Source: Anaerolineae bacterium (GTDB lineage Bacteria > Chloroflexota > Anaerolineae > DUEN01). Taken from it: a DNA stretch of 64,000 nt. Location: contig JANXBS010000011.1 in NCBI GenBank assembly GCA_025060615.1, positions 27,487 through 91,486 on the forward strand, in the 5' to 3' direction. Below are positions 1 to 64,000 of this stretch, in pieces. Each line of letters begins with the position of its first letter. The first letter of the stretch is position 1. The translations under genes and the position numbers were made by a program. The notes beneath the pieces are model-generated. The model was not told the origin of the DNA. It saw only the letters and a list, made by a program, of their open reading frames with translations, and ran no database searches.

Positions 1-120
1 GGGGGGCCCTGGGGCCCCTGCCCTTTGGGCGTTGGGGGGGGTGCCGCCGCTCCCTTGGGGTGTCTCCTCCTTCGGTCGGGGGGGGGGGGGTCCGGGGTGG
101 GCCCCGGGGGGCAACGACCG
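1..120. other. G-homopolymer-rich contig edge, no gene
   Basis: This stretch has repeated runs of 6 to 12 G and GGGGCCCC-like blocks unlike anything else in the window. No convincing coding frame crosses it. It most likely reflects low-quality read ends or an assembly edge rather than biology, so it should not be used for promoter or gene calls. Confidence 0.7.
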
Positions 121-149
121 CGTGATCAGCGGTTAGATGATGGCAAGAA

Positions 150-626
150 TCAGCGGATCTCTGGGCCAGCTGTCCAGTCGTATCCGATAGTCGGGTCGTC
201 ATGCGGGATGCGCCCCTCGTCGCTGGGATCGTACACGCCCGAGGTCACGTATAGCAAGTGGGCTTCTGCGCTCAAGACGCGACAGCCGTGCGCTACGCCA
301 GGCGGGATCTTGAGGACGATCGGCGGATAGTTATCGCCCATCAACAGCTCCTGCAACTGGCGGTATGTGGGGCTATCCGGGCGGGTATCATATAACGCTA
401 CTTTCAGGTTACCGATGGGCACGTACCACCAGTCGGTCTGGCGCTGATGGATATGCCAAGCTTTGACGACGCCATGGTACATGCGGCTGTGGCTGAGCTG
501 GCCAAACGCGCCCGTACCGAAAAAAGGATCGGTTACCCGGATCAGCTCTCGAAAGAAGCCCCGCTCGTCGGGATGGGTAACCAGCTGCTTAATCTCCACT
601 CCGTGCAATTGCACCGACTTCCTCAT
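150..626 (-). CDS. dTDP-4-dehydrorhamnose 3,5-epimerase-like cupin protein
   Basis: The 158-residue protein resembles the RmlC family: an N-terminal block with HPDERGFFRELIR, a central KAWHIHQRQTDWWYVPIGNLKVALYD segment and a PPGVAHGCRVL segment follow the family order (substrate-binding HxxR, jelly-roll core, cupin His). RmlC enzymes epimerise C3 and C5 of dTDP-4-keto-6-deoxyglucose in dTDP-rhamnose synthesis. At 158 residues it is shorter than classical RmlC (about 180) and no rmlA, rmlB or rmlD lies nearby, so it may belong to the looser RmlC-like sugar epimerase group. The start is the first ATG, with a weak G-rich ribosome binding site upstream. Downstream the sequence degrades into the contig edge. 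Confidence 0.75.
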   Translation of the reverse strand: MRKSVQLHGVEIKQLVTHPDERGFFRELIRVTDPFFGTGAFGQLSHSRMYHGVVKAWHIHQRQTDWWYVPIGNLKVALYDTRPDSPTYRQLQELLMGDNYPPIVLKIPPGVAHGCRVLSAEAHLLYVTSGVYDPSDEGRIPHDDPTIGYDWTAGPEIR

Positions 627-743
627 AGCATCCCCCGTTAGATGAACGGCTAAAACAAGAGCCAGGCGCTCGCCCTAGCCCCCAACCCTGTCCTCACTGG
701 CGGGGGCGAGAGGTTTCCTAGAAAAGGGGGGAATCCCCCTTGC

Positions 744-1937
744 TCATGGCTGGCCGAGGGCAATGCGAGCAGCCAGGGCAGTTCGCACGGCATCTGGGCC
801 GCCACTGATCCGTTCGACCTGACAGCCGGCTCCCAGTAGTACTGCCTCATCGGATGGCTCGTATCCGTCGCCGATGATGGTGACGCGCGCGGCTTGAGAA
901 GCGTCTGTCAGTGAATAGCCGAAGGCCGGCCGAAAGCGGGCGAGATATTCAGCCGCCAGCAGGAAATTGGTCCGTTCTCCTGTTGTACCTGCAGGGCCGA
1001 ACAGGACATAGTGCAACAGGGCGCGCGCGCCCGTTTCGCCCTCCGCAGGGATGGTCAACTCCAACGTCTCCACGGCCCCGGGCGTCAGCACGATGGGCTG
1101 ACTGAACACTGAGGTGCCTTCCACGGCCACAACATACGTTCCTGGGTTCAGGCCCTCGATGCGGAACGATTCATCTCTAGCCACCGTCGCGCGCCCAGCC
1201 TCTTGAGAGCCACCTCGCAGGGCCACTACAATGCGTCCCGCCCCGCGATGCACCCATCCCTCGATCACACCAGGGATCACCGGCAGCGTCAACTCGATCT
1301 CGACCGCGTTCTGGCCATCGAGGGCTATGGGGGCCGAGGCGACATTCGTGCCGGCGACTCGGACTATATACCGGCCAGCGGCCAATCCCGTAAAGCGAAA
1401 GCGCTCGTCCTCACCCAGCAAAAGCCGCGCGAGCTCCGTTCCGTCTCGCATGAGCAGCACCGTTTGGCCGGATCCGTTGCGCACCCGCCCGGCCAGCACG
1501 CTCTCCGCCCTCGTGACGGGTACGGTGACGCGCTGAAACACCACCAGAAACGAGTGGTGAAACAGGGTGTTGCCCGGCGCCTCATCTGGATGCCCCGTGT
1601 GCAGGTTCTCCACGCGATCCGAGGGCAGCCCCACGGCCTCTACAGCACACACCTGCCCCCGCCACATGGGGAAGTTTGCCCCTGGCTCGTTGAGCGGCTT
1701 CTCCACGGTCACGATCTGCTCACCACCCTGCCAGGTGACTCGGAGCTTAGCTCCCATGATGCGCCGGTTGTTCTCGTCTAGCACGTCCATGAAGATGTGA
1801 TGCCGGCCGCCGTTCTCCTGCGGCGTCAGGTGGTGCACTCGTGTTACCCGCCAGAGCTGGCTTCCCGGGCTCACCGTCACCGGGACGATGCGCACACCAT
1901 ACGCTTCGGCGTCATTGATCGGCTGTCCATTTCCCAT
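744..1937 (-). CDS. carboxypeptidase-regulatory/CnaB-like repeat protein with shared C-terminal domain
   Basis: The 397-residue protein has an N-terminal domain of about 130 residues with no family I recognise, then two beta-rich repeats (about 145-215 and 220-300) of the CnaB/carboxypeptidase-regulatory type, each ending in a GLxxGxYxVxVxGT pattern. The last 85 residues (LHYVLFGP... to the end) closely match the C-terminus of the 1076-residue protein at 2056-5286 and resemble a cell-wall-binding-repeat-2 unit (VTIIGDGYEPSDEAV, then CQVERISGG). No signal peptide is visible. The start ATG has a good GGAGGAAAGC ribosome binding site. The gene lies 118 bases downstream of the larger relative, probably co-transcribed. 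Its function is unknown; binding to carbohydrate or cell envelope is an inference. Confidence 0.7.
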   Translation of the reverse strand: MGNGQPINDAEAYGVRIVPVTVSPGSQLWRVTRVHHLTPQENGGRHHIFMDVLDENNRRIMGAKLRVTWQGGEQIVTVEKPLNEPGANFPMWRGQVCAVEAVGLPSDRVENLHTGHPDEAPGNTLFHHSFLVVFQRVTVPVTRAESVLAGRVRNGSGQTVLLMRDGTELARLLLGEDERFRFTGLAAGRYIVRVAGTNVASAPIALDGQNAVEIELTLPVIPGVIEGWVHRGAGRIVVALRGGSQEAGRATVARDESFRIEGLNPGTYVVAVEGTSVFSQPIVLTPGAVETLELTIPAEGETGARALLHYVLFGPAGTTGERTNFLLAAEYLARFRPAFGYSLTDASQAARVTIIGDGYEPSDEAVLLGAGCQVERISGGPDAVRTALAARIALGQP

Positions 1938-2055
1938 GCTTTCCTCCGAGATCGCGGCCTATGAGCTATTAAGTGTGGCTGAAGAAGTGGGAGATCCAAA
2001 GTGGCTTGCCCCTACGGTTAAGTGCAGAGCTACCGAACGCTCCCCTGGTTATCCA

Positions 2056-5000
2056 CTAAGTGATTTCTTCCAGTGCCCGCTCGATGGCATACAAATCACC
2101 GGCCAGGCGATTTACTGTACACCCCGCCTCGCGCAGCGCGCGTTCATCCTCAGCGCTGACCACCTCCTCGTTTCCGACGATGATCACCCGCGTCGCTCGC
2201 ATCGCCTCCCGCAGGCTAAAGCCAGCGACGGCGCGATGGGTCGCCAGGTATGGCTGTGCCAGCAAGATGGCCGTTCTGGTGTCGGCCGAATCGGCCGAGC
2301 CGAAGAGTAGATACAATGGCAACACTTTCTCCCCCTCTCCGGTCAGCCGGTAGACCAGACTGACCCGATTTCTGCCGTCGAGCGCTATCTCTCGGTGAAT
2401 GAAGCCTGTGCCCTCCAACGAGATGGCGTAGACGCCGGCGGACAAGCCCTGAAAGGTGTAACGTCCCTGCGCATCGGTGAGGGCTTGAGTTATGAGCTCG
2501 GTGCCGCGGTACAGCATCACGCGCAGAGCAGGGATGGGCGCTCCCGCTGCGCTCACAATCTGCCCCTCGACGGCGCTCTCCGCCGGCGCTCCGGCCGGCG
2601 CCAATACTACAGCCAACTCAGCGATCCCATCGAGGATGAGGTTTGAGCGGCTCAAGCCTAGGGCAGGTGCGCGTAGCTCATAAGTACCCGCCGACAGCCC
2701 GCCGAATGAGAAACGGCCCTCGCCGTCTGTAGTGGCCTCACCAATGAGCTGTCCGCTACGCCACAATTGCACGAGCACTCCCCTTTGCGGCGCTGCCGTG
2801 GTATCCAGCACTTGGCCGCGCAACACGCTCCGCGCGGTCCCGATAAGGTCTATTGCAGGGGCAGTGAAAGTCCCTAACCCATCGCAGACGGCCCTCACCC
2901 AATGTGTTGGATCCAGTTCGATCTCATACGGTGCGGCGGGGAGGTTGACAAATCGGTAGCCGCCTTGTGGGTTGATCTCGGCTTGGCGCTTCCAGCTCCA
3001 GCCTGGTACCAGCGGGCGTAGCGTCACTGTGGTCCCTGGCGGCGCACCGCGTACGATGCCCTGCAACACGCCTCTCATTGGGAAGAGTACCTCGACCTCA
3101 TTTTGGCCGTCCAAGTTGATGCCATCGCGGATGACGCCGATGCCTTCCAGCTCCAGGGCATATACCCCCCGTCTCAGGTCTCTGAAGCTGAAGCGCCTAT
3201 TTCCGTCCAAAGTGGTCGTCCAGCGTTGGCCGCTCCGGCTCTCTACCAAGAAGAGGCGGGCACCCTCGGTACCGCCCTGGATCTGACCGTGCACCACGCT
3301 TGCCTGGCCTGCGCTGTGAGGCCGGAGCTGAAAGTTGACCTCCCAGGTAATCGCCTGCCCCTCGCGGCCGGGGATGCCAGCCGTTTTTAGCCCGTCGGCG
3401 ATCTCGCTGGGCCAATCGCCCTGCACCACCTGAATCATGAACTCGCCAGGGGTATGCACGAACTCATATGAGCCGACGGGGCGGAAGGGGTCGTGTCCGG
3501 TGCGAACGCGTGGGAAGCGGGTGCCGGGGGCGGCCCCAATCCAGCGCATCTCCAGCATGATGCCGTTGACGCCCTTGCCAGAGGGGTCCAACACCCTTCC
3601 GTAGAAGGCTCGCCGGTTGCCTGTCTCCTCAGGGGGGAGCAAGCGCTTGGTGACAACGGCATAGATGTACCCCGGCGGCGCTGGCACGGTTACGTTCAGG
3701 GTGCGAGATTCGAACCCATCGAGAGCGATGCCATCTATGCGCACCTGTTGATCGCCTTCCGCTGCCTCCAGGCGGAAGTTGCCGGCGGGCAGGTTTTCCA
3801 ACCGATAGAAGCCATCTCGGTCTGTGGTCGTGCTGGCCATCAGGTCGCCCAACAACGTCAACAGTTTGACCGGTGTGTTGCCCAGCGGGGTGCCGCGCGT
3901 GTCCGTCACGCGTCCACTCAGAGAGCTGAAGCGGCCGGGGGGCACGCGCAGATCCACGGTGACCACAGCACGTTCGGCCACGTCAAGCCGTTGAGCCGTG
4001 CCACCGCGCCCGGCTACTAGTTCATACGAGCCGCCAGCCACCCGGTCAAACGCATAGGTACCGGCCTCATTGGTAACGGTTTGGCGCGATCGAGTAGGCG
4101 CGCGAAGTGGTCTCAGGAAAACTGGGAATTGCGGCACGGGCTGTTCGGTATCCTGACGTAGCACACGGCCGGTCACTGTAGCATCACCGCGGGGCATCAG
4201 ACGAGAGACGCTGGGCAAGTCTTTGAGTGCTTGAACCACCGGCAGTTGTCCGTTTAGGCCAAATCGTTGATCCCAAGCATGGGTATACCAGCTCATCTGG
4301 TCCCAGGCAGGGTTGAAATCGCCTAGCGGGCGGGAAGCTAACAGCCAGGTGCAACAGGTGAAATAGTAATCGGGTGCTTCCTCCTGGAAGAAGCGGCAGA
4401 TCTGCACTTGCCACTCAGCGTGTTGGGAGGGGATCACTTTCGGGTAGCGCTTGTCATCTCCCCAGCCCACGACAGGACCGCCCTCTGTGGAGATGATGGG
4501 GACCATGAACCCCAGCGCTTGCTCGATCATACGCGCTGTCCACAGGTAGCCGCGGAAGCAGTTAGGATCGTCATAGACTGTAGCGCCCGGGTTCTTGCGC
4601 TCAGCCCGCAACTGATTGATCATCTCCAGTGGCCGATTGTCCCAGGCCCATGCGCCGAAGCGATCGTATTCCTCCCGTGTCAGCGGCTTGCCAAGCTGGT
4701 TCACTTCGTCATCGGGATAGTCGAGAGGGTGGTTGAGCGTGTAATTGTGGATTGCCACCCAACAGCCGCGCTCGAATAGATCGGCTCGGCCTTTGCGCAC
4801 GATCAACTCGATGGGATTGTGCTTGCTACCAGGTCCCATAGCCGGCAGGGCGAGATAGCCGCCGGCATCTAGGACGCGATCGGCATCATAGATGAAATTA
4901 TCCACGACCACCTCTAGCCAGTTAGGGGGCATTCGCGTGCTCCACTCGGCGGGAAGATCCGGCTCGTTATTGGTCTCAAAATAGCGGACGCCGGCGGCGA

Positions 5001-5286
5001 CCAGCCGGCGAATGGTCTCGATCTCGCGCCCGCCGATGTGGCCTGGATTGGGCGTCTTACGATACAGCCGTACAATCGGCATGATATCAGCTGCTAGCAG
5101 CCGTTCGCACAGCTCCAGAGATGAACCGCCGCTGTCGTCCAGCACCTTGACCCATTTGATCTTCATGGCCTGTAGTTCGCGAATCCAGAAGTCAAGCGCA
5201 GAGCCTTTGGGATGGTACACGCTAGCCGACCAGTGCACACCGCGGCCGTTGTCGTCTTTGGGGCGAGGGAAGTCTTCCAAGCGCAT
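2056..5286 (-). CDS. large protein with GH-A-like TIM barrel and carboxypeptidase-regulatory repeats
   Basis: The 1076-residue protein begins with about 350 residues that read like a clan GH-A glycoside hydrolase barrel: KWVKVLDDSGG, then FETNNEPDLP (the usual Asn-Glu-Pro acid/base site) and later IISTEGGPVVGW (position expected for the nucleophile Glu). From about residue 375 follow at least six carboxypeptidase-regulatory/CnaB-like repeats, several ending in LxxGxYxLxA. The final 85 residues match the C-terminus of the neighbouring 397-residue protein. There is no obvious signal peptide at the ATG chosen, which has a GTAGGAGGAAAC ribosome binding site. The barrel suggests polysaccharide binding or hydrolysis, but the subfamily cannot be named from sequence alone and activity is unproven. 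Confidence 0.7.
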   Translation of the reverse strand: MRLEDFPRPKDDNGRGVHWSASVYHPKGSALDFWIRELQAMKIKWVKVLDDSGGSSLELCERLLAADIMPIVRLYRKTPNPGHIGGREIETIRRLVAAGVRYFETNNEPDLPAEWSTRMPPNWLEVVVDNFIYDADRVLDAGGYLALPAMGPGSKHNPIELIVRKGRADLFERGCWVAIHNYTLNHPLDYPDDEVNQLGKPLTREEYDRFGAWAWDNRPLEMINQLRAERKNPGATVYDDPNCFRGYLWTARMIEQALGFMVPIISTEGGPVVGWGDDKRYPKVIPSQHAEWQVQICRFFQEEAPDYYFTCCTWLLASRPLGDFNPAWDQMSWYTHAWDQRFGLNGQLPVVQALKDLPSVSRLMPRGDATVTGRVLRQDTEQPVPQFPVFLRPLRAPTRSRQTVTNEAGTYAFDRVAGGSYELVAGRGGTAQRLDVAERAVVTVDLRVPPGRFSSLSGRVTDTRGTPLGNTPVKLLTLLGDLMASTTTDRDGFYRLENLPAGNFRLEAAEGDQQVRIDGIALDGFESRTLNVTVPAPPGYIYAVVTKRLLPPEETGNRRAFYGRVLDPSGKGVNGIMLEMRWIGAAPGTRFPRVRTGHDPFRPVGSYEFVHTPGEFMIQVVQGDWPSEIADGLKTAGIPGREGQAITWEVNFQLRPHSAGQASVVHGQIQGGTEGARLFLVESRSGQRWTTTLDGNRRFSFRDLRRGVYALELEGIGVIRDGINLDGQNEVEVLFPMRGVLQGIVRGAPPGTTVTLRPLVPGWSWKRQAEINPQGGYRFVNLPAAPYEIELDPTHWVRAVCDGLGTFTAPAIDLIGTARSVLRGQVLDTTAAPQRGVLVQLWRSGQLIGEATTDGEGRFSFGGLSAGTYELRAPALGLSRSNLILDGIAELAVVLAPAGAPAESAVEGQIVSAAGAPIPALRVMLYRGTELITQALTDAQGRYTFQGLSAGVYAISLEGTGFIHREIALDGRNRVSLVYRLTGEGEKVLPLYLLFGSADSADTRTAILLAQPYLATHRAVAGFSLREAMRATRVIIVGNEEVVSAEDERALREAGCTVNRLAGDLYAIERALEEIT

Positions 5287-5641
5287 GTTTCCTCCTACAC
5301 CCAGGATTTGAAAATCGTCAGATCGCTAGAAATGGCATCTAGAAGACTTGATCAGCCCTTTCGGATGAGCTCTGAGAAGCCGGTCAGCAGCCATTATAGC
5401 ACAGTGACGTATGGACAGCAACGATTTCGGGAGAGCTATCTCTCGTAGCGGAGGATCTCGATGAGATTCAAAGAGGCAGACAAGAATGGAGCCATCGTGA
5501 TAACTCCTGAGCACCCCTGTGCTTTGCAGATGGGCGGCGAAGAACGCTAAAGATGCGCGCCAGGTCCAGCAGAAGCCTGGGAGCTATGGATACATGAATC
5601 CGTATCTTCAATCCCGTATCTTCCCAGGACTGCGGGCTGAG
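5287..5641. other. intergenic region upstream of the 1076-residue protein gene
   Basis: These 355 bases separate gyrB's 3' end from the start of the large repeat protein; both genes run on the minus strand. I see no convincing coding frame, strong terminator with U-tract or perfect promoter. It presumably carries the gyrB terminator and the promoter of the downstream gene, neither of which I can place. Confidence 0.4.
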
Positions 5642-7591
<1,950 letters not shown>

Positions 7592-8551
7592 TTAAGCCCG
7601 ACCCCAATGGGGATTGCGTTGCACCTGCCATCTTCGATAGCGATCTCGGTAAAAGATCAGGCTCGCTGCCACCAAGCCGGTCCCCAGATAGGCATTGCCC
7701 ACAATGCTCACTAGCGCGCCCAGTGGCCAGGCGCTGAGCCGCTGCCAAATGAAGGAAAACCCCACCATGATGAGCTCAGTTAACAGCCACAAGCCAATAG
7801 TCGCCCACAGGTTCCGGCCTACGACGTTCACGCTGCGCCATACCGCAGTAGCGACGTTAACGTCATCTAGGACTATTGCATTCCCTACAAAGAACAAGGC
7901 TAAAAATAACCACAAGCCCAGCCAGATTAAGATGATGGACACGATGCCGATGAGCGCGGTGCCGACGGCCGATCCCAACCACATGGCCATGACAATGGCC
8001 ATTGAGAAGGGGACAGAGACTGCCACGATCACCATCGTTAATGCGATCAGGTACAACGCCAGCTGTGACCACCGGCGTGCCAAGCGTCGTCCGAACCCAG
8101 CCCAGTCAGGCCCCTTCTCCTGCAACTGGCTGGCGATCAGGCTCAGGTACAGCGTGGTAATGAACAGGCCGACCGCTGTGGAGATCAGGAAGCCGATCGC
8201 CGCGGCCAACACGCTGCGGATCTCGATCACCCCTCCCCAGCCGCCGTCGGGCAAGAGCGGCGCCAAGCTCGGTTGCCCTAGAAGGCGGTTGGTCAAGAAG
8301 AGCAGTAGGTTCATCTCCTGGCCCCCATTGCGCATCATATCGCCGAGCAGGCTCGCCGCTGGCCAGTCCATCTGCGATGAGCCTGGTGCTGTCACCGCTT
8401 GCCACGCGTTCAGCCATCGCTCTAGCAAGGGACGCACCGATAGGCGCGGCCCCAGCCACAGGAACAGATCCAGAACGACGGGCGGCACGATCAGCCAAAG
8501 GTGGCGTGAGACCGCGTGAAAACCGGCTGAGAGAGCGTCAATGACCCCCAT
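7592..8551 (-). CDS. multi-pass membrane protein of unknown function
   Basis: This 319-residue protein has about six hydrophobic segments. The first is near residues 15-35 (LIVPPVVLDLFLWLGP), the others lie from about residue 105 onwards, and a basic C-terminal tail (FYRDRYRRWQVQRNPHWGRA) follows. No catalytic motif is recognisable. The start ATG is preceded by two possible GGAGG-type sites. It sits immediately upstream of gyrB with a 27-base gap and probably shares its transcript. The fold may be related to membrane domains of the DUF975 or glycerophosphodiester-phosphodiesterase-like type, but that is a guess from hydrophobicity only. Confidence 0.6.
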   Translation of the reverse strand: MGVIDALSAGFHAVSRHLWLIVPPVVLDLFLWLGPRLSVRPLLERWLNAWQAVTAPGSSQMDWPAASLLGDMMRNGGQEMNLLLFLTNRLLGQPSLAPLLPDGGWGGVIEIRSVLAAAIGFLISTAVGLFITTLYLSLIASQLQEKGPDWAGFGRRLARRWSQLALYLIALTMVIVAVSVPFSMAIVMAMWLGSAVGTALIGIVSIILIWLGLWLFLALFFVGNAIVLDDVNVATAVWRSVNVVGRNLWATIGLWLLTELIMVGFSFIWQRLSAWPLGALVSIVGNAYLGTGLVAASLIFYRDRYRRWQVQRNPHWGRA

Positions 8552-8693
8552 TTCTCCTTCCCTCCTCGCTATAACCTAGATATTGTACCACAGCCGGGCG
8601 TTTACCCGAAATCGGAGGGAAGCCAGCAGGAAAAATTGTATCAGAACAAATGTTTCATGTCAAGAAGGCGCTCTGGAGGCCAGACAGGCATAT

Positions 8694-8722
8694 TTGACAA
8701 AGCATCCTTTTCCGCTTATACT
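8694..8722 (+). promoter_or_regulatory. sigma-70 promoter for tRNA-Ala(CGC) and the T-box transcript
   Basis: A perfect -35 box TTGACA (8694-8699) and a -10 box TATACT (8717-8722) are separated by 17 bases, which predicts initiation near 8729, just before the tRNA at 8732. No comparably strong promoter is visible between the two tRNA genes, so this one may drive the whole tRNA-T-box-tRNA-ilvE unit. Confidence 0.85.
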
Positions 8723-8731
8723 TTGGAATGC

Positions 8732-8804
8732 GGGGCTGTAGCTCAGCTGGGAGAGCGCTTCAATCGCACTGAAGAGGTCAGGGGTTCGAATCCCCTCAGC
8801 TCCA
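8732..8804 (+). tRNA. tRNA-Ala (anticodon CGC)
   Basis: The 73-base cloverleaf is complete: acceptor GGGGCTG pairs with CAGCTCC, the D arm is GCTC/GAGC, the anticodon stem is CTTCA/TGAAG around a seven-base loop reading CGC at positions 34-36, and the T arm is AGGGG/CCCCT with TTCGAAT. The discriminator is A and the CCA end is not encoded. It reads the GCG alanine codon. It differs at only a few positions from the second tRNA-Ala 255 bases downstream, suggesting duplication. Confidence 0.95.
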
Positions 8805-8812
8805 TTCATTTG

Positions 8813-8862
8813 TCATCTGTGGCATAAAGTTGGGCTGACGCTGAACTTTATGCCACAGATGA
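8813..8862 (+). repeat. 19-bp perfect inverted repeat after tRNA-Ala(CGC)
   Basis: TCATCTGTGGCATAAAGTT (8813-8831) and its exact reverse complement (8844-8862) flank a 12-base loop. G-U and U-A pairs could extend the stem outward by two or three pairs. No U-tract follows, so it is not a standard intrinsic terminator. It lies between the tRNA and the T-box stem I region and could separate the two RNAs, for example as an RNase III-type processing site. Confidence 0.7.
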
Positions 8863-9058
8863 TAAGGGTACAGGCGACGAACAGGAGTAGTAAGCCAGCC
8901 TCGCAGCGAGCCGGGAGAGACCAGGTGGAAGCCCGGCGATGGCAGCATGGGGCCTGCCATAAGGCTGAACTCACCTGGGAGCCCTGGTCCTGAACTTTAG
9001 TAGGGATCGGCGGGAGCGCCCGTTAGCGCGTAACCAAGCGGTCGAAACGATCTGATGT

Positions 9059-9134
9059 GGGGCTGTAGCTCAGTTGGGAGAGCGCCTCAATGGCATTGAG
9101 GAGGTCAGGGGTTCGACTCCCCTCAGCTCCACCA
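9059..9134 (+). tRNA. tRNA-Ala (anticodon GGC), nested within the T-box leader
   Basis: The cloverleaf is complete: acceptor GGGGCTG/CAGCTCC, D arm GCTC/GAGC, anticodon stem CCTCA/TGAGG with a loop reading GGC, T arm AGGGG/CCCCT with TTCGACT, discriminator A and an encoded CCA (9132-9134). It reads the GCC and GCT codons. It has no promoter of its own that I can see and sits in the linker between the stem II region and the antiterminator of the ilvE T-box, so it is probably cut out of the leader transcript. Confidence 0.95.
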
Positions 9135-9170
9135 AAGTAATCGATTCGGCAAGCAGGGTGGTACCGCGGA

Positions 9171-9215
9171 GAACCCCTTCGTCCCTGAGAGGCGATGGGG
9201 TTTCTTCTTATTTTC
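9171..9215 (+). terminator. T-box intrinsic terminator upstream of ilvE
   Basis: GAACCCC (9171-9177) pairs with GGGG plus TTTC (9197-9204), and TCGTC (9179-9183) pairs with GGCGA (9191-9195) around a seven-base loop. The U-rich tract TTTCTTCTTATTTT follows. The left arm overlaps sequence needed for the antiterminator with the T-box at 9155-9169, so the two folds exclude each other. Confidence 0.8.
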
Positions 9216-9269
9216 ACCGATCCAGCAAAGCATACTTCTTCCCATGCCCGAAAACGAGGAGGAACCCCC

Positions 9270-10190
9270 ATGCCCATAAAAGAGTCGCAATGGATCTGGT
9301 TTGACGGCGAGTTCGTGCCCTGGGGCGAAGCGAAGGTTCACGTGCTGGCACACGCCCTGCACTATGGTAGCAGCGTCTTCGAGGGGATTCGCGCCTATGA
9401 GACCCCTCAGGGAACGGCGATCTTTCGGCTCGAGCCACATGTAACCCGGCTGTTCAACTCAGCCAAGATCGCCCGTATGCCCGTTCCCTTCACGCCGGAA
9501 CAAGTGACCAAGGCGATTGCCGAGACGGTGCGCCGCAACAACTTGCGTGCTTGCTATATCCGGCCGTTGATTTTCCGCGGCTATGAAGTTTTGGGGGTAG
9601 ATCCCCGTCAGTGTCCGGTGCACACCGTCATCGCTGCCTTCGAGTGGGGTGCCTATCTCGGCTCGGAGGCTCTAGAGCAAGGGGTAGATGTAGGCGTGAG
9701 TTCGTGGCGGCGGATGGCCCCTGATACCTTCCCGGCTATGGCCAAAATCGGCGGTGATTATGTTAATTCACAGTTCATGGTCATGGAGGCGCGCGATCGC
9801 GGCTTCGTCGAGGCCATTGCGCTGGACGTTTACGGCTACGTGTCCGAGGGAAGCGGTGAGAACGTGTTCGTGGTCCAGAACGGCATCATTTATACACCCC
9901 CTTTGGGTGCTTCCATCCTGGGCGGCATCACGCGTGACAGCGCCATTACGATTGCCCGCGACCTGGGGTATGAAGTCCGCGAGCAGTTGATCCCGCGCGA
10001 GATGCTGTACATTGCCGATGAGTTGTTCTTCACCGGCACCGCTGCGGAGATTACACCGATTCGATCGGTAGATGGCCAGATGATCGGCAAGGGATGCCGC
10101 GGTCCCATCACAGCGCGCATCCAGGAGCAATTCTTCGGCATTACCCAAGGTAAGCTCCCTGACCGTTACGGCTGGCTGTATTACGTTTAG
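9270..10190 (+). CDS. ilvE: branched-chain amino acid aminotransferase
   Basis: The enzyme performs the last step of Leu, Ile and Val synthesis, moving an amino group from glutamate to the branched 2-oxo acid with PLP. The 306-residue length is typical. Class IV aminotransferase signatures are present: [16 protein letters not shown] near the N-terminus, the PLP lysine in [21 protein letters not shown] for phosphate binding, and [14 protein letters not shown] near the C-terminus. The start ATG at 9270 has a GAGGAGGA site six bases upstream; an in-frame ATG at 9195 lies inside the terminator and is rejected. Expression is predicted to be controlled by the T-box leader. The cupin, membrane protein and leuS genes follow on the same strand. 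Confidence 0.95.
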
Positions 10191-10276
10191 AGCCTGTCCG
10201 CAAATTCACAGATGAGATTAGGTGGGCGGGGTTCCCAGGTAGTTAGGAGCTATAGCGGGAAATCCCAAGGAGGACG

Positions 10277-10624
10277 ATGAACACACCAGATATCGTACAC
10301 TGGGCGGAGGTAGAACCAGTGGAGATGATGCCCGGCCTGTGGCGACGTACGCTGGGCACGGGCGAACGCGGTATGCTCGTCGAGATCCGCGCGGATCCAG
10401 GCGTAATCATCCCCGAGCACGCGCATCCGGCCGAACAGATCGGCTACGTCATCTCAGGCGAGGTCGAGCTTACTATCGCCGGGACTGTATACCGATTCAC
10501 GCCTGGGGACAGCTACGCGATCCCTAGTAATACCACCCATGGCGCTCGCTTTCAGACAGCCTGTGTGCTGGTGGAGTGTTTCGCACCAGTGCGAGAGGAG
10601 TATCGAAGGAGGCCACGTGCGTAA
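10277..10624 (+). CDS. small single-domain cupin protein
   Basis: This 115-residue protein is a one-domain cupin. Motif 1 reads PEHAHPAEQIGYVISGEVEL (His, His, Gln/Glu metal ligands) and motif 2 reads PGDSYAIPSNTTHGARF (His ligand). Such proteins bind a divalent metal and range from sugar or polyol isomerases to small-molecule sensors; nothing here specifies the substrate. The start has an AAGGAGG site about five bases upstream. Its last eight bases overlap the GTG start of the next gene, so the two are translationally coupled. Confidence 0.8.
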   Translation: MNTPDIVHWAEVEPVEMMPGLWRRTLGTGERGMLVEIRADPGVIIPEHAHPAEQIGYVISGEVELTIAGTVYRFTPGDSYAIPSNTTHGARFQTACVLVECFAPVREEYRRRPRA

Positions 10625-11015
10625 CTTGGCGCTCCTGTTGGCCTTGATCAGCGCCGCACGTCAGGCGTGGGCCTACGTTCGGGATCGCCTTGCGCCAGAG
10701 TTGACATGTATCGCACGAGCCTTGGCTGCCCTGGTATATGGTTACCTGGCTACGACGGCTCTCGGCTTGCTGGTCGCCAGCGGGTATCTGATCGCCGTCC
10801 GCCTGGGCCTTTCCGATGGGATCGAGCTCTCGCTGGGATCTAACCTGATCCTTGCCGTGACGCCCGAGGGGCCGGGGACAGGCCTGCGCGGCGGGCCGGG
10901 GTTGATCCTCGTCTCCGCTTTGGTGGGTTTCATCGCCGCCGTCTGGGTGCGGCTGCGCTGCGCCATGGAGCTCCGACGGAAAGCCCAGGCTAGACGTAAG
11001 CCAACGGCACGGTAG
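10617..11015 (+). CDS. small two-segment membrane protein
   Basis: Starting at the GTG at 10617, which has an AAGGAGG site inside the preceding cupin gene, this encodes about 132 residues. Two hydrophobic stretches (LAALVYGYLATTALGLLVASGYLIAV and GLILVSALVGFIAAVWV) flank a Gly/Pro-rich loop, and the C-terminus is strongly basic. I do not recognise the family. The overlap with the cupin gene and short spacing to leuS (about 60 bases) suggest one transcription unit. A longer reading from 10539 would overlap the cupin extensively and is not supported. Confidence 0.6.
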   Translation: MRNLALLLALISAARQAWAYVRDRLAPELTCIARALAALVYGYLATTALGLLVASGYLIAVRLGLSDGIELSLGSNLILAVTPEGPGTGLRGGPGLILVSALVGFIAAVWVRLRCAMELRRKAQARRKPTAR

Positions 11016-11077
11016 AGAAACCCCTGTTGGACAAGCTTTGCTTCCAAGGGTATGTTTCGGGTTCAAGGAGTAGACGA

Positions 11078-13927
11078 ATGAGCGATCGTTATATACCTCA
11101 GGAAATCGAGCCCAAGTGGCAAAGGAAGTGGGAGGAGGATGGGCTATATCGCACTGTTGAAGATCCTCATCGGCCTAAGTGGTACTTCCTGACGATGTTG
11201 CCCTACCCCAGCGGCGATCTCCACATCGGCCACTGGTACGCAATGACGCCATCCGATGCGGCTGCCCGGTACAAGCGCATGCAGGGCTACAACGTGTTCT
11301 TCCCGATTGGCTTTGACGCCTTCGGGCTCCCAGCCGAGAACGCCGCCATCAGGCATGGCATTCACCCGGCTCAATGGACGTATCAGAACATTGAGCGCAT
11401 GCGCCGGCAGTTGCGGTCCATGGGCGCGATGTGGGCCTGGGACCGCGAGGCCATCACCTGTGACCCGCGCTATTACCGATGGACCCAGTGGTTCTTCCTG
11501 AAGCTATATGACCACGGGCTGGCCTATCGCAAATTCGCGCCAGTGGACTTCTGCCCGACCTGCAACACGACTCTAGCCCGTGAGCAAGTGTGGGGCGAAG
11601 ACCGGCACTGCGAGCGTTGTGGGACGCCGGTGATCAAGAAAGAGCTGGAACAGTGGTTCTTCAGGATCACCCAATACGCCGAGGAGCTACTGGATTTCTC
11701 CAAGATTGACTGGCCTGAGCGGGTCAGAGTGATGCAGACCAACTGGATCGGCCGCAGCGAGGGCGCCGAAGTGACCTTCCAGGTCGCACCTGAGTATCTA
11801 CCCCCTAACGCCGGCCCCGGTGCGGGCGATATCGTAGTCTTCACGACCCGCCCGGATACCCTCTGGGGAGCCACGTTCATGGTGCTGGCGCCAGAGCATC
11901 CGCTGGTCAACCAGATCACAACCCCCGAGCACCGGGACGAAGTGGAAGCCTACAGGCAGCAGACCGCACGCCTAGATGAGATCACCCGCACTTCGACTGT
12001 GAAGGAGAAGACCGGCGTCTTCACCGGCGCGTACGCGATCAACCCAGTCAATGGCCGGCGTATCCCCATCTGGATCGCCGATTACGTCCTGATGAGTTAT
12101 GGCACCGGTGCCATTATGGCGGTGCCAGCCCATGACGAGCGCGACTTCGAGTTCGCGCTGAAGTTTGGACTGCCCATTATCCCCGTTATCGAGCGGCCTG
12201 ATGGCCGCGCCAAGAGTGTGGTCTGGGAGGGCTCCGTCGCTGAGGGATTCGGCGCGGCATTGGACGCGGCGGGCATCCCCCACCAGCCGCTGACTATCGA
12301 GGGCCGCGGGCAATTCTTCGCGGTCACGCTGAGCGACGACGCCAGCATTGAGACCTATAGGGCGATCCTGCAGGCTCATTTGAAGCCTGGCCACTGGGCC
12401 GACATCGTGGGGCGGGGCTGGCAGGTGGTGTTCGACGACGCGCCGATCGTCCTGGATTCGCCGGAGGCTGATGCCGCCATTATGGCGCGCTGCCATGCGG
12501 GCTATGCCTATATGCGACGGTTCCGCACCGCCATGGAGATGTGGCACGCCGTCGAGTGGTATCGGGATGTGCTCTTCCACGACGAGTACGGCACCATGAT
12601 CCACTCCGGGCCGTTCAGCGGCACACCAGGTGATGTCGCCAAGCGAAAGGTTACTGAGTGGCTCGAAGCACAGGGCATCGGCAAGTTCGCCATCAACTAC
12701 CGCCTGCGCGACTGGCTGATCAGCCGGCAGCGCATGTGGGGCGCGCCGATTCCCATCATTTACTGCCCGCACTGCGGCACGGTCCCTGTGCCGTATAAGG
12801 ACCTGCCGGTGCTGTTACCCGATGACGCCGAGTTCCTGCCCACCGGCGAAAGCCCGCTGAAGTACCATGAAGGGTTCCGCTATGTGAAGTGTCCGCGCTG
12901 TGGCAGCGACGCTGAGCGGGAGACCGACACAATGGACACCTTCGTGTGCTCCTCATGGTACCAATATGCCTACGTCAGCCCGTATTGGAAAGCGGGCGAG
13001 CCTATTGGCCCGGACGATACGCCGTTCGACCCAGAGAAAGGGGCCTACTGGCTGCCGGTGGATCAGTACACTGGCGGCGTGGAACACGCCACCATGCACT
13101 TGCTGTACACCCGCTTCTTCACCAAGGCGATGCGGGACATGGGCATTGTCAACTTCGACGAGCCGATGCTGCGCCTGTTCAACCAGGGCACCATCCTAGG
13201 TGAGGATGGCGAGAAGATGTCTAAATCTCGCGGCAATGTGGTTGCGCCGGACGATCTGGTCGAGCGCTATGGGGCCGATACGGTGCGTGTCTACCTGATG
13301 TTCATCGGCCCATGGGAACAGGGCGGCCCCTGGAGTTCGCAGGGGATTGAGGGGGTGCGCCGGTTCCTGGATCGAGTGTGGACGGTGGTAGTGGAACCGC
13401 CGGCCCGTCTCGCCCAAGGCGAACCGTCCGAAGCGGAAGTGCGCGCGTTGCGCCGAATGACCCATCAGACCATCCGTCGCGTCACCAACGACATCGAGCA
13501 TTTCAAGTTCAACACGATGATTGCAGCGTTGATGGAGTTCAACAACTACCTGATGAAAGCCCGCGAGACGGCCGTGTATGGCACGCCGGCTTGGGAGGAG
13601 GCGGTGGATAGCTTATTGCTAATGCTGGCTCCATCGGCGCCGCACATCAGCGAAGAGCTATGGCAGCGGCGACATTCCGGTCCCAGCGTGCATGTGCAAT
13701 CCTGGCCGACCTGGGACGAGGAGCTGGCCCGTGCGGAGACCATCACGCTGGTTGTTCAGGTCAACGGCAAGGTGCGGGATCGCATCGAGGTGCCGGCAGG
13801 CATCACGGAGGAACAGGCTAAAGAGTTGGCTTTGGCCTCCCCCGGCGCGCGGCGACACCTGAACGGCAGACAGGTGGTGAAGGTCGTCTATGCACCGGGG
13901 CGGCTAGTGAACATCGTCGTGCGATAG
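11078..13927 (+). CDS. leuS: leucyl-tRNA synthetase
   Basis: This class I synthetase charges tRNA-Leu. The HIGH-type motif reads PSGDLHIGHWYAM near residue 45-55 and the KMSKS loop reads GEKMSKSRGNVVAPDD. A CP1 editing domain lies between, with the TRPDTLWGATFMVLAPEHPLV threonine-rich region and VPAHDERDFEFALKFGLPI. Zinc-type Cys pairs (CPTCNTTLAREQVW, CPHCGTVPVP, CPRCGSD) are visible. The 949 residues are somewhat longer than many bacterial LeuRS (about 820-880), partly from an insert in the editing region. The ATG at 11078 has a CAAGGAG site; an upstream in-frame ATG at 11027 only adds a non-conserved tail. It may share the Leu-responsive T-box transcript that starts upstream of ilvE. Confidence 0.95.
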   Translation: MSDRYIPQEIEPKWQRKWEEDGLYRTVEDPHRPKWYFLTMLPYPSGDLHIGHWYAMTPSDAAARYKRMQGYNVFFPIGFDAFGLPAENAAIRHGIHPAQWTYQNIERMRRQLRSMGAMWAWDREAITCDPRYYRWTQWFFLKLYDHGLAYRKFAPVDFCPTCNTTLAREQVWGEDRHCERCGTPVIKKELEQWFFRITQYAEELLDFSKIDWPERVRVMQTNWIGRSEGAEVTFQVAPEYLPPNAGPGAGDIVVFTTRPDTLWGATFMVLAPEHPLVNQITTPEHRDEVEAYRQQTARLDEITRTSTVKEKTGVFTGAYAINPVNGRRIPIWIADYVLMSYGTGAIMAVPAHDERDFEFALKFGLPIIPVIERPDGRAKSVVWEGSVAEGFGAALDAAGIPHQPLTIEGRGQFFAVTLSDDASIETYRAILQAHLKPGHWADIVGRGWQVVFDDAPIVLDSPEADAAIMARCHAGYAYMRRFRTAMEMWHAVEWYRDVLFHDEYGTMIHSGPFSGTPGDVAKRKVTEWLEAQGIGKFAINYRLRDWLISRQRMWGAPIPIIYCPHCGTVPVPYKDLPVLLPDDAEFLPTGESPLKYHEGFRYVKCPRCGSDAERETDTMDTFVCSSWYQYAYVSPYWKAGEPIGPDDTPFDPEKGAYWLPVDQYTGGVEHATMHLLYTRFFTKAMRDMGIVNFDEPMLRLFNQGTILGEDGEKMSKSRGNVVAPDDLVERYGADTVRVYLMFIGPWEQGGPWSSQGIEGVRRFLDRVWTVVVEPPARLAQGEPSEAEVRALRRMTHQTIRRVTNDIEHFKFNTMIAALMEFNNYLMKARETAVYGTPAWEEAVDSLLLMLAPSAPHISEELWQRRHSGPSVHVQSWPTWDEELARAETITLVVQVNGKVRDRIEVPAGITEEQAKELALASPGARRHLNGRQVVKVVYAPGRLVNIVVR

Positions 13928-14110
13928 AGCCGGCAGCCGCCCGGCCAGTAAGCAACGTCGCCACTGGTTTACTTAGGCCATCCGGTTTGGTCCAAAGGGG
14001 AGGTGATGTGCCTCGGCCAGACGATCAAAGCGTGATCCGTTGTACGCAGTGGCTGGCCTCAACGTGGGGATAATGCCCTTGTAAAGCCGCTACGTCGGGA
14101 CATCCGCTAC

Positions 14111-15031
14111 TCATCCTCGCTCGCGTAGGAATAGCTCCACCTCGGCGGCGGTTGGAAGTGAGGGCTGTGCACCTAACCTCGTCACTGAGATCGCGGCGAC
14201 GGCATGCGCGTAGCGCACGGCCGCCTCGAGCGGCTCGCCACGAGCCAACGCCACGGCCAACCCGCCGTTGAAGGCATCACCGGCAGCCGTGGCATCCACC
14301 GCGTCCACCCGGAAACCTGGGATGCGCTGCATGTGGTCGGACCCTTTGGCCACCAGCGCGCCCTCTGCGCCCAGGGTCACGATCACGGTGCCCACCCCCC
14401 ATCGTAACAAGGCCTGAGCTGCCCGCTCTGGCGTGCTCTCGCCGGTCAGAGCCGCCGCTTCGGTCTCATTAGGGGTTGCGATGTCTACGGCAGTGAAGAG
14501 CTCCGAGGGCAGTGGATGCGAAGGCGCAGGGGCTGGATTGAGGATCACTGTGGCGCCTGCAGCGCGGCCGGCCTGAGCCGATGCCTGCACCGTCTCAATG
14601 GGGATCTCGAGTTGCAGCAGGACGGCCCGTGCCTGGGCGAAGGCCGGCTTGGCTGCTTCGACATCGGCTGGGGTTAGGCGCCGATTTGCGCCAGGGGCTA
14701 CGGCGATGATGTTCTGCCCGCCGGGGCCAACAACGATTAGCGCCACGCCAGATGGAGCTTGCGGATCCTGGACCAAATAGCGGATATCTAGGCCCTCGCG
14801 GCGGAAGTTATTCACCGCTTCTCGGCCAAACATGTCTTGACCAACGCGAGCGACAAAAGTAACCGTCGCGCCCAACCGCGCGGCAGCTACGGCCTGGTTA
14901 GCCCCTTTGCCACCAGGGGCGATGACCAGGTCGCCGCCCAGGACCGTCTCCCCCGGCAGCGGCAGCCGGTCGGTCTGCACGATCATATCCGTATTCGAGG
15001 ACCCCACGACGACGATATGCGGAGAAGACAT
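14111..15031 (-). CDS. rbsK: ribokinase (PfkB family)
   Basis: The 306-residue protein has both PfkB signatures: the N-terminal GGDLVIAPGGKGANQAVAAARLGA, typical of ribokinase, and the C-terminal DAVDATAAGDAFNGGLAVAL with the catalytic Asp. The NTE motif (ATPNETEAAALTG) is also present. It phosphorylates ribose at O5 with ATP. No ribose transporter or rbsD lies nearby, so the exact sugar (ribose or deoxyribose) is not fixed by context. A promoter with TTGACT, N17 and TATAGT lies directly upstream, back to back with the promoter of the aromatic operon. Confidence 0.9.
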   Translation of the reverse strand: MSSPHIVVVGSSNTDMIVQTDRLPLPGETVLGGDLVIAPGGKGANQAVAAARLGATVTFVARVGQDMFGREAVNNFRREGLDIRYLVQDPQAPSGVALIVVGPGGQNIIAVAPGANRRLTPADVEAAKPAFAQARAVLLQLEIPIETVQASAQAGRAAGATVILNPAPAPSHPLPSELFTAVDIATPNETEAAALTGESTPERAAQALLRWGVGTVIVTLGAEGALVAKGSDHMQRIPGFRVDAVDATAAGDAFNGGLAVALARGEPLEAAVRYAHAVAAISVTRLGAQPSLPTAAEVELFLRERG

Positions 15032-15058
15032 GGCTATTCCCTGTTATGTTTTGAACTC

Positions 15059-15087
15059 ACTATAGCAAAGGGGCAAATCTCAGTCAA
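15059..15087 (-). promoter_or_regulatory. sigma-70 promoter for rbsK
   Basis: On the minus strand TTGACT (15082-15087) and TATAGT (15059-15064) are separated by exactly 17 bases. The predicted start lies about 20 bases before the rbsK ATG. The -35 box is only 11 bases from the divergent -35 box of the aromatic operon, so the two promoters could interfere or share a regulator. Confidence 0.8.
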
Positions 15088-15098
15088 GGTGTGACAGT

Positions 15099-15127
15099 TT
15101 GACAATTTTTCAGCCCCATGCTATCAT
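15099..15127 (+). promoter_or_regulatory. sigma-70 promoter of the aromatic amino acid operon
   Basis: TTGACA (15099-15104) and TATCAT (15122-15127) with a 17-base spacer predict initiation near 15134. The transcript then begins about 14 bases before the leader-peptide ATG at 15148. The ATG at 15118 lies inside this promoter and cannot be the leader start. Confidence 0.85.
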
Positions 15128-15147
15128 GGTTTTGGGTGAGGGTTCCG

Positions 15148-15324
15148 ATGGGGATGAGTAGGGCTTATTGTACCGCGAACCAGTGGATGAACACCGCTTG
15201 GGCGGCTTGTGGGAACGCGGTCCCGCGCTTCAGCTTCGGCTGGCGCGGGTTTTATTTTGCCTACTTTTTTGCCTACGCCAATGTAGGCCCATCGCCCCAC
15301 GCCCAGAGGAGGTCAACGGCTTAG
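15148..15324 (+). CDS. aromatic-residue-rich attenuator leader peptide
   Basis: The frame from ATG 15148 to TAG 15322-15324 encodes 58 residues. It contains three Trp, many Phe and Tyr, and the block FSFGWRGFYFAYFFAY, where 10 of 16 residues are aromatic. It begins about 14 bases after the predicted transcript start, behind a GAGGG site. It ends before an intrinsic terminator and then genes for chorismate mutase, prephenate dehydratase, DAHP synthases and prephenate dehydrogenase. This is the layout of pheA- or trp-type attenuators, where ribosome stalling at codons for scarce amino acids prevents termination. Alternative starts at 15154 or 15187 keep the aromatic block. The peptide itself probably has no other function. 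Confidence 0.8.
   Translation: MGMSRAYCTANQWMNTAWAACGNAVPRFSFGWRGFYFAYFFAYANVGPSPHAQRRSTA
15222..15258 (+). terminator. hairpin with UUCG loop and U-tract inside the leader-peptide gene
   Basis: CCCGCGC (15222-15228) pairs with GCGCGGG (15243-15249); an inner CAGC/GCTG stem closes a TTCG tetraloop. TTTTATTTT follows directly (15250-15258) and also encodes Phe-Tyr-Phe of the leader peptide. A ribosome translating the leader would melt the hairpin, so it could couple transcription to translation before the main attenuator. Confidence 0.75.
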
Positions 15325-15357
15325 CCAGCGTGGATTAGGACCGTAAGATCACATGCA

Positions 15358-15392
15358 GAGCGTGGAGCGATGAGCCCACGCTCTTTTATTTT
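15358..15392 (+). terminator. attenuator terminator upstream of aroH
   Basis: GAGCGTGG (15358-15365) and CCACGCTC (15376-15383) form an eight-pair stem with a 10-base loop, followed by TTTTATTTT. It lies between the leader peptide stop and the aroH ribosome binding site. A second AGCGTGG copy at 15327-15333 and a CCACGC at 15297-15302 offer competing pairs. Confidence 0.85.
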
Positions 15393-15444
15393 AAGCAAAA
15401 TCGCCGGCCTGGAGTTCCTTCACCTGATCAGCAAGGAGGACGCT

Positions 15445-15906
15445 ATGCCCTGTCGTGGGGTGCGCGGCGCCACTACTGCCGAGGCGAACACGCGCGAGGA
15501 GATCCTGCGAGCCACCCGTCAGCTCTTGGCACTGATGATCCGGCTGAACGGCATTGATCCGGCCGATGTCGCCAGTGCCATCTTCACGACCACTCCTGAT
15601 CTCAACGCCGAGTTTCCTGCCCTGGCTGCTCGCCAGTTGGGCTGGCTGGATGTTGCGCTCATCTGCACACACGAGATGAACGTGCCTGGGGCGCTTCCCC
15701 GCTGCATTCGTGTGCTAGTGCATTGGAACACGGAGAAGCCAGCCAATGAGATCATCCATGTCTATATTAAAGGCGCAGCCGGCCTCCGTCCTGACCTCTC
15801 CCAGCTTCCACCGGTGGATTGGGAGGAGCTGGAAGCCTGGATCTCGGCGCATTTGGCAACGCACTCCGGGGACGGCACAGCTCGATTTGAGGAGGAGAGG
15901 CGATGA
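15445..15906 (+). CDS. aroH: chorismate mutase, AroH class
   Basis: The enzyme converts chorismate to prephenate, the common precursor of Phe and Tyr. The 153-residue protein begins [16 protein letters not shown], the usual AroH N-terminus with the active-site Arg, and carries [20 protein letters not shown] and a later [17 protein letters not shown] segment typical of the trimeric AroH fold. The ATG at 15445 has an AAGGAGG site; the longer frame from 15370 would begin inside the attenuator terminator. The C-terminus extends about 25 residues beyond the Bacillus enzyme. The stop overlaps the pheA start by four bases. Confidence 0.93.
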
Positions 15907-16763
15907 GAGTCGTCGCATTTCAGGGTGAACATGGCGCGTACTCCGAGGAAGCCATTCGTCAGAAATTAGGGGCAGAGGTGAAGACTCTGCCTTGCCGTAC
16001 CTTTGAAGAGCTCTTCGCAGCCGTGGAGTCCGGCCGGGCCGACTTGGCCGCTCTCCCCGTGGAGAACTCCGTGGCAGGATCTATCAACCGATCCTACGAC
16101 CTGCTCTTGGAGCGCGATCTGAAGGTCTGGGGCGAGATCATGCTGCGCGTGCGACACAACCTGCTGGCCCCGCCTGGCACTACCCTCGAACAGCTCACGC
16201 AGGTCCGCTCCCACCCGCAGGCGTTAGCCCAGTGCGAACGATATCTCACCCAGCGCGGCCTCAAGGCTGTGCCCTGGTATGACACAGCCGGCAGCGCTAA
16301 GGAGCTGGCGGCCAATCCGGAGCCCGGTGTAGGCGTCATCGCTTCGGCGCTGGCCGCTGAGATCTATGGCCTGGAGATCCTAGAGCGCGATGTGCAGGAC
16401 CTGGCCTGGAACTACACTCGTTTCTTCCTCATCAGTCATCAGGAGCCGGAACGGCAAGATCCCAGCAAGACCTCCCTAGTCTTTGCCACCGCACACACGC
16501 CGGGGGCGCTTCACGCCTGCCTAGGCGAGTTCGCCAACCGTGGCATTAACCTGACTAAGATCGAGTCCCGCCCGCGCCGAAACCGGCCCTGGCACTACGT
16601 GTTCTACCTCGATTTCGAAGGCCACTGGAAGGAGGAACGCTGTAAAGAGGCGCTGGTAGGCCTGCTCTCACGTGCTGCCTTCGTGAAACTACTTGGCTCT
16701 TACCCTGCTGCGCCTCTGCCAGAAATTGAGAACGGAGGCCAAGAGGCCATCTTGCAAATCTAG
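15903..16763 (+). CDS. pheA: prephenate dehydratase with ACT domain
   Basis: The 286-residue monofunctional enzyme turns prephenate into phenylpyruvate. The catalytic domain opens with [18 protein letters not shown] and has [18 protein letters not shown]; the conserved Thr-Arg-Phe reads [10 protein letters not shown]. The C-terminal ACT domain shows [40 protein letters not shown], the Phe-binding GALx and ESRP motifs that confer feedback inhibition. The start ATG overlaps the aroH stop (ATGA), so the two are translationally coupled. Regulation adds to the transcriptional attenuator upstream. Confidence 0.95.
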
Positions 16764-16797
16764 TGGATAGCAGACCTCGCTAAGGGAGGGAGAGGCC

Positions 16798-17811
16798 ATG
16801 ATCATCGTGATGAAACAGGACGCAACTGTAAGCGAGATCGGAGCGGTGATCACCAAAGTGCAGGAGCTGGGATTACACCCCCACCCCATCTATGGGGAAA
16901 TTCGCACTGTCGTGGCAGTAGTAGGTGAAGAGCGTATCGTCAGTCCTGAGGTGTTTGAGGTAATGCCCGGTGTAGAACGCACGATGCGCGTCTTGCAACC
17001 GTATAAACTAGCCAGCCGCGAGTCGAAACCGGAGCCTTCCATCATCACTCTAAATGGGCTGCGCATCGGCGGGCAACAATTGGTTATAATGGCCGGCCCC
17101 TGTTCGGTGGAGAGCCGCTCGCAGTTGCTGGAGACAGCCCACGCAGTAAAAGAGGCTGGCGCTCACGTGCTGCGTGGTGGTGCCTTCAAGCCACGCACGT
17201 CCCCATACGCCTTTCAAGGCTTAGGCGAGAAGGGATTGGAGCTGCTGGCAGAGGCCAGGGCGGAGACGGGACTCCCTATTGTCACCGAAGTGATGACCCC
17301 AGAGACTGTCCCCCTGGTCGCTCGTTATGCCGACATCCTGCAGATTGGTGCTCGCAACATGCAGAATTATGGGCTCCTCCACGCAGTCGGCGAAGCCCAG
17401 AAGCCAGTATTGCTGAAGCGCGGCATGATGTCCACCATTGAAGAGCTGTTGATGTCGGCCGAGTACATTCTGAGCCACGGCAATTATCGCGTCATCCTGT
17501 GCGAGCGGGGCATCCGCACCTTCGAGCGAGCCACGCGCTTCACCTTCGACCTCAATGCCATCCCGGTGATCAAGCAGCTCTCCCATCTGCCGATCATCGC
17601 CGACCCCAGCCATGGCACGGGGCGGTGGGAGCTAGTCAACGCCATGTCACGCGCGGCCATCGCCGCTGGCGCCGATGGGCTGATCATCGAGGTGCATCCT
17701 CGTCCGGAGGAGGCGCTGTCAGATGGAGCGCAGGCGCTAAAGCCTGAGAAGTTCGCCCAGCTCGTGAAGGATGTGCGCCGAGTAGCAGAAGCCGTAGATC
17801 GCACACTGTAG
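16798..17811 (+). CDS. aroF: 3-deoxy-7-phosphoheptulonate synthase, first copy
   Basis: This commits erythrose 4-phosphate and phosphoenolpyruvate to the shikimate pathway. The 337 residues comprise an N-terminal ferredoxin-like domain (about 1-70), known to mediate Phe/Tyr feedback in Thermotoga-type enzymes, and a catalytic barrel with [39 protein letters not shown] and [25 protein letters not shown] region provides the ribosome binding site. A second closely related copy follows after 19 bases; the barrels are much more alike than the N-terminal domains. It is the third gene of the attenuator-controlled operon. Confidence 0.93.
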
Positions 17812-17830
17812 TGGAAGGAGTGAGGGCAAG

Positions 17831-18844
17831 ATGATCATCGTGATGCGCGCGGGAGCGACAACCCAAGAGATCGCTGCAGTCGTGGATAAGGTAGAACGCA
17901 TGGGATTTCGAGCTCATCTCTCGCAGGGTGAAGAACGTACCATCGTCGGCGTGATCGGGGATGAGCGCCCAATTGATCCGGGCGTATTCGAGCTGATGGA
18001 GGGCGTCGAACGTACTGTTCCCATTTTGCGTCCGTTCAAGCTCGCCAGCCGCGACTTTCATCCGGCTGATTCGGTGTTCTCCATCAATGGGGTCAAGATC
18101 GGCGGGCAGCAGCTCTGCATCATGGCAGGTCCCTGTGCAGTGGAGAGCCGCCAGCAGATCCTCGAGGTCGCTCATGCGGTGAAGGAGGCCGGCGCGCATG
18201 TCCTGCGCGGTGGCGCCTTCAAACCGCGCACTTCCCCTTACTCGTTCCAGGGGTTAGGTCTGCGCGGGCTGGAGCTGCTGGCCGAGGCGCGAGAGGAGAC
18301 GGGGTTGCCCGTCGTCACCGAGGTGATGGCTCCTGAGGCGGTCTCCATGGTGGCTCAGTACGCGGACATCTTGCAGATCGGCACGCGCAATATGCAGAAC
18401 TTCGCCCTACTTCAGGCCGTGGGCAAGGCCAATGTGCCGGTGCTCCTCAAACGCGGGATGATGTCCACCATTGAGGAGTTCCTGATGTCGGCCGAATACA
18501 TCCTCGCCAACGGCAACCCACGGGTGATCCTGTGTGAAAGGGGCATCCGCACCTTCGAGCGATACACCCGCAACACGCTGGACATCAACGCTATCCCATC
18601 GCTGAAACAGCTCACGCATTTACCGGTGATCGCTGATCCCAGTCAAGGGACGGGCAAGTGGGATCTGGTGGCCCCCGTGTCCAAGGCCTGCATCGCCGCC
18701 GGCGCCGACGGGCTGATCATTGAGGTGCATCCTTGCCCCGAAGAGGCGCTCTCTGACCAGGCACAGCAGATCCGCCCCGAGGTGTTCGCCAAACTGATGG
18801 CGGATCTCAAAGCCCTGGCGCCACTGTTGGGCCGCACGTTGTAG
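17831..18844 (+). CDS. aroF: 3-deoxy-7-phosphoheptulonate synthase, second copy
   Basis: Also 337 residues, with the same ferredoxin-like domain plus barrel. The catalytic motifs ([50 protein letters not shown]) match the first copy almost exactly, whereas residues 1-70 diverge clearly. That pattern suggests tandem duplication followed by change in feedback specificity, perhaps one enzyme answering to Phe and the other to Tyr or Trp. The ribosome binding site is GGAAGGAG. The gene lies 19 bases after the first copy and about 50 bases before tyrA. Confidence 0.93.
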
Positions 18845-18891
18845 GGCTGCCTCGCTGCTTTATCACCTCATGACTCCAACGGGAGGTAGCC

Positions 18892-19767
18892 ATCGAGACT
18901 ACAAGCCTTCTCAAGGGTAAACGGGTTTGTATCGTCGGCTTGGGGTTAATGGGCGGGTCGTTAGGGATGGCATTGCGCCGAGCCGGCGCGGTGCAAGAGG
19001 TGATCGGGGTGGTGCGCCGCCCTGAAGCGGTGGAGGAGGCCATAACCCTAGGCGCCGTGGATCGGGCTATGCTAGACGCGCCTGCAGCGGTAGCTCAGGC
19101 CGACATCGTGGTGTTGTGTACGCCGGTGCGCACCATTATCCAGCAGATTGGGGAGCTGGGGCCGTATCTGCGGCCGGGCACGGTGCTCACCGACATGGGC
19201 AGCACCAAGCGCGCCATTTGTCAAGCGATGGAAACACTGCCTGACGGCGTGCAGCCGGTAGGTGCCCATCCCATGTGCGGCAAGGAGCAGGCTGGCATCG
19301 CTGCTGCCCAGCCCGATTTGTACCAAGGCAAGGTCTGGGTGGTCTCCCCGTTACCTCGTTCCTCGGCCGAGGCGGTGGTGACCGTGGAAGCGTTGGGGCA
19401 AGCTGTGGGTTCACGGGTGATCCGCCTGGAGCCGACCCGTCACGATCGGTTGGTGGCTGCCATCTCGCATCTGCCCTATCTGCTCGCATGCGGGCTGGTG
19501 GCCACAGCTGACGCGTTGGCACAGCACGACCCCGCCGTTTGGCAGGTGGCTGCCTCGGGCTTCCGCGATACCTCACGGTTGGCTGCATCGGAAGTGCGGA
19601 TGCTCCTAGATATCCTCTTCACTAACTGCGACGCTGTATTGGAGATGGTGGAACGCTTTCAAGCGGAACTTCAGGCGCTGGCGGATTGGCTGCGCCATGG
19701 TGATGAAGTTGGGTTGGCCGCCGAGCTGGAGCGGATCCGCCACATCCGTCGGGCACAGTATCCATGA
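18892..19767 (+). CDS. tyrA: prephenate dehydrogenase, probable AUC start
   Basis: The enzyme oxidises prephenate to 4-hydroxyphenylpyruvate with NAD, the Tyr branch. The Rossmann strand and loop KRVCIVGLGLMGGSLG sit at the N-terminus, the conserved HPMCGKEQAG follows, and the helical C-terminus has SHLPYLLACGLV and ASGFRDTSRLAAS. In frame, the first ordinary start is TTG 18940, which would delete the first Rossmann strand. The frame is open from 18874, but no ATG, GTG or TTG occurs before 18940. ATC at 18892 lies five bases after a GGGAGG site (18881-18886) and gives 291 residues. So either translation begins at AUC, or the assembly has an ATG-to-ATC error. It is the last gene of the operon. 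Confidence 0.85.
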   Translation: METTSLLKGKRVCIVGLGLMGGSLGMALRRAGAVQEVIGVVRRPEAVEEAITLGAVDRAMLDAPAAVAQADIVVLCTPVRTIIQQIGELGPYLRPGTVLTDMGSTKRAICQAMETLPDGVQPVGAHPMCGKEQAGIAAAQPDLYQGKVWVVSPLPRSSAEAVVTVEALGQAVGSRVIRLEPTRHDRLVAAISHLPYLLACGLVATADALAQHDPAVWQVAASGFRDTSRLAASEVRMLLDILFTNCDAVLEMVERFQAELQALADWLRHGDEVGLAAELERIRHIRRAQYP

Positions 19768-19804
19768 GGGTGCGATGACGGTCGCCTGGAAGGTAAATGC
19801 CACC

Positions 19805-20398
19805 TTACAGGGTTTGTCCCTGCCGATAAACCGTCCATCGCGTGCCCAGCACCCGATCCTCCCAGATCATTGTGTTTGCGTCCACCACTGTGTAGAACAC
19901 GGTCCAACTGGTCGGTCGGGACTGTGGTTGGCCCTTGTACTCCTTTGGCTCATAGTCCTGCACCGCAAAGTGGATGAACCCCTGTCCCACCTCATAGAGG
20001 CCCACTTCGTAGGTCATCAAGTTGCCCCAGACGACCTGATAGGAATAGCTCCCGTTCGGTTGCAGGATCATCTGGGTGTACATTGGGCCATAGTCGGTCG
20101 GGATCTCGGCCACCCAGATGCCAACTGGGTTAAAGGCAGTGGGTTGCTGCGGCCATTGTGGTTGCTGAGGCTGCTGCTGTTGAGGCCATTGCGGCTGGGG
20201 AGATTGGAGTTGTTGCGGCTGCTGTGGCTGTTGAGACCACTGCTGCTGTGGCTGTTGAGGCCACTGTGGCTGGGACTGCGCCGGCTGTGCAGGAAATGCC
20301 TGACCTTCGGAACAACCGAGGAGAGATATCTCTACCAGGATGCAAAACAGCCTGAGTATCCATTTCCAGTATAGTACACAGTCCGTTGTCTTTCTCAT
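19805..20398 (-). CDS. Gln/Pro/Trp-rich lipoprotein with C-terminal beta domain
   Basis: The 197-residue protein begins with a lipoprotein signal peptide ending in SLLGC. A low-complexity stretch (about 33-87) built from PQWPQQPQQ-like units follows. The last 110 residues (GIWVAEIPTDYGPMYTQMILQPNGSYSYQVVWG and onward) read like a small beta-rich ligand-binding domain with a GTW/GxY flavour seen in lipocalin-like proteins, but I cannot name the family. Its ATG overlaps the stop of the upstream small gene by four bases (ATGA), so it is translationally coupled. A Trp-containing Gln/Pro repeat is unusual for a bacterial lipoprotein linker. Confidence 0.65.
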   Translation of the reverse strand: MRKTTDCVLYWKWILRLFCILVEISLLGCSEGQAFPAQPAQSQPQWPQQPQQQWSQQPQQPQQLQSPQPQWPQQQQPQQPQWPQQPTAFNPVGIWVAEIPTDYGPMYTQMILQPNGSYSYQVVWGNLMTYEVGLYEVGQGFIHFAVQDYEPKEYKGQPQSRPTSWTVFYTVVDANTMIWEDRVLGTRWTVYRQGQTL

Positions 20399-20592
20399 CT
20401 TTTCTCCTCCTGCTCAAGGTGTTCTGGCCCTTTGGAGGTAGAAAGCATCTGGCGAAGCAGGGCCAGAAGCGTTTGCCCATCAGCGAACGGGAGCGCCTTT
20501 CCTTCCGGCAGGGGCTGAATAAACCCGCGAAGGCTTTCCGGCCCGGCCGGATCAACCCATAGACGAAGGAGAAAGGTCTGTATAGTGCGCAT
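20395..20592 (-). CDS. small conserved-looking protein, 65 residues
   Basis: The protein runs MRTIQTFLLRLWVDPAGPES, then a Gly-Phe strand, then PFADGQTLLALLRQML. It resembles small Chloroflexota proteins with the pattern RTIQTFxLRLxVD...P..LRG...PFAD...LLALLR that I recall, although I cannot confirm this by search. A GGAG site lies six bases before the ATG and the stop overlaps the next gene's start, which supports it being real despite its size. Function is unknown. It lies 168 bases downstream of the BTAD regulator. Confidence 0.6.
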   Translation of the reverse strand: MRTIQTFLLRLWVDPAGPESLRGFIQPLPEGKALPFADGQTLLALLRQMLSTSKGPEHLEQEEKR

Positions 20593-20759
20593 TCGGGCTC
20601 CAACACAGACGGCTATAGATATCCTTTGAGAGATAACCTACCAGAAAGGACTGCCAAAGGACTGCCAGGGGTAGGAATTAAAACAGAAACCAGAACGGGG
20701 GCTTGGGAGTGAGGAGATGAGAAGACAGGGAGATACACAAGTTAGGTGGGAAGTGGGGA

Positions 20760-22691
20760 TTAGGGCACGGTAGAAGGGGTCAGAGAGCGATAAAACATCT
20801 GGAGTTCTTTTCGGGGAGCGGTGTCCAGGTCTTCCTGCAGGGCTTTTTCCAGCGCCAAGTAAAGCCGACGGGCGCTGGCTAGGTCGTTCAGGGCCACGCA
20901 GGCGCGCATCCCTAGCAGGACCGCCTCTTCATGCCAAGGCTCTAAAGCCAAGAGGCGTCGGCAGGCTTCCAGCGCTTCGGCGAACTGATTAGCCGCCAGC
21001 CGGACCTGAGCAGCTTCTAGCAGGGCCTGCTGGTAAAGGAGCGTCAGCCGTTCCCGAGGGGCAATCGTCCAGTCGGCATAGCGGTATGCGGGGAGGAAGT
21101 CGCCGCTGTAGAGGCAAAGGGCCTCTTCCCATTCTCCCCGTCGGCAATGGGCTTCAAAGGCTTCTATATCTATCCAGGAGTTGGAGGGCAGATGGAGTAT
21201 GACCCGCCCTTCCTTTACCTCCAGGTAGCGGGAAGGGAACTTTTCGGGGAGGTCTGGTTCCAAGGCGCGGCGCAAGGCGGAAGTGGCATGATGGAAGAAA
21301 GTCCGAGCAGCATCTGGAGGGCGTTCGGGACAGAGCGCTTCAGCGAGCTGCTCCAAGGAGAGGGTATGGCCCGGGGTGATCAACAGGAGGACCAACAATT
21401 CACCAGCCCGTCGCTGCCGCAGCATGTGCGTATCTACGAGGCGCCTGCTCTGCCAGACCTCAAACTGGCCCAGAGTGTGCACGCGCAAAGGCGGCGGAGG
21501 GATGCGCGCCAAATGGCTCAGCAACCTTCGGGTAAGGCCCACCACATGAGAATCGGCGCTGTTTAAAGACGACGCTAGAAGAGGAAAGGCCAGGGCCCGC
21601 TCCTGTTCCAGAAGGAAGACGTAACCGCCACTCACAATTCGAGAAACGGCTTCCAGCCAGACGGAATCGGCCCCGGCCCGTTCTTGTTGATGAAGCAGGG
21701 CAGCTAACAACAGGTTTGCGTGTGCCAAGTCCAAGTTAGCCGGCAGAGGGGCCAGGACCTCGATGGCAGCATGCAGATCAGCTTCAGCGGCAGCTAGGTC
21801 GTGACATAGCCAGGCAGCACGGGCGCGCTCAATCAAAGCTTTGCCGAATGCGTGATGATAATCCAGGCGTGCCGCATGCTCTACTGCGTCATTTGCCCAT
21901 ACTCGAGCGTTGGGGCCGTCTCCGGTCGCGCGATGATAGCGGCTCATACCCACTCGAATTGCGACCGTCAACCGGTGTTCGCCGGTCTCCTCGGCGATAG
22001 AACGCCCCCGGGTATAAAGGGCCAGCGCTCTTTCGGGATATCCCTCATATAAGGCCAGGTCACCGGCTAACCAGCAATAATAACCCTCTATCCACGACCC
22101 TGGCGATGCGATCAGCTCCAGCTCGCCTAGAAGCTGATGAGCGCGTTCGCTATGGCCGATCGTCATGAGCGTCCAAGCCATGGTCATTAGGGGAAAATAT
22201 CGCAACTCGCCCAGGCCGCGTTCGCTGGTGATGCGGTATGCCTCTGCGTCGGCCGCCAGCGCCAGTGCCAACCGACCACTTGGGATATAGACACCGGCAG
22301 CCAGGCCATGCAAAGCCTGAACCAGCGCAAGCGCATAGCCGATCTCTCGCCCCACTTCGGCAGCTTGTAGGTAGAGAGCCTCAGCTTCTGCTAGGGCATT
22401 GGTGTCGGCAGCGCATGAACCCAGCCGGATCAATGCGTCGGCGCGGTGAGGCGAATCGGAGGCACACCAAGACAGGGCTTCTGCGGCTAGGGCCTTCGCC
22501 GCATCATACTGTCCTAAGCGAAAGCGAACGCGAGCCACAGCCAACAGTGCAGCGGCGAGATGCTCCGATTCCCCCGCCGTTCTCGCAAGCTCCAGGGCCC
22601 GACGCGCATATTGGAGGGCAGCCGGCAGGTCACCGGATTGCTCTAGGCTCCAGCTCTCATCTATCAGAGAGTCAATGGACGGAGTCTCCAT
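20760..22691 (-). CDS. BTAD-type transcriptional activator with TPR repeats
   Basis: The first 380 residues are tetratricopeptide-like helical repeats (ALQYARRALELARTAGES and similar). Then comes a winged helix of the OmpR/SARP type with VHTLGQFEVWQ...RQRRAGELLVLLLITPGHTLSLEQLAEAL, and finally a bacterial transcriptional activation domain with DIEAFEAHCRRGEWEEALCLYSGDFLP and LEALEPWHEEA-like repeats. The order (TPR first, DNA-binding and BTAD last) is the reverse of Streptomyces SARPs. The start is uncertain: ATG 22691 is given, while an in-frame TTG at 22727 has a GGAG site too close to it. It may regulate the small protein and lipoprotein genes that follow. Confidence 0.8.
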   Translation of the reverse strand: METPSIDSLIDESWSLEQSGDLPAALQYARRALELARTAGESEHLAAALLAVARVRFRLGQYDAAKALAAEALSWCASDSPHRADALIRLGSCAADTNALAEAEALYLQAAEVGREIGYALALVQALHGLAAGVYIPSGRLALALAADAEAYRITSERGLGELRYFPLMTMAWTLMTIGHSERAHQLLGELELIASPGSWIEGYYCWLAGDLALYEGYPERALALYTRGRSIAEETGEHRLTVAIRVGMSRYHRATGDGPNARVWANDAVEHAARLDYHHAFGKALIERARAAWLCHDLAAAEADLHAAIEVLAPLPANLDLAHANLLLAALLHQQERAGADSVWLEAVSRIVSGGYVFLLEQERALAFPLLASSLNSADSHVVGLTRRLLSHLARIPPPPLRVHTLGQFEVWQSRRLVDTHMLRQRRAGELLVLLLITPGHTLSLEQLAEALCPERPPDAARTFFHHATSALRRALEPDLPEKFPSRYLEVKEGRVILHLPSNSWIDIEAFEAHCRRGEWEEALCLYSGDFLPAYRYADWTIAPRERLTLLYQQALLEAAQVRLAANQFAEALEACRRLLALEPWHEEAVLLGMRACVALNDLASARRLYLALEKALQEDLDTAPRKELQMFYRSLTPSTVP

Positions 22692-22727
22692 TTCGGCAGA
22701 CAGAGCGTACCGCAGGCCGGCGTGCAA

Positions 22728-23037
22728 GGCTCCATTCCGGATCGGAGGAGAGTGGAATCAGCTATCGGGGAGCCAAGCTTGGTGATTCTCACCACCGATC
22801 AGCTCGCCGGCTTCCCTATCCGCCCCTAAGAGGATATTGCGAAGCCCATCTGGATGGAGAGGAAACCGGCATAGATGAATCCGAAAGCATTCTCAGTGGA
22901 ACGTGTTGCCCCTTTTGCGCCAGGCTTCATGGGCGCAAAAGGGGCTGATCAAGACCTTTGGGATACTCTCTAAGGCCCGTTCAAGTTTGAGCTTATCTCC
23001 TCTTCAGGGAGTCTCCAAGCCGAACTCGACGAGTGCC
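22728..23037. other. intergenic region between pgk and the BTAD gene
   Basis: These 310 bases contain a MITE-like element (22829-22971) and no gene that I can support. No sigma-70 promoter for the BTAD gene stands out. Confidence 0.6.
22829..22971 (-). repeat. MITE-like element, copy B
   Basis: On the minus strand it begins AGAGAGTATCCCAAAGGTCTT and ends GCTTCGCAATATCCTCT. Inside is a 13-bp perfect hairpin, CCCCTTTTGCGCC / GGCGCAAAAGGGG (22909-22921 and 22932-22944). Copy A at 45804-45940 has the same ends, the AAAGGTCTT block, the TTTTGCG...GGGCGCAA hairpin and the GCCGGTTTC block in the same order. The terminal repeats here are degenerate. Confidence 0.65.
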
Positions 23038-24213
23038 CTATCTGTCCAGCAGCGCGGCCACCCCGGGCAAAACGCGCCCCTCTAAGAACTCTAAGCTGGC
23101 GCCGCCGCCCGTGGAGATGTGCGTGATCTTGTCAGCCAGGCCGGCCTGTTGGATCGCTGCCACCGAGTCACCACCGCCGATGATGGTGGTCGCCCCCTCC
23201 AGGCTGGCCAAAACCTCAGCGATGGCTGTGGTGCCTTTGGCGAACGCTGGGAACTCAAACACCCCCATGGGGCCATTCCAGACCACCGTTTTGGCCCCTG
23301 CCAAGCGATTGCTAAAGTGAGCTACAGTCGCCGGGCCGATATCGAGCGCGCGCCAGCCAGCAGGCACCTGGTCCACTGGCACCACCTGATGTCGAGCATC
23401 CGCAGCGAAGGCATCGGCCACCACCAGGTCCACTGGCAGGAACAGCTTACCCTCACCCTCTTTCAAGAGGCGCCGGGCCTCCTCCAGGCTGCCTTCCTCC
23501 ACCAGCGATTCTCCCATATCATAGCCCTGCGCCCGCAGAAACGTGTTCGCCATACCGCCGCCGATGAGCAAGGCATCTACCTTACCCAACAGATTGTTGA
23601 TAACCCCGATCTTATCAGAGATCTTCGCCCCGCCTAGAATCGCCACAAACGGCCGCTCCGGCGATTCCAGGGCTTTGCCCAAAAACGCCAATTCCTTCTC
23701 CATCAGAAAGCCAGCCACGGCCGGCAGAAAGCGTGCCACCCCTTCCGTGGAGGCATGGGCGCGATGCGCGCTGCCAAACGCGTCGTTGACGTAGAGATCG
23801 CCCAGCTTTGCTAACTGTTGGGCCAACGAGAGATCATTCTTCTCCTCGCCAGGATAGAAACGGGTATTCTCTAACAGCAATACCTCGCCCGGCTGCAGCT
23901 CGGCTACCATCGCCTCTACAGCAGGGCCTACGCAATCCGGCGCCATACGCACCGGCTTGCCCAAGAGCTCGCCCAGGCGCTCAGCGGCAGGCTTCAGGCT
24001 GTACTGGGGGTCAGGCCCGCCCTTCGGCCGGCCCAAGTGAGACATCAGGATGACTTTCGCCCCCTGATCCAGAAGGTACTGGATGGTAGGCAGGGCCGCT
24101 CGAATGCGGGTATCGTCGGTCACCTTTCCATCTTGTAGGGGGACGTTAAAGTCCACACGTACCAAGACCCGCTTGCCGCGGACATCTACGTCTCGCACCG
24201 TCTTCTTGTTCAT
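23038..24213 (-). CDS. pgk: phosphoglycerate kinase
   Basis: The enzyme transfers phosphate from 1,3-bisphosphoglycerate to ADP. The 391-residue protein has [29 protein letters not shown] at the N-terminus, [24 protein letters not shown], and the nucleotide-binding [14 protein letters not shown] with [11 protein letters not shown] near the C-terminus. The ATG at 24213 has a GAGGAG site seven bases upstream; the longer frame from a TTG at 24231 would swallow that site. It follows gap on the same strand, separated by an 80-base spacer with a 10-bp hairpin. Confidence 0.95.
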
Positions 24214-24243
24214 AGATAGCTCCTCGGACAAAGAGACAGGAGA

Positions 24244-24279
24244 GAAGGGCGAATGGCCCAGATGGACCGTTCGCCCTTC
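24244..24279 (-). terminator. intercistronic hairpin between gap and pgk
   Basis: GAAGGGCGAA and TTCGCCCTTC (24244-24253 and 24270-24279) form a 10-bp perfect stem around 16 bases. On the minus strand the following sequence is only moderately U-rich (TCTCCTGTCTCTTT). It could be a leaky terminator or an mRNA-stabilising hairpin giving more gap than pgk transcript. Confidence 0.55.
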
Positions 24280-24292
24280 GCCGCAGTTGGCG

Positions 24293-25429
<1,137 letters not shown>

Positions 25430-25433
25430 TCAT

Positions 25434-26774
25434 CTACGCTTGTGCCAAAGCACGCCGTGCGACCTCCTCATGATAAAGCGACAACAGGCGACGGGCGAGC
25501 TTGTCCGGCTTGTGGCGCCACGGTTGCTCCGGATCCACCAGATCGTCGGTGATCATGCGATAGCCGCCTGACTTTATCATCTCGGCCGTGGGCAGGTGCA
25601 CCCAGGCAACCCCTTCGCCAGGGGGATAAGAGGTGGGAAAATGGTCGTTGGCCAACACGAGTTCGAACAGGTCGCTTCCCACATGGGATTGCAAGGCTCG
25701 CACATGCTCGTGGACGCCAAAGCCCTCTGTCTCGCCGCGCTGTGTGGCCACATTGCACACATACACCTTCACCGCCGGCGAGGCTCGCACTGCCGCCGTG
25801 ATGTCAGGCACCAGGAGGTTAGGCAACACACTGGTGAACAGGCTCCCTGGCCCGATCACGATTAGATCGGCATCCAGGATCGCGCGTACAGCTTCTGGGT
25901 AAGCCGGCGGATCTTCTGGCTGTAAGAAGACTCGCTCGATCACTCGGCCCTGGGCTAGCGTAGGAATGCTCGATTCCCCCCAAATCCGTTCCCAGCGCGG
26001 TTCCGACCCGGGCCGATCCTCTCGCACGTCGGCATAAAGGACGACACTGCGCAGCGTGGATGGCAACACCTGGCCCCGCACGGCCAACACCCGGCTCGAC
26101 TCGACCAATGCCCGGTCGAAGCTGCCGGTGATCGCCGTCATCGCCGCGATGAAGAGATTCCCGAAGTTATGGCCGCAGAGCCCAGCTCCCTCACTGAAGC
26201 GATACTGAAATAGCTGGGTGATCAACGCTTCATCATCGGCCAGCGCAGCAATGCAGTTGCGGAAATCTCCCGGAGGCAATACTTGAAGCTCACGTCGGAG
26301 CCGGCCCGAGCTACCTCCGTCGTCAGCCACTGTGACGATGGCCGTGATGTTATCCGTATACGCCTTCAGCCCGCGCAGAAGAGTAGATAAGCCCGTCCCG
26401 CCGCCGATGGCTACGACCTTTGGCCCTCCGCGCCGCCGCCGGTGTTCATATACGACGTCCACCACGTTCGGGTGATCGGGGCGCATGAAGGCGGACAGCA
26501 AAGAGCGGTTCAATTGCACTATTGCCAAGACCGTGACTGCCCCGCCCAGCATCCCCCAGCCAGCGATGTACAGGGAAGCAGGTAACCTCCAGGTTTCCCA
26601 TTCTCCCAGAAATCGGAACGCGGGATGTGTTCTCAGTTTATCAAACAATGTGGCCAGCCCAACGCTGAGCATGGCCACTCCCGCAATGAGAAGGAGGACC
26701 CAACGTTTGACCTGCATGCCAGGGTAGAGCCATTTCCAGTGCGATCCGGCATGCGCCTTGACCCACTTGCGCAT
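25434..26774 (-). CDS. yvcK: YvcK/CofD-family gluconeogenesis factor with N-terminal membrane anchor
   Basis: The 446-residue protein has two hydrophobic segments near residues 28-45 and 65-85, then a CofD-like fold: VVAIGGGTGLSTLLRGLKAY, TVADDGGSSGRLRRELQVLPPGDFRNCI and DLIVIGPGSLFTSVLPNLLV. YvcK proteins bind UDP-sugars and affect carbon metabolism and cell shape; they do not make F420. Membrane-anchored versions occur in Chloroflexota and some other phyla. The start has a GGAGGAGG site and lies only about 18 bases after a near-perfect promoter. It may be co-transcribed with gap and pgk. Confidence 0.88.
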   Translation of the reverse strand: MRKWVKAHAGSHWKWLYPGMQVKRWVLLLIAGVAMLSVGLATLFDKLRTHPAFRFLGEWETWRLPASLYIAGWGMLGGAVTVLAIVQLNRSLLSAFMRPDHPNVVDVVYEHRRRRGGPKVVAIGGGTGLSTLLRGLKAYTDNITAIVTVADDGGSSGRLRRELQVLPPGDFRNCIAALADDEALITQLFQYRFSEGAGLCGHNFGNLFIAAMTAITGSFDRALVESSRVLAVRGQVLPSTLRSVVLYADVREDRPGSEPRWERIWGESSIPTLAQGRVIERVFLQPEDPPAYPEAVRAILDADLIVIGPGSLFTSVLPNLLVPDITAAVRASPAVKVYVCNVATQRGETEGFGVHEHVRALQSHVGSDLFELVLANDHFPTSYPPGEGVAWVHLPTAEMIKSGGYRMITDDLVDPEQPWRHKPDKLARRLLSLYHEEVARRALAQA

Positions 26775-27159
26775 CTGGCCTCCTCCTTCTCGACGGGCAT
26801 TATAGCTGAACTTCAGACGGAAGTCAAAGCCTGGCAGAACTTAGCGGGGTCCATGGCGGAGGCCTTCCGCCGCGTAAAACCTTTCGACACACTGACGGAT
26901 TTTGGATAGCTCGCGCTGTGGTCGGCTATGGTATGCGCTAGGCTTTGGGTGTGACAGGCACGGTGTTGAACAGAAAGCAGCTTCGATGTCTTCTGATATG
27001 CTTTCGACTTGAGAGTTGTATCCCAATCGTGATAGATAGATTAGGATGAACAGGATACATAAAAAATCCTTTACGGTTTGTTAAATCAGCGTTAATTTGA
27101 CGCTTGTATACTTGTGTAATGGTTTAGCCCTATAACTTAAAGACACCGGAGGTGAACTA
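26775..27159. other. divergent intergenic region between yvcK and the phosphonate operon
   Basis: The region is 385 bases and more AT-rich than its surroundings. It holds the yvcK promoter at 26799-26827. Near 27104-27114 the sequence TTGTATACTT is close to a GntR-type TTGTATACAA palindrome and might regulate the phosphonate operon, but this is weak. No gene is supported. Confidence 0.5.
26799..26827 (-). promoter_or_regulatory. sigma-70 promoter for yvcK
   Basis: On the minus strand TTGACT (26822-26827) and a consensus TATAAT (26799-26804) are separated by exactly 17 bases. Initiation is predicted near 26792, leaving a very short leader of about 18 bases before the yvcK ATG. Confidence 0.85.
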
Positions 27160-28209
27160 ATGCATCAGTCTGTACTTGCGAAGGGTGTTCTCCTTTGTTG
27201 CTTAGCGATCATTGCGTTCCTACCGGCCTGTACGCCTGTGGTCCAGAATCAAGCTATGACCAGCGAAATCACCGTCTACACGGCATTGGAAGATGATCAA
27301 CTTGCGGTCTACCTGCCCCTATTCAACGCTAAACACCCTGACATCAAGGTCAACATTGTGCGTGATTCAACGGGCATCATCACCGCCAAGCTGCTAGCTG
27401 AGAAGGACAACCCACAGGCCGATGTCGTATGGGGCTTGGCAGCTTCCAGTTTGCTAATCGCTGATCAGCAAGGAATGCTTGAGCCATATGCCCCGGCCGG
27501 GTTAGATCGAATCTATCCCAACTTCCGCGATAGCAAAAATCCACCCCATTGGGTCGGCATTGACGCTTGGTTCTCAGCCTTTTGTGTGAATACGGTCGAA
27601 CTGCAAGCCAAGGGCCTGCCGATGCCTAAATCCTGGGACGACTTGATCAATCCGGTCTACAAAGGATATATCGTGATGCCCAATCCCAATTCCTCCGGCA
27701 CCGGCTATCTGTCGGTTTCTGCCATCCTGCAACTCAAGGGAGAGGAAGAAGGTTGGAAATATCTCGACGCGCTGCACGAAAACATCGCCGTCTATACGCA
27801 CTCTGGTTCTAAGCCGTGCAAGATGGCTGGCGCCGGTGAGACGGTGATCGGCATCTCCTTTGATTACCGTGCCATTAAACAGAAGGCTGAGGGACAGCCT
27901 ATTGAGCCGGTGTTCCCTGCTGAGGGCTCTGGCTGGGAGATTGAGGCCAACGCGCTGATCAAGAAGGCCAACATCAAACCAGCCGCTCGTATATTTCTGG
28001 ATTGGGCGATTAGCGAGGAGGCAATGCGAGCCTATGCGGCTAATTATCCAGTGACTGCTGCCAAAACCGATGTCCCCATACCAGATGGTTACCCGCCTGA
28101 TCCGGTGGCGCAGTTGATTAAGAACGATTTCAATTGGGCCGCTGCAAACCGCGATCGAATACTGGCTGAATGGCTCAGACGCTACGACGCCAAATCTGAG
28201 CCAAAATAA
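27160..28209 (+). CDS. 2-aminoethylphosphonate ABC transporter substrate-binding lipoprotein
   Basis: The 349-residue protein has a lipoprotein signal peptide with Cys at residue 24 (IIAFLPAC). It belongs to the iron/2-aminoethylphosphonate class of binding proteins: [20 protein letters not shown] at the start of the mature protein, [13 protein letters not shown] and [13 protein letters not shown] near the end. The assignment to 2-aminoethylphosphonate rather than iron rests on the neighbouring phnW and phnX. The start has a GGAGGTG site. A hairpin follows the gene, before the ATPase gene. Confidence 0.85.
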
Positions 28210-28225
28210 ACACCGTTTTACTGGC

Positions 28226-28259
28226 AGGATGGGAGGAGGGATCGCCTTTCTCCCATCCT
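28226..28259 (+). terminator. intercistronic hairpin after the binding-protein gene
   Basis: AGGATGGGAG (28226-28235) and CTCCCATCCT (28250-28259) form a 10-bp perfect stem, followed by TTGGTTTTGG. Such hairpins often protect the binding-protein message or reduce transcription of the transporter genes behind it. Confidence 0.6.
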
Positions 28260-28281
28260 TTGGTTTTGGAATCGGGGGCGT

Positions 28282-29370
28282 ATGACTACGCCATATTTGC
28301 AGATCCAATCGGTCAGCAAGCGTTTCGACCGAACATTGGCTTTAGATCGCGTTTCTCTAGATGTCCAAGAAGGGGAGTTTATTTTTCTATTAGGGCCAAG
28401 TGGATGCGGCAAAACCACCTTGCTACGCATCATCGCCGGGCTGGAAGAGCCAACTGAAGGCCGCATCATCCGAGCGGGGCAGGACATCACCCGATTGCCG
28501 CCGTCGAAGCGTAACTTTGGAATTGTCTTCCAATCGTATGCGCTGTTTCCCAACCTGACGGCGTTTCAGAACATCGCCTATGGGTTGGAGAATCGCCGCG
28601 AACCCAAAGACAAAATCCGAGCTCGGGTGAATGAGCTGCTGGCGCTGGTTGGTCTGGAGGGATATGGCGACCGTTATCCAGCCCAGTTAAGTGGTGGACA
28701 ACAACAACGGGTGGCGTTAGCTCGGGCATTGGCGATTTCGCCTGGCCTGCTTTTGCTTGATGAACCCCTCTCTGCCCTGGATGCCCGTGTGCGCGCCAGC
28801 CTACGCATTGAAATTACCCACCTGCAGCGGCGTCTTGGCATTACCACGATCATGGTCAGTCATGACCAGGAAGAGGCATTGACCATGGCTGACCGGGTGG
28901 TGGTGATGGAACAGGGGCGCATAGCACAAGTGGGCACGCCGGAGGAGATTTATCATCATCCGGCCACCCCTTTTGTAGCCGACTTCATCGGACTAATGAA
29001 TTTCATCCCAGCAGTAGTTCCTTATCACGGGCGCAGGCAAGTGCGAGTGGGAGATGTGACCTTGCATCTCGAGCAGGACGTTGGGCAAATGGCTGGCCAA
29101 TCGGTATTGTTGGCGATCCGGCCCGAAGAGATCGAGATCACACGCAACAAACGGACAAACAACGTGCTGCGAGCATGGGTGCGTAAAGTTGAATTCACGG
29201 GGCCTTTCTATCGCCTACACCTGCAGCTTGGTGAGGATAGCCGGATCGTCACCTATATGCCGCCAGAAGAGGTACGTGGGACGATCATCGGCGAGGGGAT
29301 GGAGGTGTCGCTGCGCTTGCCACCGCAGCATGTGCGCATTTACCCGACTCGTGCTATGCCGATTGGGTGA
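28282..29370 (+). CDS. phnT: 2-aminoethylphosphonate ABC transporter ATP-binding protein
   Basis: The 362-residue ATPase has Walker [14 protein letters not shown], signature [15 protein letters not shown], Walker [13 protein letters not shown] and the switch His in [11 protein letters not shown]. The C-terminal TOBE-type domain ([14 protein letters not shown] onward) marks it as a spermidine/iron/phosphonate-type importer ATPase. It energises uptake through the fused permease encoded three bases downstream. Substrate is assigned by context with phnW and phnX. Confidence 0.88.
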
Positions 29371-29373
29371 CCA

Positions 29374-31131
29374 ATGCAGACGACATTCTCGCGGCCAATG
29401 CCGCTTCCTAGCGTTCTGCTTGCGCGTTTGGGCCTGAACGAGGAACGTCTTAAGCGGCTGTTAATCTGGTTGGTGCTTGCATGGCTCCTATTGGGCATCA
29501 TCTTGCCGCTCGTGCCGCTCGTGCAGCGCAGTCTCTCGGATCGCGACGGCAACTGGGTTGGGCTGGCGAACTATGAGCGTTACTTTAGCACCCCCGCGCT
29601 TTCCATCTCACTAGCCAACAGTTTAAGCGTTTCAGTCGCCACGACCATTGTGGCGGTGACGCTGGCTTTTGGCTACGCCTATGCCCTCACGCATACCCAA
29701 ATGCCTGGCAAACGCTACTTTCTGCTGGCCGCTATGTTACCACTCTACGTGCCCCCGCTGGCGCATGGTATTGGCCTGGTTTACCTCTTCGGCCGCAAAG
29801 GGTTAATTACCACCGGATTCGGCGGATTGTTGCCAGGGTGGGACATCCATTTGTATGGCTTTAACGGCATCCTCCTGGGCGAATTGCTGTACGTCTTTCC
29901 GCAGGCGGTAATGATTCTAATGGTGGCCGCCAGCCTGGCCGATGCCCGCCTCTACGAGGCCAGCGAATCTCTGCGCGCTTCGCCGCTGCGCACCTTCTTG
30001 ACGGTGACGCTCCCCGGCCTCAAGTTCGGCTTAGTGAGCGCGGTCTCTGTCTGCTTTACCTTGGTCTTTACCGACTTTGGCGTTCCCAAAGTGGTAGGTG
30101 GCAATTACAACGTCTTGGCGACCGATATTTACAAGCAGGTCATCGGCCAGCAGAATTTTGAGATGGGGGCGACGATCAGCATCCTATTGCTCCTCCCGAC
30201 GGTGATCGCCTTTATCGCCGATCGCCTAGTGCAAAAGCGACAGATGGCTGTACTCTCGGCGCGCGCAGTGCCCTTTGTCCCCAAGCCGCAGCGCTGGAGG
30301 GATGCCGCTGCATTAGTCTATTGTTTGCTCATCGCGCTGGCGATCATCGGTGTCGTGCTGACCGTGTTCCTGGCCGCGCTAGTCGAACTGTGGCCGTATA
30401 AACTTAACCTGACCCTCAAGCACTTTGACTTTTCCACCGTCGGTGGAGGCGGATATGGCGCGTTCTGGAACAGCGTGCGCATGTCGATGTACACTGCGCT
30501 GATCGGCACAGCCATCACTTTTGTCAGCGCTTATCTGATTGAGAAATTCAAGCCGCTACGCACGGTGCGCACAGCAGCCTATTTCTTTTCGATGATCCCG
30601 ATGGCGCTTCCAGGCATGGTGATTGGGTTGGCGTACATATTTTTCTTTAACCCATCCCACTGGAAGATTGGCGGCCTGTCCATTCCGAACCCTTTTTCGT
30701 TCATGTACGGCACGATGGCGATTCTAGTATTGTCCAACATCGTGCATTTTTACACGGTCAGTTTCATGACCGCTATGACTGCACTCAAGCAACTAGATCG
30801 CGAGTTTGAGTCTGTCTCTGAATCGCTAGGCGTGCCGTTTTACCGCACATTTTGGAGGGTAACGTTGCCCCTCTGCCTGCCGGCGTTGCTTGAAATAGCG
30901 ATGTACTACTTCGTCAACGCAATGGTGACAGTCTCGGCGGTGGTCTTTTTGTATTCACCGCGCCTCAAACTGGCTTCTGTTGCCATTATTAATATGGATG
31001 ATGCCGGCGATACAGCGGCGGCAGCGGCCATGTCGGTATTGATTATCCTGACAAGCCTAGGTGTGCGCTTGCTATACGATCTAGCGACGCATGGCTTAGC
31101 CCGACGCGCTCAAGCATGGAAGTCCCGTTGA
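29374..31131 (+). CDS. 2-aminoethylphosphonate ABC transporter permease, two-domain fusion
   Basis: The 585-residue protein holds two complete permease modules of about six membrane spans each. Each module has an EAA-type loop: [21 protein letters not shown] in the first half and [21 protein letters not shown] in the second. This matches the fused single-permease form known for iron- and 2-aminoethylphosphonate-type importers, so no separate second permease is needed. The start lies three bases after the ATPase stop. A basic C-terminal tail ends 10 bases before phnW. Confidence 0.85.
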
Positions 31132-31141
31132 AGGAGTAACG

Positions 31142-32260
31142 ATGATTGCCTCTTGGAAAGACAAAGCTCTGTTTACCCCCGGCCCGCTGACCACCAGTCG
31201 CACGGTCAAGCAGGCTATGCTGCGCGACTTGGGGTCGCGCGATGCCGCGTTTATCGCCATCGTTCGCGAAGTGCGCCAGCGCCTAATCGAACTGGGCGGC
31301 GTAGACGAGAACGAGTTTACCGCTGTGCTAATGCAAGGTAGCGGCACCTTCGGCCTTGAGGCGGTGGTCTCTTCGGTGATCCCACCGACAGGCAAGCTGC
31401 TGGTGCTGATCAATGGCGCATATGGCGAGCGCATCTTGAAAATAGCCGAGATCCATCGCATCCCGACGCTGCCATTGCGCTGTGCCGAGGACACTGTACC
31501 TGACGTAGAGGCTCTGGATGCAGCGCTGGCTGCCAATCCAGCTATCACCCATGTCGCCGTTGTTCACTGCGAGACGACCACTGGCATCATCAACCCTATC
31601 GACGTCTACGGTGACGTGGTCCGTCGATACCGGCGCAGTTATATCGTGGACGCCATGAGTAGTTTTGGCGCATACCCCATTCAACTGGATAAATGGGGCA
31701 TTGACTTCCTGGTCTCCTCATCCAACAAGTGCATCGAAGGCGTGCCAGGCTTTTCCTTTGTGCTGGCGCGCAAGGCGGCGCTGCTGGCGGCCCGGGGATT
31801 TGCGCGCACGCTGTCGCTCGATCTGCTGGCGCAGTGGGAAGGGTTGGAAAAAGACGGGCAGTTTCGCTTCACGCCGCCTACCCACGCCATCCTGGCCTTT
31901 GAACAGGCACTGCGCGAGCTAGAAGCCGAGGGCGGCGTAGAGGCACGCGCCCAGCGCTACCGGCGGAATTATGAGATCACTCTGGCGGCAATGCAGGAGA
32001 TGGGCTTCGAGCCCTACCTCCCGCCTGAGTATCGAGGATATATCATCACTGCATTCCGTTACCCCGATCACCCGCGCTTTGACTTCCGGGAGTTTTATGA
32101 ACGCTTAAGCAATAAAGGCCATATCATCTATCCCGGTAAGCTCAGCCACGCTGACTGCTTCCGCATCGGCCACATTGGGCGTATTGAGGAAAGCGATGTG
32201 TACGCTCTGATGGCGGCCATCAAAACGACATTGGCCGAAATGGACATCCACCTTGTATAA
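31142..32260 (+). CDS. phnW: 2-aminoethylphosphonate-pyruvate transaminase
   Basis: The PLP enzyme turns 2-aminoethylphosphonate and pyruvate into phosphonoacetaldehyde and alanine. The 372 residues include [25 protein letters not shown], the family N-terminus, [18 protein letters not shown], the Asp of [12 protein letters not shown] and the PLP lysine in [15 protein letters not shown]. Length is typical. The start has a GAAGGAG site. It feeds the hydrolase encoded directly downstream, giving acetaldehyde and phosphate. Confidence 0.93.
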
Positions 32261-32268
32261 GGAGTTAA

Positions 32269-33102
32269 ATGATGGATTTCGTGTTTCGACGCACCTATCA
32301 AGGGCGCATAAAAGCGGTCATCCTGGATTGGGCGGGGACGACAGTAGATTACGGCTCGTTTGCGCCAACGGCGGTTTTCATGCGTCTGTTCGAGAGCCGA
32401 GGGGTGACCATTAGTGTCGAGGATGCCCGAACAGGCATGGGACTGATGAAAAAAGATCATCTGCGTGCGATCTTAGCGCGCCCATCCGTGGCCGAGGCAT
32501 GGCAGGCCATTCATGGCGCGCCGGCAACCGATGCAGACATAGAGGAGATGTTCGCACATTTCGTAAAGCTGCAAATATCGGTGTTGGCTGACTACGCTGA
32601 CCCCATTCCGGGCCTATTGGATGTGCTCAAGGAGTTGCGCGGGCGTGGAGTCAAGGTCGGCTCAACCACTGGCTATCTCAGCGATATGATGGCGGTGCTT
32701 GGCCCGGAAGCAGCACGGCGCGGCTATGTCCCTGATTGTATTGTCTGCCCTGATCAGGTGCCCGCTGGGCGGCCCTATCCCTGGATGTGCTACCAGAATA
32801 TGATCCAGCTCGGCGTGTATCCCAACGAGGCTGTCGTCAAAGTAGGTGATACGCTGCCGGACATCGAAGAGGGGCTAAACGCCGGGATGTGGACAGTAGG
32901 CGTTGCGTTGACCGGTAGCTTGCTCGGTTTGCGCGAGGCCGAGGTGAATGCGCTCACGATGGAGGAGCGCCAGGCTGCGCGGGAACGAATTGCCGACCAA
33001 CTGTATCGAGCGGGCGCCCACGAGGTGATAGATGGCATCTGGGACTTGCCATCAGCGTTGGCACGTATTGAACAACGGCTGGCGCGGGGCGAGCATCCCT
33101 AG
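32269..33102 (+). CDS. phnX: phosphonoacetaldehyde hydrolase
   Basis: This HAD-family enzyme cleaves phosphonoacetaldehyde to acetaldehyde and phosphate through a Schiff base. The nucleophile region reads [17 protein letters not shown], the Schiff-base lysine lies in [26 protein letters not shown] gives the phosphate-binding Thr, and [22 protein letters not shown] is the acidic metal site. The 277-residue length (or 276 from the second ATG, 32272) is normal; both starts are served by the AAGGAG site at 32259-32264. It completes the transport-to-phosphate pathway of the five-gene cluster. Confidence 0.93.
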
Positions 33103-33277
33103 TCGTTGGCGCTTGTACACCATGTGTGTGCTATTGGTCTGCCCCTCTTCTGTTGTGCTAGAGGCGTTCGCTCTGATCTAGTCAGGCAAGGGAAGCGAAA
33201 GCCCCGTCCGAAACCGAGGGGGTGATCGTCTCGAACAAAGCCTCTCGCTGCATCTGGAAAACGCGCGCACAAACCGC

Positions 33278-33306
33278 TTGACGAAATTCGACAAGTTTGC
33301 TAATGT
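33278..33306 (+). promoter_or_regulatory. probable promoter for the GH3 gene
   Basis: TTGACG (33278-33283) and TAATGT (33301-33306) are separated by 17 bases. The -10 box is imperfect. The predicted leader of about 135 bases contains the hairpin at 33351-33380. Confidence 0.5.
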
Positions 33307-33350
33307 TTTGATAGATACTGGAGCTGATAGAACCCCAAGTATCCACCGAC

Positions 33351-33380
33351 GGGCGGTTTTGCTTGGAAGCAAAGCCGCCC
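33351..33380 (+). repeat. hairpin in the GH3 leader
   Basis: GGGCGGTTTTGCTT (33351-33364) and AAGCAAAGCCGCCC (33367-33380) pair along 14 bases with one G-U pair and almost no loop. The following CAAATTTTGTC is only weakly U-rich, so it may be a terminator remnant or an RNA-stabilising element. Confidence 0.5.
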
Positions 33381-33447
33381 CAAATTTTGTCTAAACTATC
33401 TAGACCGCACGTTCCTATTGGGCACCATTACTTCAGGAGGCGGGAAA

Positions 33448-36168
33448 ATGTCTGATGTTATCGAAGAGCGTATTGAAGCGCTCCTGCGCCAGATGACGCT
33501 GGAGGAGAAGGCGGCATTGGCCGCCGGTGCCGATCTGTGGCACACAGCTGGAATCGAACGGCTGGGGATCCCAGGCCTCAAGGTGACCGATGGCCCTAGC
33601 GGCGCTCGAGGCAGCCAGTGGCAGGGGGAGATGACCTCGGCTTGTTTCCCAGCCCCGGTCTGCCTGGCGGCCACGTGGAACGTGGAGCTTGTGGAGAGGA
33701 TCGGACAGGCGTTGGGTCAGGAGACACAATCCAAGGGAGCCCATGTCCTGCTGGCTCCCACGGTTAACATCCATCGCGTCCCCGTCGGTGGACGGAGCTT
33801 CGAGTGTTTCTCGGAGGACCCCTACCTGACCGCACGCATGGCCGTAGCTTACATCCGCGGCGTTCAAAGCCAAGGAGTGGGGGCCTGCATCAAGCATTTC
33901 GTTTGCAACGATCAGGAATTTCAGAGGAATTCCATCAGCGTCGAGGTGCGCGAGCGTGTGCTGCGCGAGATCTACCTGCCGCCGTTCGAGGCGGCCGTCC
34001 AAGAGGCGCATGTTTATTCCGTAATGGGCGCCTATAACCGTCTCAACGGGACCTTCTGCTGCGAGCATCCCTATATCTTGACAGAGGTTTTGAAAGGAGA
34101 GTGGCAGTTTGATGGCGTCGTGATCTCGGATTGGACCGCCACCCAGAGCACTGTGCCTTCGGCTAATGCTGGATTGGATCTGGAGATGCCGGGGCCAGCG
34201 CGCTATTTCGGTCCTCGCCTGGCCGAGGCGGTTCGCGCAGGCCAAGTAAGCGAGGCTACCGTGGACGATAAAGTTCGTCGCTTGCTGCGCCTGATGATCC
34301 GCACGGGAGCGTTAGATCAGCCTCGGCAACCGGAACGGGCGATAGACCGTCCCGAGCATCGCCAGTTGATCCGTCAAGCCGCTGCGGAGGGGATGGTGCT
34401 GCTCAAGAACGAGCGAGGAGTGCTCCCACTGGACCGAACGCGTATCCGACGCGTAGCTGTAATCGGCCCCAACGCTAAAACGGCCCGGATCATGGGTGGC
34501 GGCAGTGCGCATGTTACCCCTCACTACGTTATCTCCCCGCTAGATGGGATGCGCGAGAAGTGTGGCGATGCCATCGAAGTGCTCTACGCGCTGGGGTGCA
34601 CCAATCACAAGACGTTGCCGCTGCTCGACCCAGAGTGGCTAACCCCGGCCGAGGGCGAGCCAGGTCCTGGGCTCCGATGCGAGTACTTCAACGCGCTGGA
34701 GCCGGCAGGCCAGCCCGTGCGAACGGAGGTGATTAAGCGCCTGCACCTCATGTGGATCGGAGATATCGCGCCTGGGGTGGAGCCTAGTGGCTTCTCAATT
34801 CGGATCAGCGGCAAACTGGTGCCGCCCCAATCCGGCACGTATACCTTCGGCTTAATCAGCGCAGGGCTGAGCCGCCTATCCATTGATGGGAAGGAGATCG
34901 TAGATAACTGGTCCTCACAGACGCCGGGTGAGGCCTTCTTCGGAATGGGCAGCGCTGAGGTAACTGGAACTGTGGACCTGGAAGCAGGGCGGGTCTACTC
35001 CCTAGAGGTGATCTATAGCAGCCGGGGGGCCACATTCTTGAAGGGGCTCATCGTGGGTGGGCTGCCCCCATTGCCCGCTGATCCTATCGCAGAAGCCGTC
35101 GAGATCGCTCGACGGGCCGATGTGGCGTTGGTCTTCGTCGGCACGACGGATGAGTGGGAGAGCGAGGGGTTCGACCGTCAGGATATCGAGCTGCCGGGGC
35201 GACAGAATGAGCTCGTCGAGCGCGTGGTTGCCGCTAACCCGAACACGGTGGTGATCTTGAACAACGGTGGGCCGCTGACTATGCCATGGCTGGAGAGGGT
35301 GCCGGCCGTGCTCGAGACGTGGTTCCCGGGTCAGGAGTGCGGCCATGCCATCGCCGACGTGCTGTTCGGTGACGTAAACCCATCGGGCAAGCTCCCTACC
35401 ACATTCCCCCGCCGGCTCCAGGACACCCCGGCCTTCCTCCACTATCCCGGCGAGGGCGGGAAGATCTATTACGGTGAGGGGATCTTTGTCGGCTATCGGT
35501 ATTACGACAAGAAAAAGGTGGAGCCTCTATTCCCCTTCGGCTTCGGCCTCTCCTACACGACGTTTGTATATGAGGGCCTTGCTTTGAGCGCCTTCGAGAT
35601 CGGCCCCGGTGAAGAGCTAGAGGTACAAGTGACCGTAACCAATAGCGGTCCACGCGCAGGTCAGGAGGTGGTCCAACTCTATGTGCAGGATGTGGCCTCG
35701 ACGGTAATCCGCCCAGAGCGAGAGTTGAAGGGATTTGCAAAGGTGGCGTTACAGCCTGGTGAGAGCCAAACCGTACGCTTTCGTCTGGGCCCACGGGCGC
35801 TGGCTTACTTTGACGAACAGGGCAGGCGCTGGGTGGCTGAGGCCGGCGAATACGTGATCGAGGTCGGCAGCTCATCCCGGGACATTCGGGCTAGTGAGCG
35901 ATTCGTCCTCCGGGAGACTTGGATGGCCCCTCTACAGCTCGAGCAGGCGTCAAGAGCGCCTCTCTCCCTTCACAGCCCTCTGCGCGAGCTTCTGGCCGAC
36001 CCGCGCGGGGCCGCCGTCCTACGGGAGCATCTGGGCGAGTTGCTCAACCTTCCGCAGGTGCGGATGGCGCTGGATTTCTCCCTGGAGCAGATAGCCCCCT
36101 TTGCGCCACAGGTGTTGACGAAGGAAAAACTAGCCGCGATCGAGACAGCACTTCGATCCCTGGGATAA
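33448..36168 (+). CDS. GH3 beta-glucosidase with inserted PA14 domain
   Basis: The 906-residue protein follows the three-domain GH3 beta-glucosidase plan. The barrel includes KVTDGPSGARG, NIHRVPVGGRSFECFSEDPYL, CIKHFVCNDQEFQR and the nucleophile Asp in VVISDWTATQS. The second GH3 domain carries VLLKNERGVLPLD. A PA14 module (about residues 405-545, starting near LRCEYFNALEP) is inserted in it, as in several plant-polysaccharide beta-glucosidases. An FnIII-like domain and an extra 80-residue helical tail end the protein. No signal peptide is present, so it is probably cytoplasmic. ATG 33448 has a CAGGAGG site; 33418 would include that site. Confidence 0.9.
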   Translation: MSDVIEERIEALLRQMTLEEKAALAAGADLWHTAGIERLGIPGLKVTDGPSGARGSQWQGEMTSACFPAPVCLAATWNVELVERIGQALGQETQSKGAHVLLAPTVNIHRVPVGGRSFECFSEDPYLTARMAVAYIRGVQSQGVGACIKHFVCNDQEFQRNSISVEVRERVLREIYLPPFEAAVQEAHVYSVMGAYNRLNGTFCCEHPYILTEVLKGEWQFDGVVISDWTATQSTVPSANAGLDLEMPGPARYFGPRLAEAVRAGQVSEATVDDKVRRLLRLMIRTGALDQPRQPERAIDRPEHRQLIRQAAAEGMVLLKNERGVLPLDRTRIRRVAVIGPNAKTARIMGGGSAHVTPHYVISPLDGMREKCGDAIEVLYALGCTNHKTLPLLDPEWLTPAEGEPGPGLRCEYFNALEPAGQPVRTEVIKRLHLMWIGDIAPGVEPSGFSIRISGKLVPPQSGTYTFGLISAGLSRLSIDGKEIVDNWSSQTPGEAFFGMGSAEVTGTVDLEAGRVYSLEVIYSSRGATFLKGLIVGGLPPLPADPIAEAVEIARRADVALVFVGTTDEWESEGFDRQDIELPGRQNELVERVVAANPNTVVILNNGGPLTMPWLERVPAVLETWFPGQECGHAIADVLFGDVNPSGKLPTTFPRRLQDTPAFLHYPGEGGKIYYGEGIFVGYRYYDKKKVEPLFPFGFGLSYTTFVYEGLALSAFEIGPGEELEVQVTVTNSGPRAGQEVVQLYVQDVASTVIRPERELKGFAKVALQPGESQTVRFRLGPRALAYFDEQGRRWVAEAGEYVIEVGSSSRDIRASERFVLRETWMAPLQLEQASRAPLSLHSPLRELLADPRGAAVLREHLGELLNLPQVRMALDFSLEQIAPFAPQVLTKEKLAAIETALRSLG

Positions 36169-36186
36169 ACCTGCAAAATCGCTGAG

Positions 36187-36224
36187 CCAGGCACCGGTTT
36201 AAAACCGGTGCCTGGGGTTTTATT
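36187..36224. terminator. bidirectional terminator between GH3 and the MttB gene
   Basis: CCAGGCACCGGTTT (36187-36200) and AAACCGGTGCCTGG (36202-36215) form a 14-bp perfect stem, followed on the plus strand by GGTTTTATT. It lies between convergent genes and can serve both. Confidence 0.8.
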
Positions 36225-36231
36225 CCGGGAG

Positions 36232-37668
36232 TCATATCAGCTCGCGTCGGGCGGCCTCCACGATGCGATCTATCTCGCGCGCCATCGCCTCTTCCATCGG
36301 CTCCGGCCGATGCGTGGCCAGAATGCGCTTCACCTCGGCCAAGGCGCGGTCTGCCATCGAGGTTCGCCCTTCGCTCTCCCATCCCTCCCAGGTCTGACGA
36401 GTCCAGACGGGGCTAGGAAGCCACATTTCCCGGCGGAAATGACGTACCGTGTGTTCCTCCGCCAGGTAGTTGCCTCCAGGGCCTACCGCCTGAATGAGCT
36501 CCACGGCCAATGTCTCCACGTTAACCTCGAACCCACGGGCGATTCGCTTCACATAGGCCATCAGCTCGTCATCCACTACCAGCCAGAGCAGGCTGGCCCC
36601 GTGATCTGTCCCGCAGATGCCGGCGTGCCCGAAGGTATCCGCGCCTGCTAGAACGCCTAGGATCATGGTCGCGCCCTTCTCGATGCCGGCTTGTACATCG
36701 GGCACTTTGGCATCAGTGATCCCCACGTTGATGTAGACCGGCAAGCCGTAGAAGTGCGCCATCTGTGCCATCGCTACTGCCATCAGCGCTTGTTCAGGCG
36801 ATCCGAAGGAGCAGATGCTGGTGGCGGGGTCATTGATGTGGGGGATGCCGCCGTAAGTGACCGGTGTGCCTGGCGCCAGCAGCTGAGCGATCACGATGCC
36901 AGAAAGCACCTCAGCGTTCTCCTGCGCGAGCGCGCCGGCTAGGGTCGCCGGCGCGGTGGCGCCGGCCATAGCCATCGGGGCAAAACTGGCCGGCTGACCG
37001 GCGCGCACGAACTCCATCAAGACGTCCAAGCCATCGTGCGGCAGTTGCAATGGGCTGATCGGCTCCACGAACGCTTCCACCATCGGTCGGGCGCGCAGCG
37101 CGGCCTCGCCACCGGCTACCGTGCGGTAAATCTCCAACACATAGCGGGCCGTGCGGCCGTTAGCCACCCAGCAACGGGTGGGCTTGGTAGTGCCCTTGAC
37201 CAGCTCGGCGGTCAGGAACACATCCCGATAAGCCACGGGCATCTTGGCGACGACGGCCATCGCTCCGACGATAGTGACATTAGGCAATGCATCCCCCAAC
37301 CGGATGGCGTCGTGCAGGTCCTGGACCGTAGGAGGTCGGCGCTGGCCGGTCTCGGCGTCAATCCAAGCAAATTGCCCCGGTGAGGACATCAACACCAGGT
37401 CGCCGTAGCCGAAGCGAGCCACGCGCTCGGGAGAGCGGCCGTAGAGCACGTACCGCTTGCCGGCGAGGGCGATACAGTCCATCAACAGACGCTCTGGCAG
37501 GCGGGCGATATGATGCGCCCAATCCACCTGGGCGCCGGCCTCTGCCAAAAGCCGCAACATTTTGTCGTGATGCACCATGACGCCGGTATCGCGCAGGATG
37601 GCGAGGCTGGCATCGTGAATCGCTTGAACCTCTCGATCAGACAAGCATCGGATGTGGATAGTAGCCAT
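36232..37668 (-). CDS. MttB-superfamily (trimethylamine methyltransferase-like) protein, first
   Basis: The 478-residue protein belongs to the MttB family: LSDREVQAIHDASLAILRDTGVMVHHDK at the N-terminus and, in the second half, ALAQENAEVLSGIVIAQLLAPGTPVTYGG and DAKVPDVQAGIEKGATMILGVLAGADTFGHAGICG. MttB proteins are barrels that pass a methyl group from methylamines or quaternary amines to a corrinoid protein. The frame has no in-frame TAG, so this is a non-pyrrolysine member; characterised relatives act on betaines or carnitine-like compounds. No corrinoid protein gene is adjacent. It is the last gene of the ROK-headed operon, 432 bases after its paralogue. The substrate is unknown. Confidence 0.8.
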   Translation of the reverse strand: MATIHIRCLSDREVQAIHDASLAILRDTGVMVHHDKMLRLLAEAGAQVDWAHHIARLPERLLMDCIALAGKRYVLYGRSPERVARFGYGDLVLMSSPGQFAWIDAETGQRRPPTVQDLHDAIRLGDALPNVTIVGAMAVVAKMPVAYRDVFLTAELVKGTTKPTRCWVANGRTARYVLEIYRTVAGGEAALRARPMVEAFVEPISPLQLPHDGLDVLMEFVRAGQPASFAPMAMAGATAPATLAGALAQENAEVLSGIVIAQLLAPGTPVTYGGIPHINDPATSICSFGSPEQALMAVAMAQMAHFYGLPVYINVGITDAKVPDVQAGIEKGATMILGVLAGADTFGHAGICGTDHGASLLWLVVDDELMAYVKRIARGFEVNVETLAVELIQAVGPGGNYLAEEHTVRHFRREMWLPSPVWTRQTWEGWESEGRTSMADRALAEVKRILATHRPEPMEEAMAREIDRIVEAARRELI

Positions 37669-38100
37669 GCTTACGTCTTCCTTGTGTTAGAGCTGAATAT
37701 TTATCCCCACCCTTGCCCCTCTCAATGGCGAAATGTCTCCTCCGCAGAACTCTTTGCTTTCATCTCTTACGTGCTTACTCATGGCCTCATCCAGCGGATA
37801 GAAAGCCAAGACGAGCAGATAAAAGGCTGAAGGCTGAAAAGTGATTTCTCGGAAGGGGCATCTCGCCACTCCAGACCTCCCCTGATTCTGTATAGGTGCC
37901 AGCATAGCCGTCAGGTCGAAAAACCTCACCTCTATGGGCGTCCCCGGCCCTGCCCCTGAAATCCGAGGGTGGGAGGCCTTTGCTGGAGAGGTTTTATAGC
38001 AACGTAGCTCCTGCAAAATCCCTTTGAGAGAGCGTCTAAGCTGGAAGGAAGGAGAGCCGCCCGCGGTTAAATACAGAGCCGCCATGGATAAGTGGTGGCT
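37669..38100. other. 432-base gap between the two MttB genes
   Basis: No gene is supported here. Neither a cobalamin riboswitch core nor a strong promoter could be recognised on the minus strand. A short CGGTTAAATACAGAGCCGCC stretch (about 38063-38083) resembles ACGGTTAAGTGCAGAGCTACC at about 2017-2038, hinting at a dispersed short repeat. Such a long gap is unusual in an otherwise tight operon. Confidence 0.5.
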
Positions 38101-39561
38101 TTACATGCTTGTGATCGCCTGGCACGCCGCCTGGTAGATCCGCTCGATCTCCCGCCGCCGGTCGGCGGCCAGCTCAAAGTCATGCGCAGCGATACGGCGT
38201 CGCACCTCATCCCGCAGCCGCTGTGAGAGCCGTGGTTCGCCAGCGCTCAGCCAGGGGCCGATGGCTCGGCGCTCAAAACGGCGAGGGTACCATATATGCT
38301 GGGATGAGGTGCTGACGTATGGCCGATAGAAGTCCAACGTGCTGTTCAGGCCCATGAACCCGCGCTCCACGCCCGTCCGGATCTCTGCCAGCCAGTCGTC
38401 CACGGCTTCCTCGCCCAGCCACAGCCCCTGGATCGCCCGCTGTACCCAATCGCGAATCTCGCAGTCCAACAGCAACTGCTCTGGGCTGAAGACCTCGTCC
38501 AGGCTCAGAGTGCCGGCACAGCTGAAATGGCGTGCTCCCAGGAAGGCCCCTATGGCCATAATGGCCGCCTTGTCCGCGGCCGATTGCCCATCGGGCAGCT
38601 TGGACATCACGTGAATGTTCCCTGGCGCCCCGTCATCCTCCCACCCGTAGAAGCGGTTGAAGTCTGCGCAGAGCATCTGGAAAAGCAGGTTCTCTGGTGA
38701 GCCGAACACCATAGCGCCGGTGCGCAGATCGAAAGGGAAGATGCCGACGCCGAAGGTGACCGGCTTGCCGGTCATCACATGCAGAATCACCATTCCACCC
38801 ATCAGCTCGGCAGCGGCCAGCGCCAACGCGCCGAACGGATGGACAGGAGCCGTGGCGCCGGTGGAGGGCATACTGCTGACCCAGATGTGGGAGAGACGAT
38901 CCAGACAGGCCAGCACTACCTCTAGCGATTCCCCGCCCAGGCGCAGGGGCGAAGGCATGTAGACGGGCAGGCTACGGATAGGACGTCCCATCACCTCGGC
39001 CATGTCCAGGAGATAATTCACGGTACGGGCAGAGGTCGGATCCACCGGCGTCGCGCCCTGGCGGGCATAGAGCGCGGCGATCCGGTACTGAGCGATGGGA
39101 TGCAAGTCGGGATGCACATCCGTGGGGATGCCGGGCGGCGCGCCATAAACGCCATCGTCGGCCAGAGTGTCTATCAGCTTACACATCTCGATGAGCCGAT
39201 CGGTGGTGTATGGCACCACGCGATCGGCTTCGATGTCGTGCACGTACAAGGAATAGGTGCTCACGCTGAGTGCGAGTCGGCCGTCATCGGAGGCTAAATT
39301 GGGCTGGGCACGGGAGGCGATAAGGCGGCGCATCTCCTCCACATGCTCCTCGACGATGGCCGGCTCAAAGTGAACGCGGTCACTGCGAATGCGGAATCCT
39401 TCCGCCTGCAATCGCTCCAGCGTCCTCTCATGCCGGACCTCTAGGCCGATCTCTCGAAGGATCCGTTTAGCCAGCTCATGCACTCGAGCGGCTTGCTCCA
39501 GCGAAATCAACTCGGGCCGCTGGAAGCGCAAAGGCATCGTGGGGGATGAGACAGAGATCAT
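38101..39561 (-). CDS. MttB-superfamily (trimethylamine methyltransferase-like) protein, second
   Basis: The 486-residue protein has the same fold as its neighbour: ARVHELAKRILREIGLEVRHERTLERLQAEGF near the N-terminus and GALALAAAELMGGMVILHVMTGKPVTFGVGIFP, AIMAIGAFLGARHFSCAGTLSLDEVFSPEQLLLDCEI further on. There is no in-frame TAG, so it also lacks pyrrolysine. Similarity to the first copy is family-level only, so the two probably act on different methylated compounds or form a pair. The AAGGA ribosome binding site supports the 39561 start; an in-frame ATG a few codons later is possible. It lies 36 bases after the GH4 gene. Confidence 0.8.
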   Translation of the reverse strand: MISVSSPTMPLRFQRPELISLEQAARVHELAKRILREIGLEVRHERTLERLQAEGFRIRSDRVHFEPAIVEEHVEEMRRLIASRAQPNLASDDGRLALSVSTYSLYVHDIEADRVVPYTTDRLIEMCKLIDTLADDGVYGAPPGIPTDVHPDLHPIAQYRIAALYARQGATPVDPTSARTVNYLLDMAEVMGRPIRSLPVYMPSPLRLGGESLEVVLACLDRLSHIWVSSMPSTGATAPVHPFGALALAAAELMGGMVILHVMTGKPVTFGVGIFPFDLRTGAMVFGSPENLLFQMLCADFNRFYGWEDDGAPGNIHVMSKLPDGQSAADKAAIMAIGAFLGARHFSCAGTLSLDEVFSPEQLLLDCEIRDWVQRAIQGLWLGEEAVDDWLAEIRTGVERGFMGLNSTLDFYRPYVSTSSQHIWYPRRFERRAIGPWLSAGEPRLSQRLRDEVRRRIAAHDFELAADRRREIERIYQAACQAITSM

Positions 39562-39597
39562 ATCCGTCCTTTTTTGACAGCAAAGCGGCCGCCAAGG

Positions 39598-40902
39598 TCA
39601 ATGAAACTGCGGCAGGTACTCAGCCTGGGCGATCAATGCCTCGTCCAGCATCTTAGCCGCCGTGGCTGGGTCAGGCACTAGTGGGTCAATCATCAGCCCC
39701 TCTAGCGCCAGCTTGCGATCGCCCTTGACGGCGGCCTCCACGTTTAAGTCCATAATGGTTAGCTGCAGCTCTAGCAGCGCCGCGATGGCCGGCGGCAGGT
39801 CGCCCATGCCCAGGCCGTAGATATGATCGGCCCCCACGATGGCAGGTACCTCCACGATGGCGTCCCGACGTAGATTGGTGATATAGCCGTCGTTGGGGAT
39901 GTTGACTGAAAGGACGTAGCGATGGCGGCCGTCGAGCAGCGAGAGGATGATGTCGAGCGTCTGCCAGCGATAGCCGCGCTCCACCATGAACTCCTCCAAT
40001 TCGGCTGGCTGGAAGGGACCCTCGCCGCTGGCGAACTGCTCCAGACGCGCCGTCTGTTCCGCCGTAGTCTTGTCAGCCTCGAAGATCCACCGGGTGTAGC
40101 CGGCGGGCATGAACTTCGCGCCCCAGCTTAGGTACTCGCCGACGTGGTTGTCAGCCGGCCCGGGGAAGTAGCCGAAGCGACGCAAGCACTCGCGCGACAG
40201 CGGCTGCCAGGCGGGATCGAGGTGCGCGATCCGCTCGCGCACCGCCGGGTAGAGGTCTTCGCCGGTCCCGACACGGCGGATATCCATCACCCAGTGACAG
40301 TGGTTAATGCCGGCGGCTTTGATCTCCACCTCCTCTTCAGGCAGGCCCAGGACCGTCTCGGCTAGGTGGCGGCGCGTAATGTAGGCCCCCAGGCAGACGC
40401 CGGCGACCTTGATCTTAGAGTAGCGCTTGACGGCCAACGTCAGGCGGCTTTCGGGATTGCTCATGTTGATGAACCAGGCGTTGGGGCAAAGCTTTTCCAT
40501 ATCGCGCACGATGTCGAGCGTGATGGGGACCTGTCGCAAGGTATGGAAGAAGCCGCCGGGACCGCCGTTCTCGCCGTAGAGCTCACCGCAGCCGTACTTG
40601 CGTGGGATCTCGATGTCCATCTGCCACAGCCGATAGCGATCGCGCTCGACAGCGCCGATCACGATATCTGCGCCCGGCAACGCCTCTCGGCGATCAGTGG
40701 TAGCCGTGATCTTCATCTCAGCTTGCCAGGTGACGTTGAGACGATGGGCCAGGCGCGTCATGCGATCCAGCCGCTCCGCGTTGACATCCACCAGGACGAT
40801 CTCGCTCCCCTTCAGCTCCGGTGCCATCATCAGATCGCGCACGGTCATGGTCCCGAAGGAGAGGCTTCCTGCGCCGATGACAACGAACTTCGCTCTCTTC
40901 AT
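39598..40902 (-). CDS. glycoside hydrolase family 4 enzyme
   Basis: GH4 enzymes cleave glycosides by an NAD- and Mn-dependent oxidation-elimination route. The 434-residue protein begins [13 protein letters not shown] (NAD binding), has [17 protein letters not shown] (the conserved Asn-Pro), [17 protein letters not shown] (metal Cys) and [13 protein letters not shown] (metal His). It is closest in style to alpha-galactosidase or alpha-glucuronidase/galacturonidase-like GH4 members rather than 6-phospho-beta-glucosidases, but the sugar cannot be fixed. It follows the sugar ABC permeases and precedes both MttB genes in one operon. Confidence 0.85.
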
Positions 40903-41135
40903 AGGATCGACTCCTCAGTGAGATGGGATCACCCAAGGGTGCACTCTTTCATCGCCCGGTGCATCGCAATCACGTTCTCTACCGAGCAATCGGGCAAGGT
41001 ATGGTCGGCGGAAAGGATAATAATTGAGGTAGATGGAGGTCCCAGGTAATTGTTTCAAGTCCAGTTGAACAATAGGATGACAGTGATCCCCGGCGCTGGC
41101 TTGGCCAGAGATAAGCCACAGCCATATTCCAAAGT

Positions 41136-42110
41136 TTACCCCTGGATCGCGCCGGCGGTGATGCCTCGGATGAACTGGCGCTGGAAGAGCACATACGTCA
41201 CGATGGTGGGCAAGGCGACGATGGTTGCCCCGGCGGCGGTGAGCGGAATGTCTCGGGCATAGCGTCCCTGGAAGAAGGCCAGGCCCAAAGGCAAGGTGCG
41301 CAGCTCTTCCTTGCTCACCAACACCAACGCCAGCAGGAAATCATTCCAGGTCCAGACGAAGAAGAGCACCACCATGGTCAGGATGGCAGGGCGAGCGATG
41401 GGGAGCAATACACGCCATAAAGTGTTCCAGCTATCGCAGCCATCCACCCTGGCCGCATCTACCAGGTCGCGCGGCACGGTGGCGAAGAACCCTCTCATCC
41501 AAAAGGTCCCAAAACAGACGCTCATCCCGATCTGGGGCAAGATCAAAGCCCAGTAGGTATCCACCAGGCCGATCTTCCGCAAGTGGTAATACAACGGGAT
41601 GATATAGGCCTCTTGTGGGGCGATAAGGCCGAGCAGGAAAACGAAAAACAGGAACTGGCTAAAGGGGAATTTCATCCGTCCAAAGGCGTATCCTGACAGC
41701 ACAGAAAGCAACGTGGATACTGCGACGACAGAGGAGACCACAATGGCGCTGCTGCGGAAATACTGGCCGAAATGGGCCTGAACCCACGCCTTGGCAAAGT
41801 TCGACCAGCGCCATACCTCCGGCGGAGAAAAGGCGCCTTGGGCGATCTCTTCGGGCGTCTTGAAGGCGGTGAATACAACGATGACAAAGGGCACCACCGC
41901 TAGGAGCAGGAATGGGGTCAGCAACACGTAAGTCTGAGCGGAGGCCACAGCACGGTGAAGCTGCCTCTGAAAGCGGATGCCACTCGAAAGCCGGCCGACG
42001 TCGGGAGGGATGATCGGCTTCAGCGGGACCGCGCTGCCGGAGGACGGCGAGGTGGAAGCAGCCGCAGAGCCTGCATCGAGGCCCATCAAAGGTGCTTTAG
42101 TCCGGTCCAT
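41136..42110 (-). CDS. sugar ABC transporter permease, MalG type
   Basis: The 324-residue inner membrane protein has a proline- and serine-rich cytoplasmic N-terminus, then six membrane spans. The EAA loop reads [24 protein letters not shown] and the C-terminus ends [12 protein letters not shown], typical of MalG/UgpE-type permeases. ATG 42110 has a GAGAGGAGG site inside the end of the preceding gene and lies one base from the preceding stop; a longer reading to 42158 is not needed. It pairs with the MalF-type permease upstream. Confidence 0.88.
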
Positions 42111-42111
42111 C

Positions 42112-43029
42112 TTACGCCTCCTCTCTACCAGCCCGCAGACGCATTGTGAGTACCACATAGGAAATGAGCAGGATCAAGATCGTCAGCACCACTGCGATGG
42201 CTGCGGCATACCCCACCCGGTTGATCTGGAAGGCGTTATTGTAAAGCCAAAGGCTGACCACCATGGTCTGGTTCCCCGGCCCCCCGCGGGTGGTGACGAA
42301 GACAAGATCAAAGATCTTGAGGGCCGTGATCAGGGTGGTCACCAGGGCGATCGAGATCTCGCTGTAAAGGCCGGGCAAGGTGACGTGCCAAAACTGCTGA
42401 AGCTCGTTGGCGCCGTCTATCTTGGCTGCGTCGTACAGGGTTTCGTCAATACGTTGCACGCCGGCGATGAAAAGCACCATGCAGAAGCCGTATTGCACCC
42501 AGGTGCCCACGACGCCCACGGCCGGCAGCGCCAGGTTGAAATCCCCCAGCCAAGGGCGCGCCCAGGATCCCAAGCCAATCGCCTGCAGCAGTTGATTGAG
42601 AGGGCCGAAGGCGGGGTTGTAGATCCAGCGCCACACCACTCCCACCACCACCATAGACATCACATAAGGGACGAATAGGCCGGCGCGGAAGAAACTCAGC
42701 CCCCGAAACCGCCTACGGGTCATCAGGGCGGTCAGGAAGAGGGCGAAGCTGATAGGAAACAGCGTATAGAAGGCGATAAACAGCAGATTGTTGCGTAGCG
42801 CAATATGGAATACCTGATCTTCGAGTAAGCGAAGATAGTTGCTCAGACCTATGAGCCTTGGGGTGCTGACGCCATCCCACTCATAGAAGCTGAGACGCAA
42901 GGTGTCCAGAACGGGCCACAGCACGAAAACGGCATAGACGAACAAGCTGGGCAAAATGTAAAGATAAGCGGTCCAGGACCGCTGACCGATATCAGGCTGT
43001 CGAGTTCGAATTCTTGAAACGCGTAGCAT
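42112..43029 (-). CDS. sugar ABC transporter permease, MalF type
   Basis: The 305-residue protein has six membrane spans with the EAA loop [23 protein letters not shown]. It is of the short MalF/UgpA kind, without the large periplasmic loop. The start has a GGAGATAAGCTT site and lies just behind a 14-bp hairpin. No ATP-binding subunit is encoded in the operon, so a shared MsmK-type ATPase elsewhere is expected. Confidence 0.88.
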
Positions 43030-43042
43030 AAGCTTATCTCCA

Positions 43043-43079
43043 GGGGATTAGGCGGGTGCAAAACGCCCGCCTAATCCCC
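43043..43079 (-). terminator. intercistronic hairpin behind the sugar-binding-protein gene
   Basis: GGGGATTAGGCGGG (43043-43056) and CCCGCCTAATCCCC (43066-43079) form a 14-bp perfect stem with a nine-base loop. It lies between the binding-protein gene and the permease start and has no U-tract, so it probably stabilises the upstream message rather than ending transcription. Confidence 0.6.
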
Positions 43080-43140
43080 TTGCGTCCTCGCTTCTCTGCT
43101 GAGGAGGAGAAGGAACCAAGGGGAATTTGGATTATGAGAG

Positions 43141-44505
43141 TCAGCGACTTGCTTTCTCCTCCAGGAAGGCAGCATAGTCCGCTTGCAGCTTTTGTACAAA
43201 CTCTTCTGGGGTAATCCGTAATGCCAGCAGTTCCTGCAGCGCAGCAGTGATGGTGTCATAGAAGGTAGGCGTGGCCCAGTCCAGGTAGTGTCCCACAGCG
43301 TCCGTCTCGTTCATGAAATTCCAGGCGCTCACCAGATCGGCGAAGAGGGTGCCCGGTGCCACCAAAGCGGGGTCCACTGGCTGCACGGGCACCGTCTTGT
43401 TCTGCAGCCATAGTTCGGCAGCCCTGTCCGACATCATCCAGTCAATGTACTGGGCGGCCAGGTCCACGTGAGGTGAACCAACGCGAATGGCATATGCCGT
43501 GGAAGTGCCGCCGATGGAAAGCTTACGCCCGCCCTCAGTTTCCGGTGGGACCAAGAAGAATCCCATTTTATCCCCGTAAGGCCCGGCTGCGAACGTGCTG
43601 CTCATCCAGCTCCCGGTGAGCATCATGGCCCCTTGACCATTGTTGAACAGCGACCACGAATCATCATAGCTGATGCCCTCGAAGCCTGGGGTGAAGTATC
43701 CCTGCTTCACCCATTCCTGAAGCTTGGCGGCAGCGGCTACATTCACCGGCACGTCCCAGCCGACGTTCCCGCGGGCGTAGATCAAGTCGTCCAGATACTG
43801 GCGTCCCTCAGCTCCCAGCAGCACGTTCTGGATCTCGCCATAGGTGTGAACAGCCGGCCAGCCGTCCAAGTTGCCAAAGGTGATAGGAACATGCCCAGCG
43901 CCTTTCAGCGTTTCCAGGATCGCCTCAAACTCGGCGAAGGTCTTGGGGATGCTGAGCCCTAGCTCGGCGAAGATGTCCTTTCGGTAGTACACCCCCACCA
44001 GTTCCGCTGTAGGCGGCATCCCGTAGAGGTTGCCCTCACCGAACACTTTGCCATCTGCGGTGAAGCTATTGCGCGCCACAATGCCTGGGGAGATCTTCTC
44101 AAACCAGCCGTATTGCTCCGCAAGCGGGGTCAAATTCACCAGCAGACCAGCCTTGACCAAAGCGCCCATGTCCGGCTCGCCCTGATTGATCTGAGCGACA
44201 TCAGGCCCATCTGGGCTGCTCAAAGCCAGTTTGGCCGTGGCCTTCATGTCCTCAAACGCCTTAACGACGCGGTTGATCTTGACCCCGGGGTGCGCCGCCT
44301 CGAACTCTTGATGGAGGGTCTCGATCACTTGGCTATCCGTTTCGGCTGTCCAGATGTCCCAGATCTGAAGGGTGACGACTTCGACCGCAGGCGTGGGAGT
44401 GGCAGGGGGGGCTTCCGCTTCTCGAGCTATCGGTGTCGGGGGAACGCAGGCGGTCAGGACTGCCAACAGCGCCAAAATGCTTGTAACCCTCAGAACAGCG
44501 TTCAT
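43141..44505 (-). CDS. sugar ABC transporter substrate-binding lipoprotein
   Basis: The 454-residue protein has a lipoprotein signal peptide with Cys at residue 20 (ALLAVLTAC), then a family 1 solute-binding fold: LQIWDIWTAETDSQVIETLHQEFE, LALSSPDGPDVAQINQGEPDMGALVKAGLL and a NNGQGAMMLTGSWMSSTFAAG segment. It captures an oligosaccharide or related solute outside the membrane. The ATG at 44505 has an AGGAGGCAAACG site; the longer frame to 44685 would add a non-signal tail that overlaps the ROK gene. It lies 65 bases behind the ROK regulator. Confidence 0.88.
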   Translation of the reverse strand: MNAVLRVTSILALLAVLTACVPPTPIAREAEAPPATPTPAVEVVTLQIWDIWTAETDSQVIETLHQEFEAAHPGVKINRVVKAFEDMKATAKLALSSPDGPDVAQINQGEPDMGALVKAGLLVNLTPLAEQYGWFEKISPGIVARNSFTADGKVFGEGNLYGMPPTAELVGVYYRKDIFAELGLSIPKTFAEFEAILETLKGAGHVPITFGNLDGWPAVHTYGEIQNVLLGAEGRQYLDDLIYARGNVGWDVPVNVAAAAKLQEWVKQGYFTPGFEGISYDDSWSLFNNGQGAMMLTGSWMSSTFAAGPYGDKMGFFLVPPETEGGRKLSIGGTSTAYAIRVGSPHVDLAAQYIDWMMSDRAAELWLQNKTVPVQPVDPALVAPGTLFADLVSAWNFMNETDAVGHYLDWATPTFYDTITAALQELLALRITPEEFVQKLQADYAAFLEEKASR

Positions 44506-44570
44506 CGTTTGCCTCCTGTTCTTAAATGTGGGCGATGCCCATTCGTCGTTTAGAGCCTCCGTTTCGTCAA

Positions 44571-45758
44571 TCACCACAGTTGCCTGACTACAAAATGCTC
44601 CGTCGTCGCGTTCAAGACGAGCATAATGGCTCCCATCACAGCCGCCCGCCGTCCTAACGGCGATGCTACCAGCCGGGGGACGCACAGCATGACGCCATCC
44701 AACCGGCGCAGGATCGGCTCGATCAACAGATCGGCCGAGCGAGCCACACCTCCGCCTAGGACAATGACCTCCGGATCGAGAACCGTGCTCACGCTGACGA
44801 TCGCCAGGCTTAAATAGTCCACCGTATCGCTGACCACCTTCTGCGCCCAGGGTTCCCCCCGGCGGGCCGCCGCGAAGACTTCCTCGGCGCTCAGCTCACC
44901 CGCCGGCAGGGGGAGCCCTTCTCGCTCCAGCAGCTCACGCGCCCGTCGGGCGATCCCAGTCCCTGAGGCGAGGCTCTCCAATGCGCCGAACTGATCGTAG
45001 CGGCGCCCCAGGAACTCGACCCCCGGTAGCAAATAGCCGATCTCGCCAGCTGCCTGATGGTGGCCACGATACAACGCGCCGTCGAGGATGATACCGGCCC
45101 CTACGCCCGTGCCTATGGAGATACAGACCAGATTACGGGTGCCCCTTCCCGCCCCAAAACCCCACTCGCCCAAGGCTGCCAGGTTCACGTCGTTCTCCAC
45201 AAACACCGGCACGTCGAAGCGATCGCTGAGGATGCGTTTGAGGGGGAGATCACGCCAACCCAGGCTGGGTGCCCACACGACAACACCCTCTGGGCTCAAC
45301 GTAAGGCCAGGCGCGCCGATGCCGATGCCGCGAATGCGCTGCCCAGACGGCCGCGGCGCATCCAATAGCTTTTCAATCAATTCGCATAGCCGCTCTACAT
45401 TCTCTTCGGGGCTATGATCCTTGCGGGGAAGATACATCTCATGCTGCACCGTGCCGGACAGATCGGCCACCGTGCCGAACATGCGAGCGCCTCCCAGATC
45501 CACGCCGACCACCGCGTACGCTTTGCCGTTAAACGTCAACAAGGCGCTGGGACGTCCCCCGGTGGATTCGCGGTTGCCCTGATAGCGTACCAGGTCTTCG
45601 GCGATGAGGTCATTCACGATGCGCATTGCGGTGGGGAGGCTGATGTGCAACTGGCGCGCGATCTCAGAGCGGGCGATAGGGCTCTTTTGCCGGATGAGGT
45701 CCAGAATCGCGGTGCGGTTGACGCTCCGCATCACCCTGGCAGTAGCGGTCTGATTCAT
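44571..45758 (-). CDS. ROK-family transcriptional regulator
   Basis: The 395-residue protein has an N-terminal winged helix (NRTAILDLIRQKSPIARSEIARQLHISLPTAMRIV) and a ROK sugar-kinase-like domain with VVGVDLGGARMFGTVADL, FVENDVNLAALGEWGFGAG and ISIGTGVGAGIILDG. The zinc-binding CxCGxxGCxE motif normally found after HHQAAGEIGY is missing; the segment reads LLPGVEFLGRRYDQFGALES instead. It probably represses the operon until a sugar binds. ATG 45758 is preferred; an upstream in-frame start at 45794 exists. A promoter and palindrome lie at 45948-45996. Confidence 0.85.
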   Translation of the reverse strand: MNQTATARVMRSVNRTAILDLIRQKSPIARSEIARQLHISLPTAMRIVNDLIAEDLVRYQGNRESTGGRPSALLTFNGKAYAVVGVDLGGARMFGTVADLSGTVQHEMYLPRKDHSPEENVERLCELIEKLLDAPRPSGQRIRGIGIGAPGLTLSPEGVVVWAPSLGWRDLPLKRILSDRFDVPVFVENDVNLAALGEWGFGAGRGTRNLVCISIGTGVGAGIILDGALYRGHHQAAGEIGYLLPGVEFLGRRYDQFGALESLASGTGIARRARELLEREGLPLPAGELSAEEVFAAARRGEPWAQKVVSDTVDYLSLAIVSVSTVLDPEVIVLGGGVARSADLLIEPILRRLDGVMLCVPRLVASPLGRRAAVMGAIMLVLNATTEHFVVRQLW

Positions 45759-45803
45759 AAGGCCCCCTATAAGGGTTGGGTGCCGGGGCTCCAATCCTTC
45801 CTC

Positions 45804-45940
45804 AGAGGGTGTCTGAAAGGTCTTAATCCCTTTTGCGTTAGGCTTCGTGGGCGCAAGGGGAGGGACGATTCACTCGTTGCCCTCTCAACCTCGCTTAAGC
45901 CGGTTTCAGTCCCAATTGGCTGGTTTTCGCGACACCCTCT
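45804..45940 (+). repeat. MITE-like element, copy A, in the ROK operon leader
   Basis: The 137-bp element has perfect 10-bp terminal inverted repeats, AGAGGGTGTC (45804-45813) and GACACCCTCT (45931-45940). It shares the AAAGGTCTT block, a TTTTGCG...GGGCGCAA hairpin and GCCGGTTTC block with copy B at 22829-22971. It lies between the ROK promoter and the ROK start, so it is transcribed as leader RNA. Confidence 0.7.
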
Positions 45941-45947
45941 CCTATAG

Positions 45948-45996
45948 TTACTAACAGTTTGTAAGTAATTCTAGCATGGTGGTGGCCGTTTGTCAA
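45948..45996 (-). promoter_or_regulatory. ROK operon promoter with overlapping palindromic operator
   Basis: On the minus strand TTGACA (45991-45996) and TAGAAT (45968-45973) are 17 bases apart. The 21-bp imperfect palindrome TTACTAACAGTTTGTAAGTAA (45948-45968) begins at the -10 box and covers the transcription start, resembling XylR/NagC-type ROK operators. This position fits repression of the regulator and the operon behind it. Confidence 0.75.
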
Positions 45997-46002
45997 GGGT
46001 CA

Positions 46003-48342
46003 CTAACGCCTTTCGCGCCGCTGAAGCACCTTCGGCCAGCGCCGAAGCCATCGCTTCCATAAGGTGGAGCGGAGCTTCTGCCAGCTTTGTGCCGCCGATC
46101 CCAGCTCCTCTAACGTCGGAAGGCGTCGGCCGAACCGGTGATGTACATATGCTTCTGTGATCTTCAGGATATAGGGTTGTCCCTCGGGCACCGTCGCCGC
46201 GATGATGCTAGCCTCCTCGTAGGGGGTGCGCGCTGGTGAGAGCGCGATCCCCAGCCGCGCAGCCCAGCGCAATAGCCGATCGTATAGCCGCTCGACCAGG
46301 CTGGGCTCCATCGCCGACGAACGGCGTCGGATCCCAAGGCCAGCGAAGATCGCGATCAAAAGCACTAGCGCTGCCAAGACTGCTCCCGCCCAAGGAGTAA
46401 CGGAGCTCACCGGGGGTAGCTCCAATGGCCCGATGTCCTCGCCGCGGCGGGATAGCAGATCTTCCATCAGAGGTGGACCCGTAGGCACGGGGGCAGGCGG
46501 CAGCGATTCCCCTGCCTCAATAGGTTCTGGGGCCCGCTCAGGCCGCTCGATGAGCGGCTGAGACGCAGTGGGCTCGAACTCCACCCAGCCGTACCGGGGG
46601 AAGAACACCTCGACCCAGGTATGCGCATCACGCTCACGCACACGATATACCTGTAGTTCCTCGATCCGCTCCCCCTGCGCATACCCTGAGGCGATGCGGG
46701 CAGGAATACCCACCGCGCGGGCCATGATCGCCATCGCCGAGGCATAATAGTCGCAATAACCAGCACGGATGTCGAACAGGAAATAGTCCACACCGTCAGC
46801 TCCAGGAGGGGGCGGCGAGATCTGATCGTTGTACTCGATCTGACGTAGATAGGACTCCAGGGCGGTCACCTTGTCATAGGCGTTATCGTAGCCGGCAGTG
46901 ATCTCTTCCGCCAGCTCCCGCACGCGCGCTGGCAGGGTGTCGGGGACCTGCAGATAGCGTTTTGTCACATACGAGGGATAGGCATCGCCGGCTTTGCGCA
47001 AACTCTCGATGTCCACTGTACTAAGCATTGAGGCAGTGGTATAGGTCACACCCTCTGTTAGCGGCTCTTGGCTAAGCATCATGGAGATATCCACCGGCTG
47101 TGCTCGTTGCGCGTCTTCGTAAGTGCCGAATTCCCTTGGGTTTGGTGGGAGCAACGTCACCTCTGCGCGCATGGGTAGAGAGGCGCCGGCGGGCATAGCG
47201 GCCGCGAACAACATGTCTCCCTCCGGCACAAGAAGGGTGATCGTCTGCGTGACCAGCTTGCGCATCTCAAAATCCGGCAGCTCCGGCCAGTTGGTCGGGC
47301 CAAAAGAGAGGCTGTGCTCATCAGTATTCACCCAGCCGCGGCCTGTGTATGTGTCATAGGCGATGCCTCGCCAGTAGCGCCGTTCGGTCCCCTCTGTCTG
47401 TACTTCCATGATCACCCGATCACCGACATCACGGTTGCCGGAGAGCGTTAGCGTTTTGCTGAAAGTAGGCGCTGCCGCTGTCGTCGGGTAGTTCAGAGAG
47501 GTAAACATCCGCTTCCACTCATCCTGGACTGTATGCCACGGTTGCTGAAAGGGCCTAAGTATCTCCTCTAGCCAGCGGCTGCTACGGATCGCGGGTAATG
47601 CCCAGGCGATCAGGATCACGATCAGCGAAAAGGCTAACCCGTAACGTAGGAAATCGAAGCGGATGTCAGGAGCATATCGGATACCGGCCGAGCGCCACCA
47701 GGCTTCATAATGGCTCAGGTTCACGCGCACGATCAGCAATAGTGCCAAGAAGAAGTAGAAGAGGACGTAGCCGGTCAGCTTCGGCCCGGCATAGTACGCG
47801 TTGACGACCATGGCAATGCCGATCGGCACGACTGCTCGCCAGACCCGTTGTTCCCGAAATACAGCCCAACCTGCCACAAAGGCTAGCCACCATCCTAGAA
47901 AGGCTAACTCCAGCGTGAACACCAGGTTATCGCTCGAGGCCCCGCCGCTGATCGCGTTTTGAAACCACACATACCAGCGGTAGACCATCTCATACACCCG
48001 TTGCTGAGGAGTGAAGTTCCCTCGGATCAGCGTGCTAACCCAGTAGGCAACCCAGGCAGTCCCCGTGATCAGGCTATGCAGGATCGGAAACGCCCCATCA
48101 AACCGGCTACAGGCCATCAAGATGCCGACAACCAGGCCGCCCAGGAGGATCACCTGAAGCACTTCCAGCCCTTCGGCCCACTTCGCAGCGCTGATAGACC
48201 AGGCGAGGTTGAGCATCAACAGGGCCAGGAGAAATGCTGTGGACCATCCGCCGACATCCTGTGCCGATACCCGGTGTAACTCATCATATCCCCGCCCAAG
48301 AGCGGGTCTTTGCCATTGCGCGCTCAATTCTCTAGACATCAT
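46003..48342 (-). CDS. transglutaminase-like membrane protein (TgpA type)
   Basis: The 779-residue protein starts with six or so membrane spans, then an exported transglutaminase-like domain with the Cys in RAGYCDYYASAMAIMARAVGIPARIASGY, the His in RDAHTWVEVFF and the Asp/Glu region PRYGWVEFEPTAS. A Pro-rich linker, a further membrane span (TPWAGAVLAALVLLIAIFAGLGI) and a cytoplasmic DUF4129-like tail follow. The plan matches TgpA/YebA-like proteins found with MoxR ATPases and DUF58 proteins, neither of which lies next to it here. Its role is probably cell-envelope protein crosslinking or cleavage. The upstream gene ends 25 bases away, suggesting one transcript. Confidence 0.85.
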   Translation of the reverse strand: MMSRELSAQWQRPALGRGYDELHRVSAQDVGGWSTAFLLALLMLNLAWSISAAKWAEGLEVLQVILLGGLVVGILMACSRFDGAFPILHSLITGTAWVAYWVSTLIRGNFTPQQRVYEMVYRWYVWFQNAISGGASSDNLVFTLELAFLGWWLAFVAGWAVFREQRVWRAVVPIGIAMVVNAYYAGPKLTGYVLFYFFLALLLIVRVNLSHYEAWWRSAGIRYAPDIRFDFLRYGLAFSLIVILIAWALPAIRSSRWLEEILRPFQQPWHTVQDEWKRMFTSLNYPTTAAAPTFSKTLTLSGNRDVGDRVIMEVQTEGTERRYWRGIAYDTYTGRGWVNTDEHSLSFGPTNWPELPDFEMRKLVTQTITLLVPEGDMLFAAAMPAGASLPMRAEVTLLPPNPREFGTYEDAQRAQPVDISMMLSQEPLTEGVTYTTASMLSTVDIESLRKAGDAYPSYVTKRYLQVPDTLPARVRELAEEITAGYDNAYDKVTALESYLRQIEYNDQISPPPPGADGVDYFLFDIRAGYCDYYASAMAIMARAVGIPARIASGYAQGERIEELQVYRVRERDAHTWVEVFFPRYGWVEFEPTASQPLIERPERAPEPIEAGESLPPAPVPTGPPLMEDLLSRRGEDIGPLELPPVSSVTPWAGAVLAALVLLIAIFAGLGIRRRSSAMEPSLVERLYDRLLRWAARLGIALSPARTPYEEASIIAATVPEGQPYILKITEAYVHHRFGRRLPTLEELGSAAQSWQKLRSTLWKRWLRRWPKVLQRRERR

Positions 48343-48367
48343 CCATCTCCTCGTTCACGTCGGTCCG

Positions 48368-50251
48368 TTATCGAATCCAGCGCGCCAGCCACGGCAGGAT
48401 GCCTTGATAAGTGGCCGTGAGCTGACGCCGCTCGTCCATCTCCAGAAGCCAGCGCTGCGGCTCACCCGCCACGTAGAAGGGAAAAAGATGCAGCGTATAG
48501 TGAACTTGTACGTTCCGGCTCAGTCCTCGCCAAGCCGCAGCGCTGGCTTGTCCTAGTTCGCGCACAAGCTCGGCAGTTAGTTCCGGGTGTTTGACGGCGA
48601 TGCGCCCAGTTTCCTGCTCGATTTGACTTGCACGAGCCTGCCAGGCATCTACCGGCAGGCGGAGGTCTATGGTTTCAGCATAAGAGATGCGCCACCGCAG
48701 CCAATCTTCCGAGCGTTCCCAATGGAATGCCTCAGGGCGGAGCAGGGCGGCCAACAAAGCCCACTCTGGATCGGCCGGCAAGGCCCTGGCCAGTCGACGT
48801 CCCCGTTCCAGGAAATTAACAGCATCCGACATAGCGAGGGTAAGGCGAAGCTCCGCGCGTTCCTCGGTCAACGAGGCGCTAACCTGAGCTCCATCTGCGG
48901 AATGCAAGGCCTCTACAGTACGACGCACCTGAGCCGCTGCCTCCTCCTCTTGGCCCGGCGCCGCATACATCTGGAGCGTGATCGTGCGTGTCCTCCATCC
49001 CGTCTCCACCTGAATGATAGCAGCCCCCAGCCAGGGTGGCCTCAGTGCACGGTCTATCCCCACTAAACGGGCTGCTTCTGCCCAACGTCCATCCCATAAA
49101 TATGCTCTTGCCAAGTTTATCAACAGCTCGTTTCGCTCTAGCGCTAGGCCAACGGGGTCCAATCCCAACTTGGCCACCTCATCTAAGTGGCTAAGCGCTT
49201 CTGACCAGTCCCCCTCCCGACGCGCGCGTACCACGAGACGACTGAGCGCCTGCCCTAGCAACGGGCGAACGCGTTCGATCGGGGCGCCCAGCGCGGCCGC
49301 AAGGCGCGCCTCTGCCGCCACCAACGGCGCGTAATCAAGCGATAGAGCCCCGTCCCCGTCCTGATGTAGCGAGTACAGATGAGCTAGGGCGAGATGTGGC
49401 TCTGGGCGGTCGGGCATCTGCTGGATCATCTCTAGCGCGTGAGCGAGGGCAATGGGATAGAACCGCGTAAAGGCTGGCCCGGCAGGAACATCGGTGGCAG
49501 CAATGGCCAGCAACATGTCCAGACGAGCCAGCCTCCCTTCGGCATCCTCCAGTTCAGAAGCCGGATCTGCTATCTGTCTCCATACATCTGGGCGAAGAAA
49601 ACGGAATTGGACCAAGAGATCAGGCGCCGCCTGATCGAAATGCCATGTGACGGCAACACCATCGAAATCGGTAGGGAGAGGCTCAGCCATCAGCCAGGCC
49701 TCGCGAGGCACACCGGGCGGGAGGGCGAGCCGAACACGCGAGCTTCCATCGCGAGTTGGCCAGGCTGTGGCCATCGCCATCGGATAGGCGAACGCGATCA
49801 GAGGATCCCCTCCTAGGCGTTGGACGTATGCTAGCCGTAGCTCAAGCCGTTGGCCAGGCGAAAGTGAGACCTGCGCGCGAAGAGATGATGAGGCTCCGGT
49901 CACGGCTAACGGCTGCCCATCGCTCCAAAGCTGCACGCTCTCCTGAGGGATCTCGTCTGATACTGAGCCTACGATCTGCACCTCCATAGTCTGTGCTTTG
50001 TCCACGGCTGGATCCAGCAACAATCGTATGCTCACTCGGGCGAGGGCTTCAGGCTGGTCAGCCTCAAGGGTGACGTCCACCATTTGCGCACGCAGCCTGA
50101 CCGGCGCGCTCGTCACAGGCACGATGGCCAGCCCCCTTGCCTCAGAGGTTTGGGCCGACGCGATAGAGACAAGTCCTTGCCACAGCACAAGGGCGGCAAA
50201 CAAGGAAAACCAAAGTCTTGCATGAAACCGGGCTAAAGGGCCATCTCTCAT
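48368..50251 (-). CDS. exported protein with helical repeats, companion of the transglutaminase
   Basis: This protein of about 627 residues begins with a signal peptide (FSLFAALVLWQGLVSIASAQ). A beta-rich N-terminal region of about 200 residues follows, then TPR-like helices (LALAHLYSLHQDG..., ALSHLDEVAKLG...). I recognise no catalytic motif. ATG 50251 is preferred; an in-frame GTG at 50257 adds two residues. It ends 25 bases before the transglutaminase gene, so the two probably act together at the envelope. Confidence 0.65.
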   Translation of the reverse strand: MRDGPLARFHARLWFSLFAALVLWQGLVSIASAQTSEARGLAIVPVTSAPVRLRAQMVDVTLEADQPEALARVSIRLLLDPAVDKAQTMEVQIVGSVSDEIPQESVQLWSDGQPLAVTGASSSLRAQVSLSPGQRLELRLAYVQRLGGDPLIAFAYPMAMATAWPTRDGSSRVRLALPPGVPREAWLMAEPLPTDFDGVAVTWHFDQAAPDLLVQFRFLRPDVWRQIADPASELEDAEGRLARLDMLLAIAATDVPAGPAFTRFYPIALAHALEMIQQMPDRPEPHLALAHLYSLHQDGDGALSLDYAPLVAAEARLAAALGAPIERVRPLLGQALSRLVVRARREGDWSEALSHLDEVAKLGLDPVGLALERNELLINLARAYLWDGRWAEAARLVGIDRALRPPWLGAAIIQVETGWRTRTITLQMYAAPGQEEEAAAQVRRTVEALHSADGAQVSASLTEERAELRLTLAMSDAVNFLERGRRLARALPADPEWALLAALLRPEAFHWERSEDWLRWRISYAETIDLRLPVDAWQARASQIEQETGRIAVKHPELTAELVRELGQASAAAWRGLSRNVQVHYTLHLFPFYVAGEPQRWLLEMDERRQLTATYQGILPWLARWIR

Positions 50252-50396
50252 TTGCACAAAACCGCTGATTCTGGTATGCTAGCATTCGTCACCCACAAGC
50301 GAGGCAGGCAGTGACCGGACGTCGCTTTGGAATGGTGACCCAATCAGATTACTATATCAAGGCAAAAAGTCAAGCCGGGGGAGGTTGGGTTGAGCG

Positions 50397-50696
50397 ATGA
50401 TGAAATTGCTGATGAGCTGGGATATCAAGGCTGGCCGTGAGCACTCATATTCCGAATTCGCAGTTCGGGAGTTCGTGCCGGGGTTGATGCGCCTGGGGTT
50501 ACAGCCAACCGAGGTGTGGTATACGATCTTCGGCGACGGCCCGCAAATCCTAGCCGGCGCTCAGACGGAAGATCTCCAAACCATGCGCCGTATTTTGAAC
50601 AGTGATGAATGGCGGCAGCTCCATTCCAAGCTTTTAAACTATGTGACGAATTACCGTCAAAAGATCGTGCCGGTGAGATCACGCTTTCAACTGTAG
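50397..50696 (+). CDS. small protein of unknown function, ferredoxin-like fold suspected
   Basis: The 99-residue protein starts MMKLLMSWDIKAGREHSYSE and has a later VWYTIFGDGPQILAGAQTEDL segment. The pattern of strands and helices suggests a dimeric alpha/beta barrel or ferredoxin-like fold, but no named family is recognised. The first or second ATG (50397 or 50400) could be used. It is followed by a bidirectional terminator. Confidence 0.6.
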   Translation: MMKLLMSWDIKAGREHSYSEFAVREFVPGLMRLGLQPTEVWYTIFGDGPQILAGAQTEDLQTMRRILNSDEWRQLHSKLLNYVTNYRQKIVPVRSRFQL

Positions 50697-50756
50697 AGAT
50701 CAACCTCTGATCGTATCACGAAGGGCAGGCTGATAAAGAGCGGGCTTTAAATAAGA

Positions 50757-50785
50757 ACCCCATGGCTTAGCCATGGGGTTTTCTC
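50757..50785. terminator. bidirectional intrinsic terminator
   Basis: AACCCCATGGC (50757-50767) and GCCATGGGGTT (50771-50781) form a stem with a three-base loop, followed by U's on the plus strand and preceded by A-rich sequence on the other. It lies between convergent genes at 50696 and 50803. Confidence 0.8.
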
Positions 50786-50802
50786 TCACCGGCAAATTAT
50801 CT

Positions 50803-51069
50803 TCAGTCCATGCGCGCGGTAGCCGTCTCCGATGAAGCGTCAGAGTCCTTGGAATCCCAAGCTTTATCATTGCTGACGCTACGCGATGATTTGGCGCGGC
50901 TATCGGTGACGTAAAAGCCGGAGCCTTTAAAGATGATCCCCACGGGATGGATTATGCGGTGAATTGGACCTTCGCATTCGGGACAAGTCCGCAGCGGATC
51001 ATCTGAGAAGTGCTGCACACGCTCAAATCGCAGACCACAGGCTTCACACTCGTATTCGTAAACCGGCAT
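50803..51069 (-). CDS. FmdB-family zinc ribbon protein
   Basis: The 88-residue protein begins MPVYEYECEACGLRFERVQHF and continues CPECEGPIHRIIHPVGIIFKGSGFY, the two CxxC pairs and the GxGFY end typical of the FmdB/CxxC_CxxC_SSSS family. A Ser-rich tail (SSRSVSNDKAWDSKDSDASS) follows, also typical. The family is named after a putative regulator of formamidase, but its actual role is not settled. A strong promoter lies just upstream. Confidence 0.88.
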   Translation of the reverse strand: MPVYEYECEACGLRFERVQHFSDDPLRTCPECEGPIHRIIHPVGIIFKGSGFYVTDSRAKSSRSVSNDKAWDSKDSDASSETATARMD

Positions 51070-51467
51070 CCTTTTCTGACCTCCCCACCTGATTAACTTT
51101 CAAACGGCCCGTATTATATGAGAGAGCTTTGAAAATGACAAACACAGTTTGTCTTGAGCAAGTACCTCCATGCCATCCCTTTCTCATGTAGTAAGCAACC
51201 GTTCACTTGCCGTTTATAAGACGGACGCGCTTAACGATCCGCATCCTGTTCGCGAGTCCATGGTGAGACGCCTGGCGATATGATCGGGGTTGCGGCCCCG
51301 AGCAAGTGGTGTCACATCGTAGCTGCCGATGGAGCCCCACCCTCCTGAGGCGTTCATTATCGCCACAAGCGGGGCATTTTTTGTTAGCAAGTCTGGTTCT
51401 AGGCATCGGTTTCAAATTGACGCTTGGTTCACGGTTTTTTTACGTGCTTGCCTTCTCTTCTGGGGAA
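51070..51467. other. intergenic region with a zinc-ribbon-like fragment
   Basis: The region carries the fmdB-type promoter. On the minus strand 51203-51415 could encode a 70-residue protein with KKCPACGDNERLRRVG, which looks like half of a zinc ribbon, but the second Cys pair is absent and no ribosome binding site stands out. It is probably a decayed gene or chance reading frame. Confidence 0.4.
51113..51141 (-). promoter_or_regulatory. sigma-70 promoter for the FmdB-like gene
   Basis: On the minus strand TTGTCA (51136-51141) and consensus TATAAT (51113-51118) are 17 bases apart, followed by a short leader and a GGGGAGG-containing ribosome binding region. Confidence 0.8.
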
Positions 51468-53243
51468 CTAGAGAAGCCTGAGGGGGTGTCTTGCCTCTTC
51501 AGAAAAGTCTTGTCTCATTTGGCTGCCGCGCTCAAGGGACAGCATACGAAGGCGCAGGCTTTCTAGTAAGACGTACATCTGCCCAGGTGGCCAGGCAATG
51601 AGTTCGCCTCGCTCAAACGGTTGAAACACTCCTTCAAAAGCGACTTCGACAGAGATAGCCCAGCCCAACCGCCCCTGCACGTGGGGCTGCTCCCGCCACA
51701 CTTTGCCTAGCCGTCCCTGTGGCTGGAGCATGCCCGCTGGAGGTGTCAGTTCTGGATCGAGAGAAGGATCACCCTCTTCCCAGGTATCTTCAAAGACCTC
51801 CCAGGTCCCATCGTCATAGGCGGCATAGATCCAACGCCGATCTTGGCGCCAGATCATCTGTCCGTGTTCGAACTGTTGGGCGATGGCGAGCGATGTAACT
51901 GCATCATCTATGGGACAGCCGATCTGATCAAGTTGGCCAGAAACCATTAGCCACTCGCTGAAGACCGGATGTGGGGCCAAAGGACAGTGAAAGACCGGCG
52001 TCGATGTTCCCGTTGGCGTCTCAGTAGGAGGTGGCGGAGCAATTGAAGCCGGCCGTGGCGTGGCGGAAGGTGTCCACGTCGCCGTGGGCAGGGGAGTAGC
52101 GGTATCTGTGGGCAGCGGCGTGAATGTGGGGGGTGGGGAAGGCATGTCGGTGGGCGATAGGATTGGGCTCAGGGTTAGCATCTCGTCGTCGGCTGTTGGA
52201 GCGATGGCCACCGTCGTCGCTGGCTTAGAGATGTGCCAGCGACTAGTCATCAGCAGCCCCATCCCTGTTCCCGCCATGATCAGAGCTAACAGCCCAAGGA
52301 GGAAACGCCGGCGGAGTCGGGCCGCGCGGCCACTTAGCCTTTCATTAGGGTGAGCTATTTCAACCAAAGCCGTCGCTGCTTGATCCTGCGTCCGCTCGCT
52401 CACCTGGAGCGCTCGTAGGGCGGCGGCCATCTCTGCGCCGGTCTGGTAGCGCCCAGCTCGGTCTTTGCACAGGGCCCTTGCCACCACGGCGGCCATGCCA
52501 GGCGAGACGTCTGGCGGCAGAGGCGGGGGTGTGTTATACACATGCGCATGTAACACATGCGCGGTTCCGCCGACGAAGGGCGGGCGGCCAGCCAGACAGT
52601 GATACAGCACCACACCGAGGCTGTAAAGGTCGCTACGGCCGTCCAGCGAGCGCTCGCCGGCGGCCTGTTCCGGCGACATATACGCTGGGGTGCCTACGGT
52701 CAGCCCTGCCTGGGTGAGATCGGGCGCATCCAACGCCCGGGCGACGCCGAAGTCGGTCAGATAGGCATGGCAGTGGCGCACGCCGGTCTCATCGTCTACA
52801 TTCCATGCCAGTAGGATATTCGCCGGCTTCACATCGCGATGAATCACCCCTTTGCTATGGGCATAATCCAATGCCTCGGCGATTTGGATGCCCAACTCTG
52901 CCACATCGGATTCGTCCAGCCGTCCAGCCCGCGCCAGTACGTCGCCCAGGGTCTCACCTGGGATTAGCTTCATGGCGATATACACCAGGCCGTCAGCCTC
53001 TCCCACGTCGTAGATCGGCACAATGTTGGGGTGATCCAGCCGAGCTGCGGTGACAGCCTCCAGACGGAAGCGCTCGAGAACAGCAGGGGGCAAAGCCGGA
53101 TAGGGGAGCAATACCTTAAGGGCGACAGGACGGCGCAGCGCAGTGTCCAACGCAGCATAGACGGCAGCCACACCGCCCACGCCCAGCGTCCGCTCGATCT
53201 GGTAACGCCCCAGCCGTCTGCCGACCAGCTCGTGAGCTTGCAT
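51468..53243 (-). CDS. membrane serine/threonine protein kinase with LGFP-like ectodomain
   Basis: The 591-residue protein has an N-terminal Hanks-type kinase: VALKVLLP (ATP lysine), HSKGVIHRDVKPANILL (catalytic loop), DFGVARALD (DFG) and GTPAYMSPEQA (activation segment). One membrane span (FLLGLLALIMAGTGMGLLM) is followed by a Pro/Thr-rich linker and an exported C-terminal domain of about 130 residues with QLDQIGCPIDDAVTSLAIAQQFEHGQMIW and GRLGWAISVEVAFEGVFQPFERGELIAW, reminiscent of LGFP repeats that bind cell-wall components. It may sense envelope state and signal inside. An FHA-winged-helix gene is divergently transcribed from the other side of its promoter. Confidence 0.9.
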   Translation of the reverse strand: MQAHELVGRRLGRYQIERTLGVGGVAAVYAALDTALRRPVALKVLLPYPALPPAVLERFRLEAVTAARLDHPNIVPIYDVGEADGLVYIAMKLIPGETLGDVLARAGRLDESDVAELGIQIAEALDYAHSKGVIHRDVKPANILLAWNVDDETGVRHCHAYLTDFGVARALDAPDLTQAGLTVGTPAYMSPEQAAGERSLDGRSDLYSLGVVLYHCLAGRPPFVGGTAHVLHAHVYNTPPPLPPDVSPGMAAVVARALCKDRAGRYQTGAEMAAALRALQVSERTQDQAATALVEIAHPNERLSGRAARLRRRFLLGLLALIMAGTGMGLLMTSRWHISKPATTVAIAPTADDEMLTLSPILSPTDMPSPPPTFTPLPTDTATPLPTATWTPSATPRPASIAPPPPTETPTGTSTPVFHCPLAPHPVFSEWLMVSGQLDQIGCPIDDAVTSLAIAQQFEHGQMIWRQDRRWIYAAYDDGTWEVFEDTWEEGDPSLDPELTPPAGMLQPQGRLGKVWREQPHVQGRLGWAISVEVAFEGVFQPFERGELIAWPPGQMYVLLESLRLRMLSLERGSQMRQDFSEEARHPLRLL

Positions 53244-53348
53244 AGCCCTTTTCCACCCGGCCGGTTTTCACGACCCGCTTTGAGGTCATCTCGCGCCGAG
53301 GCTTGCCTAAGCCGGCGACGCAGTTACAATTTCCATCAGCAAAAGCGG

Positions 53349-53378
53349 ATTTTAGCACAGGGGAATGGGGTTGACCAA
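53349..53378 (-). promoter_or_regulatory. probable promoter for the kinase gene
   Basis: On the minus strand TTGGTC (53373-53378) and TAAAAT (53349-53354) are separated by 18 bases. The -35 box is only partly consensus. It lies 20 to 50 bases before the divergent FHA gene start, so both genes may be controlled from here. Confidence 0.45.
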
Positions 53379-53401
53379 CACGTGAGGTCGGGAGGGTTGT
53401 G

Positions 53402-54040
53402 ATGAGCTTTGGAGGACAAGGGCGACTGGTGGTATTGAACGGCCCGAATGCCGGACAGAGTTACACCCTGGCCCAGCCATGCGTACGCCTGGGCCGGGCT
53501 CCTGGCAACGACATTATCCTGCAGGATCAATTCGCCTCTCGCCAGCACGCCGAGATCGTCTGGCAGGATGGCCGTTATCGGATTCGCGATTTGGGGAGCA
53601 AGAACGGCGTCTGGATCAACGGCCAGCGCGTGCAGGAGGCGTGGCTAGAAGATGGATGCCTGCTGCAATTGGCTGAAACGCAGTTCCGGTTTCACGATCC
53701 TGCCGCCACGTTGACTCAGCCGGCCGTCGCAGCCGTCTCCCGACGCGGCCTGTGGGTGGATCTGGAGAGGCGCGAGGTATGGGTAGATGGCAAGCGAGTG
53801 GACCCGCCGCTATCGCCAACGCAGTTTGACCTTCTCCTCTTCCTCTGGCGGGCGCGCGGGCGCGTGGTCAGCAAGGACGAGCTGGCACAGCATATCTGGG
53901 CGGCGGAGGAGGGCGCAGTTTGCGATGGCACGGTTGATCGGATGGTGAGCCGGCTGCGCGCCCGGCTGGGCGATCAGGCTCACCTGCCCCGTTTTATTCA
54001 CACCGTGCGCGGCTTTGGCTTCCGCCTGGAGACGGAATAA
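53402..54040 (+). CDS. FHA domain fused to an OmpR-type winged-helix DNA-binding domain
   Basis: The 212-residue protein has an N-terminal FHA domain, with LGRAPGNDIILQDQFASRQHAEIVWQDGRYRIRDLGSKNGVWING covering all the phosphothreonine-binding motifs. The C-terminal winged helix (LSPTQFDLLLFLWRARGRVVSKDELAQHIW, then RMVSRLRARLGD...IHTVRGFGFRLE) is of the response-regulator effector type. It therefore looks like a transcription factor recruited by Thr phosphorylation, presumably by the kinase encoded divergently. EmbR has these parts in the opposite order with a BTAD between. ATG 53402 follows a GTG at 53399; both are near a GGGAGG site. Confidence 0.88.
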   Translation: MSFGGQGRLVVLNGPNAGQSYTLAQPCVRLGRAPGNDIILQDQFASRQHAEIVWQDGRYRIRDLGSKNGVWINGQRVQEAWLEDGCLLQLAETQFRFHDPAATLTQPAVAAVSRRGLWVDLERREVWVDGKRVDPPLSPTQFDLLLFLWRARGRVVSKDELAQHIWAAEEGAVCDGTVDRMVSRLRARLGDQAHLPRFIHTVRGFGFRLETE

Positions 54041-54165
54041 AACGTCTGGATTTGGTCCGGATTCGGTCCGCCCCCGATCCAGCGCGCAGCCGATCAACCT
54101 GATAGGATGTAGGAGAGCCAACGGTCGCTCTGATCGCAGGCTGACCTCGTATGGGGAGGATCGTC

Positions 54166-54783
54166 ATGGACGAGCAGGTTCTGGTGGAAGCCGCCCAGCA
54201 GGGCGATTTAGCGGCCTTCAATTCGCTGATCGAAATGCACCAGCAGCGGGCATACCACCTCGCTCTGCGGATCGTCCGGGATGCCGAATCCGCTGCGGAT
54301 GTCACACAAGAGGCTTTCCTGAAAGCGTTCCGTCGTCTTCACCTGTTCCGTGGCGGCTCCTTTCGTGCGTGGCTGTTGCGCATCGTCATGAACGCCTGTT
54401 ATGACCACTTGCGGCGCCAACGGATTCGTCGCGCGCTTTCGTTGGAGGAGCTAATAGCTTCGTCCGATGGTAATTGGCCCGCTTCCGCCTTGATCGAGGG
54501 GCCTGAGCGGATGGTCCTACGCCAGGAGCTGGGCGAGCGACTGTCACAGGCGATTGATCGGCTGCCGGTGGCGCTGCGCGTGGTGTTGATTCTCTCCGAT
54601 GTCGAAGGGTTATCGTATCCTGAGATTGCTGCGGCTATGGACATCCCGCTAGGCACGGTGAAATCGCGTTTGTCACGGGCCAGGGCTGCCGTCCGCTGTG
54701 AGCTGCTGAACGAGCGAGTCTCTCCGACTCTGGAGCATACTTATCGCCGGCCTCTACGTCCAGCCAAGTTGTTAACTCCATAG
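54166..54783 (+). CDS. RNA polymerase sigma factor, ECF type
   Basis: The 205-residue sigma factor has region 2 (IVRDAESAADVTQEAFLKAFRRLHLFRGG...FRAWLLRIVMNACYDHLRRQRIRR) and region 4 (RLPVALRVVLILSDVEGLSYPEIAAAMDIPLGTVKSRLSRARAAVR). ATG 54166 has a GGGGAGGA site five bases upstream, better than the ATG at 54151. No anti-sigma factor or zinc-finger gene follows, so control must come from elsewhere or from the kinase/FHA pair just upstream. The 125-base gap after the FHA gene permits but does not prove co-transcription. Confidence 0.9.
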   Translation: MDEQVLVEAAQQGDLAAFNSLIEMHQQRAYHLALRIVRDAESAADVTQEAFLKAFRRLHLFRGGSFRAWLLRIVMNACYDHLRRQRIRRALSLEELIASSDGNWPASALIEGPERMVLRQELGERLSQAIDRLPVALRVVLILSDVEGLSYPEIAAAMDIPLGTVKSRLSRARAAVRCELLNERVSPTLEHTYRRPLRPAKLLTP

Positions 54784-54891
54784 GAGTTTCGCTAGAGAGG
54801 ATTGCCTCTTCCCCATCCATAAGCATTTAATTATTTCTCCTCACATCCCTGCTCTCTCCTCCTGCTGAAAGAGGCGAAAAGCACAGGAGTA

Positions 54892-54967
54892 GGTTGAGGC
54901 GGGTGCAAGGTGCTCGCCCCAACCGCCTCTTGTGGTGTTTCCGCTTTATGCAAAGCTGTGGTAGAAT
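54892..54967 (+). promoter_or_regulatory. hairpin and possible -10 box upstream of the recombinase gene
   Basis: An imperfect hairpin (54892-54924) contains GGCGGGTGCAA, also found in the hairpin at 43043-43079. Downstream is TAGAAT (54962-54967) with a weak TTTCCG-like -35 about 18 bases before it. This is a plausible but not strong promoter for the gene at 55038. Confidence 0.35.
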
Positions 54968-55037
54968 AGCCATGTTCATGGTCTCAGCTCTGGTCACAGG
55001 GTGAAAAGTATTCCAAGCCCGGAGGAAGAAAATCAAG

Positions 55038-55940
55038 ATGGAAGAGCAGGTCCAGGCTTTCTTGGACTACCTGATCGTGGAGAAGAAATCCTCGGCCAAT
55101 ACCATCGCAGCGTACCGTAACGATTTGACCCAATTTCTCTCCTATATCCACAGCAATGCTCAATTCACTCCTCCGGTTGATTGGCCAGCCGTCCAAAGGC
55201 AACATCTCCTTGGCTATGTTTTGTCTCTGAAAGAGCGCGGCTACACTTCCTCCACGGTGGCTCGCAAGGTGGCGGCTGTGAAGTCCTTTTTCCAGTTCAT
55301 CCACCATGCAGGTATCATCCCTGAAGACCCGGCGGCCTCCTTGGACTCCCCCAAAGTCAAAAAACAGCCCCCCAAGGCGATCTCTCAGGCTCAGGTCGAG
55401 CGGTTGTTGGCCGAGCCAGCGAAGGATCACAGCCCCAAGGGACTGCGGGATTACGCGCTGATGGAGTTGCTCTATGCCACCGGCATGCGGGTGACTGAGC
55501 TCGTTTCCCTAGATCTGACAGATGTGAACATCGCTGCCGGAACCGTACGATGCGCCGCCAATGGCGAAAGAGAGCGGATCATCCCCATCAACGCGCAGAC
55601 TGTACGGGTGTTGCAGGAGTATATCGAACATGGTCGGCCTCAACTGGGTGCTGGTGAAGAGGAACGCGCCCTGTTTGTCAACCACCGGGGCCAACGCCTG
55701 ACGCGGCAGGGCTTGTGGTTGATCGTGAAGTCATACGTTCAGGCCGTGGGGATTGACGATGAGATCACGCCACATACCCTACGTCATTCCTTTGCGGCTC
55801 ATATGCTGAGTAAAGGAGCTGAGCTGCGCGACGTCCAAAGACTTCTGGGCCATGCTAGCATCGCCACGACCCATATTTATGCTTCGCTCACCCACGGACA
55901 GCCGCGAGACTCTTCTCTGGAAGCCACATCGAGGGCATAG
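55038..55940 (+). CDS. site-specific tyrosine recombinase, XerC/XerD type
   Basis: The 300-residue protein has a SAM-like N-terminal core-binding domain (VQAFLDYLIVEKKSSANTIAAYRNDLTQF) and a catalytic domain with the Arg in YATGMRVTELVSL, HTLRHSFAAHML (His-x-x-Arg), LGHASIATTHIY (His and the nucleophile Tyr). Length and gene position with a housekeeping gene suggest chromosome dimer resolution (XerC or XerD) rather than a phage integrase. No dif site was identified in the window. The start has a GGAGGAAGAAAATC region. The next gene begins two bases after its stop. Confidence 0.88.
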   Translation: MEEQVQAFLDYLIVEKKSSANTIAAYRNDLTQFLSYIHSNAQFTPPVDWPAVQRQHLLGYVLSLKERGYTSSTVARKVAAVKSFFQFIHHAGIIPEDPAASLDSPKVKKQPPKAISQAQVERLLAEPAKDHSPKGLRDYALMELLYATGMRVTELVSLDLTDVNIAAGTVRCAANGERERIIPINAQTVRVLQEYIEHGRPQLGAGEEERALFVNHRGQRLTRQGLWLIVKSYVQAVGIDDEITPHTLRHSFAAHMLSKGAELRDVQRLLGHASIATTHIYASLTHGQPRDSSLEATSRA

Positions 55941-55942
55941 GT

Positions 55943-56803
55943 TTGGAGCGCATCTTCACTCCGGATGAGTTCCAGGCAGCCGCCGAGGCGATCCGCTCGC
56001 GGACCCGTCATCGGCCGACAATTGGGTTGGTGCTCGGCTCTGGCCTTAGCAGCCTGGCCGATTACGTGCAAAATGCCGATGTTATCCCTTACGCCGAGGT
56101 CCCGCATTTTCCCGTGTCCACCGTCGAAGGGCATGCTGGATGCCTAATCGTTGGACAAATGGCCGGCCCAACGGTTATGGTAATGCAAGGGCGGGTGCAC
56201 TACTACGAGGGGTACTCCTTACAGGAAGTTACCTTTCCCATCCGCGTGATGCGGCTTCTAGGGATTGACCTGTTGGTTCTGACGAACGCCGCCGGTGGGG
56301 TGAATCCCTCGTTTCGAGCTGGCGATTTGATGCTGATCACCGATCACATCAATCTGATCGGTATGGCTGGCCTTAACCCGTTGCGCGGCCCTAATAACCC
56401 GGCTTGGGGCCCGCGCTTTCTCGACATGTCCAACGCATACGATCGCCATTTGCGGCTGCTCACACTTGAGGTGGCGCGGGAGTTGGACATCCCGTTACAT
56501 CAGGGCATCTATGCCGGCCTGTCCGGCCCCACGTTTGAGACGCCGGCCGAGGTTCGCTTCCTGCGTTTGATCGGCGCCGACGCCGTCGGCATGTCCACGG
56601 TGGCCGAGACAATCGTCGCTCGTCACTGTGGCATGCGCGTCCTGGGCATCTCCGTGATCAGCAACGCTGCCCTTGCTGAGCCGGATATCCCTGGCGCGAC
56701 GAGCCACGAGGAAGTTCTGGAAGCGGGAAAGGCCGTTGCGCCGCGCCTCGCCCGCCTGATCTTAGGGGTCCTGCCGAGGTTGATAGGCTCGCCGATCAGT
56801 TAG
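55943..56803 (+). CDS. purine nucleoside phosphorylase
   Basis: The 286-residue trimeric-type phosphorylase cleaves purine nucleosides with phosphate to free base and ribose 1-phosphate. It carries IGLVLGSGLSSLAD (phosphate site), VMQGRVHYYEGYSLQEVTFPIRVM, LTNAAGGVNPSF, AGLSGPTFETPAEVRFLR (purine Glu) and VGMSTVAETIVARHCGMRVLGISVISN, with the Asn that confers 6-oxopurine preference. The start is TTG at 55943, two bases after the recombinase stop, so the genes form an operon. A terminator follows at 56845. Confidence 0.92.
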   Translation: MERIFTPDEFQAAAEAIRSRTRHRPTIGLVLGSGLSSLADYVQNADVIPYAEVPHFPVSTVEGHAGCLIVGQMAGPTVMVMQGRVHYYEGYSLQEVTFPIRVMRLLGIDLLVLTNAAGGVNPSFRAGDLMLITDHINLIGMAGLNPLRGPNNPAWGPRFLDMSNAYDRHLRLLTLEVARELDIPLHQGIYAGLSGPTFETPAEVRFLRLIGADAVGMSTVAETIVARHCGMRVLGISVISNAALAEPDIPGATSHEEVLEAGKAVAPRLARLILGVLPRLIGSPIS

Positions 56804-56841
56804 GCTGGGCTTGGCATGATGTAATTGGTTGGAGAATGATT

Positions 56842-56870
56842 AAAGCCGCCATCTCTGGCGGCGTTTCCTT
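56842..56870 (+). terminator. intrinsic terminator after the phosphorylase gene
   Basis: GCCGCC (56845-56850) and GGCGGC (56857-56862) with flanking AAA and TTT form a stem around ATCTCT, followed by GTTTCCTT. The ATG at 56836 just before it cannot be a gene start, so the next gene begins at 56893. Confidence 0.65.
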
Positions 56871-56892
56871 GCCCTTCTACCTTGGAGCCGTC

Positions 56893-57645
56893 ATGACGGT
56901 CCTGCTGCAGTTCATTGCTGATAATGCCGTCTGGATCTACGGGGCGTGCGCTTTGATTGCCCTCTGGCATCTGCGCGTGGTCCTTCGGGCACGTCGAGAG
57001 CGTAAGCAGGCCGTGTTTGCGTTGGAACGGGAGGCTGCCCTGCAACGAGTGTACAACACGCTGGGCGTCGCGTTAGCTTTGCTGGCTACCATGGGGATCA
57101 CTTACTTCATCAGCAATGTGCTGCTAGAAGCGGTCAAACCACTAGCCGAGGAGGGCATCGGATTCACCCCGACCATCGTGTTGCCCACGCTCAACGCTCA
57201 AGAGATCGAGCTGACACCCTCTCCCACGCCCACGCCGACGCAGCCGCTGCCCACGCCGCGCCCGCGCCCCACGCTGCGGCCGTTACCCACCCCACCGCCG
57301 GAGCCGACCCCGTCGCCTACACCTGCAGTGGTGGCTCCCAATTGCCCTAACCCATTGGCACGGCTGATCTCGCCTGGTCAGAATCAGACGATCAGTGGAA
57401 GCGTGCCCATCATCGGCACGGCCAACATCCCTAATATGCAGTACTACAAGCTGGAATTTCGACCGGCAGGCAGTTCAGTGGACTATTCGTATATTGGTGG
57501 CCAAAACACACCGGCCGACGGCACCCTTGCCGTGTGGAATACCTCTCCGCTGCCGGACGGCGTTTACACGCTGCGCTTGGTGGTGGTAGATCACACCGGC
57601 AACTACCCGCCGCCATGCGAGGTCTCCGTGATCGTGACACATTGA
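56893..57645 (+). CDS. membrane-anchored exported protein with Pro-rich linker and Ig-like domain
   Basis: From ATG 56893, which has a GGAG site, the protein is 250 residues. Two hydrophobic segments (WIYGACALIALWHLRVVL and TLGVALALLATMGITYFISN) are followed by a Pro/Thr-rich linker of PTPTPTQPLPTPRP type and a C-terminal beta domain of about 90 residues (PLARLISPGQNQTISGSVPIIGTANIPNMQYYKLEF...VVDHTGNYPPPCEVSVIV). That domain reads like an Ig-like fold found in Chloroflexota surface proteins. The function is unknown. It heads a run of three exported-protein genes. Confidence 0.7.
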   Translation: MTVLLQFIADNAVWIYGACALIALWHLRVVLRARRERKQAVFALEREAALQRVYNTLGVALALLATMGITYFISNVLLEAVKPLAEEGIGFTPTIVLPTLNAQEIELTPSPTPTPTQPLPTPRPRPTLRPLPTPPPEPTPSPTPAVVAPNCPNPLARLISPGQNQTISGSVPIIGTANIPNMQYYKLEFRPAGSSVDYSYIGGQNTPADGTLAVWNTSPLPDGVYTLRLVVVDHTGNYPPPCEVSVIVTH

Positions 57646-57697
57646 AGAACAGCCGGACGAGACGGTTTTACTTTTGCCCCTGTCCAGGATCGGAAAC

Positions 57698-60580
57698 ATG
57701 CACTCACGCATCGTCGTCTACACAGGGCTTCTGCTCAGCTTATGGCTTCTTGTAGCCCCTGAAGGGGCAGGGACTGAGCATCCAGCCAGGCATTCCGAGT
57801 TGGCTTTGTCCCCTTTGAACGAGCCCCATGGCGCAGTCATCGCCTTAGCTCAGCATCCCTCTCATCCCGAGCAGCTCTGGGCCATTGCGGCGACCCAGAC
57901 CCCTCTCCGCTCTGTAACAGCGCTTTATCGCTCAACGAACGGCGGGACGACCTGGGAGCCGGCTGGCAATGACTTAAGCTGGCTGAACTTCACCACATTA
58001 GCGGTGACCGCTACGGGCGACCTCCTTCTGGGCACTGATGACGGCCTCTATCGGCGATCAGTGGCCGATCAAGTCTGGCGGCGGGTCGCCCTGGAGATGG
58101 CTAAAAGCTCACCGGAACAAGCCTTCTGGCCTCCTCAAGGCATGATAATCCGACAGATCATTCTTAGCGAAGCCGATCCGGCTCGCCTATACGTGATCGC
58201 AGCTGAGAACCAAAGGCGCGCCGTGCATTGGCTATTTCGCAGCGGTGACGGCGGTCATAGCTTCGAGCGCTTCCTCATCCAAGAGATCGAGGCCGACTCC
58301 CGCAGCGGCCTAGGTCGTGTCCTAATAGATCCCGCTGATGCTGACCGGCTTTATGCAGCCACCTGGGGCAGCATCCTCATCAGCCGTGACGGGGGAGTCA
58401 CCTGGGAGCCCGGCGGGCTTGACCCCTCGCTTGCCGAAGGTGTTATCGCGATCGCTTTGGCCCCGGATCAACCAGAGAAGCTCTTCGCTGTACGGGCCAT
58501 CCGCGACGACCGCGGCACCCATCTCGCCTTCAACCAAAGCCAGGATGGGGGTCGCACCTGGTCTGAATCTACGATCGAAGGCGTCACCAATGCGCGCCCG
58601 GTAGATCTAGCCGCTCTGCCCTCAGGCCGATTGATCCTATCCACAGATCAGGGTGTGCTCATCCGGCCTCCCAATAGCGGCCCCTGGACAGTGACCGGAG
58701 GAGACCTGGGCGAGATGGGCGCATTTCAGCTCTTGGTGGATCGTGCCGGGCCGGAGACCGTATGGGCGGCCACCCCATTAGGCGTATACCGGCAGCGAAA
58801 AGGCGAACTCGGCTGGACGGCACACAACCAGGGGCTGCCACCTAACGGACGTGTCCAGGCACTGCACAGCTCACCGTACTTCCCGAATGTATGGTTGGCA
58901 GCGATGGCCTGGAGCCCTGTCTCGATGCAACATGGTGATGAGGGGATTGCTCCTCCCAGCGTGCTTCGTGCCACCGATGGTGGCCGGAACTGGCAGGTGG
59001 TTGAAGGCCTGAGCAAACCGCGCGTCTACCACTTCGCCGAGGCTCCACAACAACCTGGGCGCATCTATGCTGCCACTCAACAGGGCGTCTGTCGCAGCGA
59101 GGATGGCGGCCACTCGTGGACGCAATGCGCCTTGACAGCGCAAATCGTGCAGAGCGTACAGGCCGGGTCAGGGACGCGGGTGTATGCCGGCACCTACGGG
59201 GGCGGCCTCTACTTTTCCCAAGACGGTGGCGAGACATGGGCCCCAATCGGCTTTGCTGGATCGAACATCACGAACGTATTGCTTAGGTCTGATGGCCTAT
59301 ATGTGGTGGTACAGGGCAGCAACGCCGGCCTATATCGCACCAGAGATGACGGGGCGAGCTGGCAGATCCTGAACTGGCCTGCAGAGCCCGGCGTTGAGAT
59401 GATGCGGTTGGCCGGGAACGACCAGGTTCTGCTCGCGGCAATGCCCGGCCGCGGGCTGTGGCTGAGTCAGGATGCCGGACTCACCTGGGTTCAGGCCTCT
59501 GGATTACCGCAGGATGCCGCTTTTGATACAATATGGACCGACCCACGCATGCCGCATCGGATCTTTGCGGCGCGCAGCGATGCAGGCCTATGGATGAGCG
59601 AGGACAATGGTAACACATGGAAGCTAGTGGGTGAGACCTTGGGTGATAACAAAGTCCTAGACATCGCCGCCGATTATGGGACCGCAAATGGGGTAGTTGT
59701 GGCTACTCAAATGGCCGGCGTTTGGGCTGGTCGGCGCAGCACTCGACAGACGCCTCCCTCAGCGGTAGACGCGCGGATTGAGATCTTATGGCCACAGGGA
59801 TGGGCTCCGGTTGCTCAGGCAACACGCGCAAATCTGAGCCTGCGCCTGTTCCAGCCTGATAGCCTAGAGCCGGTGCCATGTGGGTGGATGCCGCCAGTGG
59901 AAATCTGGGAAGCTCGAGATAATGAGCCAGCTCGGCGACTGCGACAGGCGCGTCCTCGTCGGATCGGCGATGCCCTATCGAGCCTATGGGATGCCAACGA
60001 TTTGGATGTGAGCCATGCTCAGCGACCAGAGGCTCGGCTGTATTACATAGTACGAGTGCCCAACGTGATTACTCGCACCAGCGTATGGGCTCACGCGGCT
60101 GACTCACGCACTTACTATCCGCGACCGGCTCAGCCAACGGCTGTCTCGAATGTCATGCCGACAGGTGGGGAGCTCGATGCGCGTATCCTGATCGTGTGGC
60201 CGCACGACGCGGCCGGCCGTCCACAGCCCGTGGAAGAGGCCGAGCTGGTCAATGTGCGAGCCGCGCTCTACCTCCCCGGGACCTTGACCTCTATACCGCC
60301 GGAGCCCCGGCTGACCGTGCGGCTGATGGGAGCACTGAATAACGAGGTAGGGCGTGTCCTGGGAATTGGCCGAATGCGGCTGATGAGCGCTCCTCTTTCC
60401 TACCCGGTCTGGGAGTTCGACAACGTGGATGTAAGTGCAATCCGCCACACGCGCTCGTATTGGACGTTTTGGCTAGAAGTGGACGGTTATCTGACCCGTT
60501 CGAACTTATGGGTGCATGGGACTGACGCCCGCACAAACTATCCGAAACCGGATCAGCCGATTGTAGGATGTCGGCCGTAA
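57698..60580 (+). CDS. exported protein with about ten Asp-box (BNR/sialidase-type) repeats
   Basis: The 960-residue protein starts at ATG 57698 with a signal peptide (IVVYTGLLLSLWLLVAPEGAG). At least ten Asp-box motifs follow: STNGGTTWEP, SGDGGHSFERF, SRDGGVTWEP, SQDGGRTWSE, ATDGGRNWQV, SEDGGHSWTQ, SQDGGETWAP, TRDDGASWQI, SQDAGLTWVQ and SEDNGNTWKL. These repeats form beta-propellers of the sialidase/VPS10/photosystem-assembly type, but no sialidase catalytic residues are evident. The last 250 residues contain two similar modules ending in YYPRPAQPT and NYPKPDQPI. It probably binds glycans or other extracellular ligands. Confidence 0.8.
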   Translation: MHSRIVVYTGLLLSLWLLVAPEGAGTEHPARHSELALSPLNEPHGAVIALAQHPSHPEQLWAIAATQTPLRSVTALYRSTNGGTTWEPAGNDLSWLNFTTLAVTATGDLLLGTDDGLYRRSVADQVWRRVALEMAKSSPEQAFWPPQGMIIRQIILSEADPARLYVIAAENQRRAVHWLFRSGDGGHSFERFLIQEIEADSRSGLGRVLIDPADADRLYAATWGSILISRDGGVTWEPGGLDPSLAEGVIAIALAPDQPEKLFAVRAIRDDRGTHLAFNQSQDGGRTWSESTIEGVTNARPVDLAALPSGRLILSTDQGVLIRPPNSGPWTVTGGDLGEMGAFQLLVDRAGPETVWAATPLGVYRQRKGELGWTAHNQGLPPNGRVQALHSSPYFPNVWLAAMAWSPVSMQHGDEGIAPPSVLRATDGGRNWQVVEGLSKPRVYHFAEAPQQPGRIYAATQQGVCRSEDGGHSWTQCALTAQIVQSVQAGSGTRVYAGTYGGGLYFSQDGGETWAPIGFAGSNITNVLLRSDGLYVVVQGSNAGLYRTRDDGASWQILNWPAEPGVEMMRLAGNDQVLLAAMPGRGLWLSQDAGLTWVQASGLPQDAAFDTIWTDPRMPHRIFAARSDAGLWMSEDNGNTWKLVGETLGDNKVLDIAADYGTANGVVVATQMAGVWAGRRSTRQTPPSAVDARIEILWPQGWAPVAQATRANLSLRLFQPDSLEPVPCGWMPPVEIWEARDNEPARRLRQARPRRIGDALSSLWDANDLDVSHAQRPEARLYYIVRVPNVITRTSVWAHAADSRTYYPRPAQPTAVSNVMPTGGELDARILIVWPHDAAGRPQPVEEAELVNVRAALYLPGTLTSIPPEPRLTVRLMGALNNEVGRVLGIGRMRLMSAPLSYPVWEFDNVDVSAIRHTRSYWTFWLEVDGYLTRSNLWVHGTDARTNYPKPDQPIVGCRP

Positions 60581-60607
60581 AGGCCTCGCAAACTAGGAGC
60601 AGAGGAT

Positions 60608-62668
60608 GTGAATGGATTGCAGAGAAAAACCAACCGCACCTTGATCTTAGCCATCTCGGCGTTGCTAGTAGCGTTGGCTTGCTGTTGCCTAGCTACGCTA
60701 GCCACCGGAGCCCTGGTGTGGATTGCGGTAAGAGATGCTGAGGGAGGACCCATCTTTAAGCCAGGGCTTCCTTTCTCCGGAGATGCGGAGACCCGCTCAA
60801 CGCCACGGCCGAACACTACGTCCGGAAAACGGATGACGCCTACGCCCGTCCCCACGCGCCCTCCTAGTGAAACCGAACAACAACTGGCGAGAGTCGTCAT
60901 CCCTACGCGAGACCTGCGCGATCTGGCCCAGCGTTTGCGTCCCGGAGTAGGGCCGATTCCACTGGTGGTCAATCCAACACCGCCCGCCTATAAAGTCGGG
61001 GATCGTCGCAAGTTTTGGGTCAGCAACACCGACACTGACGAGCACTTCCAGATCGAGGCTGAGCTGCGGTATATCACGCCGCACCTTTACATGTGGGTGG
61101 AGGTGGGCGCGGCAGTAGATGAGGATGACCTGAGGCGATCGGCAGATCGCTTTGAGCGGGAGACGTATCGGATCAACCGCGAATTCTTCGGCACTGAGTG
61201 GACCCCTGGCGTGGACAATGATCCGCATTTGACCATCCTTCATGCCCATGGGCTTGGCGAGAATATCGCCGGCTATTATTCGGCCGCCGATTCCGTGTCC
61301 CGTTTAGCCCAGCCTTACTCCAACGAGATGGAGATGTTCTACATCAACTTGGATAACACCCTGCCAGGCACTGAATTCTACGACAGCGTGTTAGCCCACG
61401 AGTTCCAGCACATGATCCACTGGGCCAACGACCGCAACGAGGAAACCTGGGTTAACGAAGGCTTCTCCGAACTGGCAACGGTCCTCAACGGTTTCAATGA
61501 AGGACGCGCCGATCGCTTCTTCTTGGAGCAACCCGACACTCAGCTCAACACCTGGTCAGACGATCCAGGAGGCAACAGCGAACATTATGGTGCTTCGTTC
61601 CTGTTCATGGCGTATTTCCTGGAGCGCTTTGGCGAAGAGCTGACCAAGGCAGTCGTGGCATCGCCAGCCAACGGGATCGCCGGCTTCGATGCGGCGCTGG
61701 CTGCGGCTGGCCGCTCCGAACGGTTCGAGGACATTTTCGCCGATTGGCTGATCGCTAATTACCTGGATAACCCGGCGCTTGAAGATGGGCGCTATGGCTA
61801 TCGGTCCTACGAGATCGCGCGCGCGCGCGTGGACCAGCAGCATCGTTCGTTCCCGGTTTATCGTCAGAGCCAGGTCCACCAGTACGCTGCTGACTACGTG
61901 ATGCTCCAGGGCCGCGGCGATGTAACGGTCCGCTTTCAGGGGGCCACCACGGTGCGTCTGGCGAACACTCAGCCCCACAGCGGGCGCTTCGCCTGGTGGG
62001 CTAATCGCGCGGATGACAGCGATACGCGTCTGACGCGAGAATTCGATCTGACCGGCGTGAGCAAGGCCACGCTCAAGATGTGGATATGGTATGACCTGGA
62101 GGACAAATATGACTTCGCCTATGTGGAGGCCTCCGACGATGGCGGCAAGACGTGGAGGATCCTGCCGGGCAAATATACAACCGAAGAGAACCCTACCGGC
62201 AATTCCTATGGCCACGGCTACACAGGCAAGAGTGGCGGCGGTGAGACGGCCCAATGGGTGCTGGAGGAGATAGACCTCAGCGCCTACGCCGGGAAAAAGG
62301 TGCTGATCCGCTTGGAGTACGTCACCGACGATGCCGTGAACTATCCCGGCTTTTTCCTGGACGATGTGGCCATCCCTGAGATCGGCTATCAAGCGGACTT
62401 CGAGGCCGACGATGGTGGCTGGATCTCGGAGGGGTGGATTCGCACTGATAACGTGATCAACCAGCGGTGGCTGTTGCAGGTCATCGAAAGCGAGCGGCGC
62501 AACGTAGAGGTGAAGCGGGTGGGCGTCGGACCTGATGGGACGGCAGAGTTCACCATAGAGGGCCTGGGACGCAACGGCAAAACCGCCGTGTTGGTGATCA
62601 GCGCGCTCGCGCCCGTCACCACTGAGGTCGCAACGTACGAGTACTCCGTCGAGCCGCGAGGGGGGTGA
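60608..62668 (+). CDS. exported zinc metalloprotease, immune-inhibitor-A-like
   Basis: The 686-residue protein starts at a GTG and has a membrane-spanning signal (ILAISALLVALACCCLATLATGALVWIAV) followed by a Thr/Pro-rich region. The protease signature VLAHEFQHMIHWANDRNEETWVNEGFSELAT carries the HExxH zinc site and the downstream WVNEGFSE third ligand, as in M6-like and related gluzincins. C-terminal beta domains (about 440-600) resemble the MAM/immune inhibitor A accessory domains: FDLTGVSKATLKMWIWYDLEDKYDFAYVEASDDGGKTW. It is likely anchored outside the membrane and degrades external protein. Confidence 0.88.
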   Translation: MNGLQRKTNRTLILAISALLVALACCCLATLATGALVWIAVRDAEGGPIFKPGLPFSGDAETRSTPRPNTTSGKRMTPTPVPTRPPSETEQQLARVVIPTRDLRDLAQRLRPGVGPIPLVVNPTPPAYKVGDRRKFWVSNTDTDEHFQIEAELRYITPHLYMWVEVGAAVDEDDLRRSADRFERETYRINREFFGTEWTPGVDNDPHLTILHAHGLGENIAGYYSAADSVSRLAQPYSNEMEMFYINLDNTLPGTEFYDSVLAHEFQHMIHWANDRNEETWVNEGFSELATVLNGFNEGRADRFFLEQPDTQLNTWSDDPGGNSEHYGASFLFMAYFLERFGEELTKAVVASPANGIAGFDAALAAAGRSERFEDIFADWLIANYLDNPALEDGRYGYRSYEIARARVDQQHRSFPVYRQSQVHQYAADYVMLQGRGDVTVRFQGATTVRLANTQPHSGRFAWWANRADDSDTRLTREFDLTGVSKATLKMWIWYDLEDKYDFAYVEASDDGGKTWRILPGKYTTEENPTGNSYGHGYTGKSGGGETAQWVLEEIDLSAYAGKKVLIRLEYVTDDAVNYPGFFLDDVAIPEIGYQADFEADDGGWISEGWIRTDNVINQRWLLQVIESERRNVEVKRVGVGPDGTAEFTIEGLGRNGKTAVLVISALAPVTTEVATYEYSVEPRGG

Positions 62669-62678
62669 GCCGCGCTTT

Positions 62679-64000
62679 ATGACCCAAGGAGCGATTCCCC
62701 CTTCCGCTCGCTTTAACCGTCGGGATCTGTTGTGGGCTGCCAGCCTGGCTGCCCTCGGCTTGGGACTGTATGGGCGGACGCTGGCTCCCGGCTTGCTTCC
62801 CGGCGATAGTGGCGAGTTCCAGGTCTTGGCTTTTCAAGTCGGCCTGGCGCACACGACTGGCTATCCGGTTTACATGTTGCTGGCCAAGCTACTAGTGACT
62901 CTGATCCCGCTGCGCGATGTGGCCTATCGAGTGAACTTGTTTTCGGCAGCGATGGGGGCGCTTACGCTGGCGAGCGTTTATCTGGCCGGCAGAACCCTGC
63001 TCTGGAGCCGATGGGCGGCGTCCTATGCTGCGCTGACTCTGATGGTCTCCTACACCTTCTGGTCGCAGGCGGTGATCGCGGAGGTGTACACACCGGGGGC
63101 CTGCTTTGTGGCGCTCGTTCTGGCGATGACGTTATGGTGGTATACTACCGGGCGGCCTTGGGCGCTGTTCCTAGCGGGCCTATGCGGTGGGCTGGGCCTG
63201 GGAGTGCATGCCAGCGTCGGGCTGATGGCTCCGGCGATGGGCCTCTTTCTGTGGCTGAGCCGGCGGCGTTGGCCGAAGTGGTGGTGGCCGGCCTTCATGG
63301 GCGCTGCGGCTGGCTTTGCTCTCTACCTGGCCGCCTTTCTGGCCGTGGATATGCATGCGCCACCGGCCAACATCTTTCGTGCCGCCTATGGGCCATCACG
63401 ATCGTTTTGGGGTCTGACAGAGACGGATCTAGCGAACCCGTGGAAGCGAATCTGGTTCGTCGGCACGGCCGGGCAGTGGCGTTCCGCCGCCTTCGCCGAT
63501 CCTGGTCGGCTCATGCCTGAACGCCTGACGCAGTTCGTCCGAGGCCTGCCACGAGAATTCGCCTGGCCGGCCCTCGGCCTGGCTGTCCTGGGCCTGGTCG
63601 CCTTATCTTGGCGTGATTGGCGGCTGGGGGTGTTATTCCTCTCGGCCCTAGTGATCCAACTGGGCTTTTATTTCAACTATGACGCCTGGGACATCTATGT
63701 CTTCTACATCCCGAGCTATCTGCTCCTCGCGCTGCTGGCAGGGGCTGGACTGAATGCACTCTTGCAGTTCATAGAGCGTTGGCTGTGGACTCGCGTGAGC
63801 ACTCTGCCGGTTGGGGTGGCCGTGCTGATGATCGTCCTTAGCGTGTGGCCGATGCTCGCTCCCTATCGGGGGGCGTTGCGGGAAGGAAAAGTGCCGTTCG
63901 CAGGAGAGCAGGCTTATCCCTATGACCATCATGTGGACACCCTGCGTTACACGGCGATGACTATAGCATCGCAGCTCGAGCCGAACGCCATCGTCTTCGC
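62679..64000 (+). CDS. DUF2723-type membrane glycosyltransferase-like protein, cut by window end
   Basis: From ATG 62679 the frame stays open to the window end (more than 440 residues). It begins MTQGAIPPSARFNRRDLLWA and has TLAPGLLPGDSGEFQVLAFQVGLAHTTGYPVYMLL, the typical DUF2723/GT117 start with the GDSGEF motif, followed by many membrane spans and RAAYGPSRSFWG. These proteins are thought to be membrane glycosyltransferases that use lipid-linked sugars. A short reading frame at 63011-63520 in another phase is a shadow. It follows the metalloprotease after 10 bases, on the same strand. Confidence 0.85.
   Translation, partial: MTQGAIPPSARFNRRDLLWAASLAALGLGLYGRTLAPGLLPGDSGEFQVLAFQVGLAHTTGYPVYMLLAKLLVTLIPLRDVAYRVNLFSAAMGALTLASVYLAGRTLLWSRWAASYAALTLMVSYTFWSQAVIAEVYTPGACFVALVLAMTLWWYTTGRPWALFLAGLCGGLGLGVHASVGLMAPAMGLFLWLSRRRWPKWWWPAFMGAAAGFALYLAAFLAVDMHAPPANIFRAAYGPSRSFWGLTETDLANPWKRIWFVGTAGQWRSAAFADPGRLMPERLTQFVRGLPREFAWPALGLAVLGLVALSWRDWRLGVLFLSALVIQLGFYFNYDAWDIYVFYIPSYLLLALLAGAGLNALLQFIERWLWTRVSTLPVGVAVLMIVLSVWPMLAPYRGALREGKVPFAGEQAYPYDHHVDTLRYTAMTIASQLEPNAIVF

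What the first reader, a model, noticed from the sequence alone, without database searches (positions are those of the whole stretch)
8870..9220. A tRNA-Ala gene sits inside the T-box riboswitch that controls ilvE
A canonical T-box leader (stem I motifs, stem II block, AGGGTGGTACCGCGG, terminator) precedes ilvE, but a complete tRNA-Ala(GGC) with encoded CCA occupies 9059-9134 between stem II and the antiterminator. Removing the tRNA leaves a linker of about 46 bases, a normal length, so the tRNA looks inserted into a working T-box. RNase P and Z processing would cut sensor from switch. Either regulation is settled before processing, or the tRNA replaces stem III as a structural element, or the riboswitch yields a tRNA only when transcription goes through. 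I know of no T-box arranged this way.
Basis: partly seen in the sequence, partly recalled or inferred. Interest (0 to 1): 0.85.

Follow-up and report, generated by a model that had tools for sequence, protein, structure and literature searches.

The report
tRNA-Ala gene inside a T-box
In many bacteria an alanine tRNA gene sits in the tip of one hairpin of a leucine-sensing RNA switch, so one transcript appears to give both a tRNA and a controlled message for leucine genes.

Summary
tRNA-Ala(GGC) (9059-9134) lies inside a T-box leader (8868-9189; RF00230 79.2 bits with a 96-nt insert). It occupies the loop of stem III. [quoted passage not shown] Of 60 genomes (window's own included, spread over its class) 27 have the nesting, 15 have the tRNA just upstream of an uninterrupted T-box. 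Across 129 distinct loci the specifier is CUC (Leu) in 122, G3:U70 and A73 are invariant, and stem III covaries. One sigma-70-type promoter upstream of a first tRNA-Ala(CGC) seems to drive the whole unit. Best reading: the T-box terminator is the regulated terminator of a tRNA-Ala operon. The tRNA is made whatever the switch decides; leuS/ilvE follow only when tRNA-Leu is uncharged. The fate of the RNA after tRNA processing is untested. No paper describing it was found in the open-access library searched.

The parts
8694..8722 (+). sigma-70-type promoter TTGACA-17-TATACT (11 of 12)
   Evidence: the same kind of promoter stands upstream of tRNA-Ala(CGC) in 24 of 26 distinct nested loci with that gene, the two misses being contig ends
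8732..8804 (+). tRNA-Ala(CGC), first gene of the unit, no encoded CCA
8813..8862 (+). 19-bp perfect hairpin (arms 8813-8831 and 8844-8862) between the first tRNA and the T-box; no T-run follows
   Evidence: read; a like hairpin is seen in L009, L010, L012
8868..9189 (+). T-box leader RF00230, full model 1-219
8970..8972 (+). specifier CUC (Leu), in GAA-CUC-A
   Evidence: with the Rfam alignment; AACTC[AG] in 122 of 129 loci
9036..9040 (+). AAGCG = RRRxG element 5' of stem III
   Evidence: motif definition from passages of PMC7583486
9041..9051 (+). stem III, 5' strand
   Evidence: fold; covariation
9059..9134 (+). tRNA-Ala(GGC) with encoded CCA, in the loop of stem III; the only GGC copy found in the assembly
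9140..9150 (+). stem III, 3' strand, followed by AA at 9151-9152
   Evidence: AA at this spot in 122 of 128 loci
9155..9186 (+). antiterminator with T-box bulge (AGGGTGGTACCGCG)
   Evidence: -9.0 kcal/mol
9168..9207 (+). terminator hairpin, U-rich tail after it; shares TTCGTCCCT with the antiterminator
   Evidence: -20.9 kcal/mol
9270..10190 (+). ilvE (TIGR01122), start at ATG 9270 inferred from a GAGGAGG site
11027..13927 (+). leuS (TIGR00396), the usual gene after this T-box in other taxa

Best explanation
This is a leucine-responsive transcriptional T-box riboswitch that also serves as the precursor of tRNA-Ala(GGC). The promoter upstream of tRNA-Ala(CGC) transcribes tRNA-Ala(CGC), stem I/II of the T-box, then stem III with the tRNA-Ala(GGC) cloverleaf as its cap, then the antiterminator/terminator. 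Because both tRNAs lie before the terminator, they are made whether or not the polymerase goes on; the T-box terminator is the regulated end of a tRNA operon. Uncharged tRNA-Leu bound to specifier CUC and the UGGU bulge lets transcription go on into ilvE and leuS. RNase P and 3' processing then cut out the tRNA; the paired stem III would hold the two T-box halves together, or processing simply comes too late to matter. Shown by sequence: anatomy, conservation, covariation, promoter placement. Inferred: transcription as one unit, tRNA release, leucine response. Guess: the splint role of stem III after processing.
For: T-box across the tRNA. Fold of 9030-9157: stem III capped by an intact cloverleaf, -49.4 kcal/mol, z -2.7, 3 of 200 shuffles as low. 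Stem III pairing in 128 distinct loci with enough upstream sequence: all 6 outer pairs in 63, at least 4 of 6 in 106, 91 different stems; with 3' strands swapped between loci 6 of 6 in 6% and at least 5 of 6 in 24.5%, against 70% (90 of 128) native. Pair 3 is C-G 49, U-A 45; pair 2 A-U 42, G-C 31, U-A 13. AA after stem III in 122 of 128. Functional tRNA: G3:U70 and A73 in 129 of 129, acceptor stem 7 of 7 in 127. Specifier AACTC[AG] in 122 of 129. One promoter, upstream of the first tRNA, in 24 of 26 distinct nested loci, and none of at least 9 of 12 between that tRNA and stem I in the 26. Sole GGC gene in the assembly. leuS or ilvE downstream.
Against: No RNA data. Window score below the Rfam gathering score. 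tRNA-Leu(GAG), the partner of CUC, was not among the 45 tRNAs of the assembly, though Ile(GAT) is missing too and a single-contig relative has Leu(GAG). In 22 of 128 loci fewer than 4 of 6 outer stem III pairs were found by the anchored test; Ktedonobacteria seem shifted by two bases, others are unexplained. An early test with unanchored duplex energies did not separate native from swapped pairs well (native best of about 25 swaps in 10 of 128). Two relatives with the tandem layout have a promoter of their own before the T-box, so one-unit transcription is not universal in the group.
Confidence: 0.8

Rival explanations
1. Stem III gates tRNA maturation: when stem III is paired right up to the acceptor stem, RNase P and 3' enzymes are hindered, so the state of the T-box also sets how much tRNA-Ala(GGC) matures.
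For: Stem III ends only a few nt from the tRNA 5' end in many printed examples; leader-trailer pairing is known to affect pre-tRNA processing (recalled, no call).
Against: Nothing shows processing; spacing varies widely (10-84 nt from tRNA end to GGGTGG).
Confidence: 0.12
2. The nested tRNA-Ala is itself an effector in cis, its ACCA end competing for the UGGU bulge or coupling alanine charging to leuS.
For: A73-CCA is complementary to the UGGU bulge, as tRNA-Leu's end would be (inference); the guest is tRNA-Ala in all true hits.
Against: The specifier is CUC, not an Ala codon, in 122 of 129; CCA is encoded in only 83 of 129 and is not a free 3' end before processing.
Confidence: 0.08
3. A historical accident with no functional link: the tRNA once fell into a tolerant loop and is stuck there because it is the only GGC gene; both parts work independently. 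(This differs from the best explanation only in denying any benefit of the coupling.)
For: Single copy in the window's assembly; 15 of 60 relatives do without the nesting, so it is not needed for either function.
Against: Retention across several phyla and both sides of a LeuS tree; two Ktedonobacteria keep it although a second GGC gene exists.
Confidence: 0.35
4. A decayed T-box overrun by a tRNA.
For: Window score below the gathering score.
Against: Specifier, purine string, bulge, terminator and covarying stem III are conserved; several nested examples exceed the gathering score.
Confidence: 0.03

Closest known systems
Transcriptional T-box riboswitch, leucine class (RF00230; leuS/ilv-leu leaders)
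   Same: Stem I with CUC specifier, stem II and IIA/B, RRRxG-stem III-AA, UGGN bulge, antiterminator/terminator, leuS or ilvE downstream
   Different: A whole tRNA-Ala(GGC) gene forms the cap of stem III; the leader is also a tRNA precursor and, in the window's class, sits behind a tRNA promoter
tRNA genes in mixed operons with protein genes (general knowledge, no call)
   Same: tRNA excised from a longer transcript that also carries a protein gene
   Different: Here the tRNA is inside the discriminator of a riboswitch and not beside it
Tandem layout tRNA-Ala(CGC)-tRNA-Ala(GGC)-T-box-leuS of relatives
   Same: Same genes and, mostly, same promoter position
   Different: Stem III is an ordinary hairpin and the tRNA lies upstream (e.g. 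L028, L038, L048)

Membership tests
T-box riboswitch (RF00230) | Stem I with specifier followed by a purine | tested here: met
   GAA-CUC-A at 8967-8973; 122 of 129 loci
T-box riboswitch (RF00230) | T-box bulge UGGN in an antiterminator that excludes a terminator | tested here: met
   AGGGTGGTACCGCG; folds of both
T-box riboswitch (RF00230) | 5'-RRRxG-stem III-AA-3' discriminator motif | tested here: met
   AAGCG-stem III-AA in the window; AA in 122 of 128, stem III covaries
T-box riboswitch (RF00230) | Rfam gathering score of 93 bits (a curation threshold, not a structural feature) | tested here: inconclusive
   Window 79.2, insert included; 0 of 27 class loci but 4 of 8 distant nested loci above; uninterrupted T-boxes of the same class also fall short (86.5, 80.8)
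T-box riboswitch (RF00230) | Response to uncharged tRNA-Leu | not testable with these tools
   needs in vitro transcription or reporters
T-box riboswitch (RF00230) | Cognate tRNA-Leu(GAG) in the same genome | tested here: inconclusive
   absent among 45 tRNAs of the window's draft assembly, Ile(GAT) missing too; present in the single-contig relative G029
tRNA-Ala(GGC) | Cloverleaf, anticodon GGC, G3:U70, A73 | tested here: met
tRNA-Ala(GGC) | Processed to a mature, charged tRNA | not testable with these tools
   no RNA data

The most novel reading that the evidence does not exclude
A phylum-spanning class of two-function leaders in which the terminated (OFF) product of a riboswitch is not waste but a tRNA precursor, and in which an antitermination switch works, at least part of the time, as two RNA pieces held by the stem III helix after the tRNA has been cut out of it.
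Probability: 0.35. Interest if true: 0.92.

Novelty: new variant of a known kind. Interest (0 to 1): 0.82.

Why it matters
It shows that the stem III loop of a T-box can carry a complete 76-nt structured RNA without losing the discriminator motif, which fits the view that stem III is a fixed part of the sensor while its stem and loop vary (passages of PMC7583486). It couples supply of a tRNA-Ala to the transcription unit of LeuRS, would make the short terminated product useful, and poses a direct test of whether a riboswitch can act while RNase P cuts through its middle. It also gives a natural scaffold for tRNA-capped T-boxes in structural work, and a warning for annotation: all 27 nested class loci examined stay below the Rfam gathering score.

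Tried and rejected
Unanchored duplex energies of the flanks were confounded by long 3' spacers that pair with anything; replaced by the anchored test, with the same selection applied to the swaps. Patterns for tRNA-Leu(GAG) were too strict: they missed the GAG gene of G029 that searches found; one search used a mis-designed pattern and is void. A BLAST for Leu(GAG) brought mostly other Leu tRNAs and was inconclusive. The LeuS tree cannot be rooted and rests on a sample chosen for nesting, so the number of gains and losses is not claimed. 'Chance overlap', 'tRNA made only on read-through' and 'Ala-specific T-box' were rejected on order of parts and specifier. The literature searches found no description; the library lacks most subscription journals, so older T-box surveys may mention it. 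Bacilli were not surveyed on their own: I held no genome of that class to use as a centre.

Full report
WHAT IS THERE. The window holds, on the + strand, a near-consensus promoter TTGACA-17-TATACT at 8694-8722, tRNA-Ala(CGC) at 8732-8804, and tRNA-Ala(GGC) with encoded CCA at 9059-9134. Infernal against Rfam gives one T-box match from 8868 to 9189 covering the whole model, 79.2 bits, E 3.5e-17, with 96 nt of insert at stem III; the gathering score is 93. Downstream are ilvE (TIGR01122) and, after two small ORFs, leuS (TIGR00396). The terminator hairpin is 9168-9207 and shares TTCGTCCCT with the antiterminator.

WHERE EXACTLY THE tRNA SITS. [quoted passage not shown] In the window AAGCG (9036-9040) is followed by stem III 9041-9051/9140-9150 and AA (9151-9152). 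The minimum-energy fold of 9030-9157 is stem III with one A.A mismatch, capped by the complete cloverleaf: -49.4 kcal/mol against -39.1 +/- 3.8 for shuffles. The tRNA therefore replaces only the loop of stem III.

RELATIVES. I searched the leader in 60 genomes, the window's own included, most from different families of its class, and read the loci with ARAGORN and Rfam. Of 60: 27 nested (19 families by the tool's codes), 15 with tRNA-Ala(GGC) just upstream of an uninterrupted T-box with an ordinary stem III, 1 with T-box and tRNA pair apart, 10 with the tRNA pair and no T-box found nearby, 4 with the two tRNAs apart or only one seen, 1 cut by a contig end, and 2 with a weak match or none, not fetched. 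All 27 nested guests are tRNA-Ala(GGC).

OTHER PHYLA. By ARAGORN 109 are tRNA-Ala(GGC), two more (L120, L221) are the same but not called, being cut by a locus end (read by eye), one is tRNA-Ala(CGC) (L184, below), and eight are not this thing: three without a tRNA (L109, L110, L114) and tRNA-Arg, Arg, Thr, Glu, Arg in L140, L158, L186, L194, L213. By record titles the carriers are Bacillota (Syntrophomonas, Thermosyntropha, Desulfofundulus, Desulfotruncus and others), Chloroflexota with Ktedonobacteria and Thermomicrobia, Coprothermobacterota, Caldisericota, Atribacterota and Armatimonadota; single records labelled Proteobacteria and Desulfovibrio may be misbinned. The same pattern hits 43 of 400 genomes drawn from the window's phylum and 31 of 249 from the phylum of Syntrophomonas; exact-match patterns make these lower bounds, and I did not run ARAGORN on these hits. 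The gene after the T-box is leuS in most loci and ilvE in others (leuS by reading translations and by BLAST); in Desulfofundulus, Desulfotruncus and Desulfallas the first long ORF looked to me like an acyl-CoA synthetase, not checked. Of 30 leuS loci in Bacillota that were fetched, out of 79 genomes with a match among 81, 5 are nested, one has the tRNA without a T-box motif found, 13 have a T-box motif without a tRNA, and 11 show neither in the stretch available.

CONSERVATION. I pooled the 27 class loci, 2 duplicate fetches and the 109 ARAGORN-called scan loci (138) and removed 9 duplicates: 129. Specifier AACTC[AG] in 122; 6 others differ, 1 lacks upstream sequence (the fuzzy pattern may have picked a wrong site in some). 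G3:U70 and A73 in 129 of 129, acceptor stem fully paired in 127, encoded CCA in 83, a run of four T within 130 nt after the T-box in 114. For 128 loci with enough upstream sequence, AA stands exactly 5 nt before GGGTGG in 122; the six outermost stem III pairs are all formed in 63, at least five in 90, at least four in 106, with 91 different stems. With 3' strands exchanged between loci and the same best-of choice, six pairs form in 6% and at least five in 24.5%. Single pairs change on both sides: pair 3 C-G 49 / U-A 45, pair 2 A-U 42 / G-C 31 / U-A 13 among the 106 (choosing loci with at least four pairs leans towards pairing). An earlier unanchored energy test failed to separate native from swapped. 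Twenty-two of 128 score under four; five Ktedonobacteria among them seem to have a stem shifted by two bases, the rest I did not resolve.

TRANSCRIPTION. Among distinct nested loci of the class with an upstream tRNA-Ala(CGC) (26), a promoter of at least 10 of 12 lies within 80 nt before that tRNA in 24; the other two are contig ends. None has one of at least 9 of 12 between that tRNA and stem I, nor a run of four T there. In 15 tandem loci the T-box has its own such promoter in two, L048 and L069. So in the nested layout of this class one promoter appears to serve both tRNAs, the T-box and the genes after it. As the terminator follows the second tRNA, the tRNA must be transcribed on both branches.

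COPY NUMBER AND PARTNER. The draft assembly (97.8% complete) has 45 tRNAs by RF00005; Ala anticodons are CGC, GGC and TGC, once each, the nested GGC being the only one. Leu(GAG), partner of CUC, was not found, nor was Ile(GAT). In the single-contig relative G029 47 tRNAs were read: Leu(GAG) is there, and each Ala isoacceptor once. The gap in the window's genome is thus likely one of assembly, but this is not shown. Two Ktedonobacteria have a second GGC gene elsewhere.

HISTORY. A LeuS tree of 143 rows from these loci has nested loci on both the Bacillota and the Chloroflexota side, and tandem and bare loci scattered among nested ones in the window's class; the nested label needs 17 changes (shuffled mean 23.0, 0 of 500 as low). 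The sample was chosen for nesting and the tree is unrooted, so I conclude only that the state is old or was passed on with leuS, and that it has changed repeatedly. L184 looks like a fossil: promoter, tRNA-Ala(CGC), then directly the antiterminator half without stem I, as recombination between the two Ala tRNAs would leave.

NOVELTY. Ten searches of the open-access library found no report of a tRNA gene inside a T-box (listings seen). I read passages, not whole texts, of PMC2494555, PMC7583486 and PMC7778990: the first two have no occurrence of 'tRNA gene', the third has three, one on pairing T-boxes with tRNAs and the others in its reference list; [quoted passage not shown] Subscription papers were not seen.

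Noticed in passing
L184, tRNA at 3542-3615 (oriented as): Fossil arrangement: promoter, tRNA-Ala(CGC), then only the antiterminator/terminator half of a T-box, no stem I; suggests recombination between the two Ala tRNAs.
   Followed up: partly
8813-8862: Perfect 19-bp hairpin without T-run between tRNA-Ala(CGC) and the T-box, with like hairpins in three genomes of the same family (L009, L010, L012).
   Followed up: no
L108, L116, L153: In Desulfotruncus, Desulfofundulus and Desulfallas the first long ORF after the nested T-box looks like an acyl-CoA synthetase instead of leuS (reading of the translation only).
   Followed up: no
own genome, loci L001-L006: Six further T-boxes, none with a tRNA called within the fetched stretch, before ORFs that read like valS, serS, trpE, trpB, thrS and pheS (my reading of the translations).
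   Followed up: partly
L126, L144, L147, L155, L162, L175, L200: Nested T-boxes in Coprothermobacterota, Caldisericota, Atribacterota and Armatimonadota records, phyla not in the T-box table of PMC2494555 as far as the passage seen shows.
   Followed up: no
own genome tRNA set: tRNA-Leu(GAG) and tRNA-Ile(GAT) not found in the 73-contig assembly.
   Followed up: partly
L016: About 100 nt of extra sequence inside stem I of a nested T-box.
   Followed up: no

Follow-up and report, generated by a model that had tools for sequence, protein, structure and literature searches.

In the 64 kb window, by which we mean the whole stretch of DNA analysed, a sigma-70-type promoter, a short open reading frame and an intrinsic terminator are located 5' of a cluster of genes for aromatic amino acid biosynthesis (Table 1). 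The gene order aroH-pheA-aroF-aroF-tyrA, proposed in an initial annotation made from the sequence, is borne out by Pfam, which identified CM_1, PDT+ACT, two DAHP synthases and prephenate dehydrogenase. Judging from the sequence, the start of aroH, the first structural gene, is most likely at 15445, after AAGGAGG, and not at 15370, where an ATG sits in the terminator loop. The promoter had been called near-consensus, as it indeed is, and TTGACA/TATCAT aligns in three close relatives (L002-L004). Back to back with it, on the opposite strand, a second promoter-like sequence (TTGACT-17-TATAGT, 15087-15059) faces a divergent PfkB-family kinase gene (14111-15031).

Table 1. Features of the aroH locus, in window coordinates.
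Feature	Position	Strand	Basis or remark
Sigma-70-type promoter TTGACA-17-TATCAT, extended -10 (TG)	15099-15127	+	11 of 12 consensus matches
Predicted 5' end and ribosome-binding region	15134-15153	+	Inferred from promoter, ~7 nt past -10
Leader ORF, stop TAG 15322-15324	15154-15324	+	56 codons from conserved ATG; 58 from 15148
Terminator-like hairpin CCCGCGC...GCGCGGG and UUUUAUUUU	15222-15258	+	Sub-lineage only
Regulatory codons FSFGWRGFYFAYFFAY	15229-15276	+	6 Phe, 3 Tyr, 1 Trp
Arm 1:2 hairpin GCCTAC/GTAGGC (putative protector), last regulatory codons	15271-15288	+	p = 0.04 here
Arm 2, antiterminator 5' strand GGCCCATCGCCCCACGC, within leader ORF	15286-15302	+	Folding, relatives' duplexes
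Arm 3, terminator 5' strand (15357-15365) and loop	15357-15376	+	15360-15376 pairs with arm 2
Arm 4 CCACGCTCT and U-tract TTTTATTTT of intrinsic terminator	15376-15392	+	Folding, alignment
aroH, chorismate mutase type I (CM_1), first operon gene	15445-15906	+	Pfam; SD AAGGAGG 15434-15440
pheA, prephenate dehydratase with ACT (PDT+ACT)	15903-16763	+	Pfam
DAHP synthase, ferredoxin-like domain type, copy 1	16798-17811	+	Pfam
DAHP synthase, ferredoxin-like domain type, copy 2	17831-18844	+	Pfam
tyrA, prephenate dehydrogenase	18940-19767	+	Pfam

The short frame downstream of the promoter and 5' of the operon is predicted to be translated as a leader peptide. As initially annotated it is open over 58 residues (15148-15324), but a leader of 56 residues is somewhat likelier, since the conserved ATG of the relatives aligns with 15154. 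The 10 F/Y/W in 16 residues already pointed out in FSFGWRGFYFAYFFAY were found again and are reached nowhere else in any of the window's six frames, while in mononucleotide-shuffled windows (three frames) the aromatic maximum is 5-6 per 16 compared to the 10 of the real one. Further downstream, between arm 2 and the leader stop, a perfect Shine-Dalgarno-like AGGAGGT (15306-15312) is placed as if it were holding a terminating ribosome. At p<0.1, a similar site is seen before the stop in 10 of the 33 leaders of Anaerolineae type and in none of those of Chloroflexia, and a function as ribosome anchor is left here as an idea.

The two hairpins with U-tracts that had been noted were both recovered, at 15222-15249 and 15357-15384, each followed by TTTTATTTT. 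The decisive antiterminator, pairing 15286-15302 with 15360-15376, had not been named in the initial annotation; we designate its strands and those of the terminator as arms 2, 3 and 4 following the trp convention. When folding starts from 15285 on, the antiterminator appears as a long helix (z = -3.7, dinucleotide shuffles), and once arm 2 is masked the terminator 15357-15365/15376-15384 with its TTTTATTTT forms (z = -4.0). Given that 15360-15365 is used by both, the two structures are mutually exclusive. Computed for the window, the terminator probability is 0.00 when a ribosome is stalled at the last aromatic codon, 1.00 when it has reached the stop and 0.99 without any ribosome. A possible 1:2 protector hairpin over the regulatory codons (strands 15271-15276 and 15283-15288) is weakly supported, with p<0.05 in 9 of 51 loci and clearer cases in Chloroflexia (ACCAG/CTGGT, ACCGG/CCGGT, ACCGA/TCGGT). 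A fifth arm, formed by the leader 5' end (15134-15153) with arm 2, was rejected as a general feature (p<0.05 in 5 of 51 loci); in the window's family the p values of 0.053, <0.003, 0.04 and 0.74 (L001 to L004) are suggestive of such a pairing in three of the four members.

For comparison, 80 related genomes and a named genome collection were searched for AroH. The loci nearest to that of the window belong to Caldilineae/Anaerolineae genomes, in line with the Chloroflexota-like genome initially proposed. An aromatic-rich frame is found 5' of aroH at most of the 30 loci of the window's class and at most Chloroflexia loci (Chloroflexus, Oscillochloris and relatives), and is absent at the Planctomycetota loci and at most of the Dehalococcoidia loci examined. 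The comparison with relatives suggested by the initial annotation turned out in its favour, the frame, the aromatic codons, the terminator and the antiterminator arm being kept in three close relatives as well as in distant families, in two classes. In Anaerolineae-type leaders 9-20 nt mostly separate the end of arm 2 from the stop, and in Chloroflexia arm 2 ends at the stop codon; hence in the former a ribosome at the stop would cover arm 2 only partly, which counts against attenuation of the classical kind. Among the loci without a leader, those of Pirellulales encode an AroH up to 84% identical to the window's (L032, L033, L036 and other Planctomycetota loci). Such identity combined with the absence of the leader points, at the sequence level, to aroH having moved between Anaerolineae and Planctomycetota, or else to mis-binning.

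At 55 loci an aromatic frame is accompanied by a terminator, and in 44 of these the arm 2:arm 3 duplex, with arm 2 searched automatically, is better than 95% of shuffles. In A1, a MAFFT alignment of 47 of the 55, pairing is 96.5% in the terminator, 9 of whose 11 pairs show two-sided changes. In the antiterminator it is 74.7%, only 2.9 points above the shuffled mean of 71.8% but far above the 26-47% of slid registers. Covariation of the terminator was equalled in 0 of 500 shuffles, as was that of the antiterminator (0.253 vs 0.204 shuffled), these counts not being probabilities since the aligned sequences are related. Furthermore, changes are coupled between columns of all three arms (2, 3 and 4), for instance from C-G-C to T-A-T in 11 sequences and from A/G-T-A to G-C-G in 8, a concerted three-way change which is predicted by competition for arm 3.

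A covariance model built of the element matches, at E <= 0.001, 247 of 396 genomes of the window's class, the E-values being rough and matches above ~1e-6 mostly false (unrelated terminators). Chloroflexota genomes of other classes were matched too, and in two families the scores were very strong. In a hand-picked genome set the model matches 3 of 3 Chloroflexia and 0 of 7 other Chloroflexota; in Planctomycetota 1 of 10 genomes is matched, marginally.

Phe and Tyr codons are both present in 49 of 49 tabulated leaders (last 16 codons of the block) and Trp codons in 18 of 49. The joint sensing of Phe, Tyr and Trp that had been claimed therefore stands for Phe and Tyr, but Trp is not general. UUU makes up 74% of the Phe codons in the leaders compared to 34% in the aroH genes. 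Among the fetched model matches, 81 of 96 precede a fitting gene and 15 do not, the first gene being identified in most cases through its resemblance to proteins of the window and to a few references, with Pfam also used. The leader codons follow this gene: Phe and Tyr before aroH (56 matches; 187 F, 189 Y), pheA (5 matches) and DAHP synthase (11 matches; 46 F, 28 Y, 10 W), Tyr before tyrS (4 matches; 15 Y, 1 F), Phe before pheS (1 match; 5 F, 1 Y), Thr before aspartokinase (1 match; 6 T) and His before hisS (1 match; 3 H), where the counts illustrate the match with the gene and do not test it, as the counted codon window was chosen for the expected residues, and where one case each stands behind the Thr, the His and the Phe-only variant. 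Shikimate kinase follows in the 2 remaining matches.

Some of these loci deserve individual mention. Although the model is one of aromatic leaders, it retrieved an HHAHA leader before hisS (L303, G498), probably a His version of the same switch, and the TTTTGTPAT leader before aspartokinase (L144, G051) is probably its Thr version. Leaders with Tyr codons lie before the Tyr-tRNA synthetases of L143, L151 and L228, and the enzyme of L143 carries an N-terminal B3/4 domain (Pfam).

Read from sequence, comparison with relatives and computed folding, the element is very probably a classical ribosome-mediated transcription attenuator which reads Phe and Tyr jointly and controls aroH-pheA-DAHPS-DAHPS-tyrA, so that the attenuator proposed initially is supported. 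We infer leader translation, stalling, readthrough and their kinetics to run as follows. RNA polymerase would start near 15134 and a ribosome would translate the leader. When charged tRNA-Phe or tRNA-Tyr is scarce, the ribosome would stall at 15229-15276 and leave arm 2 free to pair with 15360-15376 before arm 4 exists; the terminator would then be blocked and the operon transcribed. When both charged tRNAs are abundant, the ribosome would pass arm 2 and reach the stop at 15322, and with arm 2 occupied, arms 3 and 4 would pair and transcription would stop at the U-tract. In the finished leader at equilibrium, most relatives favour the terminator despite a stalled ribosome (median probability 0.98); folded as they are while arm 4 is still missing, 49 of 49 adopt the antiterminator. 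Since the terminator wins at equilibrium in most relatives, readthrough would have to be kinetic, decided before arm 4 is made.

The other hairpin lies within the leader frame itself. Its stem (15222-15249) runs into the U-tract TTTTATTTT, and the UUUUAUUUU which follows the stem encodes Phe-Tyr-Phe in the leader frame (UUU UAU UUU). Among the four family members the bases of the 37-nt hairpin stretch hardly vary, whereas the codons ahead of it diverge. A first, permissive test for such hairpins was uninformative and a strict version was used instead: under it, 19 of 113 leaders contain a hairpin with U-tract, compared to 5.2 expected after shuffling, mostly in one sub-lineage and with compensatory changes in the stem (CCCGCGC/GCGCGGG, CCCACGCC/GGCGTGGG, ACCCGC/GCGGGT). 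The in-leader hairpin could pause or terminate the polymerase when no ribosome follows. Tentatively, and with more doubt than confidence, we raise the possibility of a two-checkpoint attenuator, in which this terminator or pause hairpin would act besides the main terminator and the Phe/Tyr codons would double as its U-tract. If this is true, the in-leader hairpin would release a polymerase without a following ribosome, any ribosome on the leader would disarm it, and the same bases would be sensor codons and termination signal.

The same stretch bears on a different explanation, nascent-peptide arrest of the TnaC type, whereby the aromatic peptide would stall the ribosome in the tunnel on a free aromatic compound. 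Indeed, the peptide PRFS-GWRGFYF is nearly invariant within the window's family, but the in-leader hairpin accounts for this local constancy, and across the class aromatic content alone is conserved, with no fixed residue pattern. Moreover, the codons track the downstream gene (Tyr for tyrS, Thr for aspartokinase, His for hisS), and under arrest a rising ligand would induce a biosynthetic operon, which is the wrong sign. We give very little credence to arrest on these grounds. The terminator could also be seen as constitutive and partial, the leader tuning the basal level of expression or polarity (coupling/Rho) without responding to amino acids; a plain terminator would however predict neither an exclusive antiterminator that covaries in concert with it nor codons matched to the gene, and of the explanations weighed here this one appears the least probable.

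A metabolite- or tRNA-binding RNA, riboswitch- or T-box-like, could likewise control the terminator with the leader frame being incidental. In its favour, the same genome has T-boxes before pheS (L163; E = 2.3e-18, slightly below the Rfam gathering score) and trpE (L200; 106.7 bits), where an aromatic leader of the type found at aroH had been considered and was rejected. At the aroH locus, however, Rfam 15, leader families included, gave no match at the gathering score, the T-box model RF00230 did not match, and a relaxed scan returned microRNA-family chance matches only, far below gathering scores. A1 contains no aptamer-like conserved element between leader and terminator, and the frame with its codons is the best-kept upstream feature. 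A binding RNA is thus as improbable to us as peptide arrest, and the joint Phe/Tyr attenuator is retained. With T-boxes at pheS and trpE and a leader peptide at aroH, both devices serve aromatic amino acids in one genome. Like the element of the window, a T-box (RF00230) senses tRNA charging for amino-acid genes; unlike it, it does so without a leader peptide and with one tRNA per element.

Ribosome-mediated attenuators of the trp/his/pheA type are described in Proteobacteria and also in Actinobacteria and some Firmicutes (PMC2965389, PMC1183508, PMC9413887). The element of the window shares with them a leader ORF with regulatory codons, a terminator before the genes, an exclusive antiterminator and codons matched to the product. 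It differs in sensing Phe and Tyr jointly, in having arm 2 inside the ORF, in that a single recognisable RNA element is found ahead of different operons, its codons being exchanged, and in belonging to a different phylum, without an Rfam match. In E. coli, the Phe-rich leader pheL controls prephenate dehydratase; it reads Phe only and serves pheA, whereas the leader of the window would read Phe and Tyr and serve the whole branch including tyrA and the DAHP synthases. Multi-amino-acid leaders serving a shared pathway are those of the enterobacterial ilvGMEDA and thr operons, which have branched-chain/Thr codons where the window has Phe/Tyr, the likeness being drawn by description.

A genome-wide survey of 2010 named Proteobacteria and Actinobacteria as the only groups with known leader-peptide systems, to which it added a His leader in Firmicutes (PMC2965389), and a comparative study of Actinobacteria found no Phe or Tyr leader-peptide systems (PMC1262725). 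The initial annotation knew of no described case of this shape in the phylum, and in the open-licence literature we likewise found no description of leader-peptide attenuation in Chloroflexi/Chloroflexota. The mechanism is already known; what the searched literature does not appear to describe is the family, its occurrence in this phylum and the joint reading of Phe and Tyr.

With this finding, Chloroflexota would be added to the phyla that use leader-peptide attenuation, in the form of a system conserved broadly. Since tyrS, pheS, aspartokinase and hisS are preceded by a similar RNA frame with Tyr, Phe, Thr and His codons, respectively, nature can be said to have run the codon-swap experiment. 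Furthermore, since a T-box reads one tRNA and a leader can add two, we infer, with few genes behind it, a division of labour between T-boxes and leader peptides, which suggests a testable rule: a T-box would be used where one tRNA signal suffices, as for pheS and trpE, and a leader peptide where Phe and Tyr are to be read jointly.
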